Assembly (NCBI RefSeq): GCF_030388665.1
Contig: NZ_CP128846.1
Coordinates: 3,264,001-3,328,000 of the forward strand
Reading direction: 5' to 3'
DNA from: Streptomyces flavofungini
GTDB taxonomy: Bacteria > Actinomycetota > Actinomycetes > Streptomycetales > Streptomycetaceae
DNA: 64,000 nucleotides
In this document: in pieces, positions 1 through 64,000 of the stretch
Numbering within the stretch: the stretch's first letter is position 1
How the letters are laid out: the number at the start of each line of letters is the position of its first letter
Made by a program: the position numbers and the translations under genes
The notes under the pieces: model-generated
Told to the model about the DNA's origin: nothing
The model's database searches: none
The model's input: only the letters and a program-made list of their open reading frames with translations

Positions 1-95
1 GCGGCGGTCAGCGCGGCGGCGTCGACCGTGAGGTCGAGCGGGGCCGCGCCGGCCGGGGCGGGCTGAGCAGCGGTGTGAGCAGGAGTCCGGTCCAT
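1..95 (-). CDS. dapE: Succinyl-diaminopimelate desuccinylase, N-terminal fragment
   Basis: Only the first 31 codons are inside the window; the gene runs off the left edge. The reverse strand reads from an ATG at 95 into MDRTPAHTAAQPAPAG and then PLDLTVDAAALTA, which matches the start of actinobacterial DapE as I remember it. DapE is a zinc hydrolase that makes LL-diaminopimelate from its N-succinyl form in lysine and peptidoglycan synthesis. The nearby dapC supports the call. On the reverse strand a TAGGGT hexamer lies seven bases before the ATG, so the transcript may be leaderless. The fragment is too short to show catalytic residues, so the call rests on the N-terminus and neighbourhood. 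Confidence 0.6.
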   Translation of the reverse strand, partial: MDRTPAHTAAQPAPAGAAPLDLTVDAAALTA

Positions 96-126
96 GGATC
101 CGACCCTAACGCTCCGCTGAAGTACC

Positions 127-1230
127 TTGGGGCGCGTGTCCGGAACCTTCGCCTCCGCTCGGCGCGGCCGCCTCCCGCGCGTCGGGGTGGCCGTGGCCGT
201 CCTGCTCGCGGTCGTGGCCTACGGGGTGCTGCAGTACGTGTCCGGGGAGCCGGAGCCCCGGTGCGCGGTGGTGTCGGGCGCCGGCGACGGGGCCACGTAC
301 GAACTGAGTGCGGAGCAGGCCGAGAACGCCTCGACGGTCGCGGCCGTCGGCACCCGGCGCGGGATGCCGGAGCGCGCCGTGACGATCGCCCTCGCGACCG
401 CGCTGCAGGAGTCCGGGCTGCACAACATCCGCCACGGCGACCGCGATTCGCTGGGCCTGTTCCAGCAGCGGCCCTCGCAGGGCTGGGGCACCCCGCGCCA
501 GATCATGGACCCGGTGTACGCGGCCGGACGGTTCTACGCCCGCCTGGACCAGGTCCCCGGCTATTCGCGGCTGCCCCTGACGGTGGCCGCGCAGCGCGTC
601 CAGCGCAGCGGCTTCCCCCAGGCGTACGCCAAGCACGAGCCGGACGCCGCCCTCCTCGCCGCCGCGCTCACGGGCCGGGCGCCCGCGACCCTCACCTGCG
701 AGGGGCGGCCCGGCGTGGCCCCCGGCGGCCCGGACCGGGTGCGCCGGGCGCTGGCACGGGACTTCGGGGCGGGCGTCCTGGCGAGCGACGGCGCGGCGGA
801 CGGCGACGTGGTGCGCGTGCGCGTGCCGGGGGCGAAGGCGGGGCCGGCGGCGGTCGGGCCGGACGGCGGGGCGCCGCGACGCGGCTGGGAGCTGGCCCAC
901 TGGGCCGTGGCGCACGCCTCCGCGCTGCACATCGAACGGGTCTCTTACGGGGGCCGCGAGTGGCGGGCCGGGGGTGACGGTTACGGCACGTACACCCCGT
1001 CCACCGGGGATTCTGCGGATTCCTCTGCGGATTCCGGGACTTCCGGGGATTCTGTGGATTCTGTGGATTCCGGGCATGGATGGCGAAAGGCGGAGGCCGG
1101 TCCGCAGAAGTCCGAAGTGAGCCAAAATACCGGATCCAGCGGGGTCGCGAATGACTCCGGAACCGAATCCGACGGGGGCGGCGCGGGCTCCTCGCCCGCC
1201 GATGAGGTCCGAATCGTCACTGGGCAGTAG
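127..1230 (+). CDS. Membrane-anchored protein with lysozyme-like fold, function unknown
   Basis: 367 residues. One hydrophobic segment at about residues 19-36 (VGVAVAVLLAVVAYGVL) acts as signal anchor, followed by an extracytoplasmic part. The best conserved stretch is about residues 70-130, with ALATALQESGLHNI and DSLGLFQQRPSQGWG, which resembles transglycosylase/lysozyme-like proteins that actinomycetes keep as hypothetical or 'heavy metal transporter' proteins. The C-terminal 90 residues are Ser/Asp/Gly-rich with repeats such as DSVDSVDSG. The start is uncertain: TTG at 127 is only 31 bases from the divergent dapE start, and GTG at 136 is an alternative. I see no strong ribosome site. A cell-wall role is inference. 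Confidence 0.6.
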   Translation: MGRVSGTFASARRGRLPRVGVAVAVLLAVVAYGVLQYVSGEPEPRCAVVSGAGDGATYELSAEQAENASTVAAVGTRRGMPERAVTIALATALQESGLHNIRHGDRDSLGLFQQRPSQGWGTPRQIMDPVYAAGRFYARLDQVPGYSRLPLTVAAQRVQRSGFPQAYAKHEPDAALLAAALTGRAPATLTCEGRPGVAPGGPDRVRRALARDFGAGVLASDGAADGDVVRVRVPGAKAGPAAVGPDGGAPRRGWELAHWAVAHASALHIERVSYGGREWRAGGDGYGTYTPSTGDSADSSADSGTSGDSVDSVDSGHGWRKAEAGPQKSEVSQNTGSSGVANDSGTESDGGGAGSSPADEVRIVTGQ

Positions 1231-1551
1231 TGCGGCCGATCACCCGAAGGAAGCACGGCGAGCGCCGGACGGTGACACCCGCGGCGGATGTTCGCGTGCC
1301 CCTTCGCGCATGCCGCAAAGCCCTTGGGAACAAAGGGCTTTACGGGGTTCGAGCTCTTGCGGACGAATGCCGTTTGCCCGATTTTATCCGGACCCGATAA
1401 TGCGACGCATTGCCAACTCTTTACGTTGGCGCACCGCAACCTTCGGGACCTTCGAGCGGTAGTCACTGCGTCCGAGCGCCGCAGTCCGCACCGCGCCCCG
1501 CAGTACGGACCGGCCGGGCACCCACACGTTCTCTCCGTCTGAAGGAGCATC
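1231..1551. other. Intergenic region: terminator-like hairpin and candidate promoter
   Basis: No gene is convincing here. A hairpin at 1317-1341 (AAAGCCCTT, 7-nt loop, AAGGGCTTT) could end transcription of the upstream gene. A candidate promoter for the next gene is TTGCCC at 1374-1379, 16-base spacer, GATAAT at 1396-1401. A second small hairpin (GCCAAC/GTTGGC, 1412-1430) would lie in the roughly 145-base leader. Confidence 0.35.
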
Positions 1552-1989
1552 ATGTCCCTCCCCCTGACCCGCCGGATCGCCCGTGCCGCGCTGCTCGTTG
1601 CGGCAGCGGCACCCGTGGTCGGTGCGGCCGGCTCCGCCAGCGCCGCCGAGCTCCCGGCCGCCCCCGCCCTCGGCGGGGTCACCGCCCTGGACGGCGCGAA
1701 CCTGGGCGACGCCGTCGACGACACGGCCAAGAACGTCACCGACCTGGCGGGGCAGGCCGGAAGCAAGGCCGTCAAGAAGGCCGTTCCCACCGCGGGCCAG
1801 GCCCTCGGCAAGAGCGTGCGGACCACGGCGCCCGCCGCCCAGCAGGTCGGCGGCGACCTCGCCGGATCCGCCGGTGACGTCGTCGGCGACACCGCGGGCA
1901 CGGCCACCCAGGGCGGCCTGCCCACCGACGCGCTCGGCAAGGGCGCCCCGACCGGCCAGCTGCCCCTCCAGGGCCTGCCGCTCAGCTGA
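1552..1989 (+). CDS. Small secreted Ala/Gly-rich protein
   Basis: 145 residues. An ATG is preceded by GAAGGAG at about 1541. A Sec signal peptide is clear: Arg-Arg, a hydrophobic core AALLVAAAAPVVGAAG, and an SASAAE cleavage region near residue 30. The mature part is rich in Ala, Gly, Thr and Asp with heptad-like spacing (AVDDTAKNVTDLAGQAGSKAVKKA), so it is probably helical or disordered. No catalytic motif is visible. Similar Streptomyces proteins are often labelled 'ATP-binding protein' without visible basis. It is monocistronic: its own promoter region lies upstream and a strong hairpin follows at 2055-2092. Confidence 0.7.
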   Translation: MSLPLTRRIARAALLVAAAAPVVGAAGSASAAELPAAPALGGVTALDGANLGDAVDDTAKNVTDLAGQAGSKAVKKAVPTAGQALGKSVRTTAPAAQQVGGDLAGSAGDVVGDTAGTATQGGLPTDALGKGAPTGQLPLQGLPLS

Positions 1990-2054
1990 TCCACCGCGGC
2001 ACGCACGACCGATCCCACCCGCGTACGCACGCCTGATCCCCCCTCGCGTACGCC

Positions 2055-2092
2055 GAAGGGGTGCGGGAGGCCCCAGCCTCCCGCACCCCTTC
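2055..2092. terminator. Bidirectional terminator hairpin
   Basis: A perfect 17-bp stem (GAAGGGGTGCGGGAGGC and its complement) with a 4-base loop. It lies between the convergent secreted-protein gene and dapC, so it can stop transcription from both sides. Confidence 0.85.
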
Positions 2093-2138
2093 TTCGCGTC
2101 TTCGCGCTCCCGTGCCCCGGTCGCGGCCAGGACCGAGG

Positions 2139-3272
2139 TCAGCGCAGCCGCGCCACCGCCGCCGCCACCCGCTCGTCCGTCGCCGTCATGGCGACCCGGA
2201 CGAAGTCGCGCCCGGCCTCGCCGTAGAAGTCGCCGGGGGCCACCAGGATGCCGAGGGAGGCGAGGTGGGCGACCGTGTCCCAGCACGACTCGTCGCGGGT
2301 GGCCCACAGGTACAGGCTCGCCTCGCTGTGCTCGATGCGGAAGCCGTGGCCGAGGAGGGCGTCGCGCAGGGCCGTGCGGCGGGCCGCGTACCGCTCGCGC
2401 TGCTCGTGGACGTGCGCGTCGTCGCCGAGGGCGGCCACCGCCGCCGCCTGCGTCGGGGCGGACGTCATCATCCCGCCGTGCTTGCGGATCTGGAGGAGGT
2501 CGCCGAGCACGTCGGCGTCACCGGCCAGGAACGCCGCCCGGTACCCGGCGAGGTTCGAGCGCTTGGACAGCGAGTGCACCGCGAGAAGGCCCTCGAAGGA
2601 GCCGCCGCACACGTCCGGGTGCAGGACCGACGTCGGCTCCGCCTCCCAGCCCAGTTCCAGGTAGCACTCGTCGCTCGCGACCAGCACTCCGTGCTCGCGC
2701 GCCCACGCCACGACACGCGTCAGTTCGTCCTTTGACAGGACACGGCCGGTCGGGTTCGAGGGCGAGTTGAGCCAGAGCAGCTTCAGGCCCGTCGGGTCCA
2801 GTTCCGTCGGGTCGGTGTACGTGACGTGCTCCGCGCGGGCCAGGCGCGCGCCGACCTCGTACGTGGGGTAGGCGAGCCGCGGGTAGGCGACCTTGTCTCC
2901 GGGGCCGAGGCCGAGCTGGGTCGGGAGCCAGGCCACGAGTTCCTTGGAGCCGACGATCGGGAGCACGTTGCGGTGCGTGGCGCCGCGCGCGCCGAGGCGG
3001 CGGGCGCACCAGCCGGTGATGGCGTCGCGCAGCTCCGCGGTGCCCCACACCGTGGGATAGCCCGGCGAGTCGGCGGCGTCGACGAGCGCCTTCTGGATCA
3101 GGTCGGGCACGGGGTCGACCGGGGTGCCCACGGACAGGTCGACGATGCCGTCTGGGTGGGCGGCCGCCGTCGCCTTGTAGGGCTCAAGCTTGTCCCAGGG
3201 GAAGTCGGGGAGGCGGTCGCGCAGCGACGCTCCACGGGCGGTGCCGGACGGGCGGTCGGTGGCTCCAGACAC
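2139..3272 (-). CDS. dapC: Succinyldiaminopimelate transaminase
   Basis: 377 residues, a fold-type I PLP aminotransferase. The Schiff-base lysine is K237 in AVHSLSKRSNLAGYR, and the substrate/PLP motif NSPSNPTGRVLS lies near residue 169. FPWDKLEPYK near the N-terminus is characteristic of the actinobacterial DapC group. It transfers the amino group from glutamate to N-succinyl-2-amino-6-ketopimelate, the step before DapE, whose gene lies close by. The ATG at 3272 follows a terminator (3305-3349) that separates it from fdxA, so the promoter must be in the 32 bases between or read-through must occur. Other class I aminotransferases are possible, but length and context favour DapC. Confidence 0.88.
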   Translation of the reverse strand: MSGATDRPSGTARGASLRDRLPDFPWDKLEPYKATAAAHPDGIVDLSVGTPVDPVPDLIQKALVDAADSPGYPTVWGTAELRDAITGWCARRLGARGATHRNVLPIVGSKELVAWLPTQLGLGPGDKVAYPRLAYPTYEVGARLARAEHVTYTDPTELDPTGLKLLWLNSPSNPTGRVLSKDELTRVVAWAREHGVLVASDECYLELGWEAEPTSVLHPDVCGGSFEGLLAVHSLSKRSNLAGYRAAFLAGDADVLGDLLQIRKHGGMMTSAPTQAAAVAALGDDAHVHEQRERYAARRTALRDALLGHGFRIEHSEASLYLWATRDESCWDTVAHLASLGILVAPGDFYGEAGRDFVRVAMTATDERVAAAVARLR

Positions 3273-3304
3273 GGACAGGCTCCAGGGGTGTGTAGTTCGA
3301 CAAA

Positions 3305-3349
3305 CGCCCCGGTCCCGTACAGCGGAAAGAGCCGTACGGGACCGGGGCG
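3305..3349 (-). terminator. Terminator of fdxA
   Basis: A perfect 16-bp stem (CGCCCCGGTCCCGTAC and its complement) with a 13-base loop, just after the fdxA stop codon and before dapC on the same strand. It would limit read-through from the abundant ferredoxin transcript into dapC. Confidence 0.8.
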
Positions 3350-3365
3350 GCGCTCGGGCGGCCGC

Positions 3366-3686
3366 TTACTGGTTCTGCGGCGGCAGCGCGGCGATGAAGG
3401 CGTGGTCGCGCTCGATCAGGCCGAGCTTGCTGGCACCACCGGGCGAGCCGAGGTCGTCGAAGAACTCGACGTTCGCCTTGTAGTAGTCCTGCCACTCTTC
3501 AGGAGTGTCGTCTTCGTAGAAGATCGCCTCGACCGGGCAGACCGGTTCGCAGGCTCCACAGTCGACGCATTCGTCCGGGTGGATGTACAAGGACCGCTTG
3601 CCCTCGTAAATGCAGTCGACCGGGCACTCCTCGATGCAGGCCTTGTCCTTGACGTCGACACAAGGCTGCGCGATGACGTAGGTCAC
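3366..3686 (-). CDS. fdxA: 7Fe ferredoxin
   Basis: 106 residues. Eight cysteines sit in the 3Fe-4S/4Fe-4S pattern: C9 and C17 (CVDVKDKAC), C21 and C25 (ECPVDC), then C40, C43, C46 and C50 (CVDCGACEPVCP). An acidic C-terminal part (FYEDDTPEEWQDYYKANVEFF) follows, as in FdxA/FdxC of actinobacteria. It is a cytoplasmic electron carrier; partners such as cytochromes P450 or ferredoxin reductases cannot be told from the sequence. It is monocistronic with its own terminator. The ferredoxin-dapC-dapE arrangement is common in actinomycetes. Confidence 0.93.
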   Translation of the reverse strand: MTYVIAQPCVDVKDKACIEECPVDCIYEGKRSLYIHPDECVDCGACEPVCPVEAIFYEDDTPEEWQDYYKANVEFFDDLGSPGGASKLGLIERDHAFIAALPPQNQ

Positions 3687-3829
3687 GCTGTCGTTCCTCC
3701 TCGATACGGGCGTTGGCGGGCCGTCCTCAGGCTCCGCTCGCCTGGCGCGCGGGAGCGCGGCGTCGTCGATGCCCGCACCTAGTATCTCCGTTCCCGGGCA
3801 TGATCCGAACAGGAGGGGCGTACAGAGCT

Positions 3830-4876
3830 GTGGAATTCACCGCAGGCGGACGGCTAGAGGTCCGAATTACCCCATCTGACGTGGGCAAACGTGTCTCTGT
3901 CCGACGCCTGGTCGAAGGTGGGGCACCGTCACAGGAGTTCACCGACACGGTGGGCGTTCTCACATCGTGGAATGACGGTGTGCTCGTGATCACACGTCGG
4001 GACGGGGAAATCGTCCGGATCGCGCAGCGGACGCTGGTCGCGGGCAAGACCGTGCCCGCCGCGCCCGCCCGCCGGCGCGGCCCCGCGGCCACGTACGAGG
4101 AGCTGGCGCGGGTCGCCGCGCGGGCCTGGCAGCCGGTGGAGAGCGAGCGGCTCGGCGACTGGGAGCTGCGGGCCGCCGTCCAGGAGGCATCTCCCGGAGA
4201 GGCCGCGGCCGGGCGCCGGAAGGGGTTCACGCGGCGCGCCAACTCCGTGCTGCCGCTGGGGGATCCGGGGCGCCCGCTCGACGAGGCCCTCGCCCATGTG
4301 CGGCGCTGGTACGCCGACCGGGGGCTGCCCGCGTACGTGCAGACCGCGACCGGGGGCGCGGGCACGCAGGAGCGGTTGTGCGCCGAACTCGTCGAGCGGG
4401 GCTGGGAGCGGGAGGTGAGCGCCGAGCTGCGGGTGGGCGCGCTCGCGCCGGTCGGGGACCTCGGCGTGGACACCGGGCACGTGGCGCTCTCGCGGTCGGT
4501 GGGCGCGGACTGGCTCGGCCGCTACCAGCGGTCCGGGGAGGTCGGGCCGCAGGTCCTGCGGGTGCTCGGCAGCGGCCCTTCGGTGTGGTTCGCGACCGTG
4601 CCCGGCGACGGGGGGCCGCCCGCGGCGATCGGGCGGTGCGTGGTCGACGGGCGGTGGGCCGGGTTCATGGCGGTCGAGGTGGATCCGGCGCGGCGCCGCG
4701 AGGGCCTCGCGACAGCCGTGATGGCGACCCTCGCGCGCCGGGCCCTGGCGGAGGGCGCGTCGGCCGCGTGGCTCCAGGTGGAGGAGGACAACGGCGGCGC
4801 GCGGGCGCTGTACGACGGGATGGGCTTCGCGACCCATCACCACTACCACCACTACCGGGAGCCGTCCGGATCGTGA
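3830..4876 (+). CDS. GNAT-family acetyltransferase with N-terminal SH3-like domain
   Basis: 348 residues from a GTG at 3830, chosen because AGGAGGGG sits at 3811-3818 and the protein then starts VEFTAGGRLEVRITPSDVGK. An in-frame ATG at 3800 is possible. Residues 1-65 form a small beta-rich domain (VGKRVSVRRLVEG, GVLVITRRDGEIVRI). The C-terminal third is a GNAT domain with the acetyl-CoA motif RRREGLATAVM, then WLQVEEDNGGARALYDGMGF. The overall plan matches the mycobacterial Rv0428c type. The substrate is unknown. It ends in a His-rich tail (HHHYHHYREP). Confidence 0.8.
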   Translation: MEFTAGGRLEVRITPSDVGKRVSVRRLVEGGAPSQEFTDTVGVLTSWNDGVLVITRRDGEIVRIAQRTLVAGKTVPAAPARRRGPAATYEELARVAARAWQPVESERLGDWELRAAVQEASPGEAAAGRRKGFTRRANSVLPLGDPGRPLDEALAHVRRWYADRGLPAYVQTATGGAGTQERLCAELVERGWEREVSAELRVGALAPVGDLGVDTGHVALSRSVGADWLGRYQRSGEVGPQVLRVLGSGPSVWFATVPGDGGPPAAIGRCVVDGRWAGFMAVEVDPARRREGLATAVMATLARRALAEGASAAWLQVEEDNGGARALYDGMGFATHHHYHHYREPSGS

Positions 4877-5200
4877 CTCGGGGTGCCCGCGCGAGCTGTC
4901 CCGAGTGACGGAAACGACCAAGACGCGGTCGGTCCGGACGACGGAGAGTGCGGACAGCGGTCGCGGGCATGAGCGGTGCGATATGGCCACTCACCGGTGG
5001 GGGCGACGCTTACGGCTAAGGTCCCCCGGGAATTTGCCTCACCGGCAACACGACGGGGGAAATCGCACGACCGTTCGATCACGGGCTCCAGGGGCGCCGC
5101 CGACCACGGCGCCCCGGCGACCGCACCACCGGCAACCGCACCACGGATGAACCCGACCGGAGAGTCCCACCGGTGCCAGACAGAAACGACAGAGGCACGG
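4877..5200. other. Intergenic region, nothing convincing
   Basis: The stretch between the GNAT gene and the first SirB1 paralogue holds short open frames from GTG/ATG codons (for example at 4905 and 4976). Their composition is Arg/Thr/Pro-rich and shows no recognisable protein. No strong hairpin or promoter was seen. Confidence 0.3.
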
Positions 5201-6055
5201 ATGCGCGCACAGCCCGCGAAGTCCAGTGAATGGCGGCGCAGGTTCGCCGACGAGGCCAGGTCCGAGCGGCCCGACCTGTCCCTGCTGTGCCTGCTGCTGA
5301 GCGGGGAGGCGGACCCGGAGCTGGACGAGGCGGGCATCGACGCGGCGCAGGTCGAGCTGGACAAGCTCGCCGGGCAGCTGCCCTTTCGCCCCGGCGGGCC
5401 CCGCGCTTGGGCGGCCGCGACCGCCGAGCTCCTGGGCGGCCAGCACGGTTTCCACGGCAGCCCGCCGGACTACCAGCGCCTGGAGTCGTCCCTGCTCCAC
5501 CAGGTCCTGCGGCACAGGCGCGGCCTGCCGATCCTGCTCTCCGTGGTCTGGATCGAGGTCGCACGGCGGGCCGGGGCGCCGGTGTACGGCGTGGCGCTGC
5601 CCGGCCACTTCGTCGTCGGCTTCGGCTCCCCCGACGCGTACGGCAAGCCGGGGCAGGTGCTCGCCGACCCGTTCAACGGCGGTCGGCTGCTGTCCACCGA
5701 GGACGCCGAGCAGCTGGTGGCGCAGGCCTCGGGCGGCAGACTGAACCCCTCGCTCCTGTCGGCGGCCGCCCCCCTGAACATCATGCTGCGCATCCTCAAC
5801 AACATCCGCGCCTGGGCCGCCGCCCGCTCCGAACGCTCCCACGTGGCGCTGTGGGCCCTGGAGCTGTCCCTCCTGCTGCCCTCGCACCCGGCCAGGCTCC
5901 GCTACGAACGCGCCCAATTGCTCGTCGAGCGCGGCGACTTCCTCGCGGGCGCGCGGGACCTCGACGAGTACGCCGACGTGGTGGCGTCGATCGAGCCGAC
6001 GACGGCGGACCGGGTGCGCCTGGAGGCGCGGGCGGCGCGGGCCAAGCTGAACTAG
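5201..6055 (+). CDS. SirB1/transglutaminase-like protein with TPR-like tail, copy 1
   Basis: 284 residues from an ATG at 5201; longer starts upstream are open but lack homology-like sequence. The core is SSLLHQVLRHRRGLPILLSVVWIEVARRAG, then GVALPGHFVVGF, the signature of the SirB1 (transglutaminase-like core 2) family. The catalytic cysteine of true transglutaminases is not obvious. The C-terminal 90 residues (RILNNIRAWAAARSE, ALELSLLLPSHPARL) are helical and TPR-like. The exact role is unknown. A close paralogue follows at 6231, and the cores of the two are nearly identical at DNA level, which indicates tandem duplication. Confidence 0.75.
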   Translation: MRAQPAKSSEWRRRFADEARSERPDLSLLCLLLSGEADPELDEAGIDAAQVELDKLAGQLPFRPGGPRAWAAATAELLGGQHGFHGSPPDYQRLESSLLHQVLRHRRGLPILLSVVWIEVARRAGAPVYGVALPGHFVVGFGSPDAYGKPGQVLADPFNGGRLLSTEDAEQLVAQASGGRLNPSLLSAAAPLNIMLRILNNIRAWAAARSERSHVALWALELSLLLPSHPARLRYERAQLLVERGDFLAGARDLDEYADVVASIEPTTADRVRLEARAARAKLN

Positions 6056-6093
6056 GAGCCGGCCGGGGGCGCGGTGCGGTCGGCGCCGGGGTC

Positions 6094-6144
6094 CGCCGAG
6101 CGTTCGTATACGCCGAGCGTCGGTATGCGCCGAGCGTTCGTATG
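6094..6144 (+). repeat. Three tandem 17-bp repeats
   Basis: Three contiguous copies of a 17-base unit (CGCCGAGCGTTCGTATG and variants) at 6094-6110, 6111-6127 and 6128-6144, in the gap between the two SirB1 paralogues and upstream of the second. They could be an operator array or a replication-slippage product. Confidence 0.7.
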
Positions 6145-6230
6145 CGATGACCTCAGGCGGTGTCCGTACGCGATGTGCTTGGCCCGCGCACGGACCGGTA
6201 GCGATCGGTCCGGGCGGGCACCACCGACGT

Positions 6231-7079
6231 ATGCATCCCCGACCCGCCCGGACCACGCCGTGGCGCCGGGCCTTCGCAGCCGAGGCCAGGGCCGAGCGGC
6301 CCGACCTCGCGCGGCTGTGCCTGCTGATCGGCACGGAGGCCGACCCCGCCCTCGACGACCTGGGCATGGCGGCGGCGCGGCGGCGCCTGGACCGGCTCGC
6401 GGCCCTGCTGCCCGCCGGTCCCTGCTGCCCGCGCGCGTGGGCGGCCGCCGTCGGTGAACTCCTCGGCGTGCGCTGCGGGTTCGGCGGCCGCCCCGGCGAC
6501 TACCAGCGCCTGGAGTCGTCGCTGCTCCACCAGGTCCTGCGGCGCGGGCGCGGCCTGCCGATCCTGCTCTCCGTCGTCTGGATCGAGGTCGCACGGCGGG
6601 CCGGGGCGCCCGTCCACGGCGTGGCCCTGCCCGGCCACTTCGTCGTCGGCTTCGGCCCGCACGACGCGTACGAGAGATGCGTACTGGCCAATCCCTTCGA
6701 CGGCGGACGGGTCCTGAGCACCCTGGACGCGCAGCTGATGGTCGCCGGGGCCACCGGGGCACCGCTCGACCCCTCGATGCTGCGGCCCGCGGGCACGCTG
6801 GACATCGTGCGGCGCATCCTCAACAACGTCCGCGCCTGGGCCGCCGCCCGCCCCGAGCGCGCCGACGTCGCCCTGTGGGCCGTGGATCTCGCCCTGCTCC
6901 TGCCCGCGCACGAGGACCGGCTGCACTACGACCGGGCCCAGCTCCTCGTCCGGCTCGGCGACTTCCGCACCGGCGCCGCCGAACTCGACACCTACGCCGA
7001 GGCTCTGGCCGCCGACGACGCGGAGGCGGCGGACCGGGTGCGCAGACAGGCGAGCGCGGCGCGGGCGCGGCTCAACTGA
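6231..7079 (+). CDS. SirB1/transglutaminase-like protein with TPR-like tail, copy 2
   Basis: 282 residues from an ATG at 6231 (MHPRPARTTPWRR). It has the same architecture as the gene at 5201: the core LSVVWIEVARRAGAPVHGVA followed by LPGHFVVGFGPHDAY, and a helical tail (RILNNVRAWAAARPE). Stretches of more than 40 bases in the core are almost identical between the copies, while the N-termini and the 660-720 base region differ, for example DAYERCVLANPFDGG against DAYGKPGQVLADPFNGG. Either the duplication is recent or the core is kept alike by gene conversion. Function is unknown. It is probably separately expressed, because 175 bases and a repeat array lie upstream. Confidence 0.75.
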   Translation: MHPRPARTTPWRRAFAAEARAERPDLARLCLLIGTEADPALDDLGMAAARRRLDRLAALLPAGPCCPRAWAAAVGELLGVRCGFGGRPGDYQRLESSLLHQVLRRGRGLPILLSVVWIEVARRAGAPVHGVALPGHFVVGFGPHDAYERCVLANPFDGGRVLSTLDAQLMVAGATGAPLDPSMLRPAGTLDIVRRILNNVRAWAAARPERADVALWAVDLALLLPAHEDRLHYDRAQLLVRLGDFRTGAAELDTYAEALAADDAEAADRVRRQASAARARLN

Positions 7080-7262
7080 GGGGATCGGCCGACCGGATCA
7101 CCCGACGGGACCGACCCACCGGACCGACCGACGGGACCGACCGGATCAACCGACCGGATCAACCGACCGACAGGACCGACCGACAGGACCGACCGAGGGG
7201 ACCGACCCACCGCATCGACCCACCGCGTCGACCGACCGCATCGACCGGTCGGCTCAACTGAC
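7080..7262. repeat. Low-complexity ACCGACCGAC-type repeat region
   Basis: After the stop of the second SirB1 gene lie about 180 bases of degenerate repeats built on GACCGACC, with GGATCA, GGGACC, CAGGACC and GCATCGACC variants. No frame resembles a protein. It sits between convergent genes, so slippage would be tolerated; it may also work as a poorly structured terminator. Confidence 0.75.
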
Positions 7263-7306
7263 CGCTCGGCGACGCCCTCGGCCGCTCTGACACGGCCCCC
7301 GGCCGC

Positions 7307-8089
7307 TCAGAGCCAGCCCTTCTCGCGGGCGATGCCGACCGCCTCCGCGCGATTGCGGGCCGCGAGCTTCTGGATGGCCGTCGACAGGTAGTTGCGGACC
7401 GTGCCCTGGGAAAGGTGCAGGGCGGCGGCCAGCTCGGCGTTCGTGGCGCCGTCGGCCGCGGCGCGCAGGATCTCGCGCTCGCGGTCCGTCAGCGGGTTGG
7501 CGCCCTCGGCCAGGGCGGCAGCGGCCAGCGTGGGGTCGATGACGCGCTCCCCCGCGAGGACCCGACGGACGGCGTCGGCGAGTTGGGCGGCGGGCGCGTC
7601 CTTGACCAGGAAGGCGACCGCCCCGGCCTCCATGGCGCTGCGCAGATAGCCGGGCCGCCCGAAGGTGGTGAGCACGACGACCTTCAGCTCCGGCAGGGCC
7701 GCCCGCAGCTCCGCCGCCGCCTCGATGCCGGTGCGGCCCGGCATCTCGATGTCCAGGAGCGCCACGTCCACGGCGTGGACACGGGCGGCGGCGAGGACCT
7801 CGTCGCCGCGGGCCGCCTGCGCGACCACCTCGATGTCCGGCTCCAGGCCGAGCAGCGCGGCGAGCGCCTCGCGGACCATCGACTGGTCCTCGGCGAGGAG
7901 GACGCGGATCGGGCGGTCGGCGCCGGGGGCGGTTTCGTTGCTGGATGCGGTGCCGTCGCCGGAGGCGGTGCCGCTGTCGGCGCGGGGCGCGCTGCCCGTC
8001 CCGGAAGCCCCGCCGGGCCCCGTGCCACCGTCGGCCCCGGTCGTGCTCTCTGCCCCCGTGGCCCCCACAGGCCCGTGCGTGCCGCTCAT
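7307..8089 (-). CDS. NarL/LuxR-family response regulator
   Basis: 260 residues. A Gly/Thr/Ser-rich N-terminal extension of about 60 residues precedes a receiver domain (PIRVLLAEDQSMVREAL, phospho-acceptor Asp in VALLDIEMPGRTG, Thr in VVLTTFG, Lys in LVKDAP). The C-terminal LuxR helix-turn-helix reads LTDREREILRAAADG and LSQGTVRNYLSTAIQK. The ATG at 8089 overlaps the kinase stop by four bases, so the two are translationally coupled. The upstream genes encode an ABC exporter, so the pair probably controls that exporter. The 60-residue disordered extension is unusual for this family. Confidence 0.9.
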   Translation of the reverse strand: MSGTHGPVGATGAESTTGADGGTGPGGASGTGSAPRADSGTASGDGTASSNETAPGADRPIRVLLAEDQSMVREALAALLGLEPDIEVVAQAARGDEVLAAARVHAVDVALLDIEMPGRTGIEAAAELRAALPELKVVVLTTFGRPGYLRSAMEAGAVAFLVKDAPAAQLADAVRRVLAGERVIDPTLAAAALAEGANPLTDREREILRAAADGATNAELAAALHLSQGTVRNYLSTAIQKLAARNRAEAVGIAREKGWL

Positions 8090-9387
8090 GCGGACGATCC
8101 TAGGGCGGTGGGCGCGGCGCCCTCCGCCGGGCCCGGCAGCAGCGGTACGCGAGCGGCGAGCCGGAACCCCGGCCGGTCGCCGCCGTGCCGCCGTCGCCCG
8201 CCGAACACCGAACCGGCCCCCGCGCCGGCCCTCTCCCCCGATGCCACGTCCAGCACCCCACCGACCGCGTCGAGCCGCTCCCTGAGCCCGGTGAGGCCGT
8301 TGCCGTGCCCGCTGCCGGACGGGAGTCCGGCGGCGCCCTCCGACGGCCCCACCCCGTCGTCCTCGACCGCCAGTTCCAGGACGGGCCCCGCGAGGGTCTG
8401 GCGGCGGGTCAGCGTGACCGCGCAGTGCTTGGCACCGCTGTGCCGTACGACGTTGGTGACCGCCTCCCGCAGCGCCCAGGCGAGCGCGGCCTCCCGCTCC
8501 TCGTCCGGGGCCGCGTCGCCGCCGGGGACCTCCAGGGGGACGTCGGCCTCGATGCCGGCGGCGGTGAGGGCCGTACGGGCCCCGGCGAGCTGCCCGGCCA
8601 GGGTGAGCCGCCGGTAGCCGGTGACGGCCTCGCGGACGTCCACCAGGGCCTGGCGGCTGACCTGTTCGATGTCGGCCACCTGCTGGGCCGCCTTGTCGGG
8701 GTGGTCGGGGAGCATGCGCCCGGCCAGCTCGCTCTTCAGGGTGATCAGGGACAGGGAGTGGCCGAGGAGGTCGTGCAGGTCCCGGGAGAGGCGCAGCCGC
8801 TCTTCGTTGGCGGCCAGTTGGGCGACCGTGGCGCGCGCCTGGCGCAGTTCGACGGTGGTGCGGATCAGCTGCCGCACGCCCGTCATCGCGAACCCGACGA
8901 GGAGCGTCGTGACGCCGAGGCCGGGGAACAGGTCGGCCGCGTCGGTCTCCCGCGTCCCGATCGCCATCATCGTGAGCGTGACCGCCGGGATGGCCCACAC
9001 CGCCCGCCGCATCGGCAGGACCGCGCCCGCCGCCACCGCCACGTACACGAACAGGCCGAGCCAGGACGTCCCCATGCCCACGGCGAGGACCACCGCGAGG
9101 ACGGCGAGGGCCGCGAGCGTCACGTACACCACGCCCCACTCCCGGATCCTCGTGGTGTACCGGAAGACCAGCGTCAGGTAGCAGCCGACGAACGCCGTCA
9201 GGCCCAGCGAGCCGAGGACGGTGGCGGTGACGCCGTGGCCGCCGTCGATCAGGTCCTTCACGGGCCCGGCGAGGAAGACCAGCCAGATGCCGATCCAGGC
9301 CAGCTTCACGCGGGCCTGGCGGCGGTCGAGGACGGGCTGCCCGAACGAGTGCATGGGGTGCCGGGCGGGGTCGAGTGGTTCGTTCAC
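8086..9387 (-). CDS. Sensor histidine kinase (HisKA_3 type)
   Basis: 433 residues from a GTG at 9387 that overlaps the permease stop (GTGA). About five to six membrane segments occupy residues 15-150 (WIGIWLVFLAGPV, LAALAVLAVVLAVGMG, LFVYVAVAAGAVL). The phospho-acceptor His lies in RLSRDLHDLLGHSLSL, and the ATP-binding domain has ALREAVTNVVRHS and EDDGVG. The compact membrane sensor with no large external domain resembles DesK-type kinases that sense the membrane or its damage. It partners with the regulator at 7307. The signal is not known. Confidence 0.9.
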   Translation of the reverse strand: MNEPLDPARHPMHSFGQPVLDRRQARVKLAWIGIWLVFLAGPVKDLIDGGHGVTATVLGSLGLTAFVGCYLTLVFRYTTRIREWGVVYVTLAALAVLAVVLAVGMGTSWLGLFVYVAVAAGAVLPMRRAVWAIPAVTLTMMAIGTRETDAADLFPGLGVTTLLVGFAMTGVRQLIRTTVELRQARATVAQLAANEERLRLSRDLHDLLGHSLSLITLKSELAGRMLPDHPDKAAQQVADIEQVSRQALVDVREAVTGYRRLTLAGQLAGARTALTAAGIEADVPLEVPGGDAAPDEEREAALAWALREAVTNVVRHSGAKHCAVTLTRRQTLAGPVLELAVEDDGVGPSEGAAGLPSGSGHGNGLTGLRERLDAVGGVLDVASGERAGAGAGSVFGGRRRHGGDRPGFRLAARVPLLPGPAEGAAPTALGSSA

Positions 9388-10178
9388 GCCTTCAGTGTGT
9401 CCTTTCGGTACAGCCAGGCCGCGCCGCCCGTGAACAGCAGGAAGTACGCGACGAGCAGCACGACGTCCCCGGCGTGGGGCGCGTCGCCCAGCTCGATGGC
9501 CCGGCCGAGGGCCGCGTACGCGTGGGTCGGCGTCCAGTCCGCGAGCGTCTGGAGCCAGTGCGGGAACGTGGTGGTCGGCATCCACAGGCCGCCGAGCAGG
9601 GACAGGCCGAAGTACAGGATCATCGTGATGGGCCGCACCGCGTCGCCCGTGGCGCTGTAGCCGATGGCCACGCCGAGCGCGGCGAAGCACAGGCTGCCCG
9701 CCCAGATCGCGCCGGTCAGGGCCAGCCACTGCCAGGCGTCCAGGCGCACGTCCTTGACCGTGGCGGCCGTCACGAACACCACGACGATCGACGGCAGGCT
9801 GACCACGGCCGCGCTCGCCGTCTTCGCGAGGACGTAGCCGCGTCCCGGCAGGCTGGTCAGCCTGAGCTGGCGCACCCAGCCGCTCTGCCGCTCCTTGGCG
9901 ATGCGCTCGCTGTTGCCCATCAGGACGGCGGTGAGCGCGCCGAACGACGCCATCGACACCATCATGAACGCGGGCAGCGCGAGCCCGGTCCCGTCCACCT
10001 CGGTGGTGCTGTCGGCGCCGCCCGCGACGATCACGAAGAGCAGCGCCGGGTAGAGCACGGAGAAGAACAGGAACTTCTTGTTCCGCAGGGCGCGCCTGAC
10101 CTCCAGGGTGACCAGGGCACCCGAGGTGAAGCGCGGGCCGCCCGAGGTACGGGCGTTCGGTGTGGCGTGCGTGGTCAT
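9384..10178 (-). CDS. ABC-2 type transporter permease
   Basis: 264 residues from an ATG at 10178 with AGAAGGAG just upstream. Six hydrophobic segments include FLFFSVLYPALLFVIVAGG, ASAAVVSLPSIVVVFVTAA and VVLLVAYFLLFTGG; this is the DrrB/ABC-2 type. It would form the export channel driven by the ATPase encoded at 10322. An alternative GTG at 10325 is in frame, overlaps the ATPase stop by four bases (GTGA) like the next two junctions of the operon, and has GAGG five bases before it. That start would add 49 residues containing repeats of the type EKNSHPRGP. Typical family length favours 10178. Confidence 0.85.
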   Translation of the reverse strand: MTTHATPNARTSGGPRFTSGALVTLEVRRALRNKKFLFFSVLYPALLFVIVAGGADSTTEVDGTGLALPAFMMVSMASFGALTAVLMGNSERIAKERQSGWVRQLRLTSLPGRGYVLAKTASAAVVSLPSIVVVFVTAATVKDVRLDAWQWLALTGAIWAGSLCFAALGVAIGYSATGDAVRPITMILYFGLSLLGGLWMPTTTFPHWLQTLADWTPTHAYAALGRAIELGDAPHAGDVVLLVAYFLLFTGGAAWLYRKDTLKA

Positions 10179-10192
10179 GGGGCTCTCCTTCT

Positions 10193-10273
10193 CCGGGCCG
10201 CGCGGGTGGCTGTTCTTCTCCTGGCCGCGCGGGTGGCTCTTCTTCTCCGGGCCGCGTGGGTGGCTGTTCTTCT
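10193..10273 (-). repeat. Three 27-bp tandem repeats, in frame with the permease gene
   Basis: Copies at 10193-10219, 10220-10246 and 10247-10273, with a degenerate fourth after them. On the reverse strand each unit encodes nine residues, roughly EKNSHPRGP, in the permease frame. The units lie in the gap between the ATPase stop and the permease ATG. Confidence 0.8.
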
Positions 10274-10321
10274 CCGCACCGCGCACGCGGGCCGCTTCGT
10301 CGATCGCTCCGCCCGTCCCGC

Positions 10322-11314
10322 TCACGCCGACCTCGCCTCTTCCGCCGCCGTGATCGCGACGAAGGCCTGCTCCAGGCCGAGGCCCGCGACCTCCAGGTTG
10401 CGCGGGTGGACGCCGAGGCCGTACAGCGCGTACACGGTGGCGTCGGCGTCGGTCGACTGGAGCCGGACCGTGGGGCCCGAGATGTCGAGCGCCGACAGGA
10501 ACGGCAGCTCCCGCAGCCGCTGTTCGACGGCCGCCGCCCCGTCCGCGCGCAGCTCGTCCAGGTCGAAGCTGACCTTGCGGGCGCCCGCCCTGGCCTTGAT
10601 CTCGGCGGCCGTGCCGTCCGCGAGGAGCCGGCCGCGGTGCAGCACCAGGACGCGGTCGGCGATCGCGTCGGCCTCCTCCAGGTAGTGCGTGGCGAAGAGG
10701 ACGGCGCGGCCCTGGTCGGCCTGCTCGCGCATGGTCGCCCAGAAGGCCTGGCGCGCCGTGACGTCCATGCCGGTCGTCGGCTCGTCGAGGACGATCAGGT
10801 CGTTGGCCCCTGCGGTGGCGAGGGCGAACCGGACGCGCTGCTCCTGGCCGCCGGAGAGCTTGTTGACGCGGCGGTCGGCGATCTGGGCGATCCCGGCCGC
10901 GGCGAGGACGTCGGGCACCCGGTACGGCCGCGGGTGCAGGTCGCAGGCCAGCCGCACCAGTTCGCCGACGGTGACCTCGTCCATCAGTCCACCGCTCTGC
11001 AGCATCGCGCCGACCCGCCCCGCGGTGATCGCCTCGCGCGGTCCGGTGCCGAACACGCTCACCGTGCCGCTGTCCGGGCGCCGCAAGCCGAGGAGCAGGT
11101 CGAGCGTGGACGACTTGCCCGCGCCGTTCGGCCCGAGCAGCGCCACGGTCTCGCCCGGGTGCAGGTCGAGGCTGAGCCCGTCCACAGCCACCACGTCGCC
11201 GTACGCCTTGGTCACCCGGTCGAAGCTCACCGCGCTCGTGGTGCCCGCGATGGCTCCCGCAGCCGTGCCCCGGGCCGTGCCCGCCGTTGTCTCTGTCGTC
11301 GTCATGTGCACCAT
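10322..11314 (-). CDS. ABC transporter ATP-binding protein
   Basis: 330 residues, DrrA/NatA-like exporter ATPase. Walker A is GPNGAGKSS, the Q-loop region LQSGGLMDE, the signature LSGGQEQR, Walker B LIVLDEPTTGMD and the switch His is in ATHYLEEAD. A C-terminal domain of about 90 residues follows. The start may be the ATG at 11314 or at 11305; neither has a strong ribosome site. It is the first gene of the operon ATPase-permease-kinase-regulator, and a dyad (11366-11379) lies upstream. The substrate is unknown; cationic peptides or other membrane-active agents would fit this operon type. Confidence 0.9.
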   Translation of the reverse strand: MVHMTTTETTAGTARGTAAGAIAGTTSAVSFDRVTKAYGDVVAVDGLSLDLHPGETVALLGPNGAGKSSTLDLLLGLRRPDSGTVSVFGTGPREAITAGRVGAMLQSGGLMDEVTVGELVRLACDLHPRPYRVPDVLAAAGIAQIADRRVNKLSGGQEQRVRFALATAGANDLIVLDEPTTGMDVTARQAFWATMREQADQGRAVLFATHYLEEADAIADRVLVLHRGRLLADGTAAEIKARAGARKVSFDLDELRADGAAAVEQRLRELPFLSALDISGPTVRLQSTDADATVYALYGLGVHPRNLEVAGLGLEQAFVAITAAEEARSA

Positions 11315-11365
11315 CTTCGCTGGTCACAGCGGTACAGCGGCAGTGTCGTGTGTGACCGGACCGGG

Positions 11366-11379
11366 ATGACAGTTGTCAT
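11366..11379. promoter_or_regulatory. Dyad ATGACA-N2-TGTCAT, candidate operator
   Basis: A perfect 6+2+6 inverted repeat, 51 bases upstream of the first gene of the ABC exporter/two-component operon. NarL/LuxR-type regulators bind dyads of this kind, so it is a candidate site for the regulator encoded by the last gene of the same operon. Confidence 0.5.
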
Positions 11380-11494
11380 GCCGTACGGGTGACAGAGCGG
11401 GGTGACGACCGCCGCCACGCCGACCCGCTGACCAGCCGGCCGACCGGCGGTCCGACTGGTCGGCGGTCTGGCGGTCCGGCGGGCCGGGGAACGC

Positions 11495-11530
11495 GAACGG
11501 GCGGGGCGCCTCTCGGCACCCCGCCCGTTC
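11495..11530 (-). terminator. Terminator downstream of the PG-binding protein gene
   Basis: A 12-bp perfect stem (GAACGGGCGGGG and complement) with a 12-base loop, directly after the stop of the gene at 11544 on the reverse strand. Confidence 0.75.
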
Positions 11531-11543
11531 CGGTCCGGCTCGG

Positions 11544-13883
11544 TCAGCTCGGATTCGTCTCGATCACACCCACCCGCTCCGCGGGCGTCTTGCCCCGGAG
11601 CGCCTTGCCCATGGCGACGGCGACGTCCGTCGGCTGGACCGGCGTCTTCTTGCCGTTGCCGCGCTGGATCATGATGCCGTCGAACGTGTTGCCGTAGAGC
11701 TGCTTGAGCGCCTTGAGGTCGTACGTCTCCGTGAGCCTGCCGCTGCTCGCGGGCTTCGCGCCGAGGATCTGCGGCAGCGACTTCGCGGGGCCGAGCGGGA
11801 TCGACGCGCTGGTGCCCTTGACGGTGATAGTGACGTTGGCGGACATGGCGGGCTTCGCGAACCGCGTCATGAACGCGTCGACCTCGGCGTTCGAGACCGT
11901 GGGCTTGCGGTCGGTGACCGGCACCGCCACCGTGCCCGCGCTGCCCGTCTCGACCTGCTTCTTGTACGCCTCGGCGACGGCGTCGGACGCCTTGGCGGCG
12001 TCGATGCCCTTGCCCGCCTTGCCGTAGACGGCGACGGCCTTGCCGGGCACGAACTTGACGGTGCCCTCCTTGGCCGAGCCCGAGCCGCCCGCCGCGCGCT
12101 CCAGGGCGGCCGCGAGCTTCTCCTCGTCGACGGGCATCTCGGGCTCGACGACGCGCTCGCCGCCGAAGAGACCGCCGATCACCGACACCGGGTTGTAGTC
12201 GCTGCCCGCGGCGGCGCGCACGGTGGCCTGGCTGTCGAGGGTGAGACCCGCCTGGTCCGGCTTGAGGGTGACCTGGTCGCCGCCCACCGTCAGCTTCAGG
12301 GGCTTGTTGACGCGCTCGCCGAGCGCCGCGTCGAGCTTCTTCACGGCCTCGTCGCGGGTGCCGCCGCCGATGTCGACACCGAGGACGGTGGTGCCCTTCG
12401 GTACGTCGGCGTGGTTCATCAACAGACCCGCGCCGTACGCCCCGCAGCCGAGGACGACGACCACGCCGCCGAGCAGGACGAGCTTGCTGCGGCCCTTTTT
12501 CTTCTTCTTGGCCGCGGGCGCCGCAGGGACGTTCGGCTGCACCGGCTCGGGCAGCTTCGGCGGCGTGTGCGGCACCGGCTCGTCGAGCCCGCCGGGCGCG
12601 AACGGCGAGTTCTGCGCGGGCGGGACGACGGGGATGCCGCTGTTCAGCGTGTCGCCGGAGACGTTGCCGCCGGGGCCGCCGGGCACACCCGCGCCGGGCG
12701 CGCCGGAGGCGGGCGGACGGGGGCCGCCGGAGGCGGGCTTCTGCGGCGTGAGGATGGCGGTGTCGTCGCTGAGGCGAGGCGTGACGGGGGCGCCGGGGCC
12801 GTTGGGGGCGGGGGGAGTGTCGGGGCCACCGGGGCCGTTGGGGTCACCGGGGCCGCCCGGACCACCGGGGCCACCTGGACCGCCGGGACCGCCCGGGCCA
12901 CCTGGACCGCCCGAGCCGTCGCCCCGCGGGCCGCCGTCGGGGAAGGCGTCGGAGCCCGAGCCGTAGCCCGCGCTGCCGTAGAGGTTGGTGCCGTTCGGAT
13001 AGCCGCCGAGGCCGGGGCCGGGTCCTGGCGGCAGCATGGGGCCGTCGCCGGTCACCGGCCCGCCGGTCGGCCCGGCCGGATCCTGGCCGGAGGCCTCGTA
13101 CTCGCCCTCGGCGCCGGAGAAGTACGGCAGGTCCGCGCGCTGCCCGTCGCCGCCGCGCGGCCCGCCCGACCCGAGCGGCCCCGCCGCGACGGCGCCGGAC
13201 ACGTCGTACGCGCCCGTACCGGAGCCGGAGCCCGGACCACCGGAACCGGACGAGCCGGCGCCAGAACCGGAACCGGAACCGGAACCGGACGAGCCGAAAC
13301 CGGAACCGGAACCGGAGGAAGACGTGCCGGAGGACCCCGAAGCACCCGGGCCGCCCTTCGCGGGGCTCTTGCGCGGCGCGAACCAGTCACTGGCCTTCTC
13401 GTCGCCGTCCTCGGCGCCCGCGGCTCCCTGGGGCGCGGCCGCGCCTCCGGAGGAGGCCGTACCGGCGGCAGGGGAGGCCGCCGTGGCGGCGGAAGCGGAG
13501 GATGCCCCGAGGGCGGAGGGGCCCGACAGACCCGTCGCGCCCGCGCCACTGAGGGCGCTCGTACCCGACTCCGCGCTCCCGGCTCCGTCCGCACGCCGGT
13601 CGTCCGCGCTTCTGTCACCGTCGGTGTCACCGACGGGCGTGCGCATGACGACCGGGGGGATCGGCCGCGAACCGGGGATGTTGATCCGGATGCGGGTGGT
13701 CAGCGTGGTCTCGGTCTTGGGTCCGTCGTTCCGCTCGCCGCCGGCCGCCTGGCCGGCGCCGTCCGGACCGCCCTCGGGCGCGGCGCCCTGTGCGGGCGAG
13801 CCGTACGGCGGCGTGCCCGACGGGTACGCGGCGCCCGTGCGGCCCTGGGGACCGGAGGACGAACTGTCAGTTTCACGACTCAA
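11544..13883 (-). CDS. Membrane protein with Gly/Pro/Ser-rich cytoplasmic region and PG-binding (YoaR-like) domains
   Basis: 779 residues. Residues 1-460 are low-complexity: Ser/Gly runs, a collagen-like stretch of about seven GGP units near residue 335, and Pro-rich parts. A basic cluster (AAKKKKKGRSK) and one membrane helix (LVLLGGVVVVLGCGAYGAGLLM, about residue 475) follow. The external 280 residues hold repeats of the putative peptidoglycan-binding domain found beside VanW domains (GTTVLGVDIGGGTRDEAVKKL). No VanW or L,D-transpeptidase catalytic motif is seen. A role in cell-wall assembly or anchoring is inferred. The tandem DNA repeats at about 12840-12912 should vary between strains. Confidence 0.7.
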   Translation of the reverse strand: MSRETDSSSSGPQGRTGAAYPSGTPPYGSPAQGAAPEGGPDGAGQAAGGERNDGPKTETTLTTRIRINIPGSRPIPPVVMRTPVGDTDGDRSADDRRADGAGSAESGTSALSGAGATGLSGPSALGASSASAATAASPAAGTASSGGAAAPQGAAGAEDGDEKASDWFAPRKSPAKGGPGASGSSGTSSSGSGSGFGSSGSGSGSGSGAGSSGSGGPGSGSGTGAYDVSGAVAAGPLGSGGPRGGDGQRADLPYFSGAEGEYEASGQDPAGPTGGPVTGDGPMLPPGPGPGLGGYPNGTNLYGSAGYGSGSDAFPDGGPRGDGSGGPGGPGGPGGPGGPGGPGGPGDPNGPGGPDTPPAPNGPGAPVTPRLSDDTAILTPQKPASGGPRPPASGAPGAGVPGGPGGNVSGDTLNSGIPVVPPAQNSPFAPGGLDEPVPHTPPKLPEPVQPNVPAAPAAKKKKKGRSKLVLLGGVVVVLGCGAYGAGLLMNHADVPKGTTVLGVDIGGGTRDEAVKKLDAALGERVNKPLKLTVGGDQVTLKPDQAGLTLDSQATVRAAAGSDYNPVSVIGGLFGGERVVEPEMPVDEEKLAAALERAAGGSGSAKEGTVKFVPGKAVAVYGKAGKGIDAAKASDAVAEAYKKQVETGSAGTVAVPVTDRKPTVSNAEVDAFMTRFAKPAMSANVTITVKGTSASIPLGPAKSLPQILGAKPASSGRLTETYDLKALKQLYGNTFDGIMIQRGNGKKTPVQPTDVAVAMGKALRGKTPAERVGVIETNPS

Positions 13884-14023
13884 GGCAGGTTCTCCTGGTT
13901 GGCTCCACCGCCCGTTTCGACCACTCGGGCGGCTCGGCGGCGCGCACCACCATACTGGCCGCCGCCCACAGTCATCCCGTGACCGGCGTCAAACCCGTGC
14001 GGGACACGGGCTCAAGTGGTACG

Positions 14024-14665
14024 TCACTTGCCAAGTCGGGCGTCGGACGCGCCCGGTTGCGGTGACTGCCCGAGGGTGGCACACATCACAGCCACCCCCA
14101 TACCGCCCAGCAGGAAGGCATACGATCCGAGGCCCGCGCCGAACACGAAGTCGCCCTCCGGCCGCGTCGCGGTGAGCAGCATGACGGCGACGAGCCAGCC
14201 CGCCGCGGGCGCGACGGCGCCGCCCCGGGTGCCGGTGGCGCGCGAGCCGCCGTAGAAGGCACCGGCACAACCGGCGAGCGCGAGCAGCAATCCGCCCGGG
14301 AACCACGCCGGTTGGGCGAGTGCGCCCGCCACCCCGACGACCGCGCCGAGCAGGAAGAGCCCGGCGTACGCCACCAGGCGCACGATGTTCAGCGGCTGCG
14401 CGAGGAAGCTTCCGGGCGCCGCGGCGTTGGCCGGGGCGCCCGAGCCACGCGACTTCGCCGCGGACGAGGAGCCCGAACCCGAAGCACCCTTGGAACCCGA
14501 AGCACCCCGGGAACCCGAAGCACCCTTGGGGCCCGAAGCGCCCTTGGAACCCGACGACCCCGACGACCCCGACGAGGGAGTCCGAGGGGACGAAGAAGGC
14601 GAAGGGGACGAGGACGAGGAGGAAGAGGAAGAAGAGGAGGAAGAAGCCCTCGACCGCGCGCTCAC
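14024..14665 (-). CDS. Integral membrane protein (DUF6113-like)
   Basis: 213 residues. The N-terminal 80 residues are almost pure Ser/Gly/Pro/Ala, including a run of more than ten serines and repeats of GSKGASG type. The rest holds about four membrane helices ([69 protein letters not shown]). The ATG overlaps the mshB stop by four bases (ATGA), so it is translationally coupled to mycothiol biosynthesis. This neighbour of mshB recurs in Streptomyces as I recall, but its function is unknown. Confidence 0.75.
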
Positions 14666-15570
14666 TTCGCTCCCTCCGTCACGCCGATCCCCGCGAACAG
14701 ATCCGTCTCGCGTCCGCCGTCCACCGTGACCGCCTCGCCTCTCACCAGTTCGTAGTACTCCACGTCGAAGATCGGCTGCGCCAGGCCGTTGGACAGGGCG
14801 AACAGCGGCTCGTGGACCTCGATCTGGGTCGCGTGGGCGCGCATCGCCGCCGCCTTGGCCGCCCCGAAGGCGCGTCCGTCGATCTCCGTCGTGATGCGCT
14901 CGTCGTCGGTCACGCCCGGCACGTCGGCCACCGTGGCGACGGCGGTGAACGGGGACGCGGGCAGCTCGTCCGGGAGCCGCAGGAAGCGCTCCTCGACGGT
15001 GGAGCGGGGGGCTCGGTTCCAGTAGACCTTGGCGACGGTGTGCGCCTCGCCGAGGTCGGCACGGAAGGCGGGCTCGGCCGCGAGGTCGACGGCGCGCATG
15101 GCGACGCGGTGGGCCTGGATGTGGTCGGGGTGGCCGTAGCCGCCGTCGGGGTCGTAGGTGACGAGCACCTGCGGGCGCAGTTCGCGGATCACCTCGACGA
15201 GGTGGGCCGCCGCCTCGTCGACGTCGGCGGCCCAGAAGGCGCCGGGGCGGCGGTTCTGCTCGGTGCCCATCATCCCGGAGTCGCGATAGCGGCCGGCGCC
15301 GCCGAGGAAGCGGTGGTCGGCGACGCCGACCTCCTTCATCGCGGCGGCGACCTCACCCACGCGGTGGGCGCCGAGCGTGTCCTCGCGGTCGGCGGTCAGA
15401 TGGGCGAGCGCGGGCGGGATGACCTCGCCCTCCTCGCCGAGCGTGCAGGTCACCACCGTGACGCGGGCGCCCCCGGCCGCGTACTTGGCCATGGTCGCGC
15501 CATTGTTGATCGACTCGTCGTCGGGGTGCGCGTGCACGAGCAGCAGGCGCCGGGCGGGCTGTTCCGTCAT
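14662..15570 (-). CDS. mshB: N-acetyl-GlcN-Ins deacetylase of mycothiol biosynthesis
   Basis: 302 residues, LmbE/PIG-L family. The zinc site is formed by His and Asp in VHAHPDDES (residues 12-20) and a His in [12 protein letters not shown]. It removes the acetyl group from GlcNAc-Ins to give GlcN-Ins, the second pathway stage of mycothiol, the actinobacterial thiol buffer. Length and the motif [21 protein letters not shown] fit MshB better than the related Mca amidase. It is the first gene of a two-gene unit with the membrane protein at 14024. Confidence 0.9.
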
Positions 15571-15769
15571 GGGAACAGCCTACGAGCCCGGAGCACGCCC
15601 GCCGCGGGGTCGCGAGCCCCCCGCGCGCGCTCACCTCTCCCGCGCCCTGCCCTCGGGCCCCCTCGACCCGATTCGCCCCCTTTGTCGCACTCTGGCCCGC
15701 CGGGCCCCTGTCCCCCCGCTCCCCTCGCCAGGCCGAGTCCGGCCGCGGCGGCCCGTACCGCGGGCGTCG

Positions 15770-15964
15770 TCAGAACTTGATGTCCTCGATGACCCCCGCG
15801 AGGTTCGTCGACAGCTCATCGATGGTCGGTGCGAGCGACGAACTCGCCAGATAGAAGCCGAGCAGCGCGCAGACGATCGCGTGGATCGTCTTGAGCCCCT
15901 GTTTCCGCACCAGCATGACCACGATGATCGCCAGCAGCAGCACCACCGAAACCGAGAGTGCCAC
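15770..15964 (-). CDS. Small membrane protein
   Basis: 64 residues from a GTG at 15964, preceded by GGGAGGTG. The N-terminal half is a strong membrane helix (VSVVLLLAIIVVMLV), then a basic loop (RKQGLK), a second weaker helix (AIVCALLGFYLASSS) and an acidic tail (TIDELSTNLAGVIEDIKF). The helices have normal GC-rich codon use. Function is unknown; the tail shape resembles small conserved Streptomyces membrane proteins. Confidence 0.75.
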   Translation of the reverse strand: MALSVSVVLLLAIIVVMLVRKQGLKTIHAIVCALLGFYLASSSLAPTIDELSTNLAGVIEDIKF

Positions 15965-16175
15965 GGCGGTTCACCTCCCATTCCCATCACGCGACAACGT
16001 TCCGACCGGCTGCCCCGAGCCGCCTCGGGACCGCCCCCTGCGTCCGGCCGACAGGACCCAACTCGCCGTGCCAGCAAGGTCATACCCACCAAGCGCTACG
16101 GATCATAACTATGTGTCGAGCCACATGAGTCGGAGCACCGCAGCACAAGGGGCGCATGAGCCATAGGCTCGGGGA

Positions 16176-18347
16176 ATGACCATCGAGACCCCGGAAACCG
16201 ACGGGCCCCAGGACGGTGCCGCGCAGCGGCTTTCCTTCCCACGCCGGCACGCCCGCACGCAGCGCTTCTCCCTGGGCGCGCCGCGCGCCTTCACCGTGGC
16301 TCCCGACGGCTCCCGCGTCGTCTTCGTGCGCTCCGCGTCCGGCACGGACCGGTCGGGCGCGCTCTGGGTCCTCGACCTGGCGGACGACGGCGGCGAGCGG
16401 ATCGCGGCCGACCCGCGGGCGCTGCTCGACGGCTCGGCGGAGCGGCTCTCGGCGGCGGAGCGGGCGCGGCGCGAGCGCAGCCGCGAGGGCGGCTCCGGCA
16501 TCGTCGGGTACGCCACCGACGCGGCCGTGGAGCTCGCCGCCTTCGCCCTGTCGGGCCGCCTCTTCGTCGCGGAGCTGCGGGCGGGCACCGCTCGCGAACT
16601 GCCCGCCCCCGCCCCGGTGATCGACCCGCGGCCCTCGCCGGACGGACGGCACATCGCGTACGTGTCCGGGGGCGCCCTGCGCGTCACGGGCGCCGACGGC
16701 CAGGGCGACAGGGCGCTCGCGGCGCCGGACGCGGTCGAGGCGGACACGGTGACGTACGGGCTCGCGGAGTTCATCGCGGCCGAGGAGATGGACCGCCACC
16801 GCGGCTTCTGGTGGTCGCCCGAGTCCGACCGGCTCCTGGTCGCGCGGGTCGACGAGGCGCCCGTGCGGCGCTGGTGGATCGCCGACCCCGCGCACCCGGA
16901 CCGGGAGCCGGTGTCGGTCGCCTATCCGGCGGCGGGCACCGACAACGCGGACGTGCGGCTCTTCGTGGTCGGCCTGGACGGGGTGCGCACCGAGGTCGCG
17001 TGGGACCGGGCCCGCTATCCGTACCTGGCGCGGGTGCACTGGTCGTCGGACGGGGCGCCGCTGCTCCTGGTGCAGGCCCGCGACCAGCGCAGCGCCCTGT
17101 ACCTCGCGGTGGACCCCGACAACGGCTCCACGCGGATGGTGCACGCCGACGAGGACGCGGACTGGCTCGAACTCTTCCCCGGTTCGCCCTCCTGGTCGCC
17201 CAGCGGGCGGCTCGTGCGGATCGCCGACGAGGCCGGCGCGCGGGTGCTCGCCTGGGGCGAGCGGCCGCTGACGGGCCCTCAGCTGCATGTGCGCGCCGTG
17301 CTCGACGTGACCGAGGACTCCGCGCTGATCTCGGCGTCCGCGGGTCCGGGCGCCGCCGATCCGGAGATCGGCGAGGTGCATGTCTACCGCGTCAACGAGC
17401 TCGGCGTGGAGCGGGTCTCGCAGGAGCCCGGGGTGCACTCGGCGGTCCGCGCGGGCGATGTCACCGTGCTGGTTTCGGCCACTCTCGACCGTCCCGGCTC
17501 ACGGGTGTCCGTGCTGCGCGACGGCAAGCAGGTGGCGACCGTCGCCTCGCACGCCCAGCGCCCGGGGCTCACCCCGCGCGTGACGCTCGTCGAAGGGGGC
17601 GCTCGGCGGATTCCGTGCGCCGTGTTGCTCCCCACTGGGTACGACCCGGCGGACGGGCCGCTTCCCGTACTCATGGATCCGTACGGCGGTCCGCACGGGC
17701 AGCGTGTGATGAGGGCCCACAACGTCTACCTCACCTCGCAGTGGTTCGCCGACCAGGGCTTCGCCGTCGTCGTCGCCGACGGGCGCGGGACGCCGGGACG
17801 TTCGCCCGCCTGGGAGAAGTCCGTCAAGGGTGACCTCACGCGCACCCTCGACGACCAGGTCGAGGCGCTGCACGCGCTCGCCGAACGCTTTCCCCTCGAC
17901 CTCGGGCGGGTCGCCATGCGCGGCTGGTCCTTCGGCGGCTATCTCTCCGCCATGGCCGTCCTGCGCCGGCCCGACGTCTTCCACGCCGCCGTCGCCGGGG
18001 CGCCCGTCACCGATCTCCGCCTCTACGACACCCATTACCAGGAGCGCTACCTCGACGACCCCCGGACCTCGCCCGAGGCCTACCGCAACAGCTCCCTCGT
18101 CTCCGACGACGGGCTCGTCGACCCCGGGGAGCCGCACCGGCCGATGCTCATCATTCACGGGCTCGCCGACGACAACGTGGTCGTGGCGCACTCCCTGCGG
18201 CTGTCCTCGGCGCTGCTCGCCGCCGGGCGGCCGCACGAGGTCCTGCCCCTCTCCGGAGTCACCCACATGACCCCCCAGGAGCAAGTGGCCGAGAACCTCC
18301 TCCTGCTCCAGGTCGACTTCCTGAAGCGCGCCCTGTCCCTCCCTTAA
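16176..18347 (+). CDS. S9 family dipeptidyl-peptidase IV-like serine peptidase
   Basis: 723 residues with no signal peptide, so probably cytoplasmic. Residues 50-440 form a DPP4-type beta-propeller (repeats with SPDGRHIAYVSGG and SPSGRLVRIAD). The alpha/beta hydrolase domain follows, with catalytic S585 in GWSFGGYL, D665 in HGLADDNVV and H697 in SGVTHMTPQ. The EE motif that binds the substrate amino terminus is seen in FIAAEEMDRHRGFWWSP near residue 200. It should release N-terminal dipeptides. It is convergent with two oligopeptide uptake operons, so a role in using imported peptides is likely but inferred. Confidence 0.9.
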   Translation: MTIETPETDGPQDGAAQRLSFPRRHARTQRFSLGAPRAFTVAPDGSRVVFVRSASGTDRSGALWVLDLADDGGERIAADPRALLDGSAERLSAAERARRERSREGGSGIVGYATDAAVELAAFALSGRLFVAELRAGTARELPAPAPVIDPRPSPDGRHIAYVSGGALRVTGADGQGDRALAAPDAVEADTVTYGLAEFIAAEEMDRHRGFWWSPESDRLLVARVDEAPVRRWWIADPAHPDREPVSVAYPAAGTDNADVRLFVVGLDGVRTEVAWDRARYPYLARVHWSSDGAPLLLVQARDQRSALYLAVDPDNGSTRMVHADEDADWLELFPGSPSWSPSGRLVRIADEAGARVLAWGERPLTGPQLHVRAVLDVTEDSALISASAGPGAADPEIGEVHVYRVNELGVERVSQEPGVHSAVRAGDVTVLVSATLDRPGSRVSVLRDGKQVATVASHAQRPGLTPRVTLVEGGARRIPCAVLLPTGYDPADGPLPVLMDPYGGPHGQRVMRAHNVYLTSQWFADQGFAVVVADGRGTPGRSPAWEKSVKGDLTRTLDDQVEALHALAERFPLDLGRVAMRGWSFGGYLSAMAVLRRPDVFHAAVAGAPVTDLRLYDTHYQERYLDDPRTSPEAYRNSSLVSDDGLVDPGEPHRPMLIIHGLADDNVVVAHSLRLSSALLAAGRPHEVLPLSGVTHMTPQEQVAENLLLLQVDFLKRALSLP

Positions 18348-18366
18348 TCGCCCGTACCGCACGGCG

Positions 18367-18400
18367 ACCGGCCGGGGTGACATGGCGCACCCCGGCCGGT
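18367..18400 (+). terminator. Terminator of the S9 peptidase gene
   Basis: A perfect 13-bp stem (ACCGGCCGGGGTG and complement) with an 8-base loop, 20 bases after the peptidase stop. Confidence 0.75.
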
Positions 18401-18563
18401 CCAACGGCACCCGCACGGCCGTACCCCCACACCTTGCCCGCCCGATGTCTCCCCCACGGGTCGACGGGGTTGCCCGAATGTTTCCTGCTCCCCCACCCCG
18501 CCCCTTCCCGAAACCGGGGCTGCGCCCCTGGACCCCGGGGGTGGGTGTCCCCTTCGGGTGGCC

Positions 18564-18720
18564 GGGGGCGCCGCCGATCGGCCTGCGGCCTCGTCCTCAA
18601 ACGCCGGACGGGCTGAGATGTGCCGGGCTGTTGACCGGATGGTGCAAGTTCGGGCGGGTGGGTGGGAGAAAGCCCGTCCGGCGCTTGAGGCGAGCGCGAA
18701 GCGCGATCGGCGGCGCCCCC
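18564..18720. repeat. Long inverted repeat element, Streptomyces intergenic type, copy 1
   Basis: Two 50-base arms (18564-18613 and 18671-18720) are imperfect complements, starting with GGGGGCGCCGCCGATCG and reaching CGCCGGACGGGCT. The loop is about 57 bases and contains GGTGGGTGGGAGAAA next to the right arm. Elements with GCCGGACGGGCT are scattered between Streptomyces genes. This one lies between convergent genes and fills the 400-base gap together with the terminator at 18367. A related copy is at 37442-37596. Confidence 0.7.
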
Positions 18721-18754
18721 GTCCCACCCGCACGGGACGTCCCGCGAGCGCCGC

Positions 18755-19822
18755 TCACGGCACCACGTGCTTCTCCTCCGCGAAGTGGCAGGCCGAGTCA
18801 TGCGCCGCGGGCCCCGCAACCCCCCGGAACTCCGCCGGAACGGCGAGCGCGGGCACCTCCAGGGCGCACCGCTCCTGCGCCTTCCAGCACCGGGTCCGGA
18901 ACCGGCACCCGGAAGGGGGATTGGCGGGCGACGGCACGTCCCCGCTCAGGATGATCCGCTCGCGGTGCTCCCGGGCGTCCGGATCGGGTACGGGCACGGC
19001 GGACAGCAGGGCCTGCGTGTAGGGATGCGTCGGATGTTCGTAGATCTCGGAGTCGGTCCCGGTCTCGACGATCCGCCCGAGGTACATGACCCCGACGCGG
19101 TCGGAGATGTGCCGCACGATGGACAGGTCGTGGGCGATGAACACGTACGAGAGGTGGAAATCGCTCTGCAGGCGGTCCAGGAGGTTGACGACCTGGGCCT
19201 GGACGGAGACGTCGAGCGCGGAGACGGGCTCGTCGGCGACGATGATCTCGGGCCGCAGGGCGAGCCCGCGGGCGATGCCGATGCGCTGCCGCTGCCCGCC
19301 GGAGAACTGGTGGGGGTAGCGGTTGATGTACTCGGGGTTGAGCCCGACGACGTCGAGGAGTTCCTGGACCTTGGCGCGGCGCGACCCCTTGGGGGCGACC
19401 TCGGGGTGGATCTCGTACGGCTCCCCGATGATGTCGCCGACGGTCATGCGGGGGTTCAGGGACGTGTAGGGGTCCTGGAAGACCATCTGGATGTTGCGGC
19501 GGACGGCCTTGAGGGCTCGTCCCGACAGCTTGGTGATGTCCTCGCCCTTGTACTGGATCTCGCCGGCGGTGGGACGCTCCAGGTTGACGAGCATCTTGGC
19601 GACGGTGGACTTCCCGCAGCCGGACTCCCCGACGATGCCGAGGGTCTCCCCGGCGGAGAGTTCGAAGTCGACGCCGTCGACGGCCTTGACGGCGCCGATC
19701 TGCCGTTTGATGAGGATGCCCTGCGTGAGCGGGTAGTGCTTGACGAGCCCGCGGACCCGGAGGAGCGGCTCGGTCGTGACCGGCTTCTCGGCCGCGTCCG
19801 CCGTCTTGGCCATGTCAGCCAC
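18755..19822 (-). CDS. Oligopeptide ABC transporter ATPase (OppF type), operon 1
   Basis: 355 residues from a GTG at 19822, with GGAG eight bases upstream and an 8-base overlap with the preceding gene. Walker A is GESGCGKST, the signature [17 protein letters not shown], Walker [13 protein letters not shown], and the switch His is in [11 protein letters not shown]. The C-terminal oligopeptide/dipeptide-transporter tail has the Cys pattern [14 protein letters not shown]. It is the last gene of the five-gene operon and pairs with the OppD-type ATPase at 19815. Its closest relative in the window is the gene at 26350. Confidence 0.92.
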
Positions 19823-20858
19823 GGAGGGTCTCCTTCCAGAAGTGGCAGGCGCTGTGCCGCTCAGCGGTGAGTCCCTCGTACGTGACCCTGGCGAGCGGCG
19901 GGACGTCGGTGCGGCACACGTCCTGGGCCATCGGGCAGCGCGGGTTGAAGGCGCAGCCGGGCGGGATGTTCATGAGGTTGGGCGGCAGGCCCTTGATGGC
20001 GAAGAGGTCCTGGCCCTTCTGGTCGAGGCGCGGGATGGATTCGAGCAGGCCCTTGGTGTACGGGTGCGCGGGGGCCTTGTAGATCTCGTGGACGGGGGCC
20101 TTCTCGACGATCCGGCCCGCGTACATGACGGCGATGGTGTCGGCGACGTCGGCGACCACGCCGAGGTCGTGGGTGATCAGGATGAGGCCCATGTTCAGCT
20201 CGCGCTGGAGCTCGGCGAGGAGCTCCATGACCTGGGCCTGGACGGTGACGTCGAGGGCGGTCGTGGGTTCGTCGGCGATGATCAGGGAGGGTTCGAGCGC
20301 CATCGCCATGGCGATCATGATGCGCTGGCGCATGCCGCCGCTGAACTGGTGCGGGTACTGGGTGACGCGTTCCTTGGCGGCGGGGATGCGGACCCGGTCC
20401 ATCAGCTCGACGGCCTTGGCGCGGGCGTCCTTGCGGGACATCCCCCGGTGCACGATGAACATCTCGCCGAGCTGGTCGCCGACGCTGAGCACCGGGTTCA
20501 GGGAGCTGAGGGCGTCCTGGAAGATCATGGCCATGCCCGCGCCGCGGATCCTGCGCCGCTCCTCCTCCTTGAGCTTCAGCAGGTCCTGGCCCTGGAAGAG
20601 GATCTCGCCTGAGGTGATGCGTCCCGGCGGGATGTCGAGGATGCCCATGACGGCCTGGGCGGTGACGGACTTGCCGGAGCCGGACTCGCCGAGCACGGCC
20701 AGGGTCTCGCCCGCGTCCACGGCGTAGTCGACGCCGTTGACGGCCTTGGCGACGCCGTCGCGGGTCCTGAACTCCACGTGCAGGTCGCGGACTTCGAGCA
20801 GCTTGGATGCCGGGTCGGATGCGGTGCCGGTTGCCGTGTTGGATGCCGTGGTCGCCAT
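19815..20858 (-). CDS. Oligopeptide ABC transporter ATPase (OppD type), operon 1
   Basis: 347 residues. Walker A is GESGSGKSV, the signature [17 protein letters not shown], Walker [13 protein letters not shown], and the switch His is in [11 protein letters not shown]. The C-terminal tail has [14 protein letters not shown]. The first 20 residues are a Thr/Ala-rich extension. It lies six bases after the OppC-type permease gene and overlaps the next ATPase gene by 8 bases, so all are one transcript. It energises uptake of peptides through the two permeases. Confidence 0.92.
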
Positions 20859-20864
20859 GGGCGC

Positions 20865-21851
20865 CTACCTCAGCTTCGGGTCGAGGGCGTCGCGCACCGC
20901 GTCGCCGAGCATGATGAACGCGAGCACGGTCACCGCGAGGGCGCCCGCGGGCCAGAGCAGCATGTGCGGGGCGTTGCGGATGTACGGGGAGGCGGCGGAG
21001 ATGTCGATGCCCCAGCTCACCGTGGGGGGCTTCAGGCCGACGCCCAGGTAGGACAGCGTCGCTTCCAGGGCGATGTAGGTGCCGAGGGCGATGGTCGCGA
21101 CGACGATGACCGGGGCGACGGCGTTGGGCGTGATGTGCCGCAGGAGCATCCGCGAGTTGGAGGCGCCGAGGGCGCGGGCGGCCTGGACGTAGTCGTTCTG
21201 TTTGGCGGTGATGACGGAGCCGCGGGCGATGCGGGAGATCTGCGGCCAGCCGAGCAGGACCATGAAGCCGATCACGGGCCAGACGGTGTTGCTGGTGACG
21301 ACGGAGAGCAGCACCAGGCCGCCGAGGACGACGGGGATCGCGAAGAAGACGTCGGTGATGCGGGAGAGGATCGCGTCCCACACCCCGCCGAAGAACCCGG
21401 CGAGCCCGCCGAGCACGCTGCCCAGGACTGCGACGCCGAGAGTGGCGCACACGCCGACGGTGACGGAGGCGCGGGCGCCGTAGACGGTGCGCGTGTAGAC
21501 GTCGCAGCCCTGGCCGTTGAAGCCGAAGGGGTGGCCGGGCGAGGAGCCCTTCTGGGCGTTGGCGAGGTCGCAGTCAAGCGGGTCGCCGGAGGCGATCACG
21601 GAGGGCCACAGCGAGATGAAGACCAGGAAGAGGATGATCAGGCCCGAGAGCAGGAAGACCGGGTTGCGGCGCAGGTCGCGCCAGGCGTCGGACCACAGGC
21701 TGCGGGCGGGCGCGGCGGCTCCGCTGCCGCCGGGCCCGCCCTCGGGGCCGCCCGGGGCCAGCGTCGTCGCCTCACTCGCCGCGAGGTCCATCGCGCCGCC
21801 CGCACCGGTCCCTGCGATGGCGCCCTCGGCGGGCTCATGGGGTTCAGGCAT
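20865..21851 (-). CDS. Oligopeptide ABC transporter permease (OppC type), operon 1
   Basis: 328 residues. An N-terminal cytoplasmic stretch of about 60 residues ends in LWSDAWRDLRRNPVF, typical of OppC; six membrane helices follow. The EAA-type loop reads ALGASNSRMLLRHITPNAVAPVIV. Between helices 1 and 2 an external loop carries DCDLANAQKGSSPGHPFGFN. It overlaps the OppB-type gene by 8 bases. Confidence 0.9.
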   Translation of the reverse strand: MPEPHEPAEGAIAGTGAGGAMDLAASEATTLAPGGPEGGPGGSGAAAPARSLWSDAWRDLRRNPVFLLSGLIILFLVFISLWPSVIASGDPLDCDLANAQKGSSPGHPFGFNGQGCDVYTRTVYGARASVTVGVCATLGVAVLGSVLGGLAGFFGGVWDAILSRITDVFFAIPVVLGGLVLLSVVTSNTVWPVIGFMVLLGWPQISRIARGSVITAKQNDYVQAARALGASNSRMLLRHITPNAVAPVIVVATIALGTYIALEATLSYLGVGLKPPTVSWGIDISAASPYIRNAPHMLLWPAGALAVTVLAFIMLGDAVRDALDPKLR

Positions 21852-22767
21852 AGCGGATCCTCGGGTCGAGTACGGCGTACAACAGGTCGACGATCAGGTT
21901 CGCCAGCAGGAAGACGAGGACGAGCACCGTCACGAACCCGACGACGGTCTGGGTGCTCTGCCGCAGGATCCCCTGGTAGAGCTGGAAGCCGACGCCGTGG
22001 ATGTTGAAGATCCGCTCGGTGACGATGGCGCCGCCCATGAGCGCGCCCACGTCCGTGCCGATGAAGGTGACCACCGGGATCAGGGAGTTGCGCAGCAGGT
22101 GCCGGGTGATCACACGCCGCCGCGGCAGCCCCTTCGCCACGGCCGTGCGGACGTAGTCGGCACGGCGGTTCTCGGCGATGGAGGTGCGGGTGAGGCGGGT
22201 GACGTACGCCAGGGAGACGGACGCGAGCACGAGTCCCGGCACGATCAGCTCGTCGACGGTCGCCTCGGTCGACACGGACGGTTTGATGACGCCCCACTCG
22301 ACGCCGAGCAGCAGCTGGAGGAGCAGACCGGTGACGAACGTGGGGATGGAGATGACCACGAGCGTCAGGAGCAGCACGACCGTGTCGACGGGCTTGCCGC
22401 GCCGCAGGCCGGTGAGGACGCCCAGCGAGATGCCGATGACGATCTCGAAGACGACGGCGACGAGGGTGAGCCTGAGGGTCACGGGGAACGCCGACGACAT
22501 CAGCTCGGTGACCTTCTGGCCGTTGAAGGCGGTGCCGAAGTCTCCGGTGAAGACGTTGCCCATGTACGTCGCGTATTGCTGCCACACGGGCTTGTCGAGG
22601 CCGAACTCCTTCTTCAGCTGGGCGGCCGTCGCGGGGTCGCACTTGCGGTCGCCGCAGAGGCCCGCGATGGGGTCGCCCATCACGTTGACCATCAGGAAGA
22701 TCAGCAGGGTGGCGCCGAAGAAGACCGGGATCATCTGCAGCAGACGCCGGATCACATAACGACCCAT
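21844..22767 (-). CDS. Oligopeptide ABC transporter permease (OppB type), operon 1
   Basis: 307 residues, starting MGRYVIRRLLQMIPVFFGAT as OppB/DppB proteins do. Six membrane helices are visible, and the EAA loop is VAKGLPRRRVITRHLLRNSL. The large external loop after helix 1 has CGDRKCDPATAAQLKKEFGL. The ATG follows CTGGAGCGAG. A hairpin (22790-22827) separates it from the binding-protein gene upstream, so it should be expressed at a lower level than that gene. Confidence 0.9.
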   Translation of the reverse strand: MGRYVIRRLLQMIPVFFGATLLIFLMVNVMGDPIAGLCGDRKCDPATAAQLKKEFGLDKPVWQQYATYMGNVFTGDFGTAFNGQKVTELMSSAFPVTLRLTLVAVVFEIVIGISLGVLTGLRRGKPVDTVVLLLTLVVISIPTFVTGLLLQLLLGVEWGVIKPSVSTEATVDELIVPGLVLASVSLAYVTRLTRTSIAENRRADYVRTAVAKGLPRRRVITRHLLRNSLIPVVTFIGTDVGALMGGAIVTERIFNIHGVGFQLYQGILRQSTQTVVGFVTVLVLVFLLANLIVDLLYAVLDPRIRYA

Positions 22768-22789
22768 GGGGCTCGCTCCAGGAGTAGCG

Positions 22790-22827
22790 GGAGCGGCCGC
22801 CCGGCGGGGGCGCCGAGCGGCCGCTCC
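22790..22827 (-). terminator. Intra-operon hairpin between binding protein and permease genes
   Basis: An 11-bp stem (GGAGCGGCCGC and complement) with a 16-base loop, after the lipoprotein gene stop. Partial termination or 3' protection here would give more binding protein than channel. Confidence 0.55.
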
Positions 22828-22834
22828 ACCGACG

Positions 22835-24463
22835 TCAGTTGACCTTGATCTCCTCGTACACCGGCACGCTGAACTGGTTCAGGGCGACGTCCGAGACCTT
22901 GTCCGAGTAGCCGGCGCTGCCGTTCTGGTACCAGAGCGGGATGGCGGGCATGTCCTTGGCGAGGATCTTCTCGGCGTCCTGGAACTTGCTGACGGCCTTG
23001 GCGGCGTCCGTCTCTCCGTTGGCCTCGTTGATGAGCTTGTCGAAGTCCTTGTTGGAGTACTTGCCGTCGTTGGACGAGGCGTCCGTGAAGTAGTTCGGCT
23101 CCAGGAAGTTCTGGATCAGCGGGTAGTCCATCTGCCAGCCCGCGCGCCAGGCCCCGTCGAGCTTCTGCTGGGACGCCTGGCTGCGGAAGTCGGCGAAGGT
23201 GCCGATGGGGTTGCCGACGCAGGCCTTGTCGTTGCCGAGGGCGCGGTTGATGGAGTTGCAGACGGCGTCCACCCACTCCTTGTGCGAACCGGTGTCCGCG
23301 TTGTACGAGATCTTGAGGGTGCCGCCGGGGATGCCCCCGCCCTCCTCGACGAGCTTCTTCGCCTCGGCCGCGTCGTACTTGCACAGGTCACCGCACACGC
23401 TGTCGCTGTAGCCGCCGTCCTCGCCGAGCACCGGCGAGGTCCAGTCCTTGGCGGGGGTGCGGGTCTTCTGGAAGATCGTGTCGGTGATCTGGTCACGGTT
23501 GATGGCCCGGGAGAGCCCCTGGCGGACCTTCTCCGCCCCCGCCTTGTCCCACTTCTCGTCGTAGAACGGGAAGGCGAGCGTCTGGATGATCCCGGCGGGG
23601 GTGTTGATGTACCGGTCCCCCAGGTCGCTCTTCACGTTCTTCAGCTGCGAGGCGGGCACGTCGTCGACGAGGTCCAGGTTCCCCGCCATGAGGTCCGTGT
23701 AGGCGGTGTTGTTGTCGGTGTAGACCTTGAGGTCGACCCCGCCGTTCTGCGCCTTGTCGTCCCCCTTGTAGTCGTCCCACTTCCTGAGCTCCATCTTGGA
23801 GCCCTTCTGGTACGACTTGATGGTGTACGGGCCGTTGCCGACGGGCTTGGACAGCCAGGCCTCGTGGTTGTCGAAGAAGGCCTTGGGCAGCGGCGCGAAG
23901 GAGGGGTAGCCGAGGGTCTCGGGCCAGGTGGAGAACTTCTGCGTGAGCTTCACGGTGAAGGTCTTGGAGTCGACGACCTTCAGCCCCGACAGGGTCTCCG
24001 CCGTCGCGTTCCCCTTCTCCGGGTGAACCTTGTCGTACCCCTCGATGTACCCGAAGAAGTAGGCGTTCTTCTGGTTGTTCTTCAGGTGCGCCCCGTAGTT
24101 CCACGCGTCGACGAACGACTTCGCGGTGACCGCCTCGCCGTTGCTGAACTTCCACCCGTCCTTGAGCTTCACGGTGAAGTTCTGCGAGTCCTTCGACTCG
24201 ATGGACTCGGCGATCATGTCCTTGGCCTCGCCGGTCTTCGGGTCGTACCGCTTCAGCCCGCGGAAGACCATGTCCAGGACCTTGCCGCCCTGCACCTCGT
24301 TCGTGTTCGCGGGCTCCAGCGGGTTCTGCGGATCCCCCCAGGATGACCCCACGATCCCGGAGCCGTCGCCACCACCACCGCTGCTCCCACCCCCACAGGC
24401 CGTCGCCGCGAGTGCGACGGCCACCGCACCCGCGGCCCACTTGGCGTGCGTGGCTCCACGCAT
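22835..24463 (-). CDS. Peptide-binding lipoprotein (family 5 solute-binding protein), operon 1
   Basis: 542 residues. A short lipoprotein signal ends in the lipobox LAATAC with the lipidated Cys near residue 23, followed by a flexible Gly/Ser linker. The SBP family 5 fold shows ANTNEVQGGKVLDMVFRGL, LKDGWKFSNGEAVTAKSFV and RQGLSRAINRDQI. It captures oligopeptides outside the membrane and hands them to the permeases. It is the first gene of the operon. The local order and synteny make it a candidate relative of BldKB, but the second operon is an equally good candidate. Confidence 0.9.
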   Translation of the reverse strand: MRGATHAKWAAGAVAVALAATACGGGSSGGGGDGSGIVGSSWGDPQNPLEPANTNEVQGGKVLDMVFRGLKRYDPKTGEAKDMIAESIESKDSQNFTVKLKDGWKFSNGEAVTAKSFVDAWNYGAHLKNNQKNAYFFGYIEGYDKVHPEKGNATAETLSGLKVVDSKTFTVKLTQKFSTWPETLGYPSFAPLPKAFFDNHEAWLSKPVGNGPYTIKSYQKGSKMELRKWDDYKGDDKAQNGGVDLKVYTDNNTAYTDLMAGNLDLVDDVPASQLKNVKSDLGDRYINTPAGIIQTLAFPFYDEKWDKAGAEKVRQGLSRAINRDQITDTIFQKTRTPAKDWTSPVLGEDGGYSDSVCGDLCKYDAAEAKKLVEEGGGIPGGTLKISYNADTGSHKEWVDAVCNSINRALGNDKACVGNPIGTFADFRSQASQQKLDGAWRAGWQMDYPLIQNFLEPNYFTDASSNDGKYSNKDFDKLINEANGETDAAKAVSKFQDAEKILAKDMPAIPLWYQNGSAGYSDKVSDVALNQFSVPVYEEIKVN

Positions 24464-24577
24464 GGAGTGCCTCCTCGATCGCTCTGCGCGCCGACAGTGC
24501 GCGCGTTACCGCAAATATCACGGCAGAGCGGACGAACCGCACATTTAGCCCGGCCGTATGAGGAGGAGGCCATCCGG

Positions 24578-25204
24578 ATGTACGCATGCGGCCCGGCGGG
24601 GCCTCGCTACGCTTCCCGCGTGGACTACGCGGAGATGCGCGCGATCGCCGAGGAGCTCGGGGCCTACGCCGAGCAGCTCGAGGGCTCCTGGAGCGTAGAG
24701 ATCGGCCCTTCCGGGCCGATACTGGCCATGATGTGCCCGTCCAAGAGGCACGAGGGCACGGTCCGTCGAATCTGCAAACAACTCGACGAGCAGCTTCCAG
24801 CTACCCACCCCGGCTACATCTGCGCCAACGGCCCCGAGATCGAGCACCCCTCGATCGGCCGCATGCGCCGACCGGACGCCGTGGTGATCCCGGAGGCGGT
24901 GCTCGACGAGGAAGGCCTGGCCGTGGACGCCTCCCAGGTCCTGGCGGTCATCGAGATCGTCTCCCCCTCGACCTCGGAGAACGACTACGTCGGAAAGCTC
25001 GCCGACTACCCCGCGATGGGCATCGAGCACTACCTGATCGTCGACCCCAGGAAGGGCACCGTCGAGGTGCGCACCGAGCCGTGCGGGACGCACTACAGGA
25101 AGACGGAGCCCTACATCTTCGGCGACCAGGTCTCCCTGGGCCCCTGGACCATCGACACATCCGCCTTCCGGCGTTACGCGAAGCCGGGGCAAGCCGGGGG
25201 CTGA
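24578..25204 (+). CDS. Uma2-family (DUF820) PD-(D/E)XK nuclease-like protein
   Basis: 208 residues from an ATG with AGGAGGAGG at 24561-24569. The Uma2 core has RRPDAVVIPEAVL, VLAVIEIVSPSTSENDYVGK and YPAMGIEHYLIVDPRKGTV, giving the D...E-x-V...K arrangement of this fold. Family members are abundant in Streptomyces and of unknown physiological role. It is divergent from the peptide-binding lipoprotein gene and starts the accessory insert between the two Opp operons. A second, distant family member lies at 60218. Confidence 0.85.
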   Translation: MYACGPAGPRYASRVDYAEMRAIAEELGAYAEQLEGSWSVEIGPSGPILAMMCPSKRHEGTVRRICKQLDEQLPATHPGYICANGPEIEHPSIGRMRRPDAVVIPEAVLDEEGLAVDASQVLAVIEIVSPSTSENDYVGKLADYPAMGIEHYLIVDPRKGTVEVRTEPCGTHYRKTEPYIFGDQVSLGPWTIDTSAFRRYAKPGQAGG

Positions 25205-25205
25205 G

Positions 25206-25322
25206 TCACGCCTGGTCGCGTGCGCTCGCCTTGATGTGGTGGAGGAGCCCGCGCAGGGCGGCCGGGGTGGTCGTGGCCATCTCTGCGGGGCGGTCGCTCT
25301 CGCGGAGGCAAAGCGGCCTGGT
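25206..25322 (-). pseudogene. Relic of a DUF397-type gene C-terminus
   Basis: The reverse strand reads CLRESDRPAEMATTTPAAL then RGLLHHIKASARDQA and a stop, which looks like the conserved C-terminal end of DUF397 proteins (RESD-x-P ... TPAALRxLL). A stop codon lies immediately upstream in frame and no start or N-terminal half is present. DUF397 genes normally accompany an XRE-type regulator; none is here. Read as the broken remains of such a pair. Confidence 0.45.
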
Positions 25323-25374
25323 TCAGCGTCTCCGCCAAGGAACGGGACGACGCACCATGAGCGGTGCACTCGGG

Positions 25375-25392
25375 GTGTACCAGCGGTGTACC
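25375..25392 (+). promoter_or_regulatory. Direct repeat GTGTACC, candidate operator of the toxin-antitoxin operon
   Basis: Two copies of GTGTACC (25375-25381 and 25386-25392) are spaced 11 bases apart, one helical turn, and end 9 bases before the antitoxin ATG. Antitoxins often repress their own promoter through such repeats. Confidence 0.4.
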
Positions 25393-25401
25393 GTCGAGCG
25401 T

Positions 25402-25695
25402 ATGGCTGACTCCACCATCAAGGTGCCCGAGGAAACCCGCGATCATCTGGCCGCCCTCGCCAGAGAGCGCGGCACGACGATAGGAGCCTTGGTGGCCGCC
25501 CTCGCAGCCGAGCAGCTGACCGCCGAACAGTCCCGGGCTCGCGTAGCCGAGGCTCGCAAGGTGCTGCGCGAGCGCATGGGCGTCACGCTGACCGACGAGG
25601 AGTTCGACCGGACGCCGCACGCCCTCGACCGTGTCTACGAGGTCGCGGCGCAGAATGCCCAGGACACCTTGCGCGGCCGGAGCAATACCGCGTGA
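25402..25695 (+). CDS. Antitoxin of a type II toxin-antitoxin pair
   Basis: 97 residues. The N-terminus MADSTIKVPEETRDHLAALA looks like a ribbon-helix-helix DNA-binding domain, and the C-terminal half (LTDEEFDRTPHALDRVYEVA) is acidic/helical as in toxin-binding regions. Its stop overlaps the toxin start by four bases (GTGA), the usual coupling in these pairs. Repeats at 25375-25392 may be the operator. The exact family is not certain. Confidence 0.7.
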   Translation: MADSTIKVPEETRDHLAALARERGTTIGALVAALAAEQLTAEQSRARVAEARKVLRERMGVTLTDEEFDRTPHALDRVYEVAAQNAQDTLRGRSNTA

Positions 25696-26084
25696 TCATT
25701 CTGGACACCAGCGCCACTCTCGCCCTGGCACGGGGCCACGGCAAACTCTCGCGGGTGGCGGACAACGCGGCCGCATCGCCCTTCAGGCACCTCCTGGTCC
25801 CCGCGCTCTGCCTGCTGCAGGCAGAGATCGAGGACGCCGGGTCGGCAATGAGCGTGCTCGCCCTCCCCGGGGTCGAAGTGGAGCCGCTCGACACGGTCTC
25901 GTCGGTCACCGTCGCGACGATGGTCCGTGACGGTATGGGAGGCCCCGACACCTGCCATGCCTTGTACTTGTCCCTGCCCAGCCCCCAGCGCCCGGAGACG
26001 GACATCATCCTCACCGGCCGCGAGGACACCTACCCTCCGGGCGCCGTCACGGTGGACATCGACGACAAGCGGCTCGACGACTGA
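25692..26084 (+). CDS. PIN-domain-like toxin
   Basis: 130 residues from a GTG at 25692. It begins MIILDTSATLALARGHGKL, the first acidic motif of PIN ribonucleases, with further acidic positions in LLQAEIEDAGSAM, GGPDTCHALYLSL and ILTGREDTYPPGAV. PIN toxins cleave tRNA or rRNA when the antitoxin is lost. The gene overlaps its antitoxin gene. The sequence is divergent from common VapC, so the call is by pattern and context. Confidence 0.65.
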   Translation: MIILDTSATLALARGHGKLSRVADNAAASPFRHLLVPALCLLQAEIEDAGSAMSVLALPGVEVEPLDTVSSVTVATMVRDGMGGPDTCHALYLSLPSPQRPETDIILTGREDTYPPGAVTVDIDDKRLDD

Positions 26085-26117
26085 GCGGACAGGGGCAGGT
26101 GCAGGCCCGGACTCCGG

Positions 26118-26246
26118 CTAACCGTCCTCCGGGTCGGCCACCACCTCCACCACCGAGACCCACTTGCCGTTCCGCTCGGTCGTCACGCGCAGGCGTGAGC
26201 CGTCGCCGTCGGCGGTGCCCGACCAGTGGGGCGCTGATCGCCCCAC
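26118..26246 (-). CDS. Small orphan ORF, possibly truncated
   Basis: 42 residues from a GTG at 26246, with no clear ribosome site. It contains SAPHWSGTADGDGSRLRVTT followed by ERNGKWVSVVEVVADPEDG. The composition is that of a real folded protein (alternating hydrophobic beta-strand pattern) rather than a shadow frame, and a stop lies just upstream. It may be an intact mini-protein or the C-terminal relic of a larger gene in the accessory insert. Family not recognised. Confidence 0.35.
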   Translation of the reverse strand: MGRSAPHWSGTADGDGSRLRVTTERNGKWVSVVEVVADPEDG

Positions 26247-26291
26247 GACTACGCCTGCTGACAGCGGTTAGCCGTGCTTGACCCACGCACA

Positions 26292-26338
26292 CATGAGTTC
26301 GCCCCGCCGGACAGCAAGTCCTGCGGGGCGAACTCATG
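26292..26338. terminator. Bidirectional terminator after Opp operon 2
   Basis: A perfect 16-bp stem (CATGAGTTCGCCCCGC and complement) with a 15-base loop, 12 bases after the stop of the last Opp gene on the reverse strand. Confidence 0.8.
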
Positions 26339-26349
26339 GCAACAAGACG

Positions 26350-27516
26350 CTATGCCGCGTGCACGACGTCCTTCTCCTCCGCGAAGTGGCACGCCGACTC
26401 GTGGGCGGCAGGAGTGTCCTGGCCGACGAAGCGCTCCGGGATCGCGAGCAGCGGGATCTCCTCCGCGCACTTGTCCTGCGCCTTCCAGCAGCGGGTGCGG
26501 AAGCGACAGCCGGACGGCGGGTTCGCCGGGGACGGGACGTCTCCGGTGAGGATGATGCGCTCGCGGCCCTCGCGGGCCTCCGGGTCGGGGACCGGGACGG
26601 CCGAGAGGAGCGCCTGCGTGTACGGGTGCGTCGGGTGGTCGTAGATCTGCTCGTCGGAGCCGATCTCCGCCATCTTGCCGAGGTACATCACGCCCACGCG
26701 GTCCGAGATGTGCCGGACAATCGACAGGTCGTGCGCGATGAAGAGGTAGGACAGGTTGAACTCGTCCTGGAGCTTCTCCATCAGGTTGATGACCTGGGCC
26801 TGGACGGACACGTCCAGGGCCGAGACCGGCTCGTCGCAGATGATGATCTCGGGGTTGAGCGCCAGGCCGCGCGCGATGCCGATGCGCTGGCGCTGACCGC
26901 CCGAGAACTGGTGCGGGTAGCGGTTGATGTACTCGGGGTTGAGGCCGACGACGTCGAGGAGCTCCTGGACCTTGCGGCGGCGGTCGCCCTTCGGCGCCAC
27001 CTCCGGGTGGATCTCGAACGGCTCCCCGATGATGTCGCCCACTGTCATACGGGGGTTGAGCGAGGTGTACGGGTCCTGGAACACCATCTGGATGTTCCGG
27101 CGGACCGCCTTCAGCGCGCGCCCGGACAGCTTGGTGATGTCCTGGCCCTTGTAGAAGACCTCCCCGGCCGTGGCCTGCTCCAGGGTCATGAGCAGCTTGG
27201 CCACCGTCGACTTGCCGCAGCCCGACTCGCCCACGATGCCCAGCGTCTCGCCCTGGTAGAGGTCGAAGGAGATCCCGTCGACCGCCTTCACCGCACCGAC
27301 CTGGCGCTTGACGATGACTCCCTGGGTGAGCGGGAAGTGCTTCACCAGGTTGCGCACCTGGAGGATCGGTTCGCCGCGCTCGACGGGGGCCTCGATGGCG
27401 GCCACCGCCTCCTCGGGCGTCTCCGCGTCGACCGCTTCCACCTCGGAGACGTTCGGCGTGGCGTCCGTCGGCTCGTCCGCCGGGGCGGATTTGGAGAGCT
27501 TGTTGGGCTCAGCCAT
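26350..27516 (-). CDS. Oligopeptide ABC transporter ATPase (OppF type), operon 2
   Basis: 388 residues from an ATG at 27516 that overlaps the preceding gene by 8 bases. An acidic N-terminal extension of about 45 residues (DAETPEEAVAAIEAPVERGE) precedes the ATPase domain. Walker A is GESGCGKST, the signature [17 protein letters not shown], Walker [13 protein letters not shown]. The tail Cys pattern is [14 protein letters not shown]. Over the domain it is very close to the gene at 18755, so the operons are paralogues. It is the last gene of operon 2. Confidence 0.92.
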   Translation of the reverse strand: MAEPNKLSKSAPADEPTDATPNVSEVEAVDAETPEEAVAAIEAPVERGEPILQVRNLVKHFPLTQGVIVKRQVGAVKAVDGISFDLYQGETLGIVGESGCGKSTVAKLLMTLEQATAGEVFYKGQDITKLSGRALKAVRRNIQMVFQDPYTSLNPRMTVGDIIGEPFEIHPEVAPKGDRRRKVQELLDVVGLNPEYINRYPHQFSGGQRQRIGIARGLALNPEIIICDEPVSALDVSVQAQVINLMEKLQDEFNLSYLFIAHDLSIVRHISDRVGVMYLGKMAEIGSDEQIYDHPTHPYTQALLSAVPVPDPEAREGRERIILTGDVPSPANPPSGCRFRTRCWKAQDKCAEEIPLLAIPERFVGQDTPAAHESACHFAEEKDVVHAA

Positions 27517-28567
27517 GGATCGTCTCCTTCCAGAAGTGGCACGCGCTGCCGCGGCCCACGAGCTCCGCGCCGTCCCGCTCCGTGACGGGGACGAGCGGCG
27601 GGACCTCGGTACGGCAGATGTCCTGCGCCTTCGGGCAGCGCGGGTTGAACGCGCAACCGCTCGGGATCTTGAGCAGGTTGGGCGGCAGACCCTTGATCGC
27701 GTAGAGCTCCGAGCCCTTCTGGTCCAGGCGCGGGATCGAGTCGAGCAGACCCCGCGTGTAGGGGTGCGCCGGGCGCTTGTACAGCTCGTGCACCGGGGCC
27801 GTCTCCACGATCCGGCCCGCGTACATGACGGCGATCTTGTCCGCCACGTCCGCGACCACGCCGAGGTCATGGGTGATGAGGATCAGACCCATGTTGTACT
27901 CGCGCTGGAGCTCGGCGAGCAGGTCCATGACCTGTGCCTGGACCGTCACGTCGAGGGCCGTGGTCGGCTCGTCGGCGATGATCAGGTCCGGCTCCAGGGC
28001 GAGCGCCATCGCGATCATGATGCGCTGGCGCATACCGCCGGAGAACTGGTGCGGGTAGTCGCTCACGCGCTGCTTGGCGGCCGGGATCTTCACCCGGTCC
28101 ATGAGCTCGACGGCCTTGGCCTTGGCTTCCTTGCGGCTCAGGCCCTCGTGCACCCGGAACATCTCGCCGAGCTGGTAGCCGACGGAGAGCACCGGGTTCA
28201 GGGACGACAGCGCGTCCTGGAAGATCATCGCGATCTTGCGTCCGCGGATCTTCCTGCGCTCCTCGTTGGACAACTTGAGCATGTCCTGGCCCCGGAAGAC
28301 GATCTCGCCCTGCGGGATCTTTCCGGGCGGCATGTCGAGGATGCCCATGATGGCCTGCGCGGTCACGGACTTGCCCGAGCCGGACTCGCCGAGCACGGCG
28401 AGCGTCTCGCCCGCGTCCACGCTGTAGTTGACGCCGTTGACGGCCTTGACCACTCCGTCGCGGGTGTGGAACTCGACGTGCAGGTCCTTCACGTCGAGCA
28501 GCCGGCCGCTCTTTTCCCCGCCCGAGCGGGGGGCGGGGACGTCCGCGGGTTTGTCGATGATGGTCAC
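27509..28567 (-). CDS. Oligopeptide ABC transporter ATPase (OppD type), operon 2
   Basis: 352 residues. Walker A is GESGSGKSV, the signature [17 protein letters not shown], Walker [13 protein letters not shown], switch His in [11 protein letters not shown], and the tail [14 protein letters not shown]. It starts 11 bases after the OppC-type permease gene. It is highly similar to the gene at 19815. Confidence 0.92.
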   Translation of the reverse strand: MTIIDKPADVPAPRSGGEKSGRLLDVKDLHVEFHTRDGVVKAVNGVNYSVDAGETLAVLGESGSGKSVTAQAIMGILDMPPGKIPQGEIVFRGQDMLKLSNEERRKIRGRKIAMIFQDALSSLNPVLSVGYQLGEMFRVHEGLSRKEAKAKAVELMDRVKIPAAKQRVSDYPHQFSGGMRQRIMIAMALALEPDLIIADEPTTALDVTVQAQVMDLLAELQREYNMGLILITHDLGVVADVADKIAVMYAGRIVETAPVHELYKRPAHPYTRGLLDSIPRLDQKGSELYAIKGLPPNLLKIPSGCAFNPRCPKAQDICRTEVPPLVPVTERDGAELVGRGSACHFWKETIHG

Positions 28568-28578
28568 GTACGCCTCCC

Positions 28579-29535
28579 TCAGCGCAGCTTCGGGTCGAGG
28601 GCTTCGCGGACCGCGTCGCCGAGCATGATGAACGCCAGCACGGTGATGCTGAGCATTCCGGCGGGGAAGATCAGCGTGTGCGGGTTGTTCCGGATGTCCT
28701 GCGTCGCGGTGGAGATGTCGTCACCCCAGGACACGGCGTCACTGCCGAAGCCGAGGCCCAGGTACGACAGCGTCGACTCCGCGACGATGTACGTGCCGAG
28801 GGCGATGGTCGCGACGACGATGACTGGGGCGACGGCGTTCGGCAGCACGTGCCGGAACAGGATCCGCTTGGTGCCCGCGCCGAGGGCCTTGGCCGCCATC
28901 ACGTAGTCCGCGTGCTTGGTCGTGATGACCGCGCCGCGCATGACGCGCGCGATCTGCGTCCAGCCGAGGAACGCGAGCGCACCGGTGATCACCCACACGT
29001 CGCGGTCGGTGAAGGCGTTCAGGATGACCATCGCGCCGAGCAGGAACGGAATGCCGAAGAACACGTCGGTGATCCGGGACAGCAGGCTGTCCCAGAAGCC
29101 GCCGAAGTAGCCCGCCAGCATGCCGACCAGACCGCCGAATACGGTGACGAGCAGGGTCACGCCGAGGCCAACCATCACGGAGTTGCGGGCGCCGAAGACG
29201 ACGCGGGCGTAGATGCTGCGCCCCTGCCGGTCGTACCCGAACCAGTCCTCCTGGAAGAAGTGGGTCAGGTTCGGCGAACCGAGGAAGTGATTCGTCAGGT
29301 CACCGGTGCCCGGATCGGCGCTCGTGAACAGGCCGGGGAAAGCCGAGACGAGGAGCACGAGGAGGATCAGCAGGCCGGACACGACGAACAGCGGCCTGCG
29401 GCGCAGGTCCCGCCAGGCGTCGCCCCAGAGACTGCGGGCTCCGCCCACCTCTCCGGCTTCGGCGGCCTTGCCGCTCGGCGGCGCGAGCGCCACCTCTGGC
29501 TCGTCCGCGGCCGGGGTCTTCATCAGGTCAGGCAT
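28579..29535 (-). CDS. Oligopeptide ABC transporter permease (OppC type), operon 2
   Basis: 318 residues. The N-terminal cytoplasmic region ends in LWGDAWRDLRRRPLF and six membrane helices follow, with the EAA loop ALGAGTKRILFRHVLPNAVAPV. The external loop after helix 1 (NHFLGSPNLTHFFQEDWFGY) differs fully from that of operon 1, which suggests a different partner binding protein. It overlaps the OppB-type gene by 8 bases. Confidence 0.9.
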   Translation of the reverse strand: MPDLMKTPAADEPEVALAPPSGKAAEAGEVGGARSLWGDAWRDLRRRPLFVVSGLLILLVLLVSAFPGLFTSADPGTGDLTNHFLGSPNLTHFFQEDWFGYDRQGRSIYARVVFGARNSVMVGLGVTLLVTVFGGLVGMLAGYFGGFWDSLLSRITDVFFGIPFLLGAMVILNAFTDRDVWVITGALAFLGWTQIARVMRGAVITTKHADYVMAAKALGAGTKRILFRHVLPNAVAPVIVVATIALGTYIVAESTLSYLGLGFGSDAVSWGDDISTATQDIRNNPHTLIFPAGMLSITVLAFIMLGDAVREALDPKLR

Positions 29536-30457
29536 AACGGATCCTCGGGTCCAGGACCGCGTAGAGCAGGTCGACGAGCAGGCTGGCGAGGAGGTACACG
29601 AGGACGAGGACAGTCACGATGCCCACGATGATCGCGCCCTCACGCCGGGCGATCCCCGTGTACAGCAGGTTACCCACGCCCGTCACGTTGAAGATGCCCT
29701 CGGTGATCACCGCGCCGCCCATCAGGGCGCCGATGTCCGTGCCGAGGTAAGTGACCACGGGGATCAGGGAGTTGCGCAGCAGGTGCCGGGAGATGATGCG
29801 GCGTCTCGGCAGGCCCTTGGCGACGGCGGTGCGCATGTAGTCCGCCGAACGGTTCTCCTTGATGGAGGTACGGGTCAGCCGGGCCACGTAGGCGAGGCCG
29901 ACGAGGCCGAGCACGAGCGCCGGCAGCATCAGCTGCTGGAAGTTCTCCGAGTCCTGCACGGTCGGTTTCACCCAGCCGAGTTCGTTGCCGAAGATCAGCT
30001 GGAAGCCGAGACCGAACACGAAGATCGGGACGGAGATCACCAGGAGCGTGAAGAACGTCACGGTGGTGTCGATGATCCGGCCGCGCCGCACACCGGCGAT
30101 CACACCGAGGGTGATGCCGACGACGAGCTCGAACGTCCAGGCCATCGCGGCGAGCCGTATGGAGACCGGGAACGCCTGCGTGATCTCGTCGAGGATGGGC
30201 CGGTTACCGGCGATGGTGTTGCCGAAGTCGCCCTGGAACAGGCCCTTCATGTAGTGCAGATACTGCTCCCAGAGGGGCAGGTCCAGACCCCGGTCGTGCT
30301 TGATCTGCGCGACCTGCGCGGGGTCCGGCGGCTTGTCTCCCCACAGCGCCTTGACCGGGTCACCCGGGAGGGCGTTCACCATCAGGAAGATCAGCAGGGT
30401 GGTCCCGATGAAGACCGGGATCATCTGGAGCAGTCGCCTCGCGACGTAGCGCCCCAT
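29528..30457 (-). CDS. Oligopeptide ABC transporter permease (OppB type), operon 2
   Basis: 309 residues from the ATG at 30457, chosen because GGAGG lies seven bases before it; an in-frame ATG at 30475 would put that site inside the gene. It starts MGRYVARRLLQMIPVFIGTT. The EAA loop is VAKGLPRRRIISRHLLRNSL. The external loop after helix 1 lacks the two cysteines seen in the operon 1 paralogue. Confidence 0.9.
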   Translation of the reverse strand: MGRYVARRLLQMIPVFIGTTLLIFLMVNALPGDPVKALWGDKPPDPAQVAQIKHDRGLDLPLWEQYLHYMKGLFQGDFGNTIAGNRPILDEITQAFPVSIRLAAMAWTFELVVGITLGVIAGVRRGRIIDTTVTFFTLLVISVPIFVFGLGFQLIFGNELGWVKPTVQDSENFQQLMLPALVLGLVGLAYVARLTRTSIKENRSADYMRTAVAKGLPRRRIISRHLLRNSLIPVVTYLGTDIGALMGGAVITEGIFNVTGVGNLLYTGIARREGAIIVGIVTVLVLVYLLASLLVDLLYAVLDPRIRYA

Positions 30458-30489
30458 AGTGGTGCCTCCGTCCATTGCGGAGCCGCCCG

Positions 30490-30522
30490 GAAGCGACGCC
30501 CGGGATCTCCGGGCGTCGCTTC
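30490..30522 (-). terminator. Intra-operon hairpin between binding protein and permease genes
   Basis: A perfect 14-bp stem (GAAGCGACGCCCGG and complement) with a 5-base loop, placed exactly as the hairpin at 22790 in operon 1 but unrelated in sequence. Confidence 0.65.
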
Positions 30523-30545
30523 ACGGTGCGGAACTCCGGCGACTG

Positions 30546-32168
30546 CTACTTCTCGAAGACCTCGACGTCGGACAGAATCGGGTCGCCTGCCTGGTCGAAC
30601 TCGATCTTCTTGACGTTGTTCGAGTAGGCGGAGAGCGTCTTGTTGTACCAGAGCGGGATGCCCGGGAAGCTGTTGACCAGCTCCTTCTCGGCCTTCTGGT
30701 ACAGCTCGGCGGACTCGTCGATCGTCTTGGCCTTGTCGGCCTCAGCGGTCAGCTTGTCGAACTTCGGGTCCGAGAAGCCTCCCTTGTTGCCGTCGACGCC
30801 GGTGCCGTAGAGGTCGGCGAGGAAGTTGCCGTTGAACGGGTAGTCGAGCACCCAGCCGGAGCGGTACATCGACTTGACCTTCTTCTGGTCACGGATCTCC
30901 GTGTCGGCCGCGAAGTCCGTCACCGCGTCGCCGGTGCACTTGACACCGGTGGCCTTGGTGATGGAGTTGCAGACCGCGACGACCCAGTCCTTGTGCGGCT
31001 GGTCGGCGTTGTACTGGATCTGGATCTTGTTGCCCGGGACACCGCCGCCGGCCTCGATGGACGCCTTGGCGGCCTTCGGGTCGAACTTGCAGAACTTGCC
31101 GCAGGCGTCGTCCTGGTAGCCCTTGACGCCCTTGGCGACCCAGCCGGTCGCGGACTCACGGGTGCCGTAGAACACCGTCTTGGCGATGGTGTCGCGGTCG
31201 ATCGCCATCGACAGGCCCTGGAGGACCTTGATGTCGGTCTTCTTCCACTGCGGCTGGTAGAAGGCGAAGTTGACCGTGTTGAGCGCCGAGTAGTCGGAGA
31301 CGATGGCGCGGTCACCGAAGTCGTTCTTGAAGTTGGCGAGCTCGCTGTTCGGCACGATCGGCATCGTGTCGACGTTGTCCGACTTCAGGTCGGCGTAGGC
31401 CGCCGTGTCCTTGGTGTAGGCCTTGAAGTCGATGCCGCCGTTCTTCGGCTTGTCCTCGCCCTTGTAGCCGGGCCAGGTGCGCACCGAGATCAGCTTCTTG
31501 CGGTCCCACTTGGCGAACTTGTAGGGACCGTTGCCGACGGGGGCCTCGCCGTACTTCTTCGGGTCCTTCAGGGCGGCCGCGGGCAGCGGGAAGAAGGGCT
31601 TGTAGACCAGCTTGTACTGGTAGTACGGGATGCCGTTCTTCAGCGTGATGGTGAAGGTGTTCTCATCGACGACCTTCAGGCCGGACATGGCCTTCTTCTT
31701 GGCCTTGCCCTTGGCCGGGTGGACGTCGTCGTAGCCGACGATGTCGCGGTACCAGGCGCTGTTCTGCTGGCCGTTGGCCGGGTCCGCGGCCCAGTTCCAG
31801 GCGTCCACGTACGACTTCGCCGTGACCGGCGTGTTGTCGTGGAACTTCCAGCCCTTCTTGAGCTTGACGGTCCACACCTTGTTCGCCTTGTCGGGCGTGA
31901 CCGACTCGGCGTTCTCGTAGGTGATGTTGCCCTGCTTGTCGTAGTGGACAAGCCCCGTGAAGAGCGCGTCGATGACGACGCTGCCGTACGCCTCCATGGT
32001 GTTGGAGGGCTGCAGCAGGTTCTGCGGCTCACCGTTGGCGTAGCTGACGATCCCCTTCGGGTCGACCTTGCCGCTGCCCTTGTCGTCGTCGCCGCCACCA
32101 CAGGCAGTAGCGGTAAGCGCCACAACACCGGCTATGGCGACCCACTTGGCGCTCTTGGCACCACGCAT
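30546..32168 (-). CDS. Peptide-binding lipoprotein (family 5 solute-binding protein), operon 2
   Basis: 540 residues from the ATG at 32168, preceded by AGGAGG with a 6-base spacer; an ATG at 32183 is in frame but upstream of that site. The lipobox is LTATAC (Cys near residue 23). Family 5 motifs include LKKGWKFHDNTPVTAKSYVD and LQGLSMAIDRDTI. Cysteine pairs near CGKFC are shared with the operon 1 protein (CGDLC). This operon lies next to typA, the position I recall for bldK in S. coelicolor, so it may feed a developmental peptide signal; the gene order differs from my memory of bldKABCDE, so no symbol is given. Confidence 0.9.
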   Translation of the reverse strand: MRGAKSAKWVAIAGVVALTATACGGGDDDKGSGKVDPKGIVSYANGEPQNLLQPSNTMEAYGSVVIDALFTGLVHYDKQGNITYENAESVTPDKANKVWTVKLKKGWKFHDNTPVTAKSYVDAWNWAADPANGQQNSAWYRDIVGYDDVHPAKGKAKKKAMSGLKVVDENTFTITLKNGIPYYQYKLVYKPFFPLPAAALKDPKKYGEAPVGNGPYKFAKWDRKKLISVRTWPGYKGEDKPKNGGIDFKAYTKDTAAYADLKSDNVDTMPIVPNSELANFKNDFGDRAIVSDYSALNTVNFAFYQPQWKKTDIKVLQGLSMAIDRDTIAKTVFYGTRESATGWVAKGVKGYQDDACGKFCKFDPKAAKASIEAGGGVPGNKIQIQYNADQPHKDWVVAVCNSITKATGVKCTGDAVTDFAADTEIRDQKKVKSMYRSGWVLDYPFNGNFLADLYGTGVDGNKGGFSDPKFDKLTAEADKAKTIDESAELYQKAEKELVNSFPGIPLWYNKTLSAYSNNVKKIEFDQAGDPILSDVEVFEK

Positions 32169-32578
32169 GGGGTTCCTCCTCATGAGTCCACTTGTTCACT
32201 ACGAGAGGGGGTACGCAGAGCAGCGCCGCCACCCCTGACGGCGAAGATCGAGTACCCCAGTGTGCTCGTGAGTCGGCGCTCCCCACAGCGCGTGACCCAT
32301 TGACCCGAGCTATACGCGGTCAACTATTAGCCATGAGGTACGGCCCGACCACACCCTTTTGGTCTCGGTTCAATCACACCTGACACGTACAACTTCCAAA
32401 ATCCGGACAAACCGATCCCAGATAGATGGTTGCGAAACGGACGTGTTACACATCTAACGGTCAAGTGGGTCCGCATACCGGACAGATCGCGGGTGAAAAC
32501 CGGTTGCCAGGCGACCGTCGACGGCCCCCCGGGGTCGACGCGCGTCACCTCGCAACCGTATCGCCCGCCGCGACGCGA
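32169..32578. other. Promoter region of Opp operon 2, relatively AT-rich
   Basis: This gap holds no gene. It is clearly less GC-rich than its surroundings between about 32300 and 32500. A TTGACC hexamer on the reverse strand (32319-32324) is a possible -35 element, but no good -10 element follows at the right distance. Confidence 0.4.
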
Positions 32579-32623
32579 GAGGCCGGTTTCCCCGCACACG
32601 TCGTGTGCGGGGAAACCGGCCTC
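32579..32623 (-). terminator. Terminator of typA, distal hairpin
   Basis: A perfect inverted repeat of 22 bases per arm (from GAGGCCGGTTTCCCCGCAC inward) around a single central base; the real loop is probably 5-7 bases. It is one of the longest perfect stems in the window and lies 51 bases after the typA stop. Confidence 0.85.
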
Positions 32624-32638
32624 AGCGACCGAGGGGGC

Positions 32639-32664
32639 GCGGGGCTCGGCAGGCCGAGCCCCGC
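32639..32664 (-). terminator. Terminator of typA, proximal hairpin
   Basis: A 12-base perfect inverted repeat (GCGGGGCTCGGC) with a 2-base centre, 10 bases after the typA stop and followed by the longer hairpin at 32579. Confidence 0.65.
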
Positions 32665-32673
32665 CCGCGTGGC

Positions 32674-34581
<1,908 letters not shown>

Positions 34582-34803
34582 GCGAGGTGCGCTTCTCCCG
34601 GGAGGCTTGGACGGCGGCGCGTACGTCCATTTCGTACGCGTGCCCTGCCGGGCAGACGTGCCACGGCCTTACCCCATCCTACGGTGCCTCGCCGGGGGCG
34701 GCTTGTCGGGCTCCTCGGCGGCACCGGAACGAAGGGTTCCGCCAGGCCGGGGGCGCCGTGGTCGCGGCCTCCGGCCCGGCTCGTCCCCGGGTGCCGGGCG
34801 GGC

Positions 34804-37209
34804 TCAATCCTGCTTCGGCCGCGCGCCCGCCTTCGCTCCCGGCTTCAGGAAGCCCATGTCCTGGTAGACCGGGGTCTCGAAGCCGAAGGCGCCCGCGTTC
34901 GCGAGGTCGGTGCGGGCCGCCACCAGTTGGGGGCGCTGATAGAGGGGGACGGAGCCCGCCGCCGCCCAGATGCGGGCGTCGACCTTCTTGACCAGGGAGC
35001 GGTTCTCGGACTCGTCCAGCTCGCTCACCGCCTGGTCGAACAGCTGATCGATGTGGTCGGTGCCGACCCGGGTGTAGTTCTGCTCGACGTTCAGGGAGCC
35101 GTCCGCCGCGGGCACCGGCTTGGCGAAGATCGGGCGGGCGTCGGTCGCGGGGAACGCGGACGCGGGCCAGGAGTACAGCGCCAGGTCGTACTGGCCGGAC
35201 GCGATGTGGTCCTTGAAGTAGCTGTCGTCGGCGACCTTGGCGATCTCCGTGCGCACCCCGACGCGCTGCAGCATCCGCGAGATCCGCTCGGCGACCCCGC
35301 GCAGCGACTCCGAGCCCGGCCCGGAGGGGAGCACGAAGCGCAGCGTGAGCGCCTTGCCGTCCTTGGCCAGCGGTCCCGCCGCGGCACCCTTGGCGGCCTT
35401 GGGGGCGGCGGTGCCCTTGGGGGCGTACGCACCCGGGGCGCCGCCTTGGGCCTGCTTCTTCGCCTGCTGCTTGGCGTGGCCGCCGGGGTCCTTCTTCTGC
35501 TCCTTGTCGGCCTCGCGGCGCGCGGTGAGGGCGTCGGCCTGGCGCATCAGGACGGACTGCTGGTACGCGGCGGCGCGGGCGGGGCCGAGGAGGGCGGCGG
35601 TGCGGGGGTCGCCGGGCTTCTGGTCGTCCTCGCCGACGATGTAGGTGCCGTCGTCGGAGTCCGAGTCCGAGCCGGAGCCCCTGTCCGAGCCGGAGTCGGC
35701 GTTCGAGCCGGAGGCGGAGTCGCTCTCGGAGGCCTCCGATCCCGCGTCACCTCCGTCGCCGCCCTTCTTCTTGCTCTCGCCCTCCTCCTTGTCCCCCTTG
35801 TCCCCCTTCTCCCCCGTCTCCTTGCCCTTCTCCTTGAGCGGGCCGCCCGGGGTCCAGCCCGCGTCGGCGAGGAGGGCGGAGGCCTCCGCGGTGTCCTGGT
35901 CGCCGAGGGCGCCGCTGTTGTCGGCGTAGGCGTCCTGACCGGCGAGGGCGAGGTGGCTGCCGACGGGCTCGGCGGGCAGGCCGAGGGGCTTCAGAACCGT
36001 TTTTGCGAGTTCGTCGCGGTTCAGGGCGCGGGCGACGGCGCGGCGGACGCGGTCGTCGGCGAGGGGGCCCTCGGAGCCGTTGAGGGCGAGCTGGGTGTAG
36101 GCGGGTTCGAGGGACTTGCGGACCTCGTAGCCGCGCAGCCCCGACTGTTCCTCGGCGTACCGCTCGACGGCCTTGCGGTTCTTCTCGCGAGCCCGCTGCT
36201 CGATGTCCGCGGCCTCCTCGTCGGAGCCGTGGGCGCGGGCCCAGGAGCGCAGGGCGGCGGCCGGGGTGAGGGCGGCGCCGGGGCCGTGGGCGAGCGGGCC
36301 CCGGGCGCCCTTGTCGCGGGCGGCGAGGGCGATGCGGCCCGCCTCGTCGGCGTCGACCTCGGCGAGGTCGACCTTGCCCGCGGCGAGGGCGGCGGCGCGC
36401 TTGCCGCGGGGGACCTCGCGCAGGACCAGCTTGTCGAGCTTGGCGGGGCTGCCCCACCAGCGGGCGCTGCGCCGCAGGGTCAGCTCGCCGTCGGCGCGGT
36501 CGACGCCCTTCAGGGTGAAGGGGCCCGCGGTGACCTTGAGCTTGGTCCGGGCGCCGTCGTTGAAGGAGTCCGGGGTGCCCATGACGTCCTTCGGGTACAG
36601 CGGGGAGAACAGGGAGCGCCAGTCCGCGTAGGGCTTGGCGAAGGTGACGCGCACCTCCAGGTTGTTGGCGCCGCGTTCGATCTTGCCGATGCGGTCGTAG
36701 CCGGCGTTGCGGGCCGTCCAGTACGCGCTGTCCTTGCCGGAGAGGGCACGCCACTGGGCGGCGAAGTCGTCGGCGCCGATCTCGCGGCCGTCGCTCCACA
36801 CCGCCTGCTGGTTCAGCTTGTAGAGCACGACCTGCTGGGGCTCGCGCTCGACGACCTTCGCGGACTCCAGGAAGTCGGCGTCGACCTGGGGACGGCCGCG
36901 GGAGTCGAGGCGGAACATCGACGGGAGTACGGCGCCTGCGACGCGGGTGGTGGCCTCGTCGGCGTCGGACTGGAAGGAGTTGAAGGTCTCGGGGAGGGCG
37001 TCCACGGCCCACTTCAGCGAGCCGCCGTCGGCGATCCGGTCCCGGGCCGCGGGGGCGATGTCCTGCCCGGCCGTCGGGGCGCTCGACTCCTCGCCCGAGC
37101 CGCACCCCGTGAGGGCGGGCAGCGCGAGGACTCCGGCGGCGAGGAACACGGCGGATCGGGCCGTGGCCGCCGGGCGGACCGGTCGCGGCCTGGCGCGGTC
37201 GAGGGGCAT
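34804..37209 (-). CDS. Peptide-binding lipoprotein (family 5) with a long charged insert
   Basis: 801 residues, far longer than the usual 520-560. The lipobox LPALTGC places the lipid Cys near residue 36. The family 5 halves are seen before about residue 455 (GGSLKWAVDALPETFNSFQ, RRAVARALNRDELAKTVLK) and after about 640 (LTLRFVLPSGPGSESLRGVA). Between them lies roughly 180 residues of low-complexity Lys/Glu/Asp/Ser/Gly sequence, for example GEKGDKGDKEEGESKKKGG. No permease genes are adjacent, so it may serve one of the Opp systems nearby or act as a sensor. Confidence 0.85.
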   Translation of the reverse strand: MPLDRARPRPVRPAATARSAVFLAAGVLALPALTGCGSGEESSAPTAGQDIAPAARDRIADGGSLKWAVDALPETFNSFQSDADEATTRVAGAVLPSMFRLDSRGRPQVDADFLESAKVVEREPQQVVLYKLNQQAVWSDGREIGADDFAAQWRALSGKDSAYWTARNAGYDRIGKIERGANNLEVRVTFAKPYADWRSLFSPLYPKDVMGTPDSFNDGARTKLKVTAGPFTLKGVDRADGELTLRRSARWWGSPAKLDKLVLREVPRGKRAAALAAGKVDLAEVDADEAGRIALAARDKGARGPLAHGPGAALTPAAALRSWARAHGSDEEAADIEQRAREKNRKAVERYAEEQSGLRGYEVRKSLEPAYTQLALNGSEGPLADDRVRRAVARALNRDELAKTVLKPLGLPAEPVGSHLALAGQDAYADNSGALGDQDTAEASALLADAGWTPGGPLKEKGKETGEKGDKGDKEEGESKKKGGDGGDAGSEASESDSASGSNADSGSDRGSGSDSDSDDGTYIVGEDDQKPGDPRTAALLGPARAAAYQQSVLMRQADALTARREADKEQKKDPGGHAKQQAKKQAQGGAPGAYAPKGTAAPKAAKGAAAGPLAKDGKALTLRFVLPSGPGSESLRGVAERISRMLQRVGVRTEIAKVADDSYFKDHIASGQYDLALYSWPASAFPATDARPIFAKPVPAADGSLNVEQNYTRVGTDHIDQLFDQAVSELDESENRSLVKKVDARIWAAAGSVPLYQRPQLVAARTDLANAGAFGFETPVYQDMGFLKPGAKAGARPKQD

Positions 37210-37772
37210 GACGGGTACCTCCGGGGGTTGCCCGTGCGGGGTGCACGTTTGGCGGTATCACGGGGGAAATATGGAGTTGATCACACGTATGCCATCCACT
37301 GAACGGGACGGAGTTCCGGCGGGGGCGCCGACACGACGGGGTGCCCCACGCAAGCCACCCGTGCGGCGCAACGGGCCTGCGGCCGCGGCTGCCTCACCCC
37401 GGTCGGTCCGGCCCGACGGGTCTTTGGCCGTGAGCCGGCGTGGCCCCGATCGCGCCGCGCGCCCGCCCTCAGACGCCGGGCGGGCTTTCTCCCACCCGCC
37501 CGCCGAACTCGACCGGACCACCACGGGACGCGCTGCGGGCCATTTTGAGCCCGTCCGGCGATCGAGTACGAGCGCGGAGCGCGATCGGGGGCGCCCCGGC
37601 GCACAGCCGGAGAACCCCAGCCCCCGGGCGCCCCCGTCCGACCAGGCGCCCCGCCAGAGGCCTCACTCGGAGGGGGCGAATCCACGCACATGGGTTCCCA
37701 ACACGGGATGTGAGGAGCGACACTCTCAGGCGCATGAGCGTTGCCACCGCACCTGTGAAGTGAGGGCAAGTC
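37210..37772. repeat. Intergenic region with Streptomyces-type inverted repeat element, copy 2
   Basis: Within this 560-base gap, 37442-37484 and about 37547-37596 form imperfect inverted arms (GCCCGATCGCG..., GCCGGGCGGGCT against GAGCCCGTCCGGCG, GCGCGATCGGGGGCGCC). CTTTCTCCCACCCGCC next to the left arm matches the reverse complement of the loop edge of the element at 18564-18720. No gene was found in the rest. Confidence 0.6.
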
Positions 37773-38093
37773 ATGGCTCTGCACGATGATCTGACGGCCA
37801 TTCAGCGCTGCGTGGACGACCTGGTCCGCACCGTGGGCAAGATCGAGCAGCGCACCGACACGGAACTCGCGGGCGTCGACTTCCGCCGCGTCCGCATGGA
37901 CACCGAGCACCTGCGCGAGAGCGTCGCCCTGCTGCGCGCCGCCGCCACCTCCGCCGCGCCGCCACCCTCCCCGCCCGCACCCCCGAAGACCCGCCCCGAG
38001 CTGGTCACCATCCCGGACACGCCGTACGACCGATCCCTGTGGACGGACTCGGACGACGAGGGGCTGGGCGCCCGCGACCGCCGAGCGCCCTAG
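37773..38093 (+). CDS. Small coiled-coil hypothetical protein
   Basis: 106 residues from an ATG with GAGGG upstream. Residues 1-58 are helical with heptad spacing (LTAIQRCVDDLVRTVGKIEQ, MDTEHLRESVALLRAA), then a Pro/Ala linker and an acidic tail ending DTPYDRSLWTDSDDEGLG. There is no signal or membrane segment. It lies just upstream of the sdh operon with 45 bases between and may be co-transcribed with it. Function is unknown. Confidence 0.7.
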   Translation: MALHDDLTAIQRCVDDLVRTVGKIEQRTDTELAGVDFRRVRMDTEHLRESVALLRAAATSAAPPPSPPAPPKTRPELVTIPDTPYDRSLWTDSDDEGLGARDRRAP

Positions 38094-38138
38094 CGGCCCC
38101 CGCGACAATCCGCCCGTCGACGAAGGAGTGGAGCCTCG

Positions 38139-38972
38139 TTGGCCACTGGCACGGAACCCCATCTGAAGAAGGGCACGGGCCCCGGCGGCGTACGGCACGG
38201 CACGCGCGCCGCCATCACCGCTGCCCATTTGCGGACGGACCGCTGGTGGCTGCAGCCCGCCGCGACCGCCGCCGGACTGTTCGCCTTCGTCGTGTACTCG
38301 ACGTGGCGGGCGTTCGCGAACGCCGACTACTACGAGGCGCCCTACGTCTCGCCGTTCTACTCCCCGTGCATCGCGGAGAATTGCGAGCCCATGAAGAACG
38401 GGCCCAACTGGGAGATCTTCGGCAGCTGGTGGGGCCTCTCCCCCGCGCTGCTCATTCTCGTCTTCCCACTGGGTTTCCGCCTCACCTGCTACTACTACCG
38501 CAAGGCGTACTACCGCGGCTTCTGGGCGTCACCGCCCGCCTGCGCGGTGGCGGAACCGCACGCGAAGTACACGGGCGAGACGCGTTTCCCGCTGATCCTG
38601 CAGAACATCCACCGGTACTTCTTCTACGCGGCGGTTCCGGTCGCGGGCATCCTCACGTACGACACCGTCCTCACCTTCCGCAACGAGGACTACGAGTGGG
38701 GGCACATGGGGCTCGGCACCCTCGTGTTCCTGGTGAACATCACGCTCATCTGGGCGTACACGCTCTCCTGCCACTCCTGCCGGCACATCGTCGGCGGCAA
38801 GCTCAAGCACTTCTCCAAGCATCCGGTGCGCTATCGGATGTGGCGCTGGGTCGGCTGGCTGAACGGCCGTCACATGCTGCTCGCCTGGGCGTCGTTGATC
38901 AGCGTCGCGCTCGCCGATTTCTACGTGTATCTGATCGCTTCGGGTGCTTTCGATGATCCGACCCTCTTCTAG
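38139..38972 (+). CDS. sdhC: Succinate dehydrogenase membrane anchor/cytochrome b subunit
   Basis: 277 residues from a TTG start with GAAGGAG upstream. About five membrane helices include AATAAGLFAFVVYSTW, LSPALLILVFPLGFRLTCYY, FYAAVPVAGILTY and LVFLVNITLIWAYTLSCHSC. His residues in HRYFF, HSCRHIV and RHMLLAW are candidate haem ligands. It corresponds to the single large anchor of the actinobacterial Sdh1-type enzyme (Rv0249c relative) rather than separate SdhC/SdhD. It lies upstream of sdhA and sdhB. Confidence 0.85.
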   Translation: MATGTEPHLKKGTGPGGVRHGTRAAITAAHLRTDRWWLQPAATAAGLFAFVVYSTWRAFANADYYEAPYVSPFYSPCIAENCEPMKNGPNWEIFGSWWGLSPALLILVFPLGFRLTCYYYRKAYYRGFWASPPACAVAEPHAKYTGETRFPLILQNIHRYFFYAAVPVAGILTYDTVLTFRNEDYEWGHMGLGTLVFLVNITLIWAYTLSCHSCRHIVGGKLKHFSKHPVRYRMWRWVGWLNGRHMLLAWASLISVALADFYVYLIASGAFDDPTLF

Positions 38973-38992
38973 CAGAGCAAAGGGTGCTTCTG

Positions 38993-40936
38993 ATGTCTCA
39001 GGTGGAGCGGCAGCAGTGGGACGTCGTGGTCGTGGGCGCCGGTGGCGCCGGGCTGCGGGCTGCCATCGAGGCGCGTGAGCAGGGCGCCCGCACGGCCGTG
39101 ATCTGCAAGTCGCTGTTCGGCAAGGCCCATACGGTGATGGCCGAGGGCGGCATCGCGGCGTCCATGGGCAATGTGAACTCCGGCGACAACTGGCAGGTGC
39201 ACTTCCGCGACACCCTGCGCGGCGGCAAGTTCCTCAACCAGTGGCGGATGGCGGAGCTGCACGCCCGCGAGGCCCCCGACCGGGTGTGGGAACTGGAGAC
39301 GTGGGGCGCGCTCTTCGACCGGACGAAGGACGGCCGGATCTCGCAGCGGAACTTCGGCGGCCACGAGTATCCGCGCCTCGCGCACGTCGGCGACCGGACC
39401 GGACTCGAACTCATCCGCACGCTCCAGCAGAAGATCGTCGCCCTGCAACAGGAGGACGAGCGCGAATTCGGCGACTACGAGGCCCGGTTGAAGGTCTTCC
39501 AGGAGTGCACGGTCACCCGCGTCCTGAAAGAACACGGCCTGAAGGAAGGCGAGCGGGTCTCGGGCGCCTTCTGCTACGAACGCGAGAGCGGGCGCTTCTT
39601 CGTCATCGAGGCACCGAGCGTGGTGCTCGCCACCGGCGGCATCGGCAAGTCCTTCAAGGTGACGTCGAATTCGTGGGAGTACACCGGTGACGGGCACGCC
39701 CTCGCGCTCCTTGCCGGGGCTCCGCTCCTGAACATGGAATTCGTGCAGTTCCATCCGACCGGAATGGTCTGGCCGCCGTCGGTGAAGGGCATCCTCGTCA
39801 CCGAGTCCGTGCGCGGCGACGGCGGCGTCCTGCGCAATTCCGAGGGCAAACGCTTCATGTTCGACTACATCCCGGACGTCTTCAAGGAGAAGTACGCGCA
39901 GTCGGAGGCCGAGGGCGACCGCTGGTACGACGACCCGGACAACAACCGCCGACCGCCCGAGCTGCTCCCCCGCGACGAGGTGGCCCGCGCCATCAACTCC
40001 GAGGTGAAGGCGGGCCGCGGCTCCCCGCACGGCGGGGTGTTCCTGGACGTGTCCACGCGCATGCCCGCCGAGGTCATCCGGCGCCGACTGCCGTCCATGT
40101 ACCACCAGTTCAAGGAGCTGGCCGACGTCGACATCACAGCCGAGGCGATGGAGGTCGGGCCGACCTGTCACTACGTGATGGGCGGCATCGCCGTCGAGTC
40201 GGACACGGCGGCGGCGCGCGGCGTGCCGGGCCTGTTCGCGGCCGGTGAGGTCGCGGGCGGCATGCACGGCTCGAACCGGCTCGGCGGCAACTCGCTCTCG
40301 GACCTCCTGGTGTTCGGGCGCCGGGCCGGTCTCTACGCGGCGCGGTACGCGGACGGCCTGGCCACCGCCCCGGTCGTGGACGACGCGCAGGTGGACGCGG
40401 CGGCCGCCGAGGCGCTGCGCCCGTTCAGCGCGGAGGGCCCCGACGCGGGCACGGTGCCCGAGAACCCGTACACCCTGCACCAGGAACTCCAGCAGACGAT
40501 GAACGACCTGGTCGGCATCATCCGGCGCGAGGGCGAGATGGCCGCGGCCCTGGAGAAGCTGGCGGAACTGCGACGGCGCGCCCGCAGGGCCGGGGTCGAG
40601 GGGCACCGCCAGTTCAACCCGGGCTGGCACCTGGCGCTCGACCTGCGCAACATGCTCCTGGTGAGCGAGTGCGTGGCGCGGGCGGCCCTGGAGCGCACGG
40701 AGAGCCGCGGCGGGCACACCCGCGAGGACCATCCCGGCATGAACCGCGAGTGGCGCCGCGTGAACCTGCTGTGCTCCCTCGCCGACCCGACGGGCGCCCT
40801 CGCGGTGAGCGACCCGGAGCGCGGCCAGATCGACCTCACCCGGGTCACGACCGACCCCATCCGCCCCGACCTGCTCGCCCTCTTCGACAAGGAGGAGCTG
40901 GTCAAGTACCTCGCCGAAGAGGAGCTCTACGAGTGA
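38993..40936 (+). CDS. sdhA: Succinate dehydrogenase/fumarate reductase flavoprotein
   Basis: 647 residues from the ATG at 38993, with AAAGGG eight bases upstream. The FAD dinucleotide-binding motif is VVVGAGGAGLRAAIEA, and the His that binds FAD covalently lies in KAHTVMAEGGIAAS. Active-site regions include EFVQFHPTGMV, GDGGVLRNSEG and MHGSNRLGGNSLSDLLVFG. It oxidises succinate to fumarate on the cytoplasmic face of the membrane. The stop overlaps the sdhB start by four bases. Confidence 0.95.
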   Translation: MSQVERQQWDVVVVGAGGAGLRAAIEAREQGARTAVICKSLFGKAHTVMAEGGIAASMGNVNSGDNWQVHFRDTLRGGKFLNQWRMAELHAREAPDRVWELETWGALFDRTKDGRISQRNFGGHEYPRLAHVGDRTGLELIRTLQQKIVALQQEDEREFGDYEARLKVFQECTVTRVLKEHGLKEGERVSGAFCYERESGRFFVIEAPSVVLATGGIGKSFKVTSNSWEYTGDGHALALLAGAPLLNMEFVQFHPTGMVWPPSVKGILVTESVRGDGGVLRNSEGKRFMFDYIPDVFKEKYAQSEAEGDRWYDDPDNNRRPPELLPRDEVARAINSEVKAGRGSPHGGVFLDVSTRMPAEVIRRRLPSMYHQFKELADVDITAEAMEVGPTCHYVMGGIAVESDTAAARGVPGLFAAGEVAGGMHGSNRLGGNSLSDLLVFGRRAGLYAARYADGLATAPVVDDAQVDAAAAEALRPFSAEGPDAGTVPENPYTLHQELQQTMNDLVGIIRREGEMAAALEKLAELRRRARRAGVEGHRQFNPGWHLALDLRNMLLVSECVARAALERTESRGGHTREDHPGMNREWRRVNLLCSLADPTGALAVSDPERGQIDLTRVTTDPIRPDLLALFDKEELVKYLAEEELYE

Positions 40937-41781
40937 GTACGAGGACGACTTCCGGCACGGGTTCCAGCGCGGCCGGGAACGAGAGCGGGGCGGCCGGCGG
41001 CGAGGGTTCGGGGGCGTACGACGCGCGCTTCCGGGTCTGGCGCGGCGATGTCGACGGCGGTGACCTGAAGGACTTCACCGTCCAGGTCAACGACGGCGAG
41101 GTGGTCCTCGACATCATCCACCGGCTCCAGGCCACCCAGGCCCCCGACCTCGCCGTGCGGTGGAACTGCAAGGCGGGCAAGTGCGGTTCGTGCTCGGCGG
41201 AGATCAACGGGCGGCCGCGGCTGATGTGCATGACCCGCATGTCGGTGTTCGCCCGCGACGAGGTCATCACGGTGACGCCGCTGCGCGCCTTCCCGGTGGT
41301 GCGGGACCTGGTGACGGACGTGGGCTTCAACTACACCAAGGCCAGGGAGGTCCCCGCGTTCGTACCGCCGAAGGAGCTCGGCCCCGGCGAGTACCGCATG
41401 ATGCAGGAGGACGTGGACCGCTCCCAGGAGTTCCGCAAGTGCATCGAGTGCTTCCTGTGCCAGGACACCTGCCATGTGGTGCGTGACCACGAGGAGAACA
41501 AGACGGCCTTCGCCGGGCCCCGCTTTTTGATGCGCGTCGCCGAGCTCGACATGCATCCCCTGGACGCCGCCGCCGACACCGGCCTGGACCGCAAGGCGAC
41601 CGCCCAGGAGGAGCACGGCCTCGGCTACTGCAACATCACCAAGTGCTGTACGGAGGTGTGTCCCGAGGGCATCCACATCACCGACAACGCCCTGATCCCG
41701 CTGAAGGAGCGGGCCGTGGACCGCAAGTACGACCCGCTGGTCTGGCTGGGCAACAAGATCCGGCGGCGGCCGACGGCGTAG
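40933..41781 (+). CDS. sdhB: Succinate dehydrogenase iron-sulfur protein
   Basis: 282 residues from a GTG at 40933 (GTGA overlap). After a 28-residue Ser/Gly extension, the 2Fe-2S domain has CKAGKCGSCSAEINGRPRLMC. The C-terminal domain has CIECFLCQDTCH and CNITKCCTEVCPEGI for the 4Fe-4S and 3Fe-4S clusters. It passes electrons from SdhA to the membrane anchor. A terminator hairpin follows at 41793. Confidence 0.95.
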   Translation: MSTRTTSGTGSSAAGNESGAAGGEGSGAYDARFRVWRGDVDGGDLKDFTVQVNDGEVVLDIIHRLQATQAPDLAVRWNCKAGKCGSCSAEINGRPRLMCMTRMSVFARDEVITVTPLRAFPVVRDLVTDVGFNYTKAREVPAFVPPKELGPGEYRMMQEDVDRSQEFRKCIECFLCQDTCHVVRDHEENKTAFAGPRFLMRVAELDMHPLDAAADTGLDRKATAQEEHGLGYCNITKCCTEVCPEGIHITDNALIPLKERAVDRKYDPLVWLGNKIRRRPTA

Positions 41782-41792
41782 CGGGCAAAGCG

Positions 41793-41839
41793 GCCGGAGC
41801 ATCCTGGCTGGGGGTAATCCCCCACCCAGGATTCTCCGG
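41793..41839 (+). terminator. Terminator of the sdh operon
   Basis: An imperfect stem of about 20 bp: CCGGAG, ATCCTGG and TGGGGG pair with CCCCCA, CCAGGAT and CTCCGG around a TAAT loop, with a single mismatch between each block. Confidence 0.75.
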
Positions 41840-41884
41840 ATTGCCTCCATGGTCGCGGGCGTCGCGCCAGGTCAGCATGGAGAC

Positions 41885-43168
41885 ATGAACCTTCGCGATC
41901 TTCGCTCCCCCCGTTCCCGCGCCTCCGGCCGTTCCCGCGGGGGCGCGCTCGCCCTGGGGCTCGCCGTGGCCACCGTGCTCGCCGCCGGGGCCGCCGCGCC
42001 GGTCTCCGCGCAGGACACGGGCGGCGCCCCGGAGGCGCACGGCGTGCGGGCCGCGCTGCCCGCGCCCACCGGTCCGCACGCCGTCGGTACGTTCTCGACC
42101 CGCCTGGTCGACCGCTCCCGGCACGACCCGTGGGTCACCTCGCAGCCGTACCGGGAGCTGATGGTGGGCGTCTGGTACCCGGCGCGGGCCACCGGCGGGC
42201 ACCCCGTCGCCCCGTACATGGCGAAGGGCGCCGCCGCACGCTGGAACGCCGCCGCGCCGCACGGGATCCCGAAGGACGCCGTCGACTGGGCGGGCCTGCG
42301 CACGCACGCCCGCCAGGGCGCGCCCCTGAAGCGCCCGGCCGGGAACGGAGGGCGGCTGCCCGTGCTCGTGTACAGCGCCGGTGCCAACGACCCCCGCACC
42401 TGGGGTACGGCGCTCGTCGAGGACCTGGCGAGCCGCGGCTACGTCGTCGTCACCGTCGACCACACCTACGAGTCCCCGGGCGTGGAGTTCCCCGACGGCT
42501 CCGTGAAGACCGACAAGCCCCTGCGGGACGCGCTCGCGCAGACCTCGCCGGAGAAGCTGCCGCAGCTCATGAAGAAGGTGCTCGACACCCGCGTCGCCGA
42601 CGACAAGTTCGTCCTCGACCGGCTCGGCGCGCTGCCGCACGGCCTGGGCAGGGCGGTCGACCGGAACCGCGTCGGCGTGTTCGGGCACTCCGCCGGCGGG
42701 ATGGCCGCCGCCGAGACCATGTACGAGGACAAGCGCGTGCGGGCGGGCGTCAACCTGGACGGCACCCTGGAGCACAACGCGCAGCCCCAGGGCACGAACC
42801 TCACGCCCGTCGCCCGGCACGGCCTGGACCACCGGCCGTTCCTGCTGATGGGGCGGGACGGCAGCGACCACACCACCGAGTCGTCGTGGGGCTCCTTCTG
42901 GAAGCACGGCAAGGGCTGGAAGCGGGACCTGAACCTGCGCGGCTCCAAGCACCAGACGTACACCGACCTCGCGGCGCTCCTGCCGCAGGCCGGGGTGGGG
43001 CGCGACGTGGTCGAGAAGAACATCGGCACCGTCGACCCGGCGCGCGCCACGGCCGCCCAGCGCGCGTACGTGGCCTCGTTCTTCGACCGCTGGCTCGGCG
43101 GGCGCGACGACCACCTCCTCGACGGTCCTTCGGCGCGCTACCCGCAGGTCCGGTTCGTGGAGGAGTAG
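41885..43168 (+). CDS. Secreted alpha/beta hydrolase, platelet-activating-factor-acetylhydrolase-like
   Basis: 427 residues from an ATG with GGAG at 41877-41880. The signal peptide has a Ser/Arg-rich start with Arg-Gly-Gly, a hydrophobic stretch ALALGLAVATVLAAGAAA and a VSAQD cleavage site near residue 43. The nucleophile elbow is GVFGHSAGGMAA, the oxyanion region YSAGANDPRTWG, and candidate acid and base are in NLDGTLEH and SKHQTYTDLAAL. The plan resembles PAF-acetylhydrolase and related lipases. It would act outside the cell on lipid or polyester-like esters; the true substrate is unknown. Confidence 0.8.
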   Translation: MNLRDLRSPRSRASGRSRGGALALGLAVATVLAAGAAAPVSAQDTGGAPEAHGVRAALPAPTGPHAVGTFSTRLVDRSRHDPWVTSQPYRELMVGVWYPARATGGHPVAPYMAKGAAARWNAAAPHGIPKDAVDWAGLRTHARQGAPLKRPAGNGGRLPVLVYSAGANDPRTWGTALVEDLASRGYVVVTVDHTYESPGVEFPDGSVKTDKPLRDALAQTSPEKLPQLMKKVLDTRVADDKFVLDRLGALPHGLGRAVDRNRVGVFGHSAGGMAAAETMYEDKRVRAGVNLDGTLEHNAQPQGTNLTPVARHGLDHRPFLLMGRDGSDHTTESSWGSFWKHGKGWKRDLNLRGSKHQTYTDLAALLPQAGVGRDVVEKNIGTVDPARATAAQRAYVASFFDRWLGGRDDHLLDGPSARYPQVRFVEE

Positions 43169-43192
43169 GCAGGCCGCGAGGCCGGGGCGCGC

Positions 43193-43227
43193 GGGGCGGG
43201 GCGGCGACGGGGGTGCCGCCCCGCCCC
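43193..43227 (+). terminator. Terminator of the hydrolase gene
   Basis: A perfect 13-bp stem (GGGGCGGGGCGGC and complement) with a 9-base loop, 25 bases after the stop. Confidence 0.7.
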
Positions 43228-43265
43228 GGTCGCGTGACCCCATAGGGGGCCATACGCTGCCACAT

Positions 43266-45404
43266 GTGACGCCGTCCTCCCGCGCCCCGTCGCACATATC
43301 CGCGCGGGCGGCGGCCGCCGTGCTGCTGCTCTGGTGCTGGCTCCCGCTGTCGGCGCCCCCGGCGGGCGCGGCGTCCGCCCCGCCCGCCGCGCCTCCCGCG
43401 CGAGCCGTGCCCGCCGACGACCCGGTCCGCCTCGACCGCGACGGCCAGATCACCGACCGCGCCGGCGCGCTCGGCGACCGCCGTCCGGCCGTCGTCACCG
43501 CGCTCGACCGGCTCTACGAGGAGCAGCGGGTCCAGCTGTTCGTCGTGTACGTACGCGACTTCTCGGGCCGGTCCCCGCGGGACTGGGCCGACTCCACCGC
43601 CGACCGCAACGGCCTCGGCGCCGACGACGTGCTGCTCGCCGTCGCCACCCACGACCGGCAGTACGCCACGTCCGTCGACGCGTCCGCCCGGCTCACCGAC
43701 GACCAGCTGCGGGACGTCGCCGCCACCGCCGTCGAGCCCGCCCTGCGGCGCCACGACTGGGCGGGCGCCGCCGTCGGCGCGGCGAACGGGTACGCGGCGG
43801 TGCTCGACGGGCAGCGGGTGGTGGCGCCGACGATCACCCCGGGCGAGGCCGACCCCGGCGGGAGCGCCACGGGCGGCGCTGACGGCACGGACGACGGGGT
43901 GGCGGGCGATCTGGTGCTCCCGGTGGTCGCGGCCTGCGCGGCGGGCGGCTTCGCCCTGGTCGCGTACCGGCGTCGGCGGCGGCGCCTCACCTCCCGTACG
44001 ACACCGGGCCGTGCCACCGGCGCCGGGCCCGAGCCGCTGCCCGACCTCGACGCCCGGGCCAGGGCCCTGCTGGTGGAGTCCGACGACGCCGTGCGCACCA
44101 GCACCGAGGAACTCGGCTTCGCCACCGCCCAGTTCGGCGAGGAGGCGGCGCGCCCCTTCACGGCCGCCGTGGCCGCCGCGCGCGACGAGCTGACGGCGGC
44201 CTTCCGGCTGCGCCAGGAGCTCGACGACGCCCACCCGGAGGACGACGCGACCCGGCGCCGCATGCTCGACGAGATCGTCGCCCGCTGTACCGAGGCGGGC
44301 CGCCGTCTGGACGCCGAGGCCGCGGCCTTCGACCAGTTGCGCGCCCTGGAGCGCTCCGCGCCCGCCGCGCTCGACCGTGCCGAGACGGTGTTCCAGCAGG
44401 TCAGCGCCCGCACCCTGGATGCCGAGAGCACCCTCAAGGAGCTGCGTGGCCGCTACGCCCCCGGCGCGAGCGAAGCGGTCGTCGGCAACGTCGAACAGGC
44501 CAGGGACCGGCTCGTGTTCGCCACCGGCCAGCTGCACCGGGCCCGCACGGCCGTCGACGGCGCCGACAACGCCACGGCCGCCGTCCATCTGCGCGCGGCC
44601 GAGGGCGCCGTCGACCAGGCCGACACGTTCCTCACGGCCGTCGAGCGGCTCACCGGTGAACTCGCGCAGGCGGCGGGCCGGTTGCCGGGCGCCCTGAGCG
44701 ACGCCGAGGCCGACCTCGCCGAGGCACGCGGGCGGCTCACCGGCACCGGCGGCACGCCCGACGCCGACCTGCGCGGGCACTTGGCCCGGGTCGAGGCCGT
44801 CACCGGCGAGGTGCGGCGGGCCCTCGCCGCCGGTCCGTACGACCCGATCGACGCGCTGCGCCGGGTGGAGGAGGCGGACGCGGCGCTCGACGCGTCCCTG
44901 GCGGGCGCGCGCGAACGCGAGAGCGCCGACGCCCGCGCGCGTTCCCTTCTCGGCCAGGCCCTGCTCACTGCCCGCAGCGCCGTCGCCGTCGCCGCCGACT
45001 ACGTCACGACGCACCGGGGCGCGGTGGGCAGCGCGGCCCGGACCAGACTCGCGGAGGCGCAGCGACACCTGCGGCAGGCGGAGGCGGCGGAGGACGCCCC
45101 GGCCAGGGTGGGGTCGGGGGCGGGGGCGGCCCTCGCCGAGGCCCGGCGCGCCGACTCCCTCGCGCGCGAGGCCCAGGCACTGGCCGAGCGCGACGTCCGG
45201 GCCTACGGCAATCCGTACGGCGGCGGGGGCGGTGGCGCGGGCGGCAGGGGCGGTGCCGTCCTCGGCGGGATCGTCCTCGGGCAGGTCCTCGGCGGGATGG
45301 GGCGCGGGGGCTCCGGAGGCTCCGGGGGGACGGGCGGGGGCGGGCCCGGGAGTTTCGGCGGGGGCGGGACGCGGGGGCGCAGGGGCGGAGGCGGACGGTT
45401 CTGA
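43266..45404 (+). CDS. TPM-domain membrane protein with long coiled-coil region
   Basis: 712 residues from a GTG at 43266. A signal peptide (AAAAVLLLWCWLPLSA) leads to an external TPM domain (residues 50-190: ITDRAGALGDRRPAVVTALD, DVLLAVATHDRQYATSVDAS), a membrane helix (LVLPVVAACAAGGFALVAY) and a basic stop-transfer (RRRRRRL). About 370 cytoplasmic residues are Ala/Glu/Arg-rich and predicted helical or coiled coil, and the tail is Gly-rich (GGGGGGAGGRGG), as often in TPM proteins. It lies directly upstream of pspA, 50 bases apart. A joint role in membrane stress is inferred. Confidence 0.8.
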   Translation: MTPSSRAPSHISARAAAAVLLLWCWLPLSAPPAGAASAPPAAPPARAVPADDPVRLDRDGQITDRAGALGDRRPAVVTALDRLYEEQRVQLFVVYVRDFSGRSPRDWADSTADRNGLGADDVLLAVATHDRQYATSVDASARLTDDQLRDVAATAVEPALRRHDWAGAAVGAANGYAAVLDGQRVVAPTITPGEADPGGSATGGADGTDDGVAGDLVLPVVAACAAGGFALVAYRRRRRRLTSRTTPGRATGAGPEPLPDLDARARALLVESDDAVRTSTEELGFATAQFGEEAARPFTAAVAAARDELTAAFRLRQELDDAHPEDDATRRRMLDEIVARCTEAGRRLDAEAAAFDQLRALERSAPAALDRAETVFQQVSARTLDAESTLKELRGRYAPGASEAVVGNVEQARDRLVFATGQLHRARTAVDGADNATAAVHLRAAEGAVDQADTFLTAVERLTGELAQAAGRLPGALSDAEADLAEARGRLTGTGGTPDADLRGHLARVEAVTGEVRRALAAGPYDPIDALRRVEEADAALDASLAGARERESADARARSLLGQALLTARSAVAVAADYVTTHRGAVGSAARTRLAEAQRHLRQAEAAEDAPARVGSGAGAALAEARRADSLAREAQALAERDVRAYGNPYGGGGGGAGGRGGAVLGGIVLGQVLGGMGRGGSGGSGGTGGGGPGSFGGGGTRGRRGGGGRF

Positions 45405-45454
45405 GACTCGTACGCCGATTCGTACCCGTACGCACGCACAAGGAGTGAGCCCTC

Positions 45455-46168
45455 ATGGCCAAGCAGACGATCCTCGGGCGCGTGGCGCAGTTGGCGAAGG
45501 CCAACGTCAACGCCCTCCTCGACCAGGCCGAGGACCCGCAGAAGATGCTGGACCAGCTGATCCGTGACTACACGGAGAACATCCGGGACGCCGAGCAGGC
45601 CGTGGTGACGACGATCGGTGATCTGCGGCTCCTGGAGGAAGACCACAGGCAGGACGTGGCGGCGGCCGCCGAGTGGGGCGGCAAGGCGCTCGCGGCCAGC
45701 AAGAAGGCGGACGTGCTGCGGGCGGACGGGAACGCGGCGGAGGCCGACCGGTTCGACGGCCTGGCGAAGGTGGCCCTCGGCAGGCAGCTGCGGTCCGAGC
45801 GGGAGGCGAAGGACGCCGAGCCGGTGATCGCGGCGCAGTCCGAGGTGGTCGGCAAGCTCAAGGACGGCCTCGACACGATGAAGATCAAGCTGACGGAACT
45901 GCACTCCCAGCGGGACCGGTTGGTGGCCCGGGCGAAGTCGGCGGAGGCGCGGAACCGGATGCTCGACGCCGCGCGGAGCATCGACGTCCTCGATCCGGCC
46001 GGCGAGCTGAGCCGGTTCGAGGAGAAGGTGCGGCGGGAGGAGGCGCGGGCCCTCGGCGGGGAGGAGCTGGCCGCCTCCTCGCTGGACGCGCAGTTCGAGC
46101 AGTTGGAGACCCTGAGCGACACGGCGGAGGTGGAGGCACGGCTCGCCGCGCTGAAGGCGACGACGTGA
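45455..46168 (+). CDS. pspA: PspA/IM30 (ESCRT-III-like) membrane-stress protein
   Basis: 237 residues. The start MAKQTILGRVAQLAKANVNA is the amphipathic helix of PspA/Vipp1 proteins, followed by LLDQAEDPQKMLDQLIRDYT and long helices (KSAEARNRMLDAARSIDVLD). It assembles on the inner face of a damaged membrane. Partner genes of the E. coli psp system are absent; the TPM gene upstream is the likely partner here. Confidence 0.88.
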   Translation: MAKQTILGRVAQLAKANVNALLDQAEDPQKMLDQLIRDYTENIRDAEQAVVTTIGDLRLLEEDHRQDVAAAAEWGGKALAASKKADVLRADGNAAEADRFDGLAKVALGRQLRSEREAKDAEPVIAAQSEVVGKLKDGLDTMKIKLTELHSQRDRLVARAKSAEARNRMLDAARSIDVLDPAGELSRFEEKVRREEARALGGEELAASSLDAQFEQLETLSDTAEVEARLAALKATT

Positions 46169-46217
46169 GGTGACGGCGCGAGGCGACGACGTGAGGTGAC
46201 GACGTGAGGTGACGGCG
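46159..46217 (+). repeat. Three direct repeats after pspA
   Basis: Copies of GACGTGAGGTGACG type lie at the pspA stop codon and twice downstream, with a degenerate GCGAGGCGAC between the first two. Each copy contains GTGAGGTGA, so the pspA stop sits in the first copy. Confidence 0.65.
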
Positions 46218-46237
46218 TACGTCATGACGTGGCCCGC

Positions 46238-46274
46238 GCCCGGGGGGTGCGCGTTGCGTGCGGAGCCCCCGGGC
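46238..46274. terminator. Bidirectional terminator between pspA and the SpoIIE gene
   Basis: A 9-bp stem (GCCCGGGGG and complement) with a 19-base loop between two convergent genes. Confidence 0.5.
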
Positions 46275-46290
46275 CGTCCTCGCGGCACGC

Positions 46291-49200
46291 TCAGAACAGG
46301 CTCATCAGCGCCTCCGCCGCGTCCACCGGCTGCGAGTCCCCGTCCGGCAGCGCCAGCTCGAACCACACCGTCTTGCCGCGCGGTGTCCGGCGTGAGCCCC
46401 AGGCCGCGCTCAGCAGGCCGACGAGTTGCAGCCCGCGCCCGCCCTCGTCGGTGTCGCGGGCGCGGCGGCGGCGCGGCTGGACGAGCCCGGCGTCCCACAC
46501 CTCGCAGACCAGGGTGCGGTCGAGGAGCAGGCGCAGTCTGATCTCGCCCTCGCCGTAGCGCAGGGCGTTGGTGACCAGCTCGCTGACGAGGAGTTCGGCG
46601 TTGTCGACGAGCGCTTCGAGGTCCCACTCGCGCAGCCGCTGGCAGGCCAGCTCACGGGCGCGGCCCACGGACTGCGGCTCGCGCGGCAGCGTCCAGTCGC
46701 CGACGTGCTCGGCGGGCAGGCCCTGCACCCGCGCCATGAGGAGCGCGATGTCGTCCTCGCCGTGGTGGGTGTCGAGGGTGTTCAGGACGTGGTCGCAGAT
46801 GTCCTCCAGGGCCTGTGCGGGGTCGGTGAGCGCGCCCACGAAGGCGTTCAGACCCTCGTCCAGGGGGTGGTCTCGGGACTCGACGAGGCCGTCGGTGTAG
46901 AGGGCGAGCAGCGCGCCCTCCGGCAGGTCGACGTCGACCTCCTCGAAGGGTTCGCCGCCGACGCCGAGCGGCATGCCCGGGGGCACGTCGAGCATGAGCG
47001 CGGACTCGCCGGGCTCGACGAGGACGGGCGGCAGGTGCCCGGCGTTGGCGAAGGTGACGCGGCGGGTGACGGCGTCGTACACCGCGTACACGCAGGTCGC
47101 GAGGTAGACCTCGGCGAGGTCGTCGGCGTCGTGGTCGCCGCCGCGGGCGGGGGTGCCACGGCGGGCGTGCTGCGGGCCCTGGGGGCTGCCGAGGCCGCGG
47201 GCGATCTCGTCGAGCGCGGAGAGGACCTCGGCGGGCTCCAGGTCGAGCAGCGCGAGGGTGCGCACGGCGGAGCGCAGTTCGCCCATGGCGACGGCGGCGC
47301 GCAGGCCGCGGCCCATGACGTCGCCGACGACCAGGGCGGTGCGGTGGCCCGGCAGTTCGATGACGTCGAACCAGTCGCCGCCGACCTCGGTGGCGGCGTT
47401 GCCGGGCAGATAGCGGCAGGCGATGTCGAGTCCGGCGGCCTCGGGGTCGCCGGGCGGGAGCAGGGACCGTTGCAGTATCAGCGCGCGCTCGTGCTCGCGG
47501 CGGTAGAGGCGGGCGTTGTCGATGCAGACGGCGGCGCGCGCGGCGAGTTCGACGGCGAGCGCCCGGTCGCGTTCGCCGAAGGGTTCGCTGCCCTTCGTAC
47601 GGGAGAACTGCGCGAGGCCGACGACGGTGTCGTGCGCGACCATCGGCACGGCGAGCGTGGACTGGATGAGGCCGCTGGTGAGGCGGCGGGCGGGTCCGCA
47701 GTCGTCGTCGGCGGCGACCAGGCGCGGGCGGGCGGTGCGCAGGGCTTCCGCGCAGGGCGAGTTGAAGGCGAAGCGGTGCACGGAGCCGACGTCGACGGGG
47801 CCGGTGCCTTCGGGGAAGGGCGCGTCGGCGACGGCGCTCGCGAAGGCGACGCGACGCAGCTCGGCGCTGCCCTCGGCGAGGCTCTGGCGGATGTGCACGG
47901 ATTCGTCGCCGTCCAGGAGGCCTTGGTAGAGGTCGACGGAGGCGAGGTCGCAGAAGCCGGGGACGGTGACGTCGAGGAGTTCGCGGGCGGTGGTCTCCAG
48001 GTCGAGGGAGTTGCCGATGCGGGCGCCGGCCTCGTTGAGGAGGGCGAGGTTGCGGCGGGCGTGGGCGGCCTCGCGGGCGGCGGCGTGCCGGTTGGTGACG
48101 TCGTTGCCGAGGCCCGCGACGCCGATGGGGCGGCCCGAACCGCTGTGCACGCGGTAGAGGTTGATCGACCAGTGGCGGCGTTCGTTGCTGCCCGGGGCCG
48201 GGCCGACGATCTGCATGTCCGTGACGGCCTCGCCGGTCTCCAGGACCCGGCGCATGGCGTCCTGCATCCGGTCGGCCTCGTGGCGGGGCAGGTAGTCGTG
48301 GACGGTGCGGCCGCGGTGGTCGTCGACGGCGCCGCCGAAGACGGCGGCGAACCGGCGGTTGGCGCGCTGCACCTTCAGGTCGGTGCCGAAGAGCAGGAAG
48401 CCGAAGGGAGATTGACCGAAAATGGCCTGCGAAGCGGCGAGGTCGGTCTCGATCCGGCGGAGCGCGCGGACGTCGACGACGATGCAGACGGCGGAGCGCT
48501 CGCCCTCCGGCGTCCGGGCGGGCATCACATAGACCTCGGCGATGCCTTCGAGCCCGGCGGCGACCGGGGCGGATCCGGCGCCGGGCCCGCTGACCGGGGC
48601 GCCGGGTCCGGACTCCGGCGTCCGTTCGTCCGGCTCCGGCACCCGGAACGGGACGGACCCGGTCCACTCCCGGCCGTCGAGGATCTCGGCCATCTTGCGC
48701 CGTCCCGCGGTGCGCAGCTCGGGGGCGATGAACGCGTCGATGGGGTCCTTGCCGACGGCGTCGCGCGCGGGCACGCCGAACAGCCGCTCGGCGCGGGCGC
48801 TCCACTGGTCGACCAGCCCGTCGGGGCCGATCGAGAAGGAGGCCACCTTGATGTAGTCGTAGATGGACCCGGGCGGGCTGCTCTGCCAGATGACGTCGTC
48901 CGGGGCGAGGGGAGGGTCGTCGACGCGGGCGGGCACGGCGCCGGCGCCGTGGCGACGCGCGTCGGCGTCCCCGGCCCCCCCGGCTACGCCGTGCGGACCA
49001 CCGGTGCTTACGGTTTCGGGCGGGCCAGGTGCTACGTCGGGCGCGGCGGCGTCGGGCGCGGGGCGGTCGGCCGCGGCGTGTCCGTCGCCGGGGCCGTCGT
49101 CCGCGGGTCCGGGCGCGTCCTCGCCCGGGGGGTCGGCGGGACCGTGGCCGGGGCCGCCACCCGCGGCGGCTCGTGCGCCGCCTCCGGTCGCGTCCGCCGC

Positions 49201-49353
49201 GCCCGTCGCACCTGTCACGACGTCCGTGGTCCCCGTCGGCGCCGACGAGAGAGGTCCGCCCCCGGCTCCCGGCACCGGCCGTGCGGGCAGGGCCCCGCCC
49301 GACCGCGCCACAGGCCGCGTCGAACCCGTCGCCTTCGCTGGTATCTCGCTCAC
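46291..49353 (-). CDS. PAS-PAS-GAF-SpoIIE phosphatase-HATPase multidomain protein
   Basis: 1020 residues from a GTG at 49353 with GGAGGGGAC upstream. About 150 disordered N-terminal residues are followed by two PAS domains (around FSIGPDGLVDQWSARAERLF and SPFGFLLFGTDLKVQRANRR), a GAF domain (LLNEAGARIGNSLDLETTAR), the PP2C-like SpoIIE phosphatase (LLPPGDPEAAGLDIACRYLP, GGDWFDVIELPGHR, GDVMGRGL) and a C-terminal HATPase (LLVSELVTNALRYGEG). It can sense through PAS/GAF and dephosphorylate an anti-sigma antagonist, while its HATPase domain can phosphorylate one. Both activities in one chain is a Streptomyces habit. The partner anti-sigma factor antagonist is not in the window. Confidence 0.9.
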   Translation of the reverse strand: MSEIPAKATGSTRPVARSGGALPARPVPGAGGGPLSSAPTGTTDVVTGATGAADATGGGARAAAGGGPGHGPADPPGEDAPGPADDGPGDGHAAADRPAPDAAAPDVAPGPPETVSTGGPHGVAGGAGDADARRHGAGAVPARVDDPPLAPDDVIWQSSPPGSIYDYIKVASFSIGPDGLVDQWSARAERLFGVPARDAVGKDPIDAFIAPELRTAGRRKMAEILDGREWTGSVPFRVPEPDERTPESGPGAPVSGPGAGSAPVAAGLEGIAEVYVMPARTPEGERSAVCIVVDVRALRRIETDLAASQAIFGQSPFGFLLFGTDLKVQRANRRFAAVFGGAVDDHRGRTVHDYLPRHEADRMQDAMRRVLETGEAVTDMQIVGPAPGSNERRHWSINLYRVHSGSGRPIGVAGLGNDVTNRHAAAREAAHARRNLALLNEAGARIGNSLDLETTARELLDVTVPGFCDLASVDLYQGLLDGDESVHIRQSLAEGSAELRRVAFASAVADAPFPEGTGPVDVGSVHRFAFNSPCAEALRTARPRLVAADDDCGPARRLTSGLIQSTLAVPMVAHDTVVGLAQFSRTKGSEPFGERDRALAVELAARAAVCIDNARLYRREHERALILQRSLLPPGDPEAAGLDIACRYLPGNAATEVGGDWFDVIELPGHRTALVVGDVMGRGLRAAVAMGELRSAVRTLALLDLEPAEVLSALDEIARGLGSPQGPQHARRGTPARGGDHDADDLAEVYLATCVYAVYDAVTRRVTFANAGHLPPVLVEPGESALMLDVPPGMPLGVGGEPFEEVDVDLPEGALLALYTDGLVESRDHPLDEGLNAFVGALTDPAQALEDICDHVLNTLDTHHGEDDIALLMARVQGLPAEHVGDWTLPREPQSVGRARELACQRLREWDLEALVDNAELLVSELVTNALRYGEGEIRLRLLLDRTLVCEVWDAGLVQPRRRRARDTDEGGRGLQLVGLLSAAWGSRRTPRGKTVWFELALPDGDSQPVDAAEALMSLF

Positions 49354-49537
49354 GCGAACCGTCCCCTCCAGCTCACCGCGTCCGGTACCGGTCACCGGAT
49401 GTGGCTGCCCGCAGTATCCAGCACTACGGTGCCGAGCCACACGCCGTTCACGATCACAGCACGGACTGAACGCTTTTTGGCCCGTGTCCGCCTTGTGCTC
49501 GTCCCGTGCACTTGTACGTACCGGCGCCCTCTGTCTT

Positions 49538-50005
49538 CTATCCGGGCAGCGCCAGCTCGAACCACACCGTCTTCCCCGCCGTGCCCGTACGTCCCGGACG
49601 GGTGCCCCAGCGCCGTGACGAACGGGCGACCAGCTGGATGCCCCTGCCGCCCTCGTCGTCGGGTGCGGCGGCCCGTTCCCTGGGCGGATCCGGCAGCGGG
49701 TCGGAGACCTCGACGAGCAGCGCGCCGAAGGGATCGGCCGGGCGCACCAGGCGGACGCCGATGGGGCCCGAGGCGTAGCGCAGGGAATTGGTCACCAGCT
49801 CGCTGACGAGCAGCACGGTGACGTCGCCGAGCGCGCCGAGCCCCCAGGCGCCGAGCTGCGCGCGGACGAGGGCGCGGGCGGTGCGGACGGCGCCCGGGTC
49901 CGCGGGAAAGTCCCACTCGGCGCACTCGCCTTCGGTGTCGATCACGCCGATCACTTCCCGGGCCAGCGGCGGACCTATGTCCGGTTTCATGGGGTTAAGG
50001 GGCAC
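49538..50005 (-). CDS. Stand-alone HATPase (RsbW/anti-sigma-factor-like kinase)
   Basis: 155 residues from a GTG at 50005 (an ATG at 49990 is possible). The domain has AVRTARALVRAQLGAWGLG, VLLVSELVTNSLRYASGPIG and DDEGGRGIQLVA, and ends GKTVWFELALPG, the same ending as the HATPase domain of the neighbouring SpoIIE protein (GKTVWFELALPDG). It is therefore probably a paralogue of that domain. It could phosphorylate an anti-sigma antagonist that the SpoIIE protein dephosphorylates; this is inference from adjacency. Confidence 0.8.
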   Translation of the reverse strand: MPLNPMKPDIGPPLAREVIGVIDTEGECAEWDFPADPGAVRTARALVRAQLGAWGLGALGDVTVLLVSELVTNSLRYASGPIGVRLVRPADPFGALLVEVSDPLPDPPRERAAAPDDEGGRGIQLVARSSRRWGTRPGRTGTAGKTVWFELALPG

Positions 50006-50216
50006 ATACCCGATATCCCGGCGGAAGTACCGCGTTCAAGGTGTCGTTGTGGCACGAACGGCGTAGAGGGGTGTGCGACCTGTCCCGCCCTCACCTCGCG
50101 CGCCCCTGCGCCGCGGCCGCCACAGGGTCGGGCGCGTGGTCGGCCCGCTCGGCTCCGGCGGGGTGTTCCGGCAGGCCGAAGGGGGACGGAGGAGGTCAGA
50201 CGGAGACGGAGGAACC

Positions 50217-50711
50217 TCAGAGGGGTGCGGAGGGCCCGTCAGACGGGGTGCGCCGAGGCGTCGACGGCGCGCGGCGCGCGAGCGGGCCGCCGGGAAAGCC
50301 CGGAGGGCGACCGTCAGGAAGCCGCCAGGAAGCGGTCAGGGCGTGGATCGCCGGGATGTCGCCGGGGAGCCAGTCCACGCTCCACAGTTCATCGGGGCCG
50401 AGCCACCGCAGTTCGTCGTGGTCCTCAAGGGGCTTCGGCTCCCCCGCGAGCAGCCGGGCCCGCCACACCCGCATCACATAGCCGCGCCCGAGGTCGAACT
50501 CCCCCGGCACCCGCGCCAGCGGCTCCGCCTCGACCCCCAGCTCCTCGCGCAGCTCGCGCACCAACGCGTCCTCGCCGCGCTCGCCGGGCTCGACCTTCCC
50601 GCCGGGCAGCTCCCAGCGTCCGGCGAGTTCCTCGGGCGCGCTGCGGCGGGCGGCGAGCAGCCGTCCGTCGTCGTACAGGGCGGCGCCCACCACCACGATC
50701 CGATCGGTCAT
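50217..50711 (-). CDS. Nudix hydrolase (MutT-like)
   Basis: 164 residues. The Nudix box GGKVEPGERGEDALVRELRE continues ELGVEAE and fits GX5EX7REUXEEXGU. IVVVGAALYDDGRLLAARRS at the N-terminus and WELPGG fit the 8-oxo-dGTP/CTP pyrophosphohydrolase group. The last 35 residues are a Pro/Arg-rich, likely disordered tail. It would clean oxidised nucleotides; the exact substrate is not certain. Confidence 0.88.
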   Translation of the reverse strand: MTDRIVVVGAALYDDGRLLAARRSAPEELAGRWELPGGKVEPGERGEDALVRELREELGVEAEPLARVPGEFDLGRGYVMRVWRARLLAGEPKPLEDHDELRWLGPDELWSVDWLPGDIPAIHALTASWRLPDGRPPGFPGGPLARRAPSTPRRTPSDGPSAPL

Positions 50712-50730
50712 GCGCGGGAGCTTACGACCT

Positions 50731-50913
50731 TCACCTCGCGCCGTTCTGGTTCAGCCGCTCCACCCAGTACAGCTGCTCCTTGCCGCGGTCGTCGAGGCTG
50801 TCCGCGATCTTCTGCGCCTCGGCCTTGGTCGCGTACCTGCCGACGCGGTAGCGGTTGCCGTTGTCGTCCTGGCGTATCACGAGCCAGGGCAGTATGACCG
50901 TCCCGTCGTTCAT
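50731..50913 (-). CDS. Small SPOR-like protein
   Basis: 60 residues from an ATG with GGAGGGA upstream. It reads MNDGTVILPWLVIRQDDNGN, then RYRVGRYATKAEAQKIADSL, and ends LYWVERLNQNGAR. The Tyr-Arg-Val-Gly-x-Tyr-x-Thr-x-x-Glu-Ala pattern is that of SPOR-domain proteins (peptidoglycan-binding at septa), but no membrane anchor is present, so it may act inside the cell. It is a common small Streptomyces protein with no known role. Confidence 0.75.
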   Translation of the reverse strand: MNDGTVILPWLVIRQDDNGNRYRVGRYATKAEAQKIADSLDDRGKEQLYWVERLNQNGAR

Positions 50914-51053
50914 GCCGTCCCTCCGCTCCCCGCCCCGGGCGCACCCCACGCCTCGATCAGTAAGGAAACCGCAATCCGCATATGCCCGAGCTTACGCCCG
51001 ACCTTTACGCAGCGGATACGACTTTGCACAAAGAGATACGCAATCGGCCAGCA

Positions 51054-51089
51054 CTCAGGGGGCGCGTCCACACGGACGCGCCCCCTGAG
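51054..51089 (-). terminator. Terminator of the NCS1 permease gene
   Basis: A perfect 16-bp stem (CTCAGGGGGCGCGTCC and complement) with a 4-base loop, 84 bases after the permease stop. Confidence 0.85.
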
Positions 51090-51172
51090 GCGGCCACCGA
51101 CGGGAACGGCGAGCCCGAACTCGGCTCCCTTTACGGTCCGTTGACGAAATGTACGCCCGCGTGCGCCCCGCG

Positions 51173-52909
51173 CTACGAGGCCGCGGTCGGCACCGTCGGC
51201 CCTGTCGGCACCGTCGGCACCGGCATGAGCACCGGGCCGCTCGCGGGCGACGTGCGGCAGACGTCCCCGCACTCGGCGTCGAGGGAGCAGCACAGCGAGC
51301 AGATCGGCCCCGACTGGACGGGACAGTCGGCGATGTCGGGGAGTTCGTACGCCGTCTCGCACACCGCGCAGGTGTGGGTGGCCGTGATGTCGGGGACCTC
51401 GACGTGCGGCCCGTTCACCGGGTTCGGCCGCGCCAGGTAGTACTTGCCGCGGGTGGCCCAGGCGATCAACGGGCACAGGAGCAGGGCGAGTCCGGCGGCG
51501 ATGAAGGTCGAGAAGGCCTCGGCGTACCGGCCGAACAGGCCGAAGAACGCCAGGATGGAGACCGTCGAGGCGATCACCATCGCACCGAATCCGGCCGGGT
51601 TCACCGCGTACAGATAGGCGCGTTTGAACTCGATGTACGGCGGACTCCAGCCGAGCCGCTTGTTGATGACCAGGTCGGCCGCGACGGCGACGATCCAGGC
51701 GATGCCCACGTTGGCGTAGAAGCCGAGGAGCTTGTTGAGGGCCGCGAACATGTTCATCTCCATCAGCGTCAGCGCGATGGCGAGGTTGAGGAAGATGTAC
51801 CAGACCCGGCCCGGGTGGCGGTGCGTGACGCGGGAGAAGAAGTTCGACCAGGACAGCGAACCGCTGTAGGCGTTGGTCACGTTGATCTTGATCTGCGAGA
51901 CGATCACGAAGACCGCGGCGGCGGGCAGCGCGAAGGAGCCGAGCCAGGGGCGCAGCGCCTCGATCTGCGGAGCGATCGGCTCCAGGGCGTGCGTCCTGCC
52001 GACCGCCTCCAGGGCCACGAAGGCCAGGAACGCGCCACCGAGTTGCTTGGCGGCACCGATGATCACCCAGCCGGGACCGGCCGCCAGAACGGCCAGATTC
52101 CATCGCCTCTTGTTCGCCTCGGTCCTGGCCGGCATGAAGCGCAAGTAGTCGGCCTGTTCACCGATCTGCGCGATGAGGGAGAGCGCGACGCCGGTGCCGA
52201 GCCCGAAGCCGATCCAGGAGAAGCCCTGGCCGGCGCCCTCGGTGCCCTCGAAGGAGCCGAAGGCACCCCAGGCGTCCGGCGCCTCGAAGGCGAGCACCAG
52301 GAACGGAAGCACCATGCCGATCAGCCAGATCGGCTGGGTCCAGGCCTGCACCTTGGCGAGCGCGCCCATGCCGCGGAAGACGATCGGGATGACGATCAGC
52401 GTCGTCACCAAGTAGCCGACCTCCACGGGCAGTCCGACCGCCTGGTGCATGGCCTGGGCCATGATCGAGCCTTCGAGGGCGAAGAAGATGAAGGTGAACG
52501 AGGCGTAGATGAGCGACGTGAGGGTGGAGCCGAAGTAGCCGAAGCCCGCGCCGCGCGTGACCAGGTCCATGTCCAGGCCGTACTTCGCGCAGGCCCGGGC
52601 GATCGGGACACCCGTGACGAAGATGATCGTCGCCGCGCACAGGATGGACGCGAGCCCGCTGGTGAAGCCGTACGTGAAGACGATGGAGGCACCGATCGCG
52701 AAGTCCGCGAGGTAGGCGATGCCGCCGAGCGCCGTGGACGCGACCATGGTCGGCGACCAGCGGCGGAAGGAGTGCGGGGCGTAGCGCAGCGAGTAGTCCT
52801 CGCGGCTCTCGTCGGCGGCGAGCCGGGCGTAGCTGCGCTTCGGCGGTCCTGCGGCCGGGGTGGCGCCGTCCGCCGGGGCCGTGGCGTCGCGTGTGACCGT
52901 ATCCGTCAT
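51173..52909 (-). CDS. NCS1-family nucleobase/allantoin-type permease with Cys-rich C-terminal tail
   Basis: 578 residues with about twelve membrane helices (STALGGIAYLADFAIGASIV, VGYLVTTLIVIPIVF, FALPAAAVFVIVSQI and others). The signature GGIAYLADFAIGAS and KINVTNAYSGSLSWSNFFSR fit cytosine permease/NCS1 proteins. After the last helix, about 85 cytoplasmic residues hold nine cysteines, including CAVCETAYELPDIADCPVQ, ICSLCCSLDAECGDVCR, which looks like a zinc- or iron-sulfur-binding module. It is next to and on the same strand as a GntR regulator. The substrate is not shown. Confidence 0.85.
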   Translation of the reverse strand: MTDTVTRDATAPADGATPAAGPPKRSYARLAADESREDYSLRYAPHSFRRWSPTMVASTALGGIAYLADFAIGASIVFTYGFTSGLASILCAATIIFVTGVPIARACAKYGLDMDLVTRGAGFGYFGSTLTSLIYASFTFIFFALEGSIMAQAMHQAVGLPVEVGYLVTTLIVIPIVFRGMGALAKVQAWTQPIWLIGMVLPFLVLAFEAPDAWGAFGSFEGTEGAGQGFSWIGFGLGTGVALSLIAQIGEQADYLRFMPARTEANKRRWNLAVLAAGPGWVIIGAAKQLGGAFLAFVALEAVGRTHALEPIAPQIEALRPWLGSFALPAAAVFVIVSQIKINVTNAYSGSLSWSNFFSRVTHRHPGRVWYIFLNLAIALTLMEMNMFAALNKLLGFYANVGIAWIVAVAADLVINKRLGWSPPYIEFKRAYLYAVNPAGFGAMVIASTVSILAFFGLFGRYAEAFSTFIAAGLALLLCPLIAWATRGKYYLARPNPVNGPHVEVPDITATHTCAVCETAYELPDIADCPVQSGPICSLCCSLDAECGDVCRTSPASGPVLMPVPTVPTGPTVPTAAS

Positions 52910-53109
52910 GAGGGTTCCTGTCTTCCGACCGGACTGCGGGTACGGAGGGGGAAGTTAGGAGCCGTGCGTGACGATCCACCGCCGGGCGCCGTTGCCCGGG
53001 CGTTACGGGACCCGGGCGGGCGTTAACTCGTGATCACGCGGGAGGGACGGGCCTGTTCGCATTCCGGGCCGCCGGGGCCGCGAGCTCCCCCGGGCGGCCT
53101 GGTGCGCGG

Positions 53110-53862
53110 TCACCGCACCGGCAGGTGGTACGCGATGCGATAGCGGTCGGCGGGCACGACGATGTCGGCCGTCTCCACGGGGCGCCCCGAGGCGTAGTAC
53201 GTCCGCTGGAGGGCGAGCACCACGTGGCCGGGGACGCCGCCGAGGGCGAGCAGTTCCTCGGCGAGGCCGGGGCGGGCGCCGACCTCCTCCGCGACGTTGT
53301 CCACGATCACGTCGATGGCGGCCATGCGGTCCACGACGCCGCAGCCGCCGAGGGGGCCCTCCTCAGGGAGCATCACGGGGGTGCGGCCGGTGACGGCGAG
53401 GGGCTCCCAGGACGTGGAGATCATCATGGCCTCGCCCGCGTCCCGGAAGACGTACCGCGTGCACATCACGCGGTCCCCGGGGCGGATGGCGAGCCGCTCG
53501 GCGACCGCCTCGGTCGCGTCCGTCTGCTCGCTGCGGGACTCCCAGGTCCCGCGGGCGTTCTCGGCGGCCTGCTCCTGGCGGAAGGGGGTGGAGGTGCCGG
53601 GGCCGCGGAAGCCTGTGCGCGCGACGCGGCGCGGGGCGGGGCGCTCGCGCACATAGGTGCCGGAGCCGGAGCGTCCCTCCACCAGGCCTTCGGCCATCAG
53701 CACCTTGCGGGCCTCGAGAGCGACCGTGTCGGAGACCCCGTACTCCTCGCGGATTCTGGCCTGCGAGGGGAGCCGCGTGTGCGGGGGCAGCAAACCATCG
53801 GTGATCTTCTTGCGGAGATCACCCGCGACGCGCAGATAGGCCGGCTGCTCACCGAATGTCAC
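53110..53862 (-). CDS. GntR/HutC-family transcriptional regulator
   Basis: 250 residues. The N-terminal winged helix is YLRVAGDLRKKITDGLLPPH and LPSQARIREEYGVSDTVALE, ending EGRSGSGTYVRERP. The C-terminal UTRA ligand-binding domain shows ATEAVAERLAIRPGDRVMCT and LALQRTYYASGRPVETADIV. It is upstream of the NCS1 permease gene on the same strand, so it probably controls that permease in response to its substrate. A terminator-like imperfect stem at 53066-53100 lies between the two genes. Confidence 0.9.
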   Translation of the reverse strand: MTFGEQPAYLRVAGDLRKKITDGLLPPHTRLPSQARIREEYGVSDTVALEARKVLMAEGLVEGRSGSGTYVRERPAPRRVARTGFRGPGTSTPFRQEQAAENARGTWESRSEQTDATEAVAERLAIRPGDRVMCTRYVFRDAGEAMMISTSWEPLAVTGRTPVMLPEEGPLGGCGVVDRMAAIDVIVDNVAEEVGARPGLAEELLALGGVPGHVVLALQRTYYASGRPVETADIVVPADRYRIAYHLPVR

Positions 53863-53925
53863 TAGCCACTCCCATCAGGTTGACAGACAGCAACAGCCTG
53901 GCAACCGTGGGTTGTTGGCCGCAAC

Positions 53926-53964
53926 CCTAGGCCAAGGAATCACCCGAAGTGATGATTTCCTAGG
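53926..53964. promoter_or_regulatory. Extended dyad upstream of the GntR gene, candidate operator
   Basis: CCTAGG (53926-53931) and CCTAGG (53959-53964) flank AAGGAATCAC and GTGATGATTTCC around CCGAA, an imperfect inverted repeat of 39 bases. A second dyad, ATCAA-N4-TTGAT at 54004-54017, lies in the AT-rich stretch nearby. Either could bind the GntR protein. Confidence 0.45.
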
Positions 53965-54141
53965 TCGCAGGTCTTTACGCAGGGCCTTTCGAGCGTTATA
54001 GCAATCAACTAATTGATCAAATAAGGCGGTTGAGCCACCGGCGCACGCCGCCCGAGCCCCCGCTCGCGCCGGTTACCGCACCGGCGCGCGAGGGGTGACC
54101 CCGCGCGGGGGGCTGACGGAGCCCGGCGCTGGGTTCCTCGG

Positions 54142-55362
54142 ATGCGTGTGACAGGGACGACGGTGCGGGCGGTCAACGGACTCACCTCGCGGTGGGCGCG
54201 GGACCTGCGGGACGGCGAGGTGCGGGGCGGCACGGCGTTCTCCGCGGCGGGGGTCTGGCCGCTCCTCGCGTTCCTGGCGGACGGCGCGGGCGGCCCGGCC
54301 CGCGCGGAACTCGGCGAGGCGGTCGGGCTGCCGCCGGAGCGGGCGGCGGAGGCGGCGCGGGAGCTGCTTGCCGCCCTCGACGCGATCCCCGGTGTCGGCG
54401 CCGCCATCGGGCTCTGGACGAAACGGACCCTGACACTGCGCGAGCGGTGGGCCGAGGGCCTGCCCCCGGGCGCTCGCGGCGTGCTGACCGGGGACGTGAG
54501 CCACGACCAGGCCGCGCTCGACGCCTGGACCGCGAAGCACACCGACGGACAGATCGAGCGGATGCCGGCCGCGGTGGGCGAGGACGCCGAGCTGGCCCTC
54601 GCGGGTGCCCTCGCCCTGCGCACGACGTGGCTGCGCCCCTTCTCCAAGAGCGGTATGACGCCCGAGACCGGTCCTTGGCGCGACCTCGACCTGATCGCCC
54701 TGCACCGGTCCAGCAGCCTGCCCGACCGCGTGGGCGTCGCCGCCACCCCCGCGGGGTGGCTCACCGAACTGCGCGTCCTCGGCGACACCGGCGTCGACGT
54801 GCATCTGCTGCTCGGCGAGGACGGGATGGCCCCGGGGCAGGTGCTCGCCGGCGGCGTCGGCGGCGTCGGCCGCGCCTGGCCGCGCGTGCCGGGCACCCAC
54901 CTGCCGTACGGCGCACCGGGCCCCGGCCTGACCGTCCGAAGGGAGCGCTACGAGAGCCCGCTGCCCCCGCAACTGCACGTCACGACCGTGCCGTTCACCG
55001 TCGCCGCCCAGCACGACCTGACCGCGCGGAGCGACCTGTTCGGCCTGACCACCGCCATGGACGACAGCTTCGGCCACTTCCCCCAAGTCGCCGTCGAACC
55101 GCTCGCGGTGGGCAGGGCCGCGCAGGCGGCCACCGCGACCTTCGGGGAGCTGGGCTTCCGGGCGGCGGCGGCCACGGTCGTCGAGGGGCTCGCCGGCTCG
55201 GCCCCCAGGCTGCGCTACTCCGTCACGGAGATCGACGCCACCTTCGACCGGCCCTTCGGGTTCCTCGCCGTGCACCGCCGGACGCGCCTCGTCCTCGCGG
55301 CCGGCTGGGTCGGTGACCCGGAGCCGGTCCACGAGGACGAGGATGAAGAGGTGTGGCAGTGA
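54142..55362 (+). CDS. Serpin-family protease inhibitor
   Basis: 406 residues, the usual serpin size, with no signal peptide. The C-terminal signature FDRPFGFLAVHRRTRLVLAA followed by GWVGDP matches the serpin ending (F-x-x-x-x-P-F-x-F-x-I ... G-R-V). A short Ala-rich hinge FRAAAATVVEGLAG stands before the presumed reactive-centre loop. The N-terminal FSAAGVWPLLAFLADGAGGP matches serpin FSPxSI...LxxL. It is convergent with a secreted subtilisin-like protease gene, its likely target type. Prokaryotic serpins are uncommon and this one is divergent, so inhibitor function is inferred. Confidence 0.75.
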   Translation: MRVTGTTVRAVNGLTSRWARDLRDGEVRGGTAFSAAGVWPLLAFLADGAGGPARAELGEAVGLPPERAAEAARELLAALDAIPGVGAAIGLWTKRTLTLRERWAEGLPPGARGVLTGDVSHDQAALDAWTAKHTDGQIERMPAAVGEDAELALAGALALRTTWLRPFSKSGMTPETGPWRDLDLIALHRSSSLPDRVGVAATPAGWLTELRVLGDTGVDVHLLLGEDGMAPGQVLAGGVGGVGRAWPRVPGTHLPYGAPGPGLTVRRERYESPLPPQLHVTTVPFTVAAQHDLTARSDLFGLTTAMDDSFGHFPQVAVEPLAVGRAAQAATATFGELGFRAAAATVVEGLAGSAPRLRYSVTEIDATFDRPFGFLAVHRRTRLVLAAGWVGDPEPVHEDEDEEVWQ

Positions 55363-55447
55363 AGCGATTCGCTGATCACTCGCTGCCGACGGACGTCAGG
55401 AACGCGGCGCCGGAATCGCCGGCCCTGACGGCGTCAGCGGACGGGCT

Positions 55448-57031
55448 TCAGAACTGCAGGCCCCAGGAGTCGAGGGTGCCGACGTCCTGGGACGCGTTGT
55501 CGGTGACCCGGAGCTTCCAGGTGCCGTTGGCCGTCTCCGAGGAGGCGTTCACCGTGTACGAGGTGTTGATGTCGTCCGAGCTGCCGCCGACGCCGAAGTC
55601 CTTGAGGACGTAGGCGGAGCCGTCGGGGGCGACGAGTTCGACCTTCAGGTCACCGATGTACGTGTGCTTGATGGCGACCGGGACGCTGAGCGCCGAGGGA
55701 GCGTTGCCGGGGACGCCGGTGACGGTCACCGGGGACTCGACGGTGGAGTGGTCGGTGATCGCGAAGTCCGCGCCGTTCTCGAACTTCGGTCCGGGCGGGT
55801 TGGTGCCGCCCGTGCCCACGTAGAGCAGGCGGTTGGGCGAGCCGCTGCCGGGGCTGCCGACGACGTTCGGCGTGGCGGCGGTCGTCAGGGCCGTGGAGAC
55901 CTGCGCCGGGGTGGCCGACGGGTTCTCCGCGACGTACAGGGCCGCGGCGCCCGCGACGTGCGGGGACGCCATCGACGTACCGGAGATCGTGTTGGTCGCC
56001 GTGTCGTTGGTGTTCCACGTCGACGTGATGCCGGAACCGGGGGCGAACAGGTCGAGGACCGTGCCGAAGTTGGAGTAGCTGGCCTTGGCGTCGGTGTTGG
56101 TGGTGGCGCCGACGGTGATTGCCTCGGTGACGCGTGCGGGCGAGCGGGTGCTGGCGTTGGTGCTCTCGTTGCCCGCGGCGACGGCGTAGGTGATGCCGGC
56201 GGCTATGGAGTTGCGGACGGCGGTGTCGAGCGCGCTGTCGGCCGGGCCGCCGAGGCTCATGTTGGCGACGGCGGGCTTGGTGGCGTTGCGCGTCACCCAG
56301 TCGATGCCCGCGACGACCTGCGCGGTGGTGCCCGAGCCCGAGTTGTTGAGCACGCGGACGCCGACGATCCTGGCCTTCTTGGCGACGCCGTGCGCGGTGC
56401 CGCCGACGGTCCCGGCGACGTGCGTGCCGTGGCCGTGGCCGTCCTGTGCGACGTTGTCGTTGTCGATGGCGTCGAAGCCGTCGACGGCGCGGCCGCCGAA
56501 GTCCCGGTGACTCTTGCGGACACCGGTGTCGATGACGTAGACGGTGGCGCCCTCACCGGCCTTGTCCGGGTAGGTGTACTTCTGGTCGAGAGGGAGGTTG
56601 CGCTGGTCGATGCGGTCCAAACCCCACGACGGCGGGTTGGGCTGGGTCGCGGCGACCGTGTACGTGCGGTTCTGCACGACGGAGGCGACGGCCGGGTCGG
56701 CGGCGAACCTCTTCGCCTCGGCCTCGGACGCCTGCACCTCGTAGCCGTTCAGGACCTTCTTGTACGTCCGCTCGATCTCGGCGCCGTGCTTCTTCGCGAG
56801 CGCCTTGCCGGCGGGTGAGTCCGCCTTGGGGGCGTCCGCGTCGAGGGTGACGATGTAGCTGTTCGCGATCGAGCCGGGTGCGTCCGCGTACTGGATCCGG
56901 CCTTCCGCTGCCTTCGGCTGCGCGCTCGCGGGGAGCGCGGCGACGACTCCGAGGGCGACGGCGGTGGCGGCGGTGAGGGCGAGGGTGCCCGTACCGGCCA
57001 GTCTTCGGCGGGGGTGACGCATCACTGCCAT
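55448..57031 (-). CDS. Secreted S8 subtilisin-like protease with I9 propeptide and P-domain
   Basis: 527 residues from the ATG at 57031 with GAGGAGG upstream. The signal peptide contains LALTAATAVALGVVAALPAS. The propeptide inhibitor I9 has SYIVTLDADAPKADSPAGKA. The catalytic triad lies in VYVIDTGVRKSH (Asp), GHGTHVAGTVGG (His) and SGTSMASPHVAGAAA (Ser), the proteinase K/aqualysin group. The C-terminal P-domain (HTYIGDLKVELVAPDGSAYV, TANGTWKLRVTDNASQDVGT) ends in LDSWGLQF. It is exported as a zymogen. The convergent serpin could protect the cytoplasm from misdirected enzyme. Confidence 0.93.
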   Translation of the reverse strand: MAVMRHPRRRLAGTGTLALTAATAVALGVVAALPASAQPKAAEGRIQYADAPGSIANSYIVTLDADAPKADSPAGKALAKKHGAEIERTYKKVLNGYEVQASEAEAKRFAADPAVASVVQNRTYTVAATQPNPPSWGLDRIDQRNLPLDQKYTYPDKAGEGATVYVIDTGVRKSHRDFGGRAVDGFDAIDNDNVAQDGHGHGTHVAGTVGGTAHGVAKKARIVGVRVLNNSGSGTTAQVVAGIDWVTRNATKPAVANMSLGGPADSALDTAVRNSIAAGITYAVAAGNESTNASTRSPARVTEAITVGATTNTDAKASYSNFGTVLDLFAPGSGITSTWNTNDTATNTISGTSMASPHVAGAAALYVAENPSATPAQVSTALTTAATPNVVGSPGSGSPNRLLYVGTGGTNPPGPKFENGADFAITDHSTVESPVTVTGVPGNAPSALSVPVAIKHTYIGDLKVELVAPDGSAYVLKDFGVGGSSDDINTSYTVNASSETANGTWKLRVTDNASQDVGTLDSWGLQF

Positions 57032-57439
57032 CTGAGGGGTCCTCCTCAATCGGTGGTGCGCTGGTGGGGGATGCGACAAGGGCATGACAATGTTCGGCCG
57101 ACATGTGCACGCCGTGCTGATCAATGTTCAACTCCCTGTCGCCGACGAAAGATTGACGGATCCACAGGAAACCCACAAGGGCGGTGTTCGGACGTAACAC
57201 GACTGCCACGCACCGGCCATGACATGGCCGCAATAATCCGTGCATTCCCCCCGTAACAGTGGAGTGGCACGTGGGGCGGGGTGGCACCCCCGGACTGCGG
57301 CTTCCACGAGACGGAGGGGGCGGGCGCGTGGTGTTGGCGGGATTTCAGCCACCATCGATTTCCCCGGGGCGGGGTGGGCGGGGGCGGCACAGGGGTGCGG
57401 CTGGGCCGGGAGCCGCCCCGTGCGGCCCCCGGGACGCGG
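57032..57439. other. Gap between MarR gene end and protease gene start
   Basis: Upstream region of the protease gene. It has no convincing gene. The stretch 57060-57250 is somewhat less GC-rich and holds the expected promoter on the reverse strand; the stretch 57270-57439 is G-rich and holds imperfect hairpins near the MarR stop (for example CCGGGAGCCGCCCC near 57405). Confidence 0.3.
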
Positions 57440-57946
57440 CTAGGTGATCGACGTGTCGCCCTCCTGCTCCAGCAGCTTGCGGAGCAGCCCGGCCGCGACG
57501 TCGATCTCCTCGGGGTCGAGGTCGCCGAGGAGGCGGGCGTAGCGCTTCAGGTGGTCGACCATCAGGACGTCCGTGAGCTGCTTGCCGTGCTCGGTGAGCC
57601 TGATCCGGACGGTGCGGCGGTCGGCGCCGTCCCTGACCCGCTCGACCAGGCCCTTGGCCTCCATCTTGTCGATCCGGTTGGTGATCGCGCCCGAGGTCAC
57701 CATGGCCGCCTTGAGGAAGGCGCCCGCGGTCAGGGCGTACGGCGGCCCGGACCGGCGGAGCGTCGTCAGGACGTCGAACTCGCCCCACTCCACGCCGTGC
57801 TCGGCGCAGAACACCTTGGCCCCGCGGTCCAGGACGCGGTTCACCCGCTGGATCCGCGCGATCAGCTGCACCGGCCAGAGGTCGTCCTCCAGGTCGGGCC
57901 GCTCCTTCTGCCACTGCCCGATGATCGCGTCCACGGCGTCGCTCAT
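57440..57946 (-). CDS. MarR-family transcriptional regulator
   Basis: 168 residues from the ATG at 57946 with GGAGGAG upstream. The winged helix has VEWGEFDVLTTLRRSGPPYA, LTAGAFLKAAMVTSGAITNR and the wing RVRDGADRRTVRIRLTEHGK. Dimerisation helices are at both ends. It is divergent from the nitroreductase/MFS pair, and repeated TCTCAA-type motifs fill the shared promoter region, so it probably represses both sides. The ligand is unknown. Confidence 0.9.
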   Translation of the reverse strand: MSDAVDAIIGQWQKERPDLEDDLWPVQLIARIQRVNRVLDRGAKVFCAEHGVEWGEFDVLTTLRRSGPPYALTAGAFLKAAMVTSGAITNRIDKMEAKGLVERVRDGADRRTVRIRLTEHGKQLTDVLMVDHLKRYARLLGDLDPEEIDVAAGLLRKLLEQEGDTSIT

Positions 57947-58024
57947 GCCGACCACTCCTCCACCCAGTCACCGCTCGTCGCCCGTCGAACGACTCCTCAA
58001 CGAGCACCTTCTCAACAAGAACCT

Positions 58025-58084
58025 TCTCAATGTTAAGACACTTGACGCTGAAAGAACCCAGGTGCTTTTATCTCAACGTTGAAA
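58025..58084. promoter_or_regulatory. Promoter and dyads of the MarR/nitroreductase divergent region
   Basis: Two related dyads, TCTCAATGTTAAGA at 58025-58038 and TCTCAACGTTGAAA at 58071-58084 (perfect TCAACGTTGA core). A promoter for the rightward genes fits between them: TTGACG at 58042-58047, 18-base spacer, TTTTAT at 58066-58071, so the second dyad covers the -10/+1 region. CCTTCTCAA is also repeated at 58007 and 58022. Confidence 0.6.
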
Positions 58085-58133
58085 CTTTCAGCCTTGAGAA
58101 GACGAACGCAGAGACAACTGAGGAGTCCCCACC

Positions 58134-58727
58134 ATGTCCGAGCTCGCCCTCGCCCCCGCCGCCCAGGACCTGCTCTTCCGCGAGGCCCGCACGGCCAACA
58201 CCTTCACCGCCGAGCCCGTCACCGAGGAGCAGGTCCAGGCCATCTACGACCTGGTCAAGTACGGCCCCACCGCCTTCAACCAGTCCCCCCTGCGCGTCGT
58301 CCTCGTCCGCACCCCCGAGGCCCGCGAACGCCTGGTCAAGCACATGGCCGAGGGCAACCGCGCCAAGACCGAGTCGGCCCCGCTGGTCGCGATCCTCACC
58401 ACGGACCACGAGTTCCACGAGGAGCTGCCCCAACTGGTGCCGCACGCCCCCGGGATCGGCGACGCCTACTTCTCCGAACGCCCCGTCCGCGAACGGTCCG
58501 CCCTCCTCAACGGCACCCTCCAGGCCGCGTACTTCATCGTCGGCGTCCGTGCGGCGGGCCTGGCCGCGGGCCCCATGACGGGCTACGACGCCGAGGGCCT
58601 GCGCGCGGAGTTCCTGGACGACGACCACGAGCCGCTGATGGTGGTCAACATCGGCCGCCCCGGGCAGGACGCGTGGTTCCCGCGGTCGCCGCGGCTGGCG
58701 TACGAGGAGGTCGTGACGACGGTCTGA
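58134..58727 (+). CDS. Nitroreductase-family protein, malonic semialdehyde reductase (RutE)-like
   Basis: 197 residues, FMN-dependent nitroreductase fold. The FMN/active-site region is LVKYGPTAFNQSPLRVVLVR, and the C-terminal AGLAAGPMTGYDAEGLRAEF with NIGRPGQDAWFPRSPRL matches RutE/HadB-type proteins. It could reduce malonic semialdehyde or a reactive electrophile with NAD(P)H. No other rut genes are present, so a detoxifying role under MarR control is more likely. AGGAG precedes the ATG. Confidence 0.85.
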   Translation: MSELALAPAAQDLLFREARTANTFTAEPVTEEQVQAIYDLVKYGPTAFNQSPLRVVLVRTPEARERLVKHMAEGNRAKTESAPLVAILTTDHEFHEELPQLVPHAPGIGDAYFSERPVRERSALLNGTLQAAYFIVGVRAAGLAAGPMTGYDAEGLRAEFLDDDHEPLMVVNIGRPGQDAWFPRSPRLAYEEVVTTV

Positions 58728-58798
58728 GCGCGAGGCGGGCGCCGCCCGCCCCCTCCCCTTACGTCCACCATTCGCCGTTCCGCTCCAAGGGGGTCCCC

Positions 58799-60100
58799 AT
58801 GTCCAGCGCCACCGCGCCCACGACGTCCACCACATCCGCCGCGTCCACCGCGTCCGCCACCGCGCCCACCGCGTCCGCCATGTCCACCACGTCCACCACC
58901 ACCGCCGTCACAGCGCCCACCACGGACCGCGCCCCCCGCCAAGTCCCCGTCTTCTGGCTGGCGTTGCTGGCCACCCCCGTGGCCGCCGGGGCCAACGCCC
59001 CCGTCCTGATCCTGCCGGACATGGCACGCTCCCTCGGCGTCGCGACCGCCACGGCGACCTGGATGGTGACGGCGTTCGCCTGGGCGATGGCGGCGGGCAC
59101 CCCGCTGCTCGCGGCACTGCTGCGCCGCCGCGGCCTCAGGCCCCTGCTGCGCCTGAGTACGGCCCTGGTGGTCGGCGGCACCGCCCTGGTGGCGATCGCT
59201 CCCTGGCTGCCCATCGCCCTCGCGGGCCGGGTCGGACAGTCCCTCGGCGGGGCGGGCCTGGTCGCGGCGGCGATGAACCTGGCGGGCAACGCGCGCCGGA
59301 TGGGCGTGATCAGCTCCGGCTTCGGCGTCATGGGGGCGGCGGGACCGCTGCTCGGGGCGACGCTCACGGACGCGGTGTCGTGGCGGCTCGCGTTCGCGGT
59401 GTCGGCGATCGCGCTGCTCGCGGTGCCCACGGTGGCGCGCTACGCCCGCAGTACGCCGCCGTCGGGGCAGGGCCGCTTCGACGCACGCGGAGCGACGCTG
59501 CTCATCGCCCTGGCGACGTCCCTGATCCTGCTGCCGACGACCCCGCTCCCGGCCCTGGCGGCCGCGCTGCTCACCGCCGTGCTCCTCGCCCTGCACATCC
59601 GCCGCCGACCGGAGGGCTTCGTCCCCGCGGCGCTCCTCCGCTCCCCTCTCTTCCTCATCTCCGCGGCCCTCGGCGTCACCCTCTCCACCACGTACTTCAC
59701 GCTCCTGTTCACCGTGCCGACCCTGCTCCAGGACCGGGCGGGCTGGTCGAAGGGCGCGATCGGAACGGGCCAGCTGGTGACGCTCCTGACCGCGTCGGCC
59801 CTGTCCTGGCTGCTCGCGGCGAGCTCGGCCCGCCTGGGCCGGACGGCGGTCCGCACGATCCTCGTCACCGTCGGGGCGACGGCGGTGGCCACGGCGGCCT
59901 TCTCCAGCTCGGGCCCCCTGCTCCTCCTGGCGGCAGGTGCCGCGGCCTTCACCGCGACCGGCGCCAACGCCACCCTCTCGGTCCACGCGGCCTCCGCCAC
60001 CACCCCCACCCAACGCCCCACGGCAATAGGCCTCTTCGCCCTCAGCTACCAACTGGGCGGCGCCTTCGGCCCGGGCATCACGACCCTCCTGATCCTCTGA
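58799..60100 (+). CDS. MFS efflux transporter (Cmx/CmlA-like)
   Basis: 433 residues from an ATG at 58799 with AAGGGGG upstream, 72 bases after the nitroreductase gene. About 40 N-terminal residues are Ser/Thr/Ala-rich low complexity (DNA repeat units like GCGTCCACC). Twelve helices follow; the motif A-like loop is AALLRRRGLRPLLRLS, and motif C-like GFGVMGAAGPLLGATL is typical of drug:proton antiporters. It is the second gene of the MarR-controlled unit, so a drug or toxic-product exporter is likely. Confidence 0.85.
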   Translation: MSSATAPTTSTTSAASTASATAPTASAMSTTSTTTAVTAPTTDRAPRQVPVFWLALLATPVAAGANAPVLILPDMARSLGVATATATWMVTAFAWAMAAGTPLLAALLRRRGLRPLLRLSTALVVGGTALVAIAPWLPIALAGRVGQSLGGAGLVAAAMNLAGNARRMGVISSGFGVMGAAGPLLGATLTDAVSWRLAFAVSAIALLAVPTVARYARSTPPSGQGRFDARGATLLIALATSLILLPTTPLPALAAALLTAVLLALHIRRRPEGFVPAALLRSPLFLISAALGVTLSTTYFTLLFTVPTLLQDRAGWSKGAIGTGQLVTLLTASALSWLLAASSARLGRTAVRTILVTVGATAVATAAFSSSGPLLLLAAGAAAFTATGANATLSVHAASATTPTQRPTAIGLFALSYQLGGAFGPGITTLLIL

Positions 60101-60135
60101 TCCTCAGCTGAGCACTCCGCCCACCGGGCACGCCA

Positions 60136-60163
60136 CGGCCCCCGCCCACCAGGGCGGGGGCCG
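60136..60163 (+). terminator. Terminator of the nitroreductase-MFS unit
   Basis: A perfect 12-bp stem (CGGCCCCCGCCC and complement) with a 4-base loop, 36 bases after the MFS stop. Confidence 0.8.
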
Positions 60164-60217
60164 CATCGCCGGGTACCGACCGACCCGTGATCCGACATGT
60201 GCCGCTACCGTGATTCC

Positions 60218-60799
60218 ATGACCGCACTACCCGACTGGATGCGCCCGCCGCGCGCGGAAGGCTGGTTCGCGGAGGACCTCGACCGCCTCCCCGAGGCGCC
60301 TCGCCACACCGAGCTGATCGACGGAGCGCTCGTCTTCATGATGTCCCCGCAGCGTGCCTGGCACGGCCGTCTCGTCACTACCCTGACCACCACGCTCATG
60401 GCGCAGGCACCGGTCGGCTTCGAGGTCGAGCGGGGGATGACGATCCGCCTCGACGCCCGCAACCGTCCCGAGCCGGACCTCCTGCTGACGAACCTGTCCT
60501 ACGACCCCGACCGCACCTGGTACGCACCTGAGGACGTGCAGCTCGTCGTGGAGGCCGTTTCACCGGAGTCCGCACATCGCGATCGCACAGTGAAGCTCCG
60601 CAAGTACGCGGAGGCCGGCATCCCCCACTACTGGTGCATCGAGGACGAGGGCGGGTCGCCCGTCGTGCACGTCTACGAGCTCGACGAGCCGACCGGCGCC
60701 TACGCCCCCGCCGGAATCTTCCGGGGCACCCTCCAGCGCCCGGTGCCCTTCGAGATCAGCCTGGATCTCGACAAGCTCACACCGCCGCACAACAGCTGA
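60218..60799 (+). CDS. Uma2-family (DUF820) PD-(D/E)XK nuclease-like protein
   Basis: 193 residues. The Uma2 core has RTELIDGALVFMMSPQRAWH-like sequence at residues 28-48, RNRPEPDLLLTNLSYDP, VQLVVEAVSPESAHRDRTVK and YAEAGIPHYWCIED, giving the D...E...K active-site pattern. The start at 60218 lacks a clear ribosome site. It is a distant relative of the protein at 24578. It borders the ychF-associated element remnant. Confidence 0.82.
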   Translation: MTALPDWMRPPRAEGWFAEDLDRLPEAPRHTELIDGALVFMMSPQRAWHGRLVTTLTTTLMAQAPVGFEVERGMTIRLDARNRPEPDLLLTNLSYDPDRTWYAPEDVQLVVEAVSPESAHRDRTVKLRKYAEAGIPHYWCIEDEGGSPVVHVYELDEPTGAYAPAGIFRGTLQRPVPFEISLDLDKLTPPHNS

Positions 60800-60911
60800 G
60801 GTCAGCACCACGTCAGCACGGGAACGCGGAAGGGGTCGGACTCGCCAGAGCCCAACCTCTTCTGACCTGCGTACGCAGCGCAGTTACCGCATGTGGAGCG
60901 ACGAATCGACT

Positions 60912-60937
60912 ACACGTTGAACCGGAACTCGACCACA
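60912..60937 (-). repeat. Duplicate of the ychF 3' end, candidate attachment-site copy
   Basis: Twenty-five of 26 bases match 63137-63162, the end of ychF. On the reverse strand the copy reads VVEFRFNV and then TAG, whereas ychF itself ends VVEFRFNV TGA. The only mismatch is a silent G/C change. Integrases often recombine into the 3' end of a conserved gene and restore its end, which would leave this scar. Confidence 0.75.
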
Positions 60938-60965
60938 AGGCTCTGACCTGCGGAAATGCGGGCGC

Positions 60966-60986
60966 ATCCCAGCACCATCCCAGCAC
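60966..60986 (+). repeat. Direct repeats ATCCCAGCAC, left group
   Basis: Two copies (60966-60975 and 60977-60986), followed by GGGA as in the right-hand copy at 63037. They resemble arm-type integrase sites in number and spacing. Confidence 0.6.
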
Positions 60987-61249
60987 GGGATTCACTGCAA
61001 GGTACAAGAGGGCTCCGGGCCGCCAACGCTACACAACCCGGTCGACCCACGAACTGAGACCCGAAGGACGGGACTGCTCCACTACGCTGGTGGCCGGGTC
61101 GCACTCCCCAGCCCCCGCGCCTCACCGACCACGGGGGCAAGGCGGGCACGATCAGCATCGCGGCCGCAGGCACATCGACACCGGTCGCTCGCTCGCGCGA
61201 CCGCCATGAAGGCTCGGCAGGTGTACCGCTGGCACGCCATTCTGTTGTC

Positions 61250-61873
61250 ATGACGCACTCCGGCCAGGACAACCCAGCAAGGATCACAGCGGTGACACGG
61301 CGCGATGTCTTCGACTTGCTACGCGCTGCGGAGGGCGGCTGGTGGGGACGCCTGGACGAGGTCGCCTTCCTGGGCAGCCTGTACGACCTGGATGCCCTCC
61401 CATCAACCGACTCGCGCCACCCGACCGCCCGCACCGACATCATCCAGCACCGGTTCAACAACTATGACTGGGAGGACGATTGGGTCTTCGAGGACTCACG
61501 GTTTGGACTCCTCAATGGTCCGGACGAGGTACTGCTGGCATTCCTCGCACGGCTGGTACATCCCGAGGTACGCCCCGACGCCGACGAGGCGGCCAGGCGC
61601 GTCGATGAGCTGAACCGGCTTCTGGCAGCGGATGGCTGGGCGCTGCGCCCTCGAGACTTCGTGACCGGGCGGCCCGTCTATGCGCCGTTCCCAGAAAGCA
61701 TCGTCACTCCGACGATCCCATTGCCGCTCAGGGACGACGACGCCAGCAAGCTCGATCTCGTCCTCGGACAGACCCACCATCTGCTCGACGACGACGGCGA
61801 AGGGTTGGCTCGGGACCTCGTCCGCTCGGCGAAGCTCACCCTGCGCCGCGACGGTGGGTATTTCCATCCGATG
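61250..61873 (+). pseudogene. AbiJ-NTD3-type abortive-infection gene, truncated
   Basis: The reading frame from ATG 61250 encodes ITAVTRRDVFDLLRAAEGGW, then GRLDEVAFLGSLYDLDALPS, the turn PTARTDIIQHRFNNYDWEDD and LAADGWALRPRDFVTGRPVY, the pattern I recognise as the AbiJ N-terminal domain 3 group of phage-defence proteins. A following segment, LDLVLGQTHHLLDDDGEGLA and KLTLRRDGGYFHPM, continues naturally to about 61873. After that point the frame turns into Pro/Arg-rich shadow sequence, and the expected effector half is missing. So it is probably inactive. Confidence 0.6.
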
Positions 61874-61874
61874 A

Positions 61875-62170
61875 AGCTTCCCCCGCTTCGACTACACCCC
61901 CTCCAGCCGCCTGCGTTTCATACTCCGCGGCGGCAGCCCGCACCGCGCCAGCGAATGGGCCGACCTCGCCGACCGGCCTCTGGAGGAACAACTCGCCGGG
62001 ATCGTGCAAGAGGTCGGCCTCCGCGGCGAAGCCACGGAGCGCAAACGCCTTGCAGACCAGAAAGCCAGAGAGGAAGAGCGGAAGCGCTGGGAAGCCGCCA
62101 TGCAGGAAGCCCGCGCCGCCTACGCCCACGCCTACCGCGTCAAACACCTTGGAGAACAGAAAAGCAGAAA
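61875..62170 (+). pseudogene. Fragment of an unrelated gene C-terminal region
   Basis: One frame off from the AbiJ fragment, right after a TGA at 61872, the sequence reads SFPRFDYTPSSRLRFILRGG, then SEWADLADRPLEEQLAGIVQ and KAREEERKRWEAAMQEARAA. This is the C-terminal half of a family with a DYTPSGRL motif and a Glu/Arg-rich helix, as I remember from hypothetical proteins of mobile regions. It has no start and runs without its own stop into the antisense of the PIN toxin gene. Confidence 0.5.
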
Positions 62171-62185
62171 GCGGACCAGGGGAAA

Positions 62186-62599
62186 TCACACCACCACGAG
62201 CCGGACCCGCTCGCCGCACAGCTTGCCCATGTCGTCCATATCGGAAGTCAGCATGACCACGGGGCGGCGCTGTCGCAGCGCGGCCTCGGCAACGGCCGCA
62301 TCGATCGCGTACTTGTGTCCGTGCAAGCCGACATTCATCAGCAACTTCGAGGCAGCCCTCGCCTCCTCGTCACCCACCGGAACTACGCGCAGCCCGGAGA
62401 GCACCCAGTTCAGGCGGGACTTGTTCGTACGGGCATGGACGGCCTCGATGATGGTGAGCGCACTGATCACGACCTCCATGCCGCGCGACCGCGCCTCGGC
62501 GATCAGGGCCACCACCTGCTCTTCGTCAGCGAGCAGCTTCGAGAGTCCCTCGCTGTCGAGGACCAGCGTCCCCTCGTGACTCAGCCTGCGGCGGGCCAC
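62186..62599 (-). CDS. PIN-domain toxin (VapC-like)
   Basis: 137 residues from a GTG at 62599 that overlaps the antitoxin gene by 19 bases. Acidic PIN positions are visible: Asp in TLVLDSEGLSKLL, Glu in SALTIIEAVHAR, Asp in YAIDAAVAEAAL and Asp in VVMLTSDMDDMGKLC. It is a complete, probably active ribonuclease toxin. It lies inside the element remnant and convergent with the decayed gene fragments. Confidence 0.85.
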   Translation of the reverse strand: MARRRLSHEGTLVLDSEGLSKLLADEEQVVALIAEARSRGMEVVISALTIIEAVHARTNKSRLNWVLSGLRVVPVGDEEARAASKLLMNVGLHGHKYAIDAAVAEAALRQRRPVVMLTSDMDDMGKLCGERVRLVVV

Positions 62600-62865
62600 T
62601 CCGCCTCCTCGGCGAACACCTCGTCGAAGACCTGCCGCGCCCGCTGACGAGCCGGCTCGGAGACCGGCCCTTTGCGGCTCTCGTAGTCCGCCAGGTACTC
62701 GTCCAGGACCTGCCCGCGCAGCTCACGCTCGACCGCCTCGGCGATGAACGCGGAGAACTCCCGCTTGCCCACCCGAGCCCGGATCGCCTCCGCGGTCCCC
62801 TCCGGCAGCGACAGGCTCACCCGCGTCGCCGGCCCTTCGCCGATGCTGTACGTCGCCTCACCCAT
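62581..62865 (-). CDS. Antitoxin partner of the PIN toxin
   Basis: 94 residues from an ATG at 62865. RVSLSLPEGTAEAIRARVGK and REFSAFIAEAVERELRGQVL form a ribbon-helix-helix (CopG/VapB-like) domain, and the tail (ARQRARQVFDEVFAEEAEWP) is the likely toxin-binding helix. It is co-transcribed with the toxin. Confidence 0.85.
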   Translation of the reverse strand: MGEATYSIGEGPATRVSLSLPEGTAEAIRARVGKREFSAFIAEAVERELRGQVLDEYLADYESRKGPVSEPARQRARQVFDEVFAEEAEWPAAG

Positions 62866-62946
62866 GCCCCCGATTGTGTCAAACGAGTAGGAAAAGCGCC
62901 ACGTCCGCACTGCCTTCACAGCTCGGTCAGCGCCCCGCTCGCACAA

Positions 62947-63046
62947 ATCCCAGCACGGGCACCCCCGTCCCATCCCGACACGATCCCAGCACGATACGGA
63001 TGACCAGGGATGACGACAGGTGACGAGGGATCAGCTATCCCAGCAC
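62947..63046 (+). repeat. Direct repeats ATCCCAGCAC, right group
   Basis: Copies at 62947-62956, 62983-62992 and 63037-63046, plus a degenerate ATCCCGACAC at 62972-62981. TCTGACCTGC follows at 63087-63096. Together with 60966-60986 they bracket the AbiJ/VapBC segment. Confidence 0.6.
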
Positions 63047-63134
63047 GGGAAAAACAAAGGGCCCGACCCCGAAGAGTCGGACCCCATCTGACCTGCACGT
63101 TTGCCAGATCAGCGACGTGGTGTCATGTCACCCG

Positions 63135-64000
<866 letters not shown>

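Follow-up and report, generated by a model that had tools for sequence, protein, structure and literature searches.

The 2.2 kb of DNA between two copies of a short core at ychF is, on comparison of its sequence with other Streptomyces loci, probably a decayed member of a set of integrase-less defence integrative cassettes that occupy the 3' end of this gene, with a helper integrase presumed to have served them. The reading of the ychF 3' end as an attachment site is sound. The features of the locus, which lies at the right-hand edge of the window (the whole 64-kb stretch of DNA analysed), are listed in Table 1.

The duplicated core and its uninterrupted counterpart

Table 1. Features of the ychF locus in the window
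Feature	Position	Strand	Evidence
ychF 3' part, gene runs off the window	63135..64000	-	ends VVEFRFNV-stop
Proximal core, attachment-site half joined to the ychF body	63137..63162	.	repeat, pattern and genome searches
ychF-proximal element end ("N end")	62947..63136	.	repeats at 62947, 62983, 63037
Terminator-like stretch (by eye) in the N end	63056-63086		followed by TCTGACCTGC at 63087
Antitoxin-like gene, 94 aa as in S. noursei	62581..62865	-	without Pfam match
PIN-domain (VapC-like) toxin gene	62186..62599	-	PF01850, E 1e-4, 23.3 bits against a cut-off of 23.6
Gene remnant (485 aa in S. noursei)	61882..62159	+	91% to L193 (reverse complement) 5988-6265
AbiJ_NTD3 gene, 5' part, shorter than that of S. 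noursei	61250..61866	+	PF18860, E 1e-50; 61185-61873 95% to L193
Distal element end ("D end")	60938..60990	.	TCTGACCTGC at 60942, repeat doublet 60966-60990
Distal core, copy of the ychF 3' end	60912..60937	.	repeat, pattern and genome searches
Left flank, with the look of an older N-type end	60803..60911	.	GTCAGCAC-type repeats, TCTGACCTGC; counterpart directly adjoins ychF in G018, G004
Uma2-family gene in the left flank	60218..60799	+	PF05685

The repeat search (family D9) recovers the duplicated 26-nt ychF 3' end of the preliminary description, 96% identical with one mismatch. The shared reading also holds: the minus-strand frame over the left copy (60910-61461) ends VVEFRFNV-stop, as does ychF. 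A 19-nt core pattern allowing up to three mismatches matches the window at these two cores only, and shuffled windows give a mean of 0.03 matches (maximum 1), so that a chance origin is indeed not credible. Searched against the window's own genome at E <= 0.001, the right-hand site (97 nt) matches only itself and the left copy. The 26-bp repeat is real, but its extent had been drawn too narrowly, as 60830-60870 and 63056-63096 are 71% alike (family D5) and repeats flank both cores. These repeats, of the ATCCCAGCAC type, lie inside both element ends, and a terminator-like stretch (by eye) followed by TCTGACCTGC stands to the left of each core. The 13-nt repeat pattern with 2 mismatches has 6 window matches against 3.25 expected; single repeats being short, the weight rests on doublets and their spacing. 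A partial duplication of ychF or a chance likeness, with no mobile element at all, would suit a high-identity repeat of only 26 bp; it is scarcely conceivable beside the shuffles and the recurrence of the site with integrases, prophages and end repeats, and the integrase-bearing elements at ychF, described below, already rule it out.

Between the cores, the "defence-type gene pieces" reported earlier come down to an AbiJ_NTD3 reading frame and the tail of another gene. The toxin-antitoxin pair stands, with a PIN toxin scoring just under the Pfam cut-off, and our searches likewise found no integrase between the cores. A Pfam scan of the element's frames recognised only AbiJ_NTD3 and PIN, and no traB or replication gene.

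The uninterrupted site was found in genome G018, where the counterpart of the window's left flank (60803-60911 with the Uma2 gene) is joined to ychF by a single core. Identity to the window is 626/698 on the left and 725/798 on the right, and the locus has no match to the 2.2-kb insert at E <= 1e-3. A similar junction occurs in G004 (587/694 left, 731/797 right), with two small matches to the insert, of 50 and 33 nt. Given this junction in G018, and similarly in G004, the core is the point at which the 2.2 kb was either gained or lost. Two observations named beforehand as contrary to an element, both copies persisting in element-free relatives and a left copy within a normal conserved gene, were not made: G018 has one core, and no such gene was recognised at the left copy. 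The proposal that the ychF 3' end acts as attB is thus borne out by the single core of G018, and by integrase genes beside ychF-type cores elsewhere.

The window's left flank itself looks like an older element-like end. The Uma2 gene stands beside ychF in G018 and G004, near ychF in G017 and beside an integrase-bearing end in locus L143; together with the older N-type end it may be the mark of an earlier integration. The N flank as native DNA downstream of ychF was dropped as a general rule, the flanks in L004-L044 being heterogeneous.

Elements at ychF across Streptomyces

Elements at the ychF site occur in many Streptomyces and have two kinds of end, both with ATCCCAGCAC-type repeats at near-fixed spacing; in the fetched loci alike ends surround differing cargo. 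A 23-nt core pattern (up to 2 mismatches) is present at least once in 372 of 392 genomes of the genus, one genome per species, and a reversed control pattern gave 0 matches in the same table. At least two cores were counted by hand in 32/392 genomes, 29 of them with two on one strand; such paired cores are not always close or on one contig, the two of G288 lying on different contigs. Scanning the contigs of 84,980 species genomes for the exact repeat doublet yielded 80 doublets in 78 named stretches, all titled Streptomyces. Distal doublets account for 25 of the 80 (14 at 54 nt and 11 at 55 nt from the core start) and proximal doublets for 41, of which 35 lie 111 or 112 nt from the core. The 26-nt core (up to 6 mismatches) is absent beside 14/80, one being the integrase-bearing L143; in seven of the 13 others (L154, L156, L169, L175, L195, L198 and L207) a shorter core comes after an N end. 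On reading these loci, an integrase-type distal end comes next in six, L195 being ambiguous, and this succession in the six is, as judged from the sequence, a tandem junction.

Regarding the gene itself, 105/105 distinct ychF 3' ends read EFRFNV-stop (TAG 64, TGA 25, TAA 16), the count taking only ends with a readable EFRF or VEFR. The core covers only one base of the stop codon; the other two belong to the element side, and each element type therefore provides a working stop. A D-end pattern with a 5-nt spacer matched 27/392 genomes; it misses the 4-nt form of the window and likely includes chance matches at 3 mismatches, and was not used as a count. In IMG/VR, searched with exact patterns only, one contig carries an integrase-type distal end and none a cassette N end.

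Integrase genes next to ychF 3' ends, which the preliminary description had proposed to look for, were found adjoining ychF-type cores in other genomes. Streptomyces sp. 15-116A (L143) carries a distal end with the same repeats and, immediately inward of it, a 416-aa tyrosine integrase (PF00589) and a 60-aa HTH_17 protein that may be excisionase-like. Relatives of this int143 type (E <= 1e-40) occur in 54/392 genomes. None at that threshold is present in the window's genome, whose 12 PF00589 matches resemble the int143 protein at only 26-45% over 43-143 aa. Using a 14-nt pattern with up to 3 mismatches, we placed a ychF-type core at most 900 nt from the stop of the integrase gene in 17/30 loci (at most 200 nt in 13 of them) and found none in that range in the remaining 13/30. 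In integrase-bearing elements the integrase is mostly located just inside the distal end. Both cores are present in 5/11 fetched integrase loci (L251, L252, L253, L259 and L261), islands with cores 12-17 kb apart and ychF at the proximal one, and several of the fetched loci have type I RM-like frames (by eye).

Prophages use the same site. Two of about 55 kb were identified, one in S. albospinus (G203; cores at 1045 and 56003 of the joined stretch) and one in G169 (cores at 288 and 55985). PHROGs recognises a terminase and a portal in each of them, and in G203 it also names head, tape-measure and tail proteins. Among the best phages listed, the G203 terminase is 83-84% identical to those of Sitrop, phiCAM and others, and its major head protein 76-80% identical to those of phiScoe10, phiCAM, Joe and others. 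Phages of the Sitrop/phiCAM/Joe type are known to use serine integrases. The G203 prophage (L262-L264) has phiCAM/Joe-like structural genes, yet a tyrosine integrase beside the ychF core, which suggests an integrase swap. Among known phages and plasmids, none was found to carry the integrase at an identity of 60% or more. Of 147 genomes of the order, five matched, all within the same genus.

A second tyrosine integrase family, int291, is about 27% identical to the int143 type and also found at the ychF core. It occurs in 18/392 genomes, with the core close to the integrase stop (~114 nt) in 11/18 loci. Int291 (L053:317-1432; L093-L105) was considered as the cassette integrase and rejected, as flanks and distal ends (L116, G291) differ from the cassette ends; the G291 element carries relaxase-like frames (by eye). 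Clustering of repeat type on the integrase tree is loose, and a hand count of the integrase family in 5/20 cassette genomes against 49/372 others reveals no clear link.

Cassettes without an integrase

Fifteen two-core cassettes of 1.8-18.1 kb were assembled, from the window, G131, G216, G307, G142, G384, G323, G239, G271, G052, G389, G175, A1277, S. noursei and G291. A sixteenth searched cassette, the 27-kb element of G013, has a distal core too changed to detect. A six-frame search with a profile of 22 integrases (rows L222, L233 and L234 left out), which detected 4/4 controls, found no integrase trace in 15/16 cassettes (1.8-27 kb); the one exception is the remnant detected in G271 (E 5e-13), the best E value among the other cassettes being 1.8. 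To the right of the 25 named distal ends no integrase was found in a total of 98.5 kb of sequence, three of the ends having less than 600 nt. In a tree of distal ends (~105 nt, one quick method; the L213 and L235 integrases left out), the 15 cassettes separate from 18 integrase-bearing or prophage ends with an SH-like support of 1.0 and shared indels; these 18 include one identical pair and one pair from a single genome. The distance from core to repeat is also shorter in cassette distal ends than in the integrase-bearing ends observed. With no integrase in 15/16 cassettes or, as far as the sequence reaches, beside any of the 25 named distal ends, and with the cassette distal ends in a single clade, the absence of this gene looks ancestral to the cassette set and not local; the earlier suggestion that this element "later lost" its integration genes appears not quite accurate. 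In the tree of proximal ends (n=25; a short alignment, one quick method), three prophages and 14 cassettes, G271 not among them, are set apart from the other ends (support 0.815).

The same evidence bears on independent decay, in which there would be no integrase-less lineage and each cassette would go back to its own prophage or island, reduced by loss of the integrase to cargo and ends. Decay is visible in the window relative to S. noursei, integrase fragments occur in G203 (L122), in S. iranensis L175 and in L169, L192 and L198, and passages of PMC9513070 give a precedent of AICE decay with repeats left. This explanation is nevertheless unlikely, given the common grouping of the 15 distal ends with shared indels apart from the 18 integrase-bearing ones, the lack of a remnant in 15/16 cassettes, and the enclosure of unrelated cargo by like ends.

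Distal ends of the 15 cassettes are pairwise 64-99% alike, and proximal ends 79-94% among ten of the 15. Proximal ends of G216, G142, G239 and G052 are diverged (63-80%), and that of G271, an int291-type end, is 56-63% alike to the others. The window N end is 79-86% alike to nine others, and less alike than the window ychF to most of them. Left flanks of the distal cores are mostly 56-72% alike between carriers, the more alike pairs being G323/S. noursei (86%), G131/G271 (75%) and G216/G291 (73%). Many interiors share nothing; type I RM genes are common to G131, G384, G323 and G389, and the window and S. noursei share interior genes. G175 and G389 have N ends 94% alike, ychF 88% and interiors 0%.

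Such values could be thought to reflect homologous exchange, the cassettes moving through ychF and the shared ends by ordinary recombination and the cores being fossils. N ends and ychF do offer homology on one side, some pairs (G175/G389) have N ends more alike than ychF, a few left flanks are alike too, and no helper for these exact ends was found. We consider this distinctly unlikely, as with most left flanks only ~56-72% alike one side is usually without homology; the near-fixed repeat spacing and the position of the G018 junction at the core also argue against it.

An element of the cis-mobilisable kind, taking its integrase from a neighbour or helper, would fit these observations best. 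The recombination of an attP, made of N end, core and D end, with ychF would have been carried out by a tyrosine integrase like those of Streptomyces sp. 15-116A and the S. albospinus prophage. The cassette may use the integrase of an element integrated beside it (in cis, by accretion) or, alternatively, one supplied from elsewhere in the cell (in trans), and would persist because of its cargo. A more specific version can be offered only tentatively: the cassettes might be minimal defence satellites without integrase, combining imitation of an attP with anti-phage cargo and riding the tyrosine integrase of ychF-site phages or islands, so that the phage's integrase would spread anti-phage systems.

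Cargo, the window copy and related systems

The recognised cassette cargo is largely defence, namely type I RM, Pgl/BREX, AbiD, AbiJ and PIN toxins. PADLOC and Pfam identify type I RM in G323 and G175, and also in G131, G384 and G389. The G013 element carries PglW, PglX, PglZ, BrxD and BrxHI, G080 (proximal end not reached) DruE-like and NsnC proteins, G271 AbiD/Abi_2, and G052 a DUF234 ATPase matching PDC-S27; CHAT, PIN and ParE domains are also present among the cassettes. Cargo without defence recognition includes AAA and radical-SAM genes in G291 and a transposase. Among 81 ORFs of the 15 cassettes (L130:8548-8844 and L052:2372-3328, of 83, left out, and G291 frames crossing the stretch border absent), PIN is the commonest domain (10), followed by HsdM and HsdR domains (5 each), among the 25 families listed of 56. 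PHROGs on these 81 ORFs, three of them from the window, named no structural protein among the 25 families listed of 72. In G013 (L045, L046), the 27-kb Pgl/BREX type 2 set has ychF on one side and a window-like toxin-antitoxin cassette on the other, beyond which comes a Uma2 gene.

S. noursei A-2-1 (L193) has a 6.5-kb version of the window element at ychF, with genes for AbiJ_NTD3, DUF488/HTH, proteins of 347 and 485 aa (without Pfam match), a PIN-like toxin and an antitoxin. The window keeps the two pieces given in Table 1 and the part from 62171 onward (86%), and lacks ~3.4 kb and ~0.5 kb, about 3.9 kb of cargo. Its proximal doublet (63037) is down to one repeat, where many aligned relatives have two. 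Judged against S. noursei and the others, the local losses of the window are thus cargo and half a repeat doublet. The window copy is most likely a stranded remnant and probably no longer mobile, since its genome has only distant integrases and half the proximal doublet and ~3.9 kb of cargo are lost. The four-gene set of L193 (AbiJ_NTD3, DUF488/HTH, 347-aa and 485-aa genes; reverse complement 1841-6583) is possibly an undescribed defence system. Many named loci also contain DNA of its 485-aa gene and of the PIN pair.

CIMEs are an established concept, as are accretion and the decay of AICEs. CIMEs are defined, in passages of PMC5704250, as lacking integration and transfer genes and keeping both attachment sites, with tandems with integrase-bearing elements possible; they include TR1 of pathogenic Streptomyces (TR1/TR2 in PMC8369830). 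Like TR1 and the streptococcal CIMEs, the window element has both cores with end sequences, and no integration or transfer genes were found in it. It differs in its site at the ychF 3' end, in recognised cargo that is largely anti-phage, in ends resembling those of prophages and islands, and in that the cassettes are one distal-end clade recurring with unrelated cargo in many species. As to the ICE/IME-derived origin of CIMEs, the N ends group with prophage ends (the 0.815 support of the short alignment), and no ICE parent was seen. Decayed AICEs with cargo and direct repeats, a lost or broken integrase and several elements per site are described in passages of PMC9513070, which mention 14 insertions in protein-coding genes. 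Cargo and direct repeats without an intact integrase are likewise found at ychF; in contrast to AICEs, the window element has no recognised traB, replication gene or integrase, and the ychF integrase family also occurs in prophages. The cassettes also resemble PICI/P4-like satellites in being small integrated anti-phage islands whose attachment site is common with prophages. Such phage satellites and defence islands are known to encode their own integrase and helper-hijacking genes, whereas no integrase was found between the window cores.

A literature search of openly licensed full texts found no report of the ychF 3' end as a Streptomyces attB, in agreement with the preliminary description, which knew of none. 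The pneumococcal prophage group PPH005 has its attachment site beside ychF, with attB between a DUF951 gene and ychF according to part of PMC8637289; its core sequence is unlike the Streptomyces ychF core and its attB position differs. A satellite prophage upstream of ychF is described in a passage of PMC10383233. In Actinobacteria, 2.0% of detected defence systems were reported to lie in prophages and 3.4% on plasmids (PMC10482375).

If the preferred reading of integrase-less cassettes is true, the ychF 3' end would be a frequent site of integration and accretion for Streptomyces phage defence, common to prophages, integrase-bearing islands and integrase-less cassettes. With the repeat and core signature, cassettes can be located that have no integrase gene and escape integrase-based searches. 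The reading also raises the question of whether defence genes travel on att-only elements driven by the integrases of competing phages. Elsewhere in the window, the adjacent frames 54142-55362 (+) and 55448-57124 (-) appear by eye to be serpin-like and secreted-subtilase-like, respectively.
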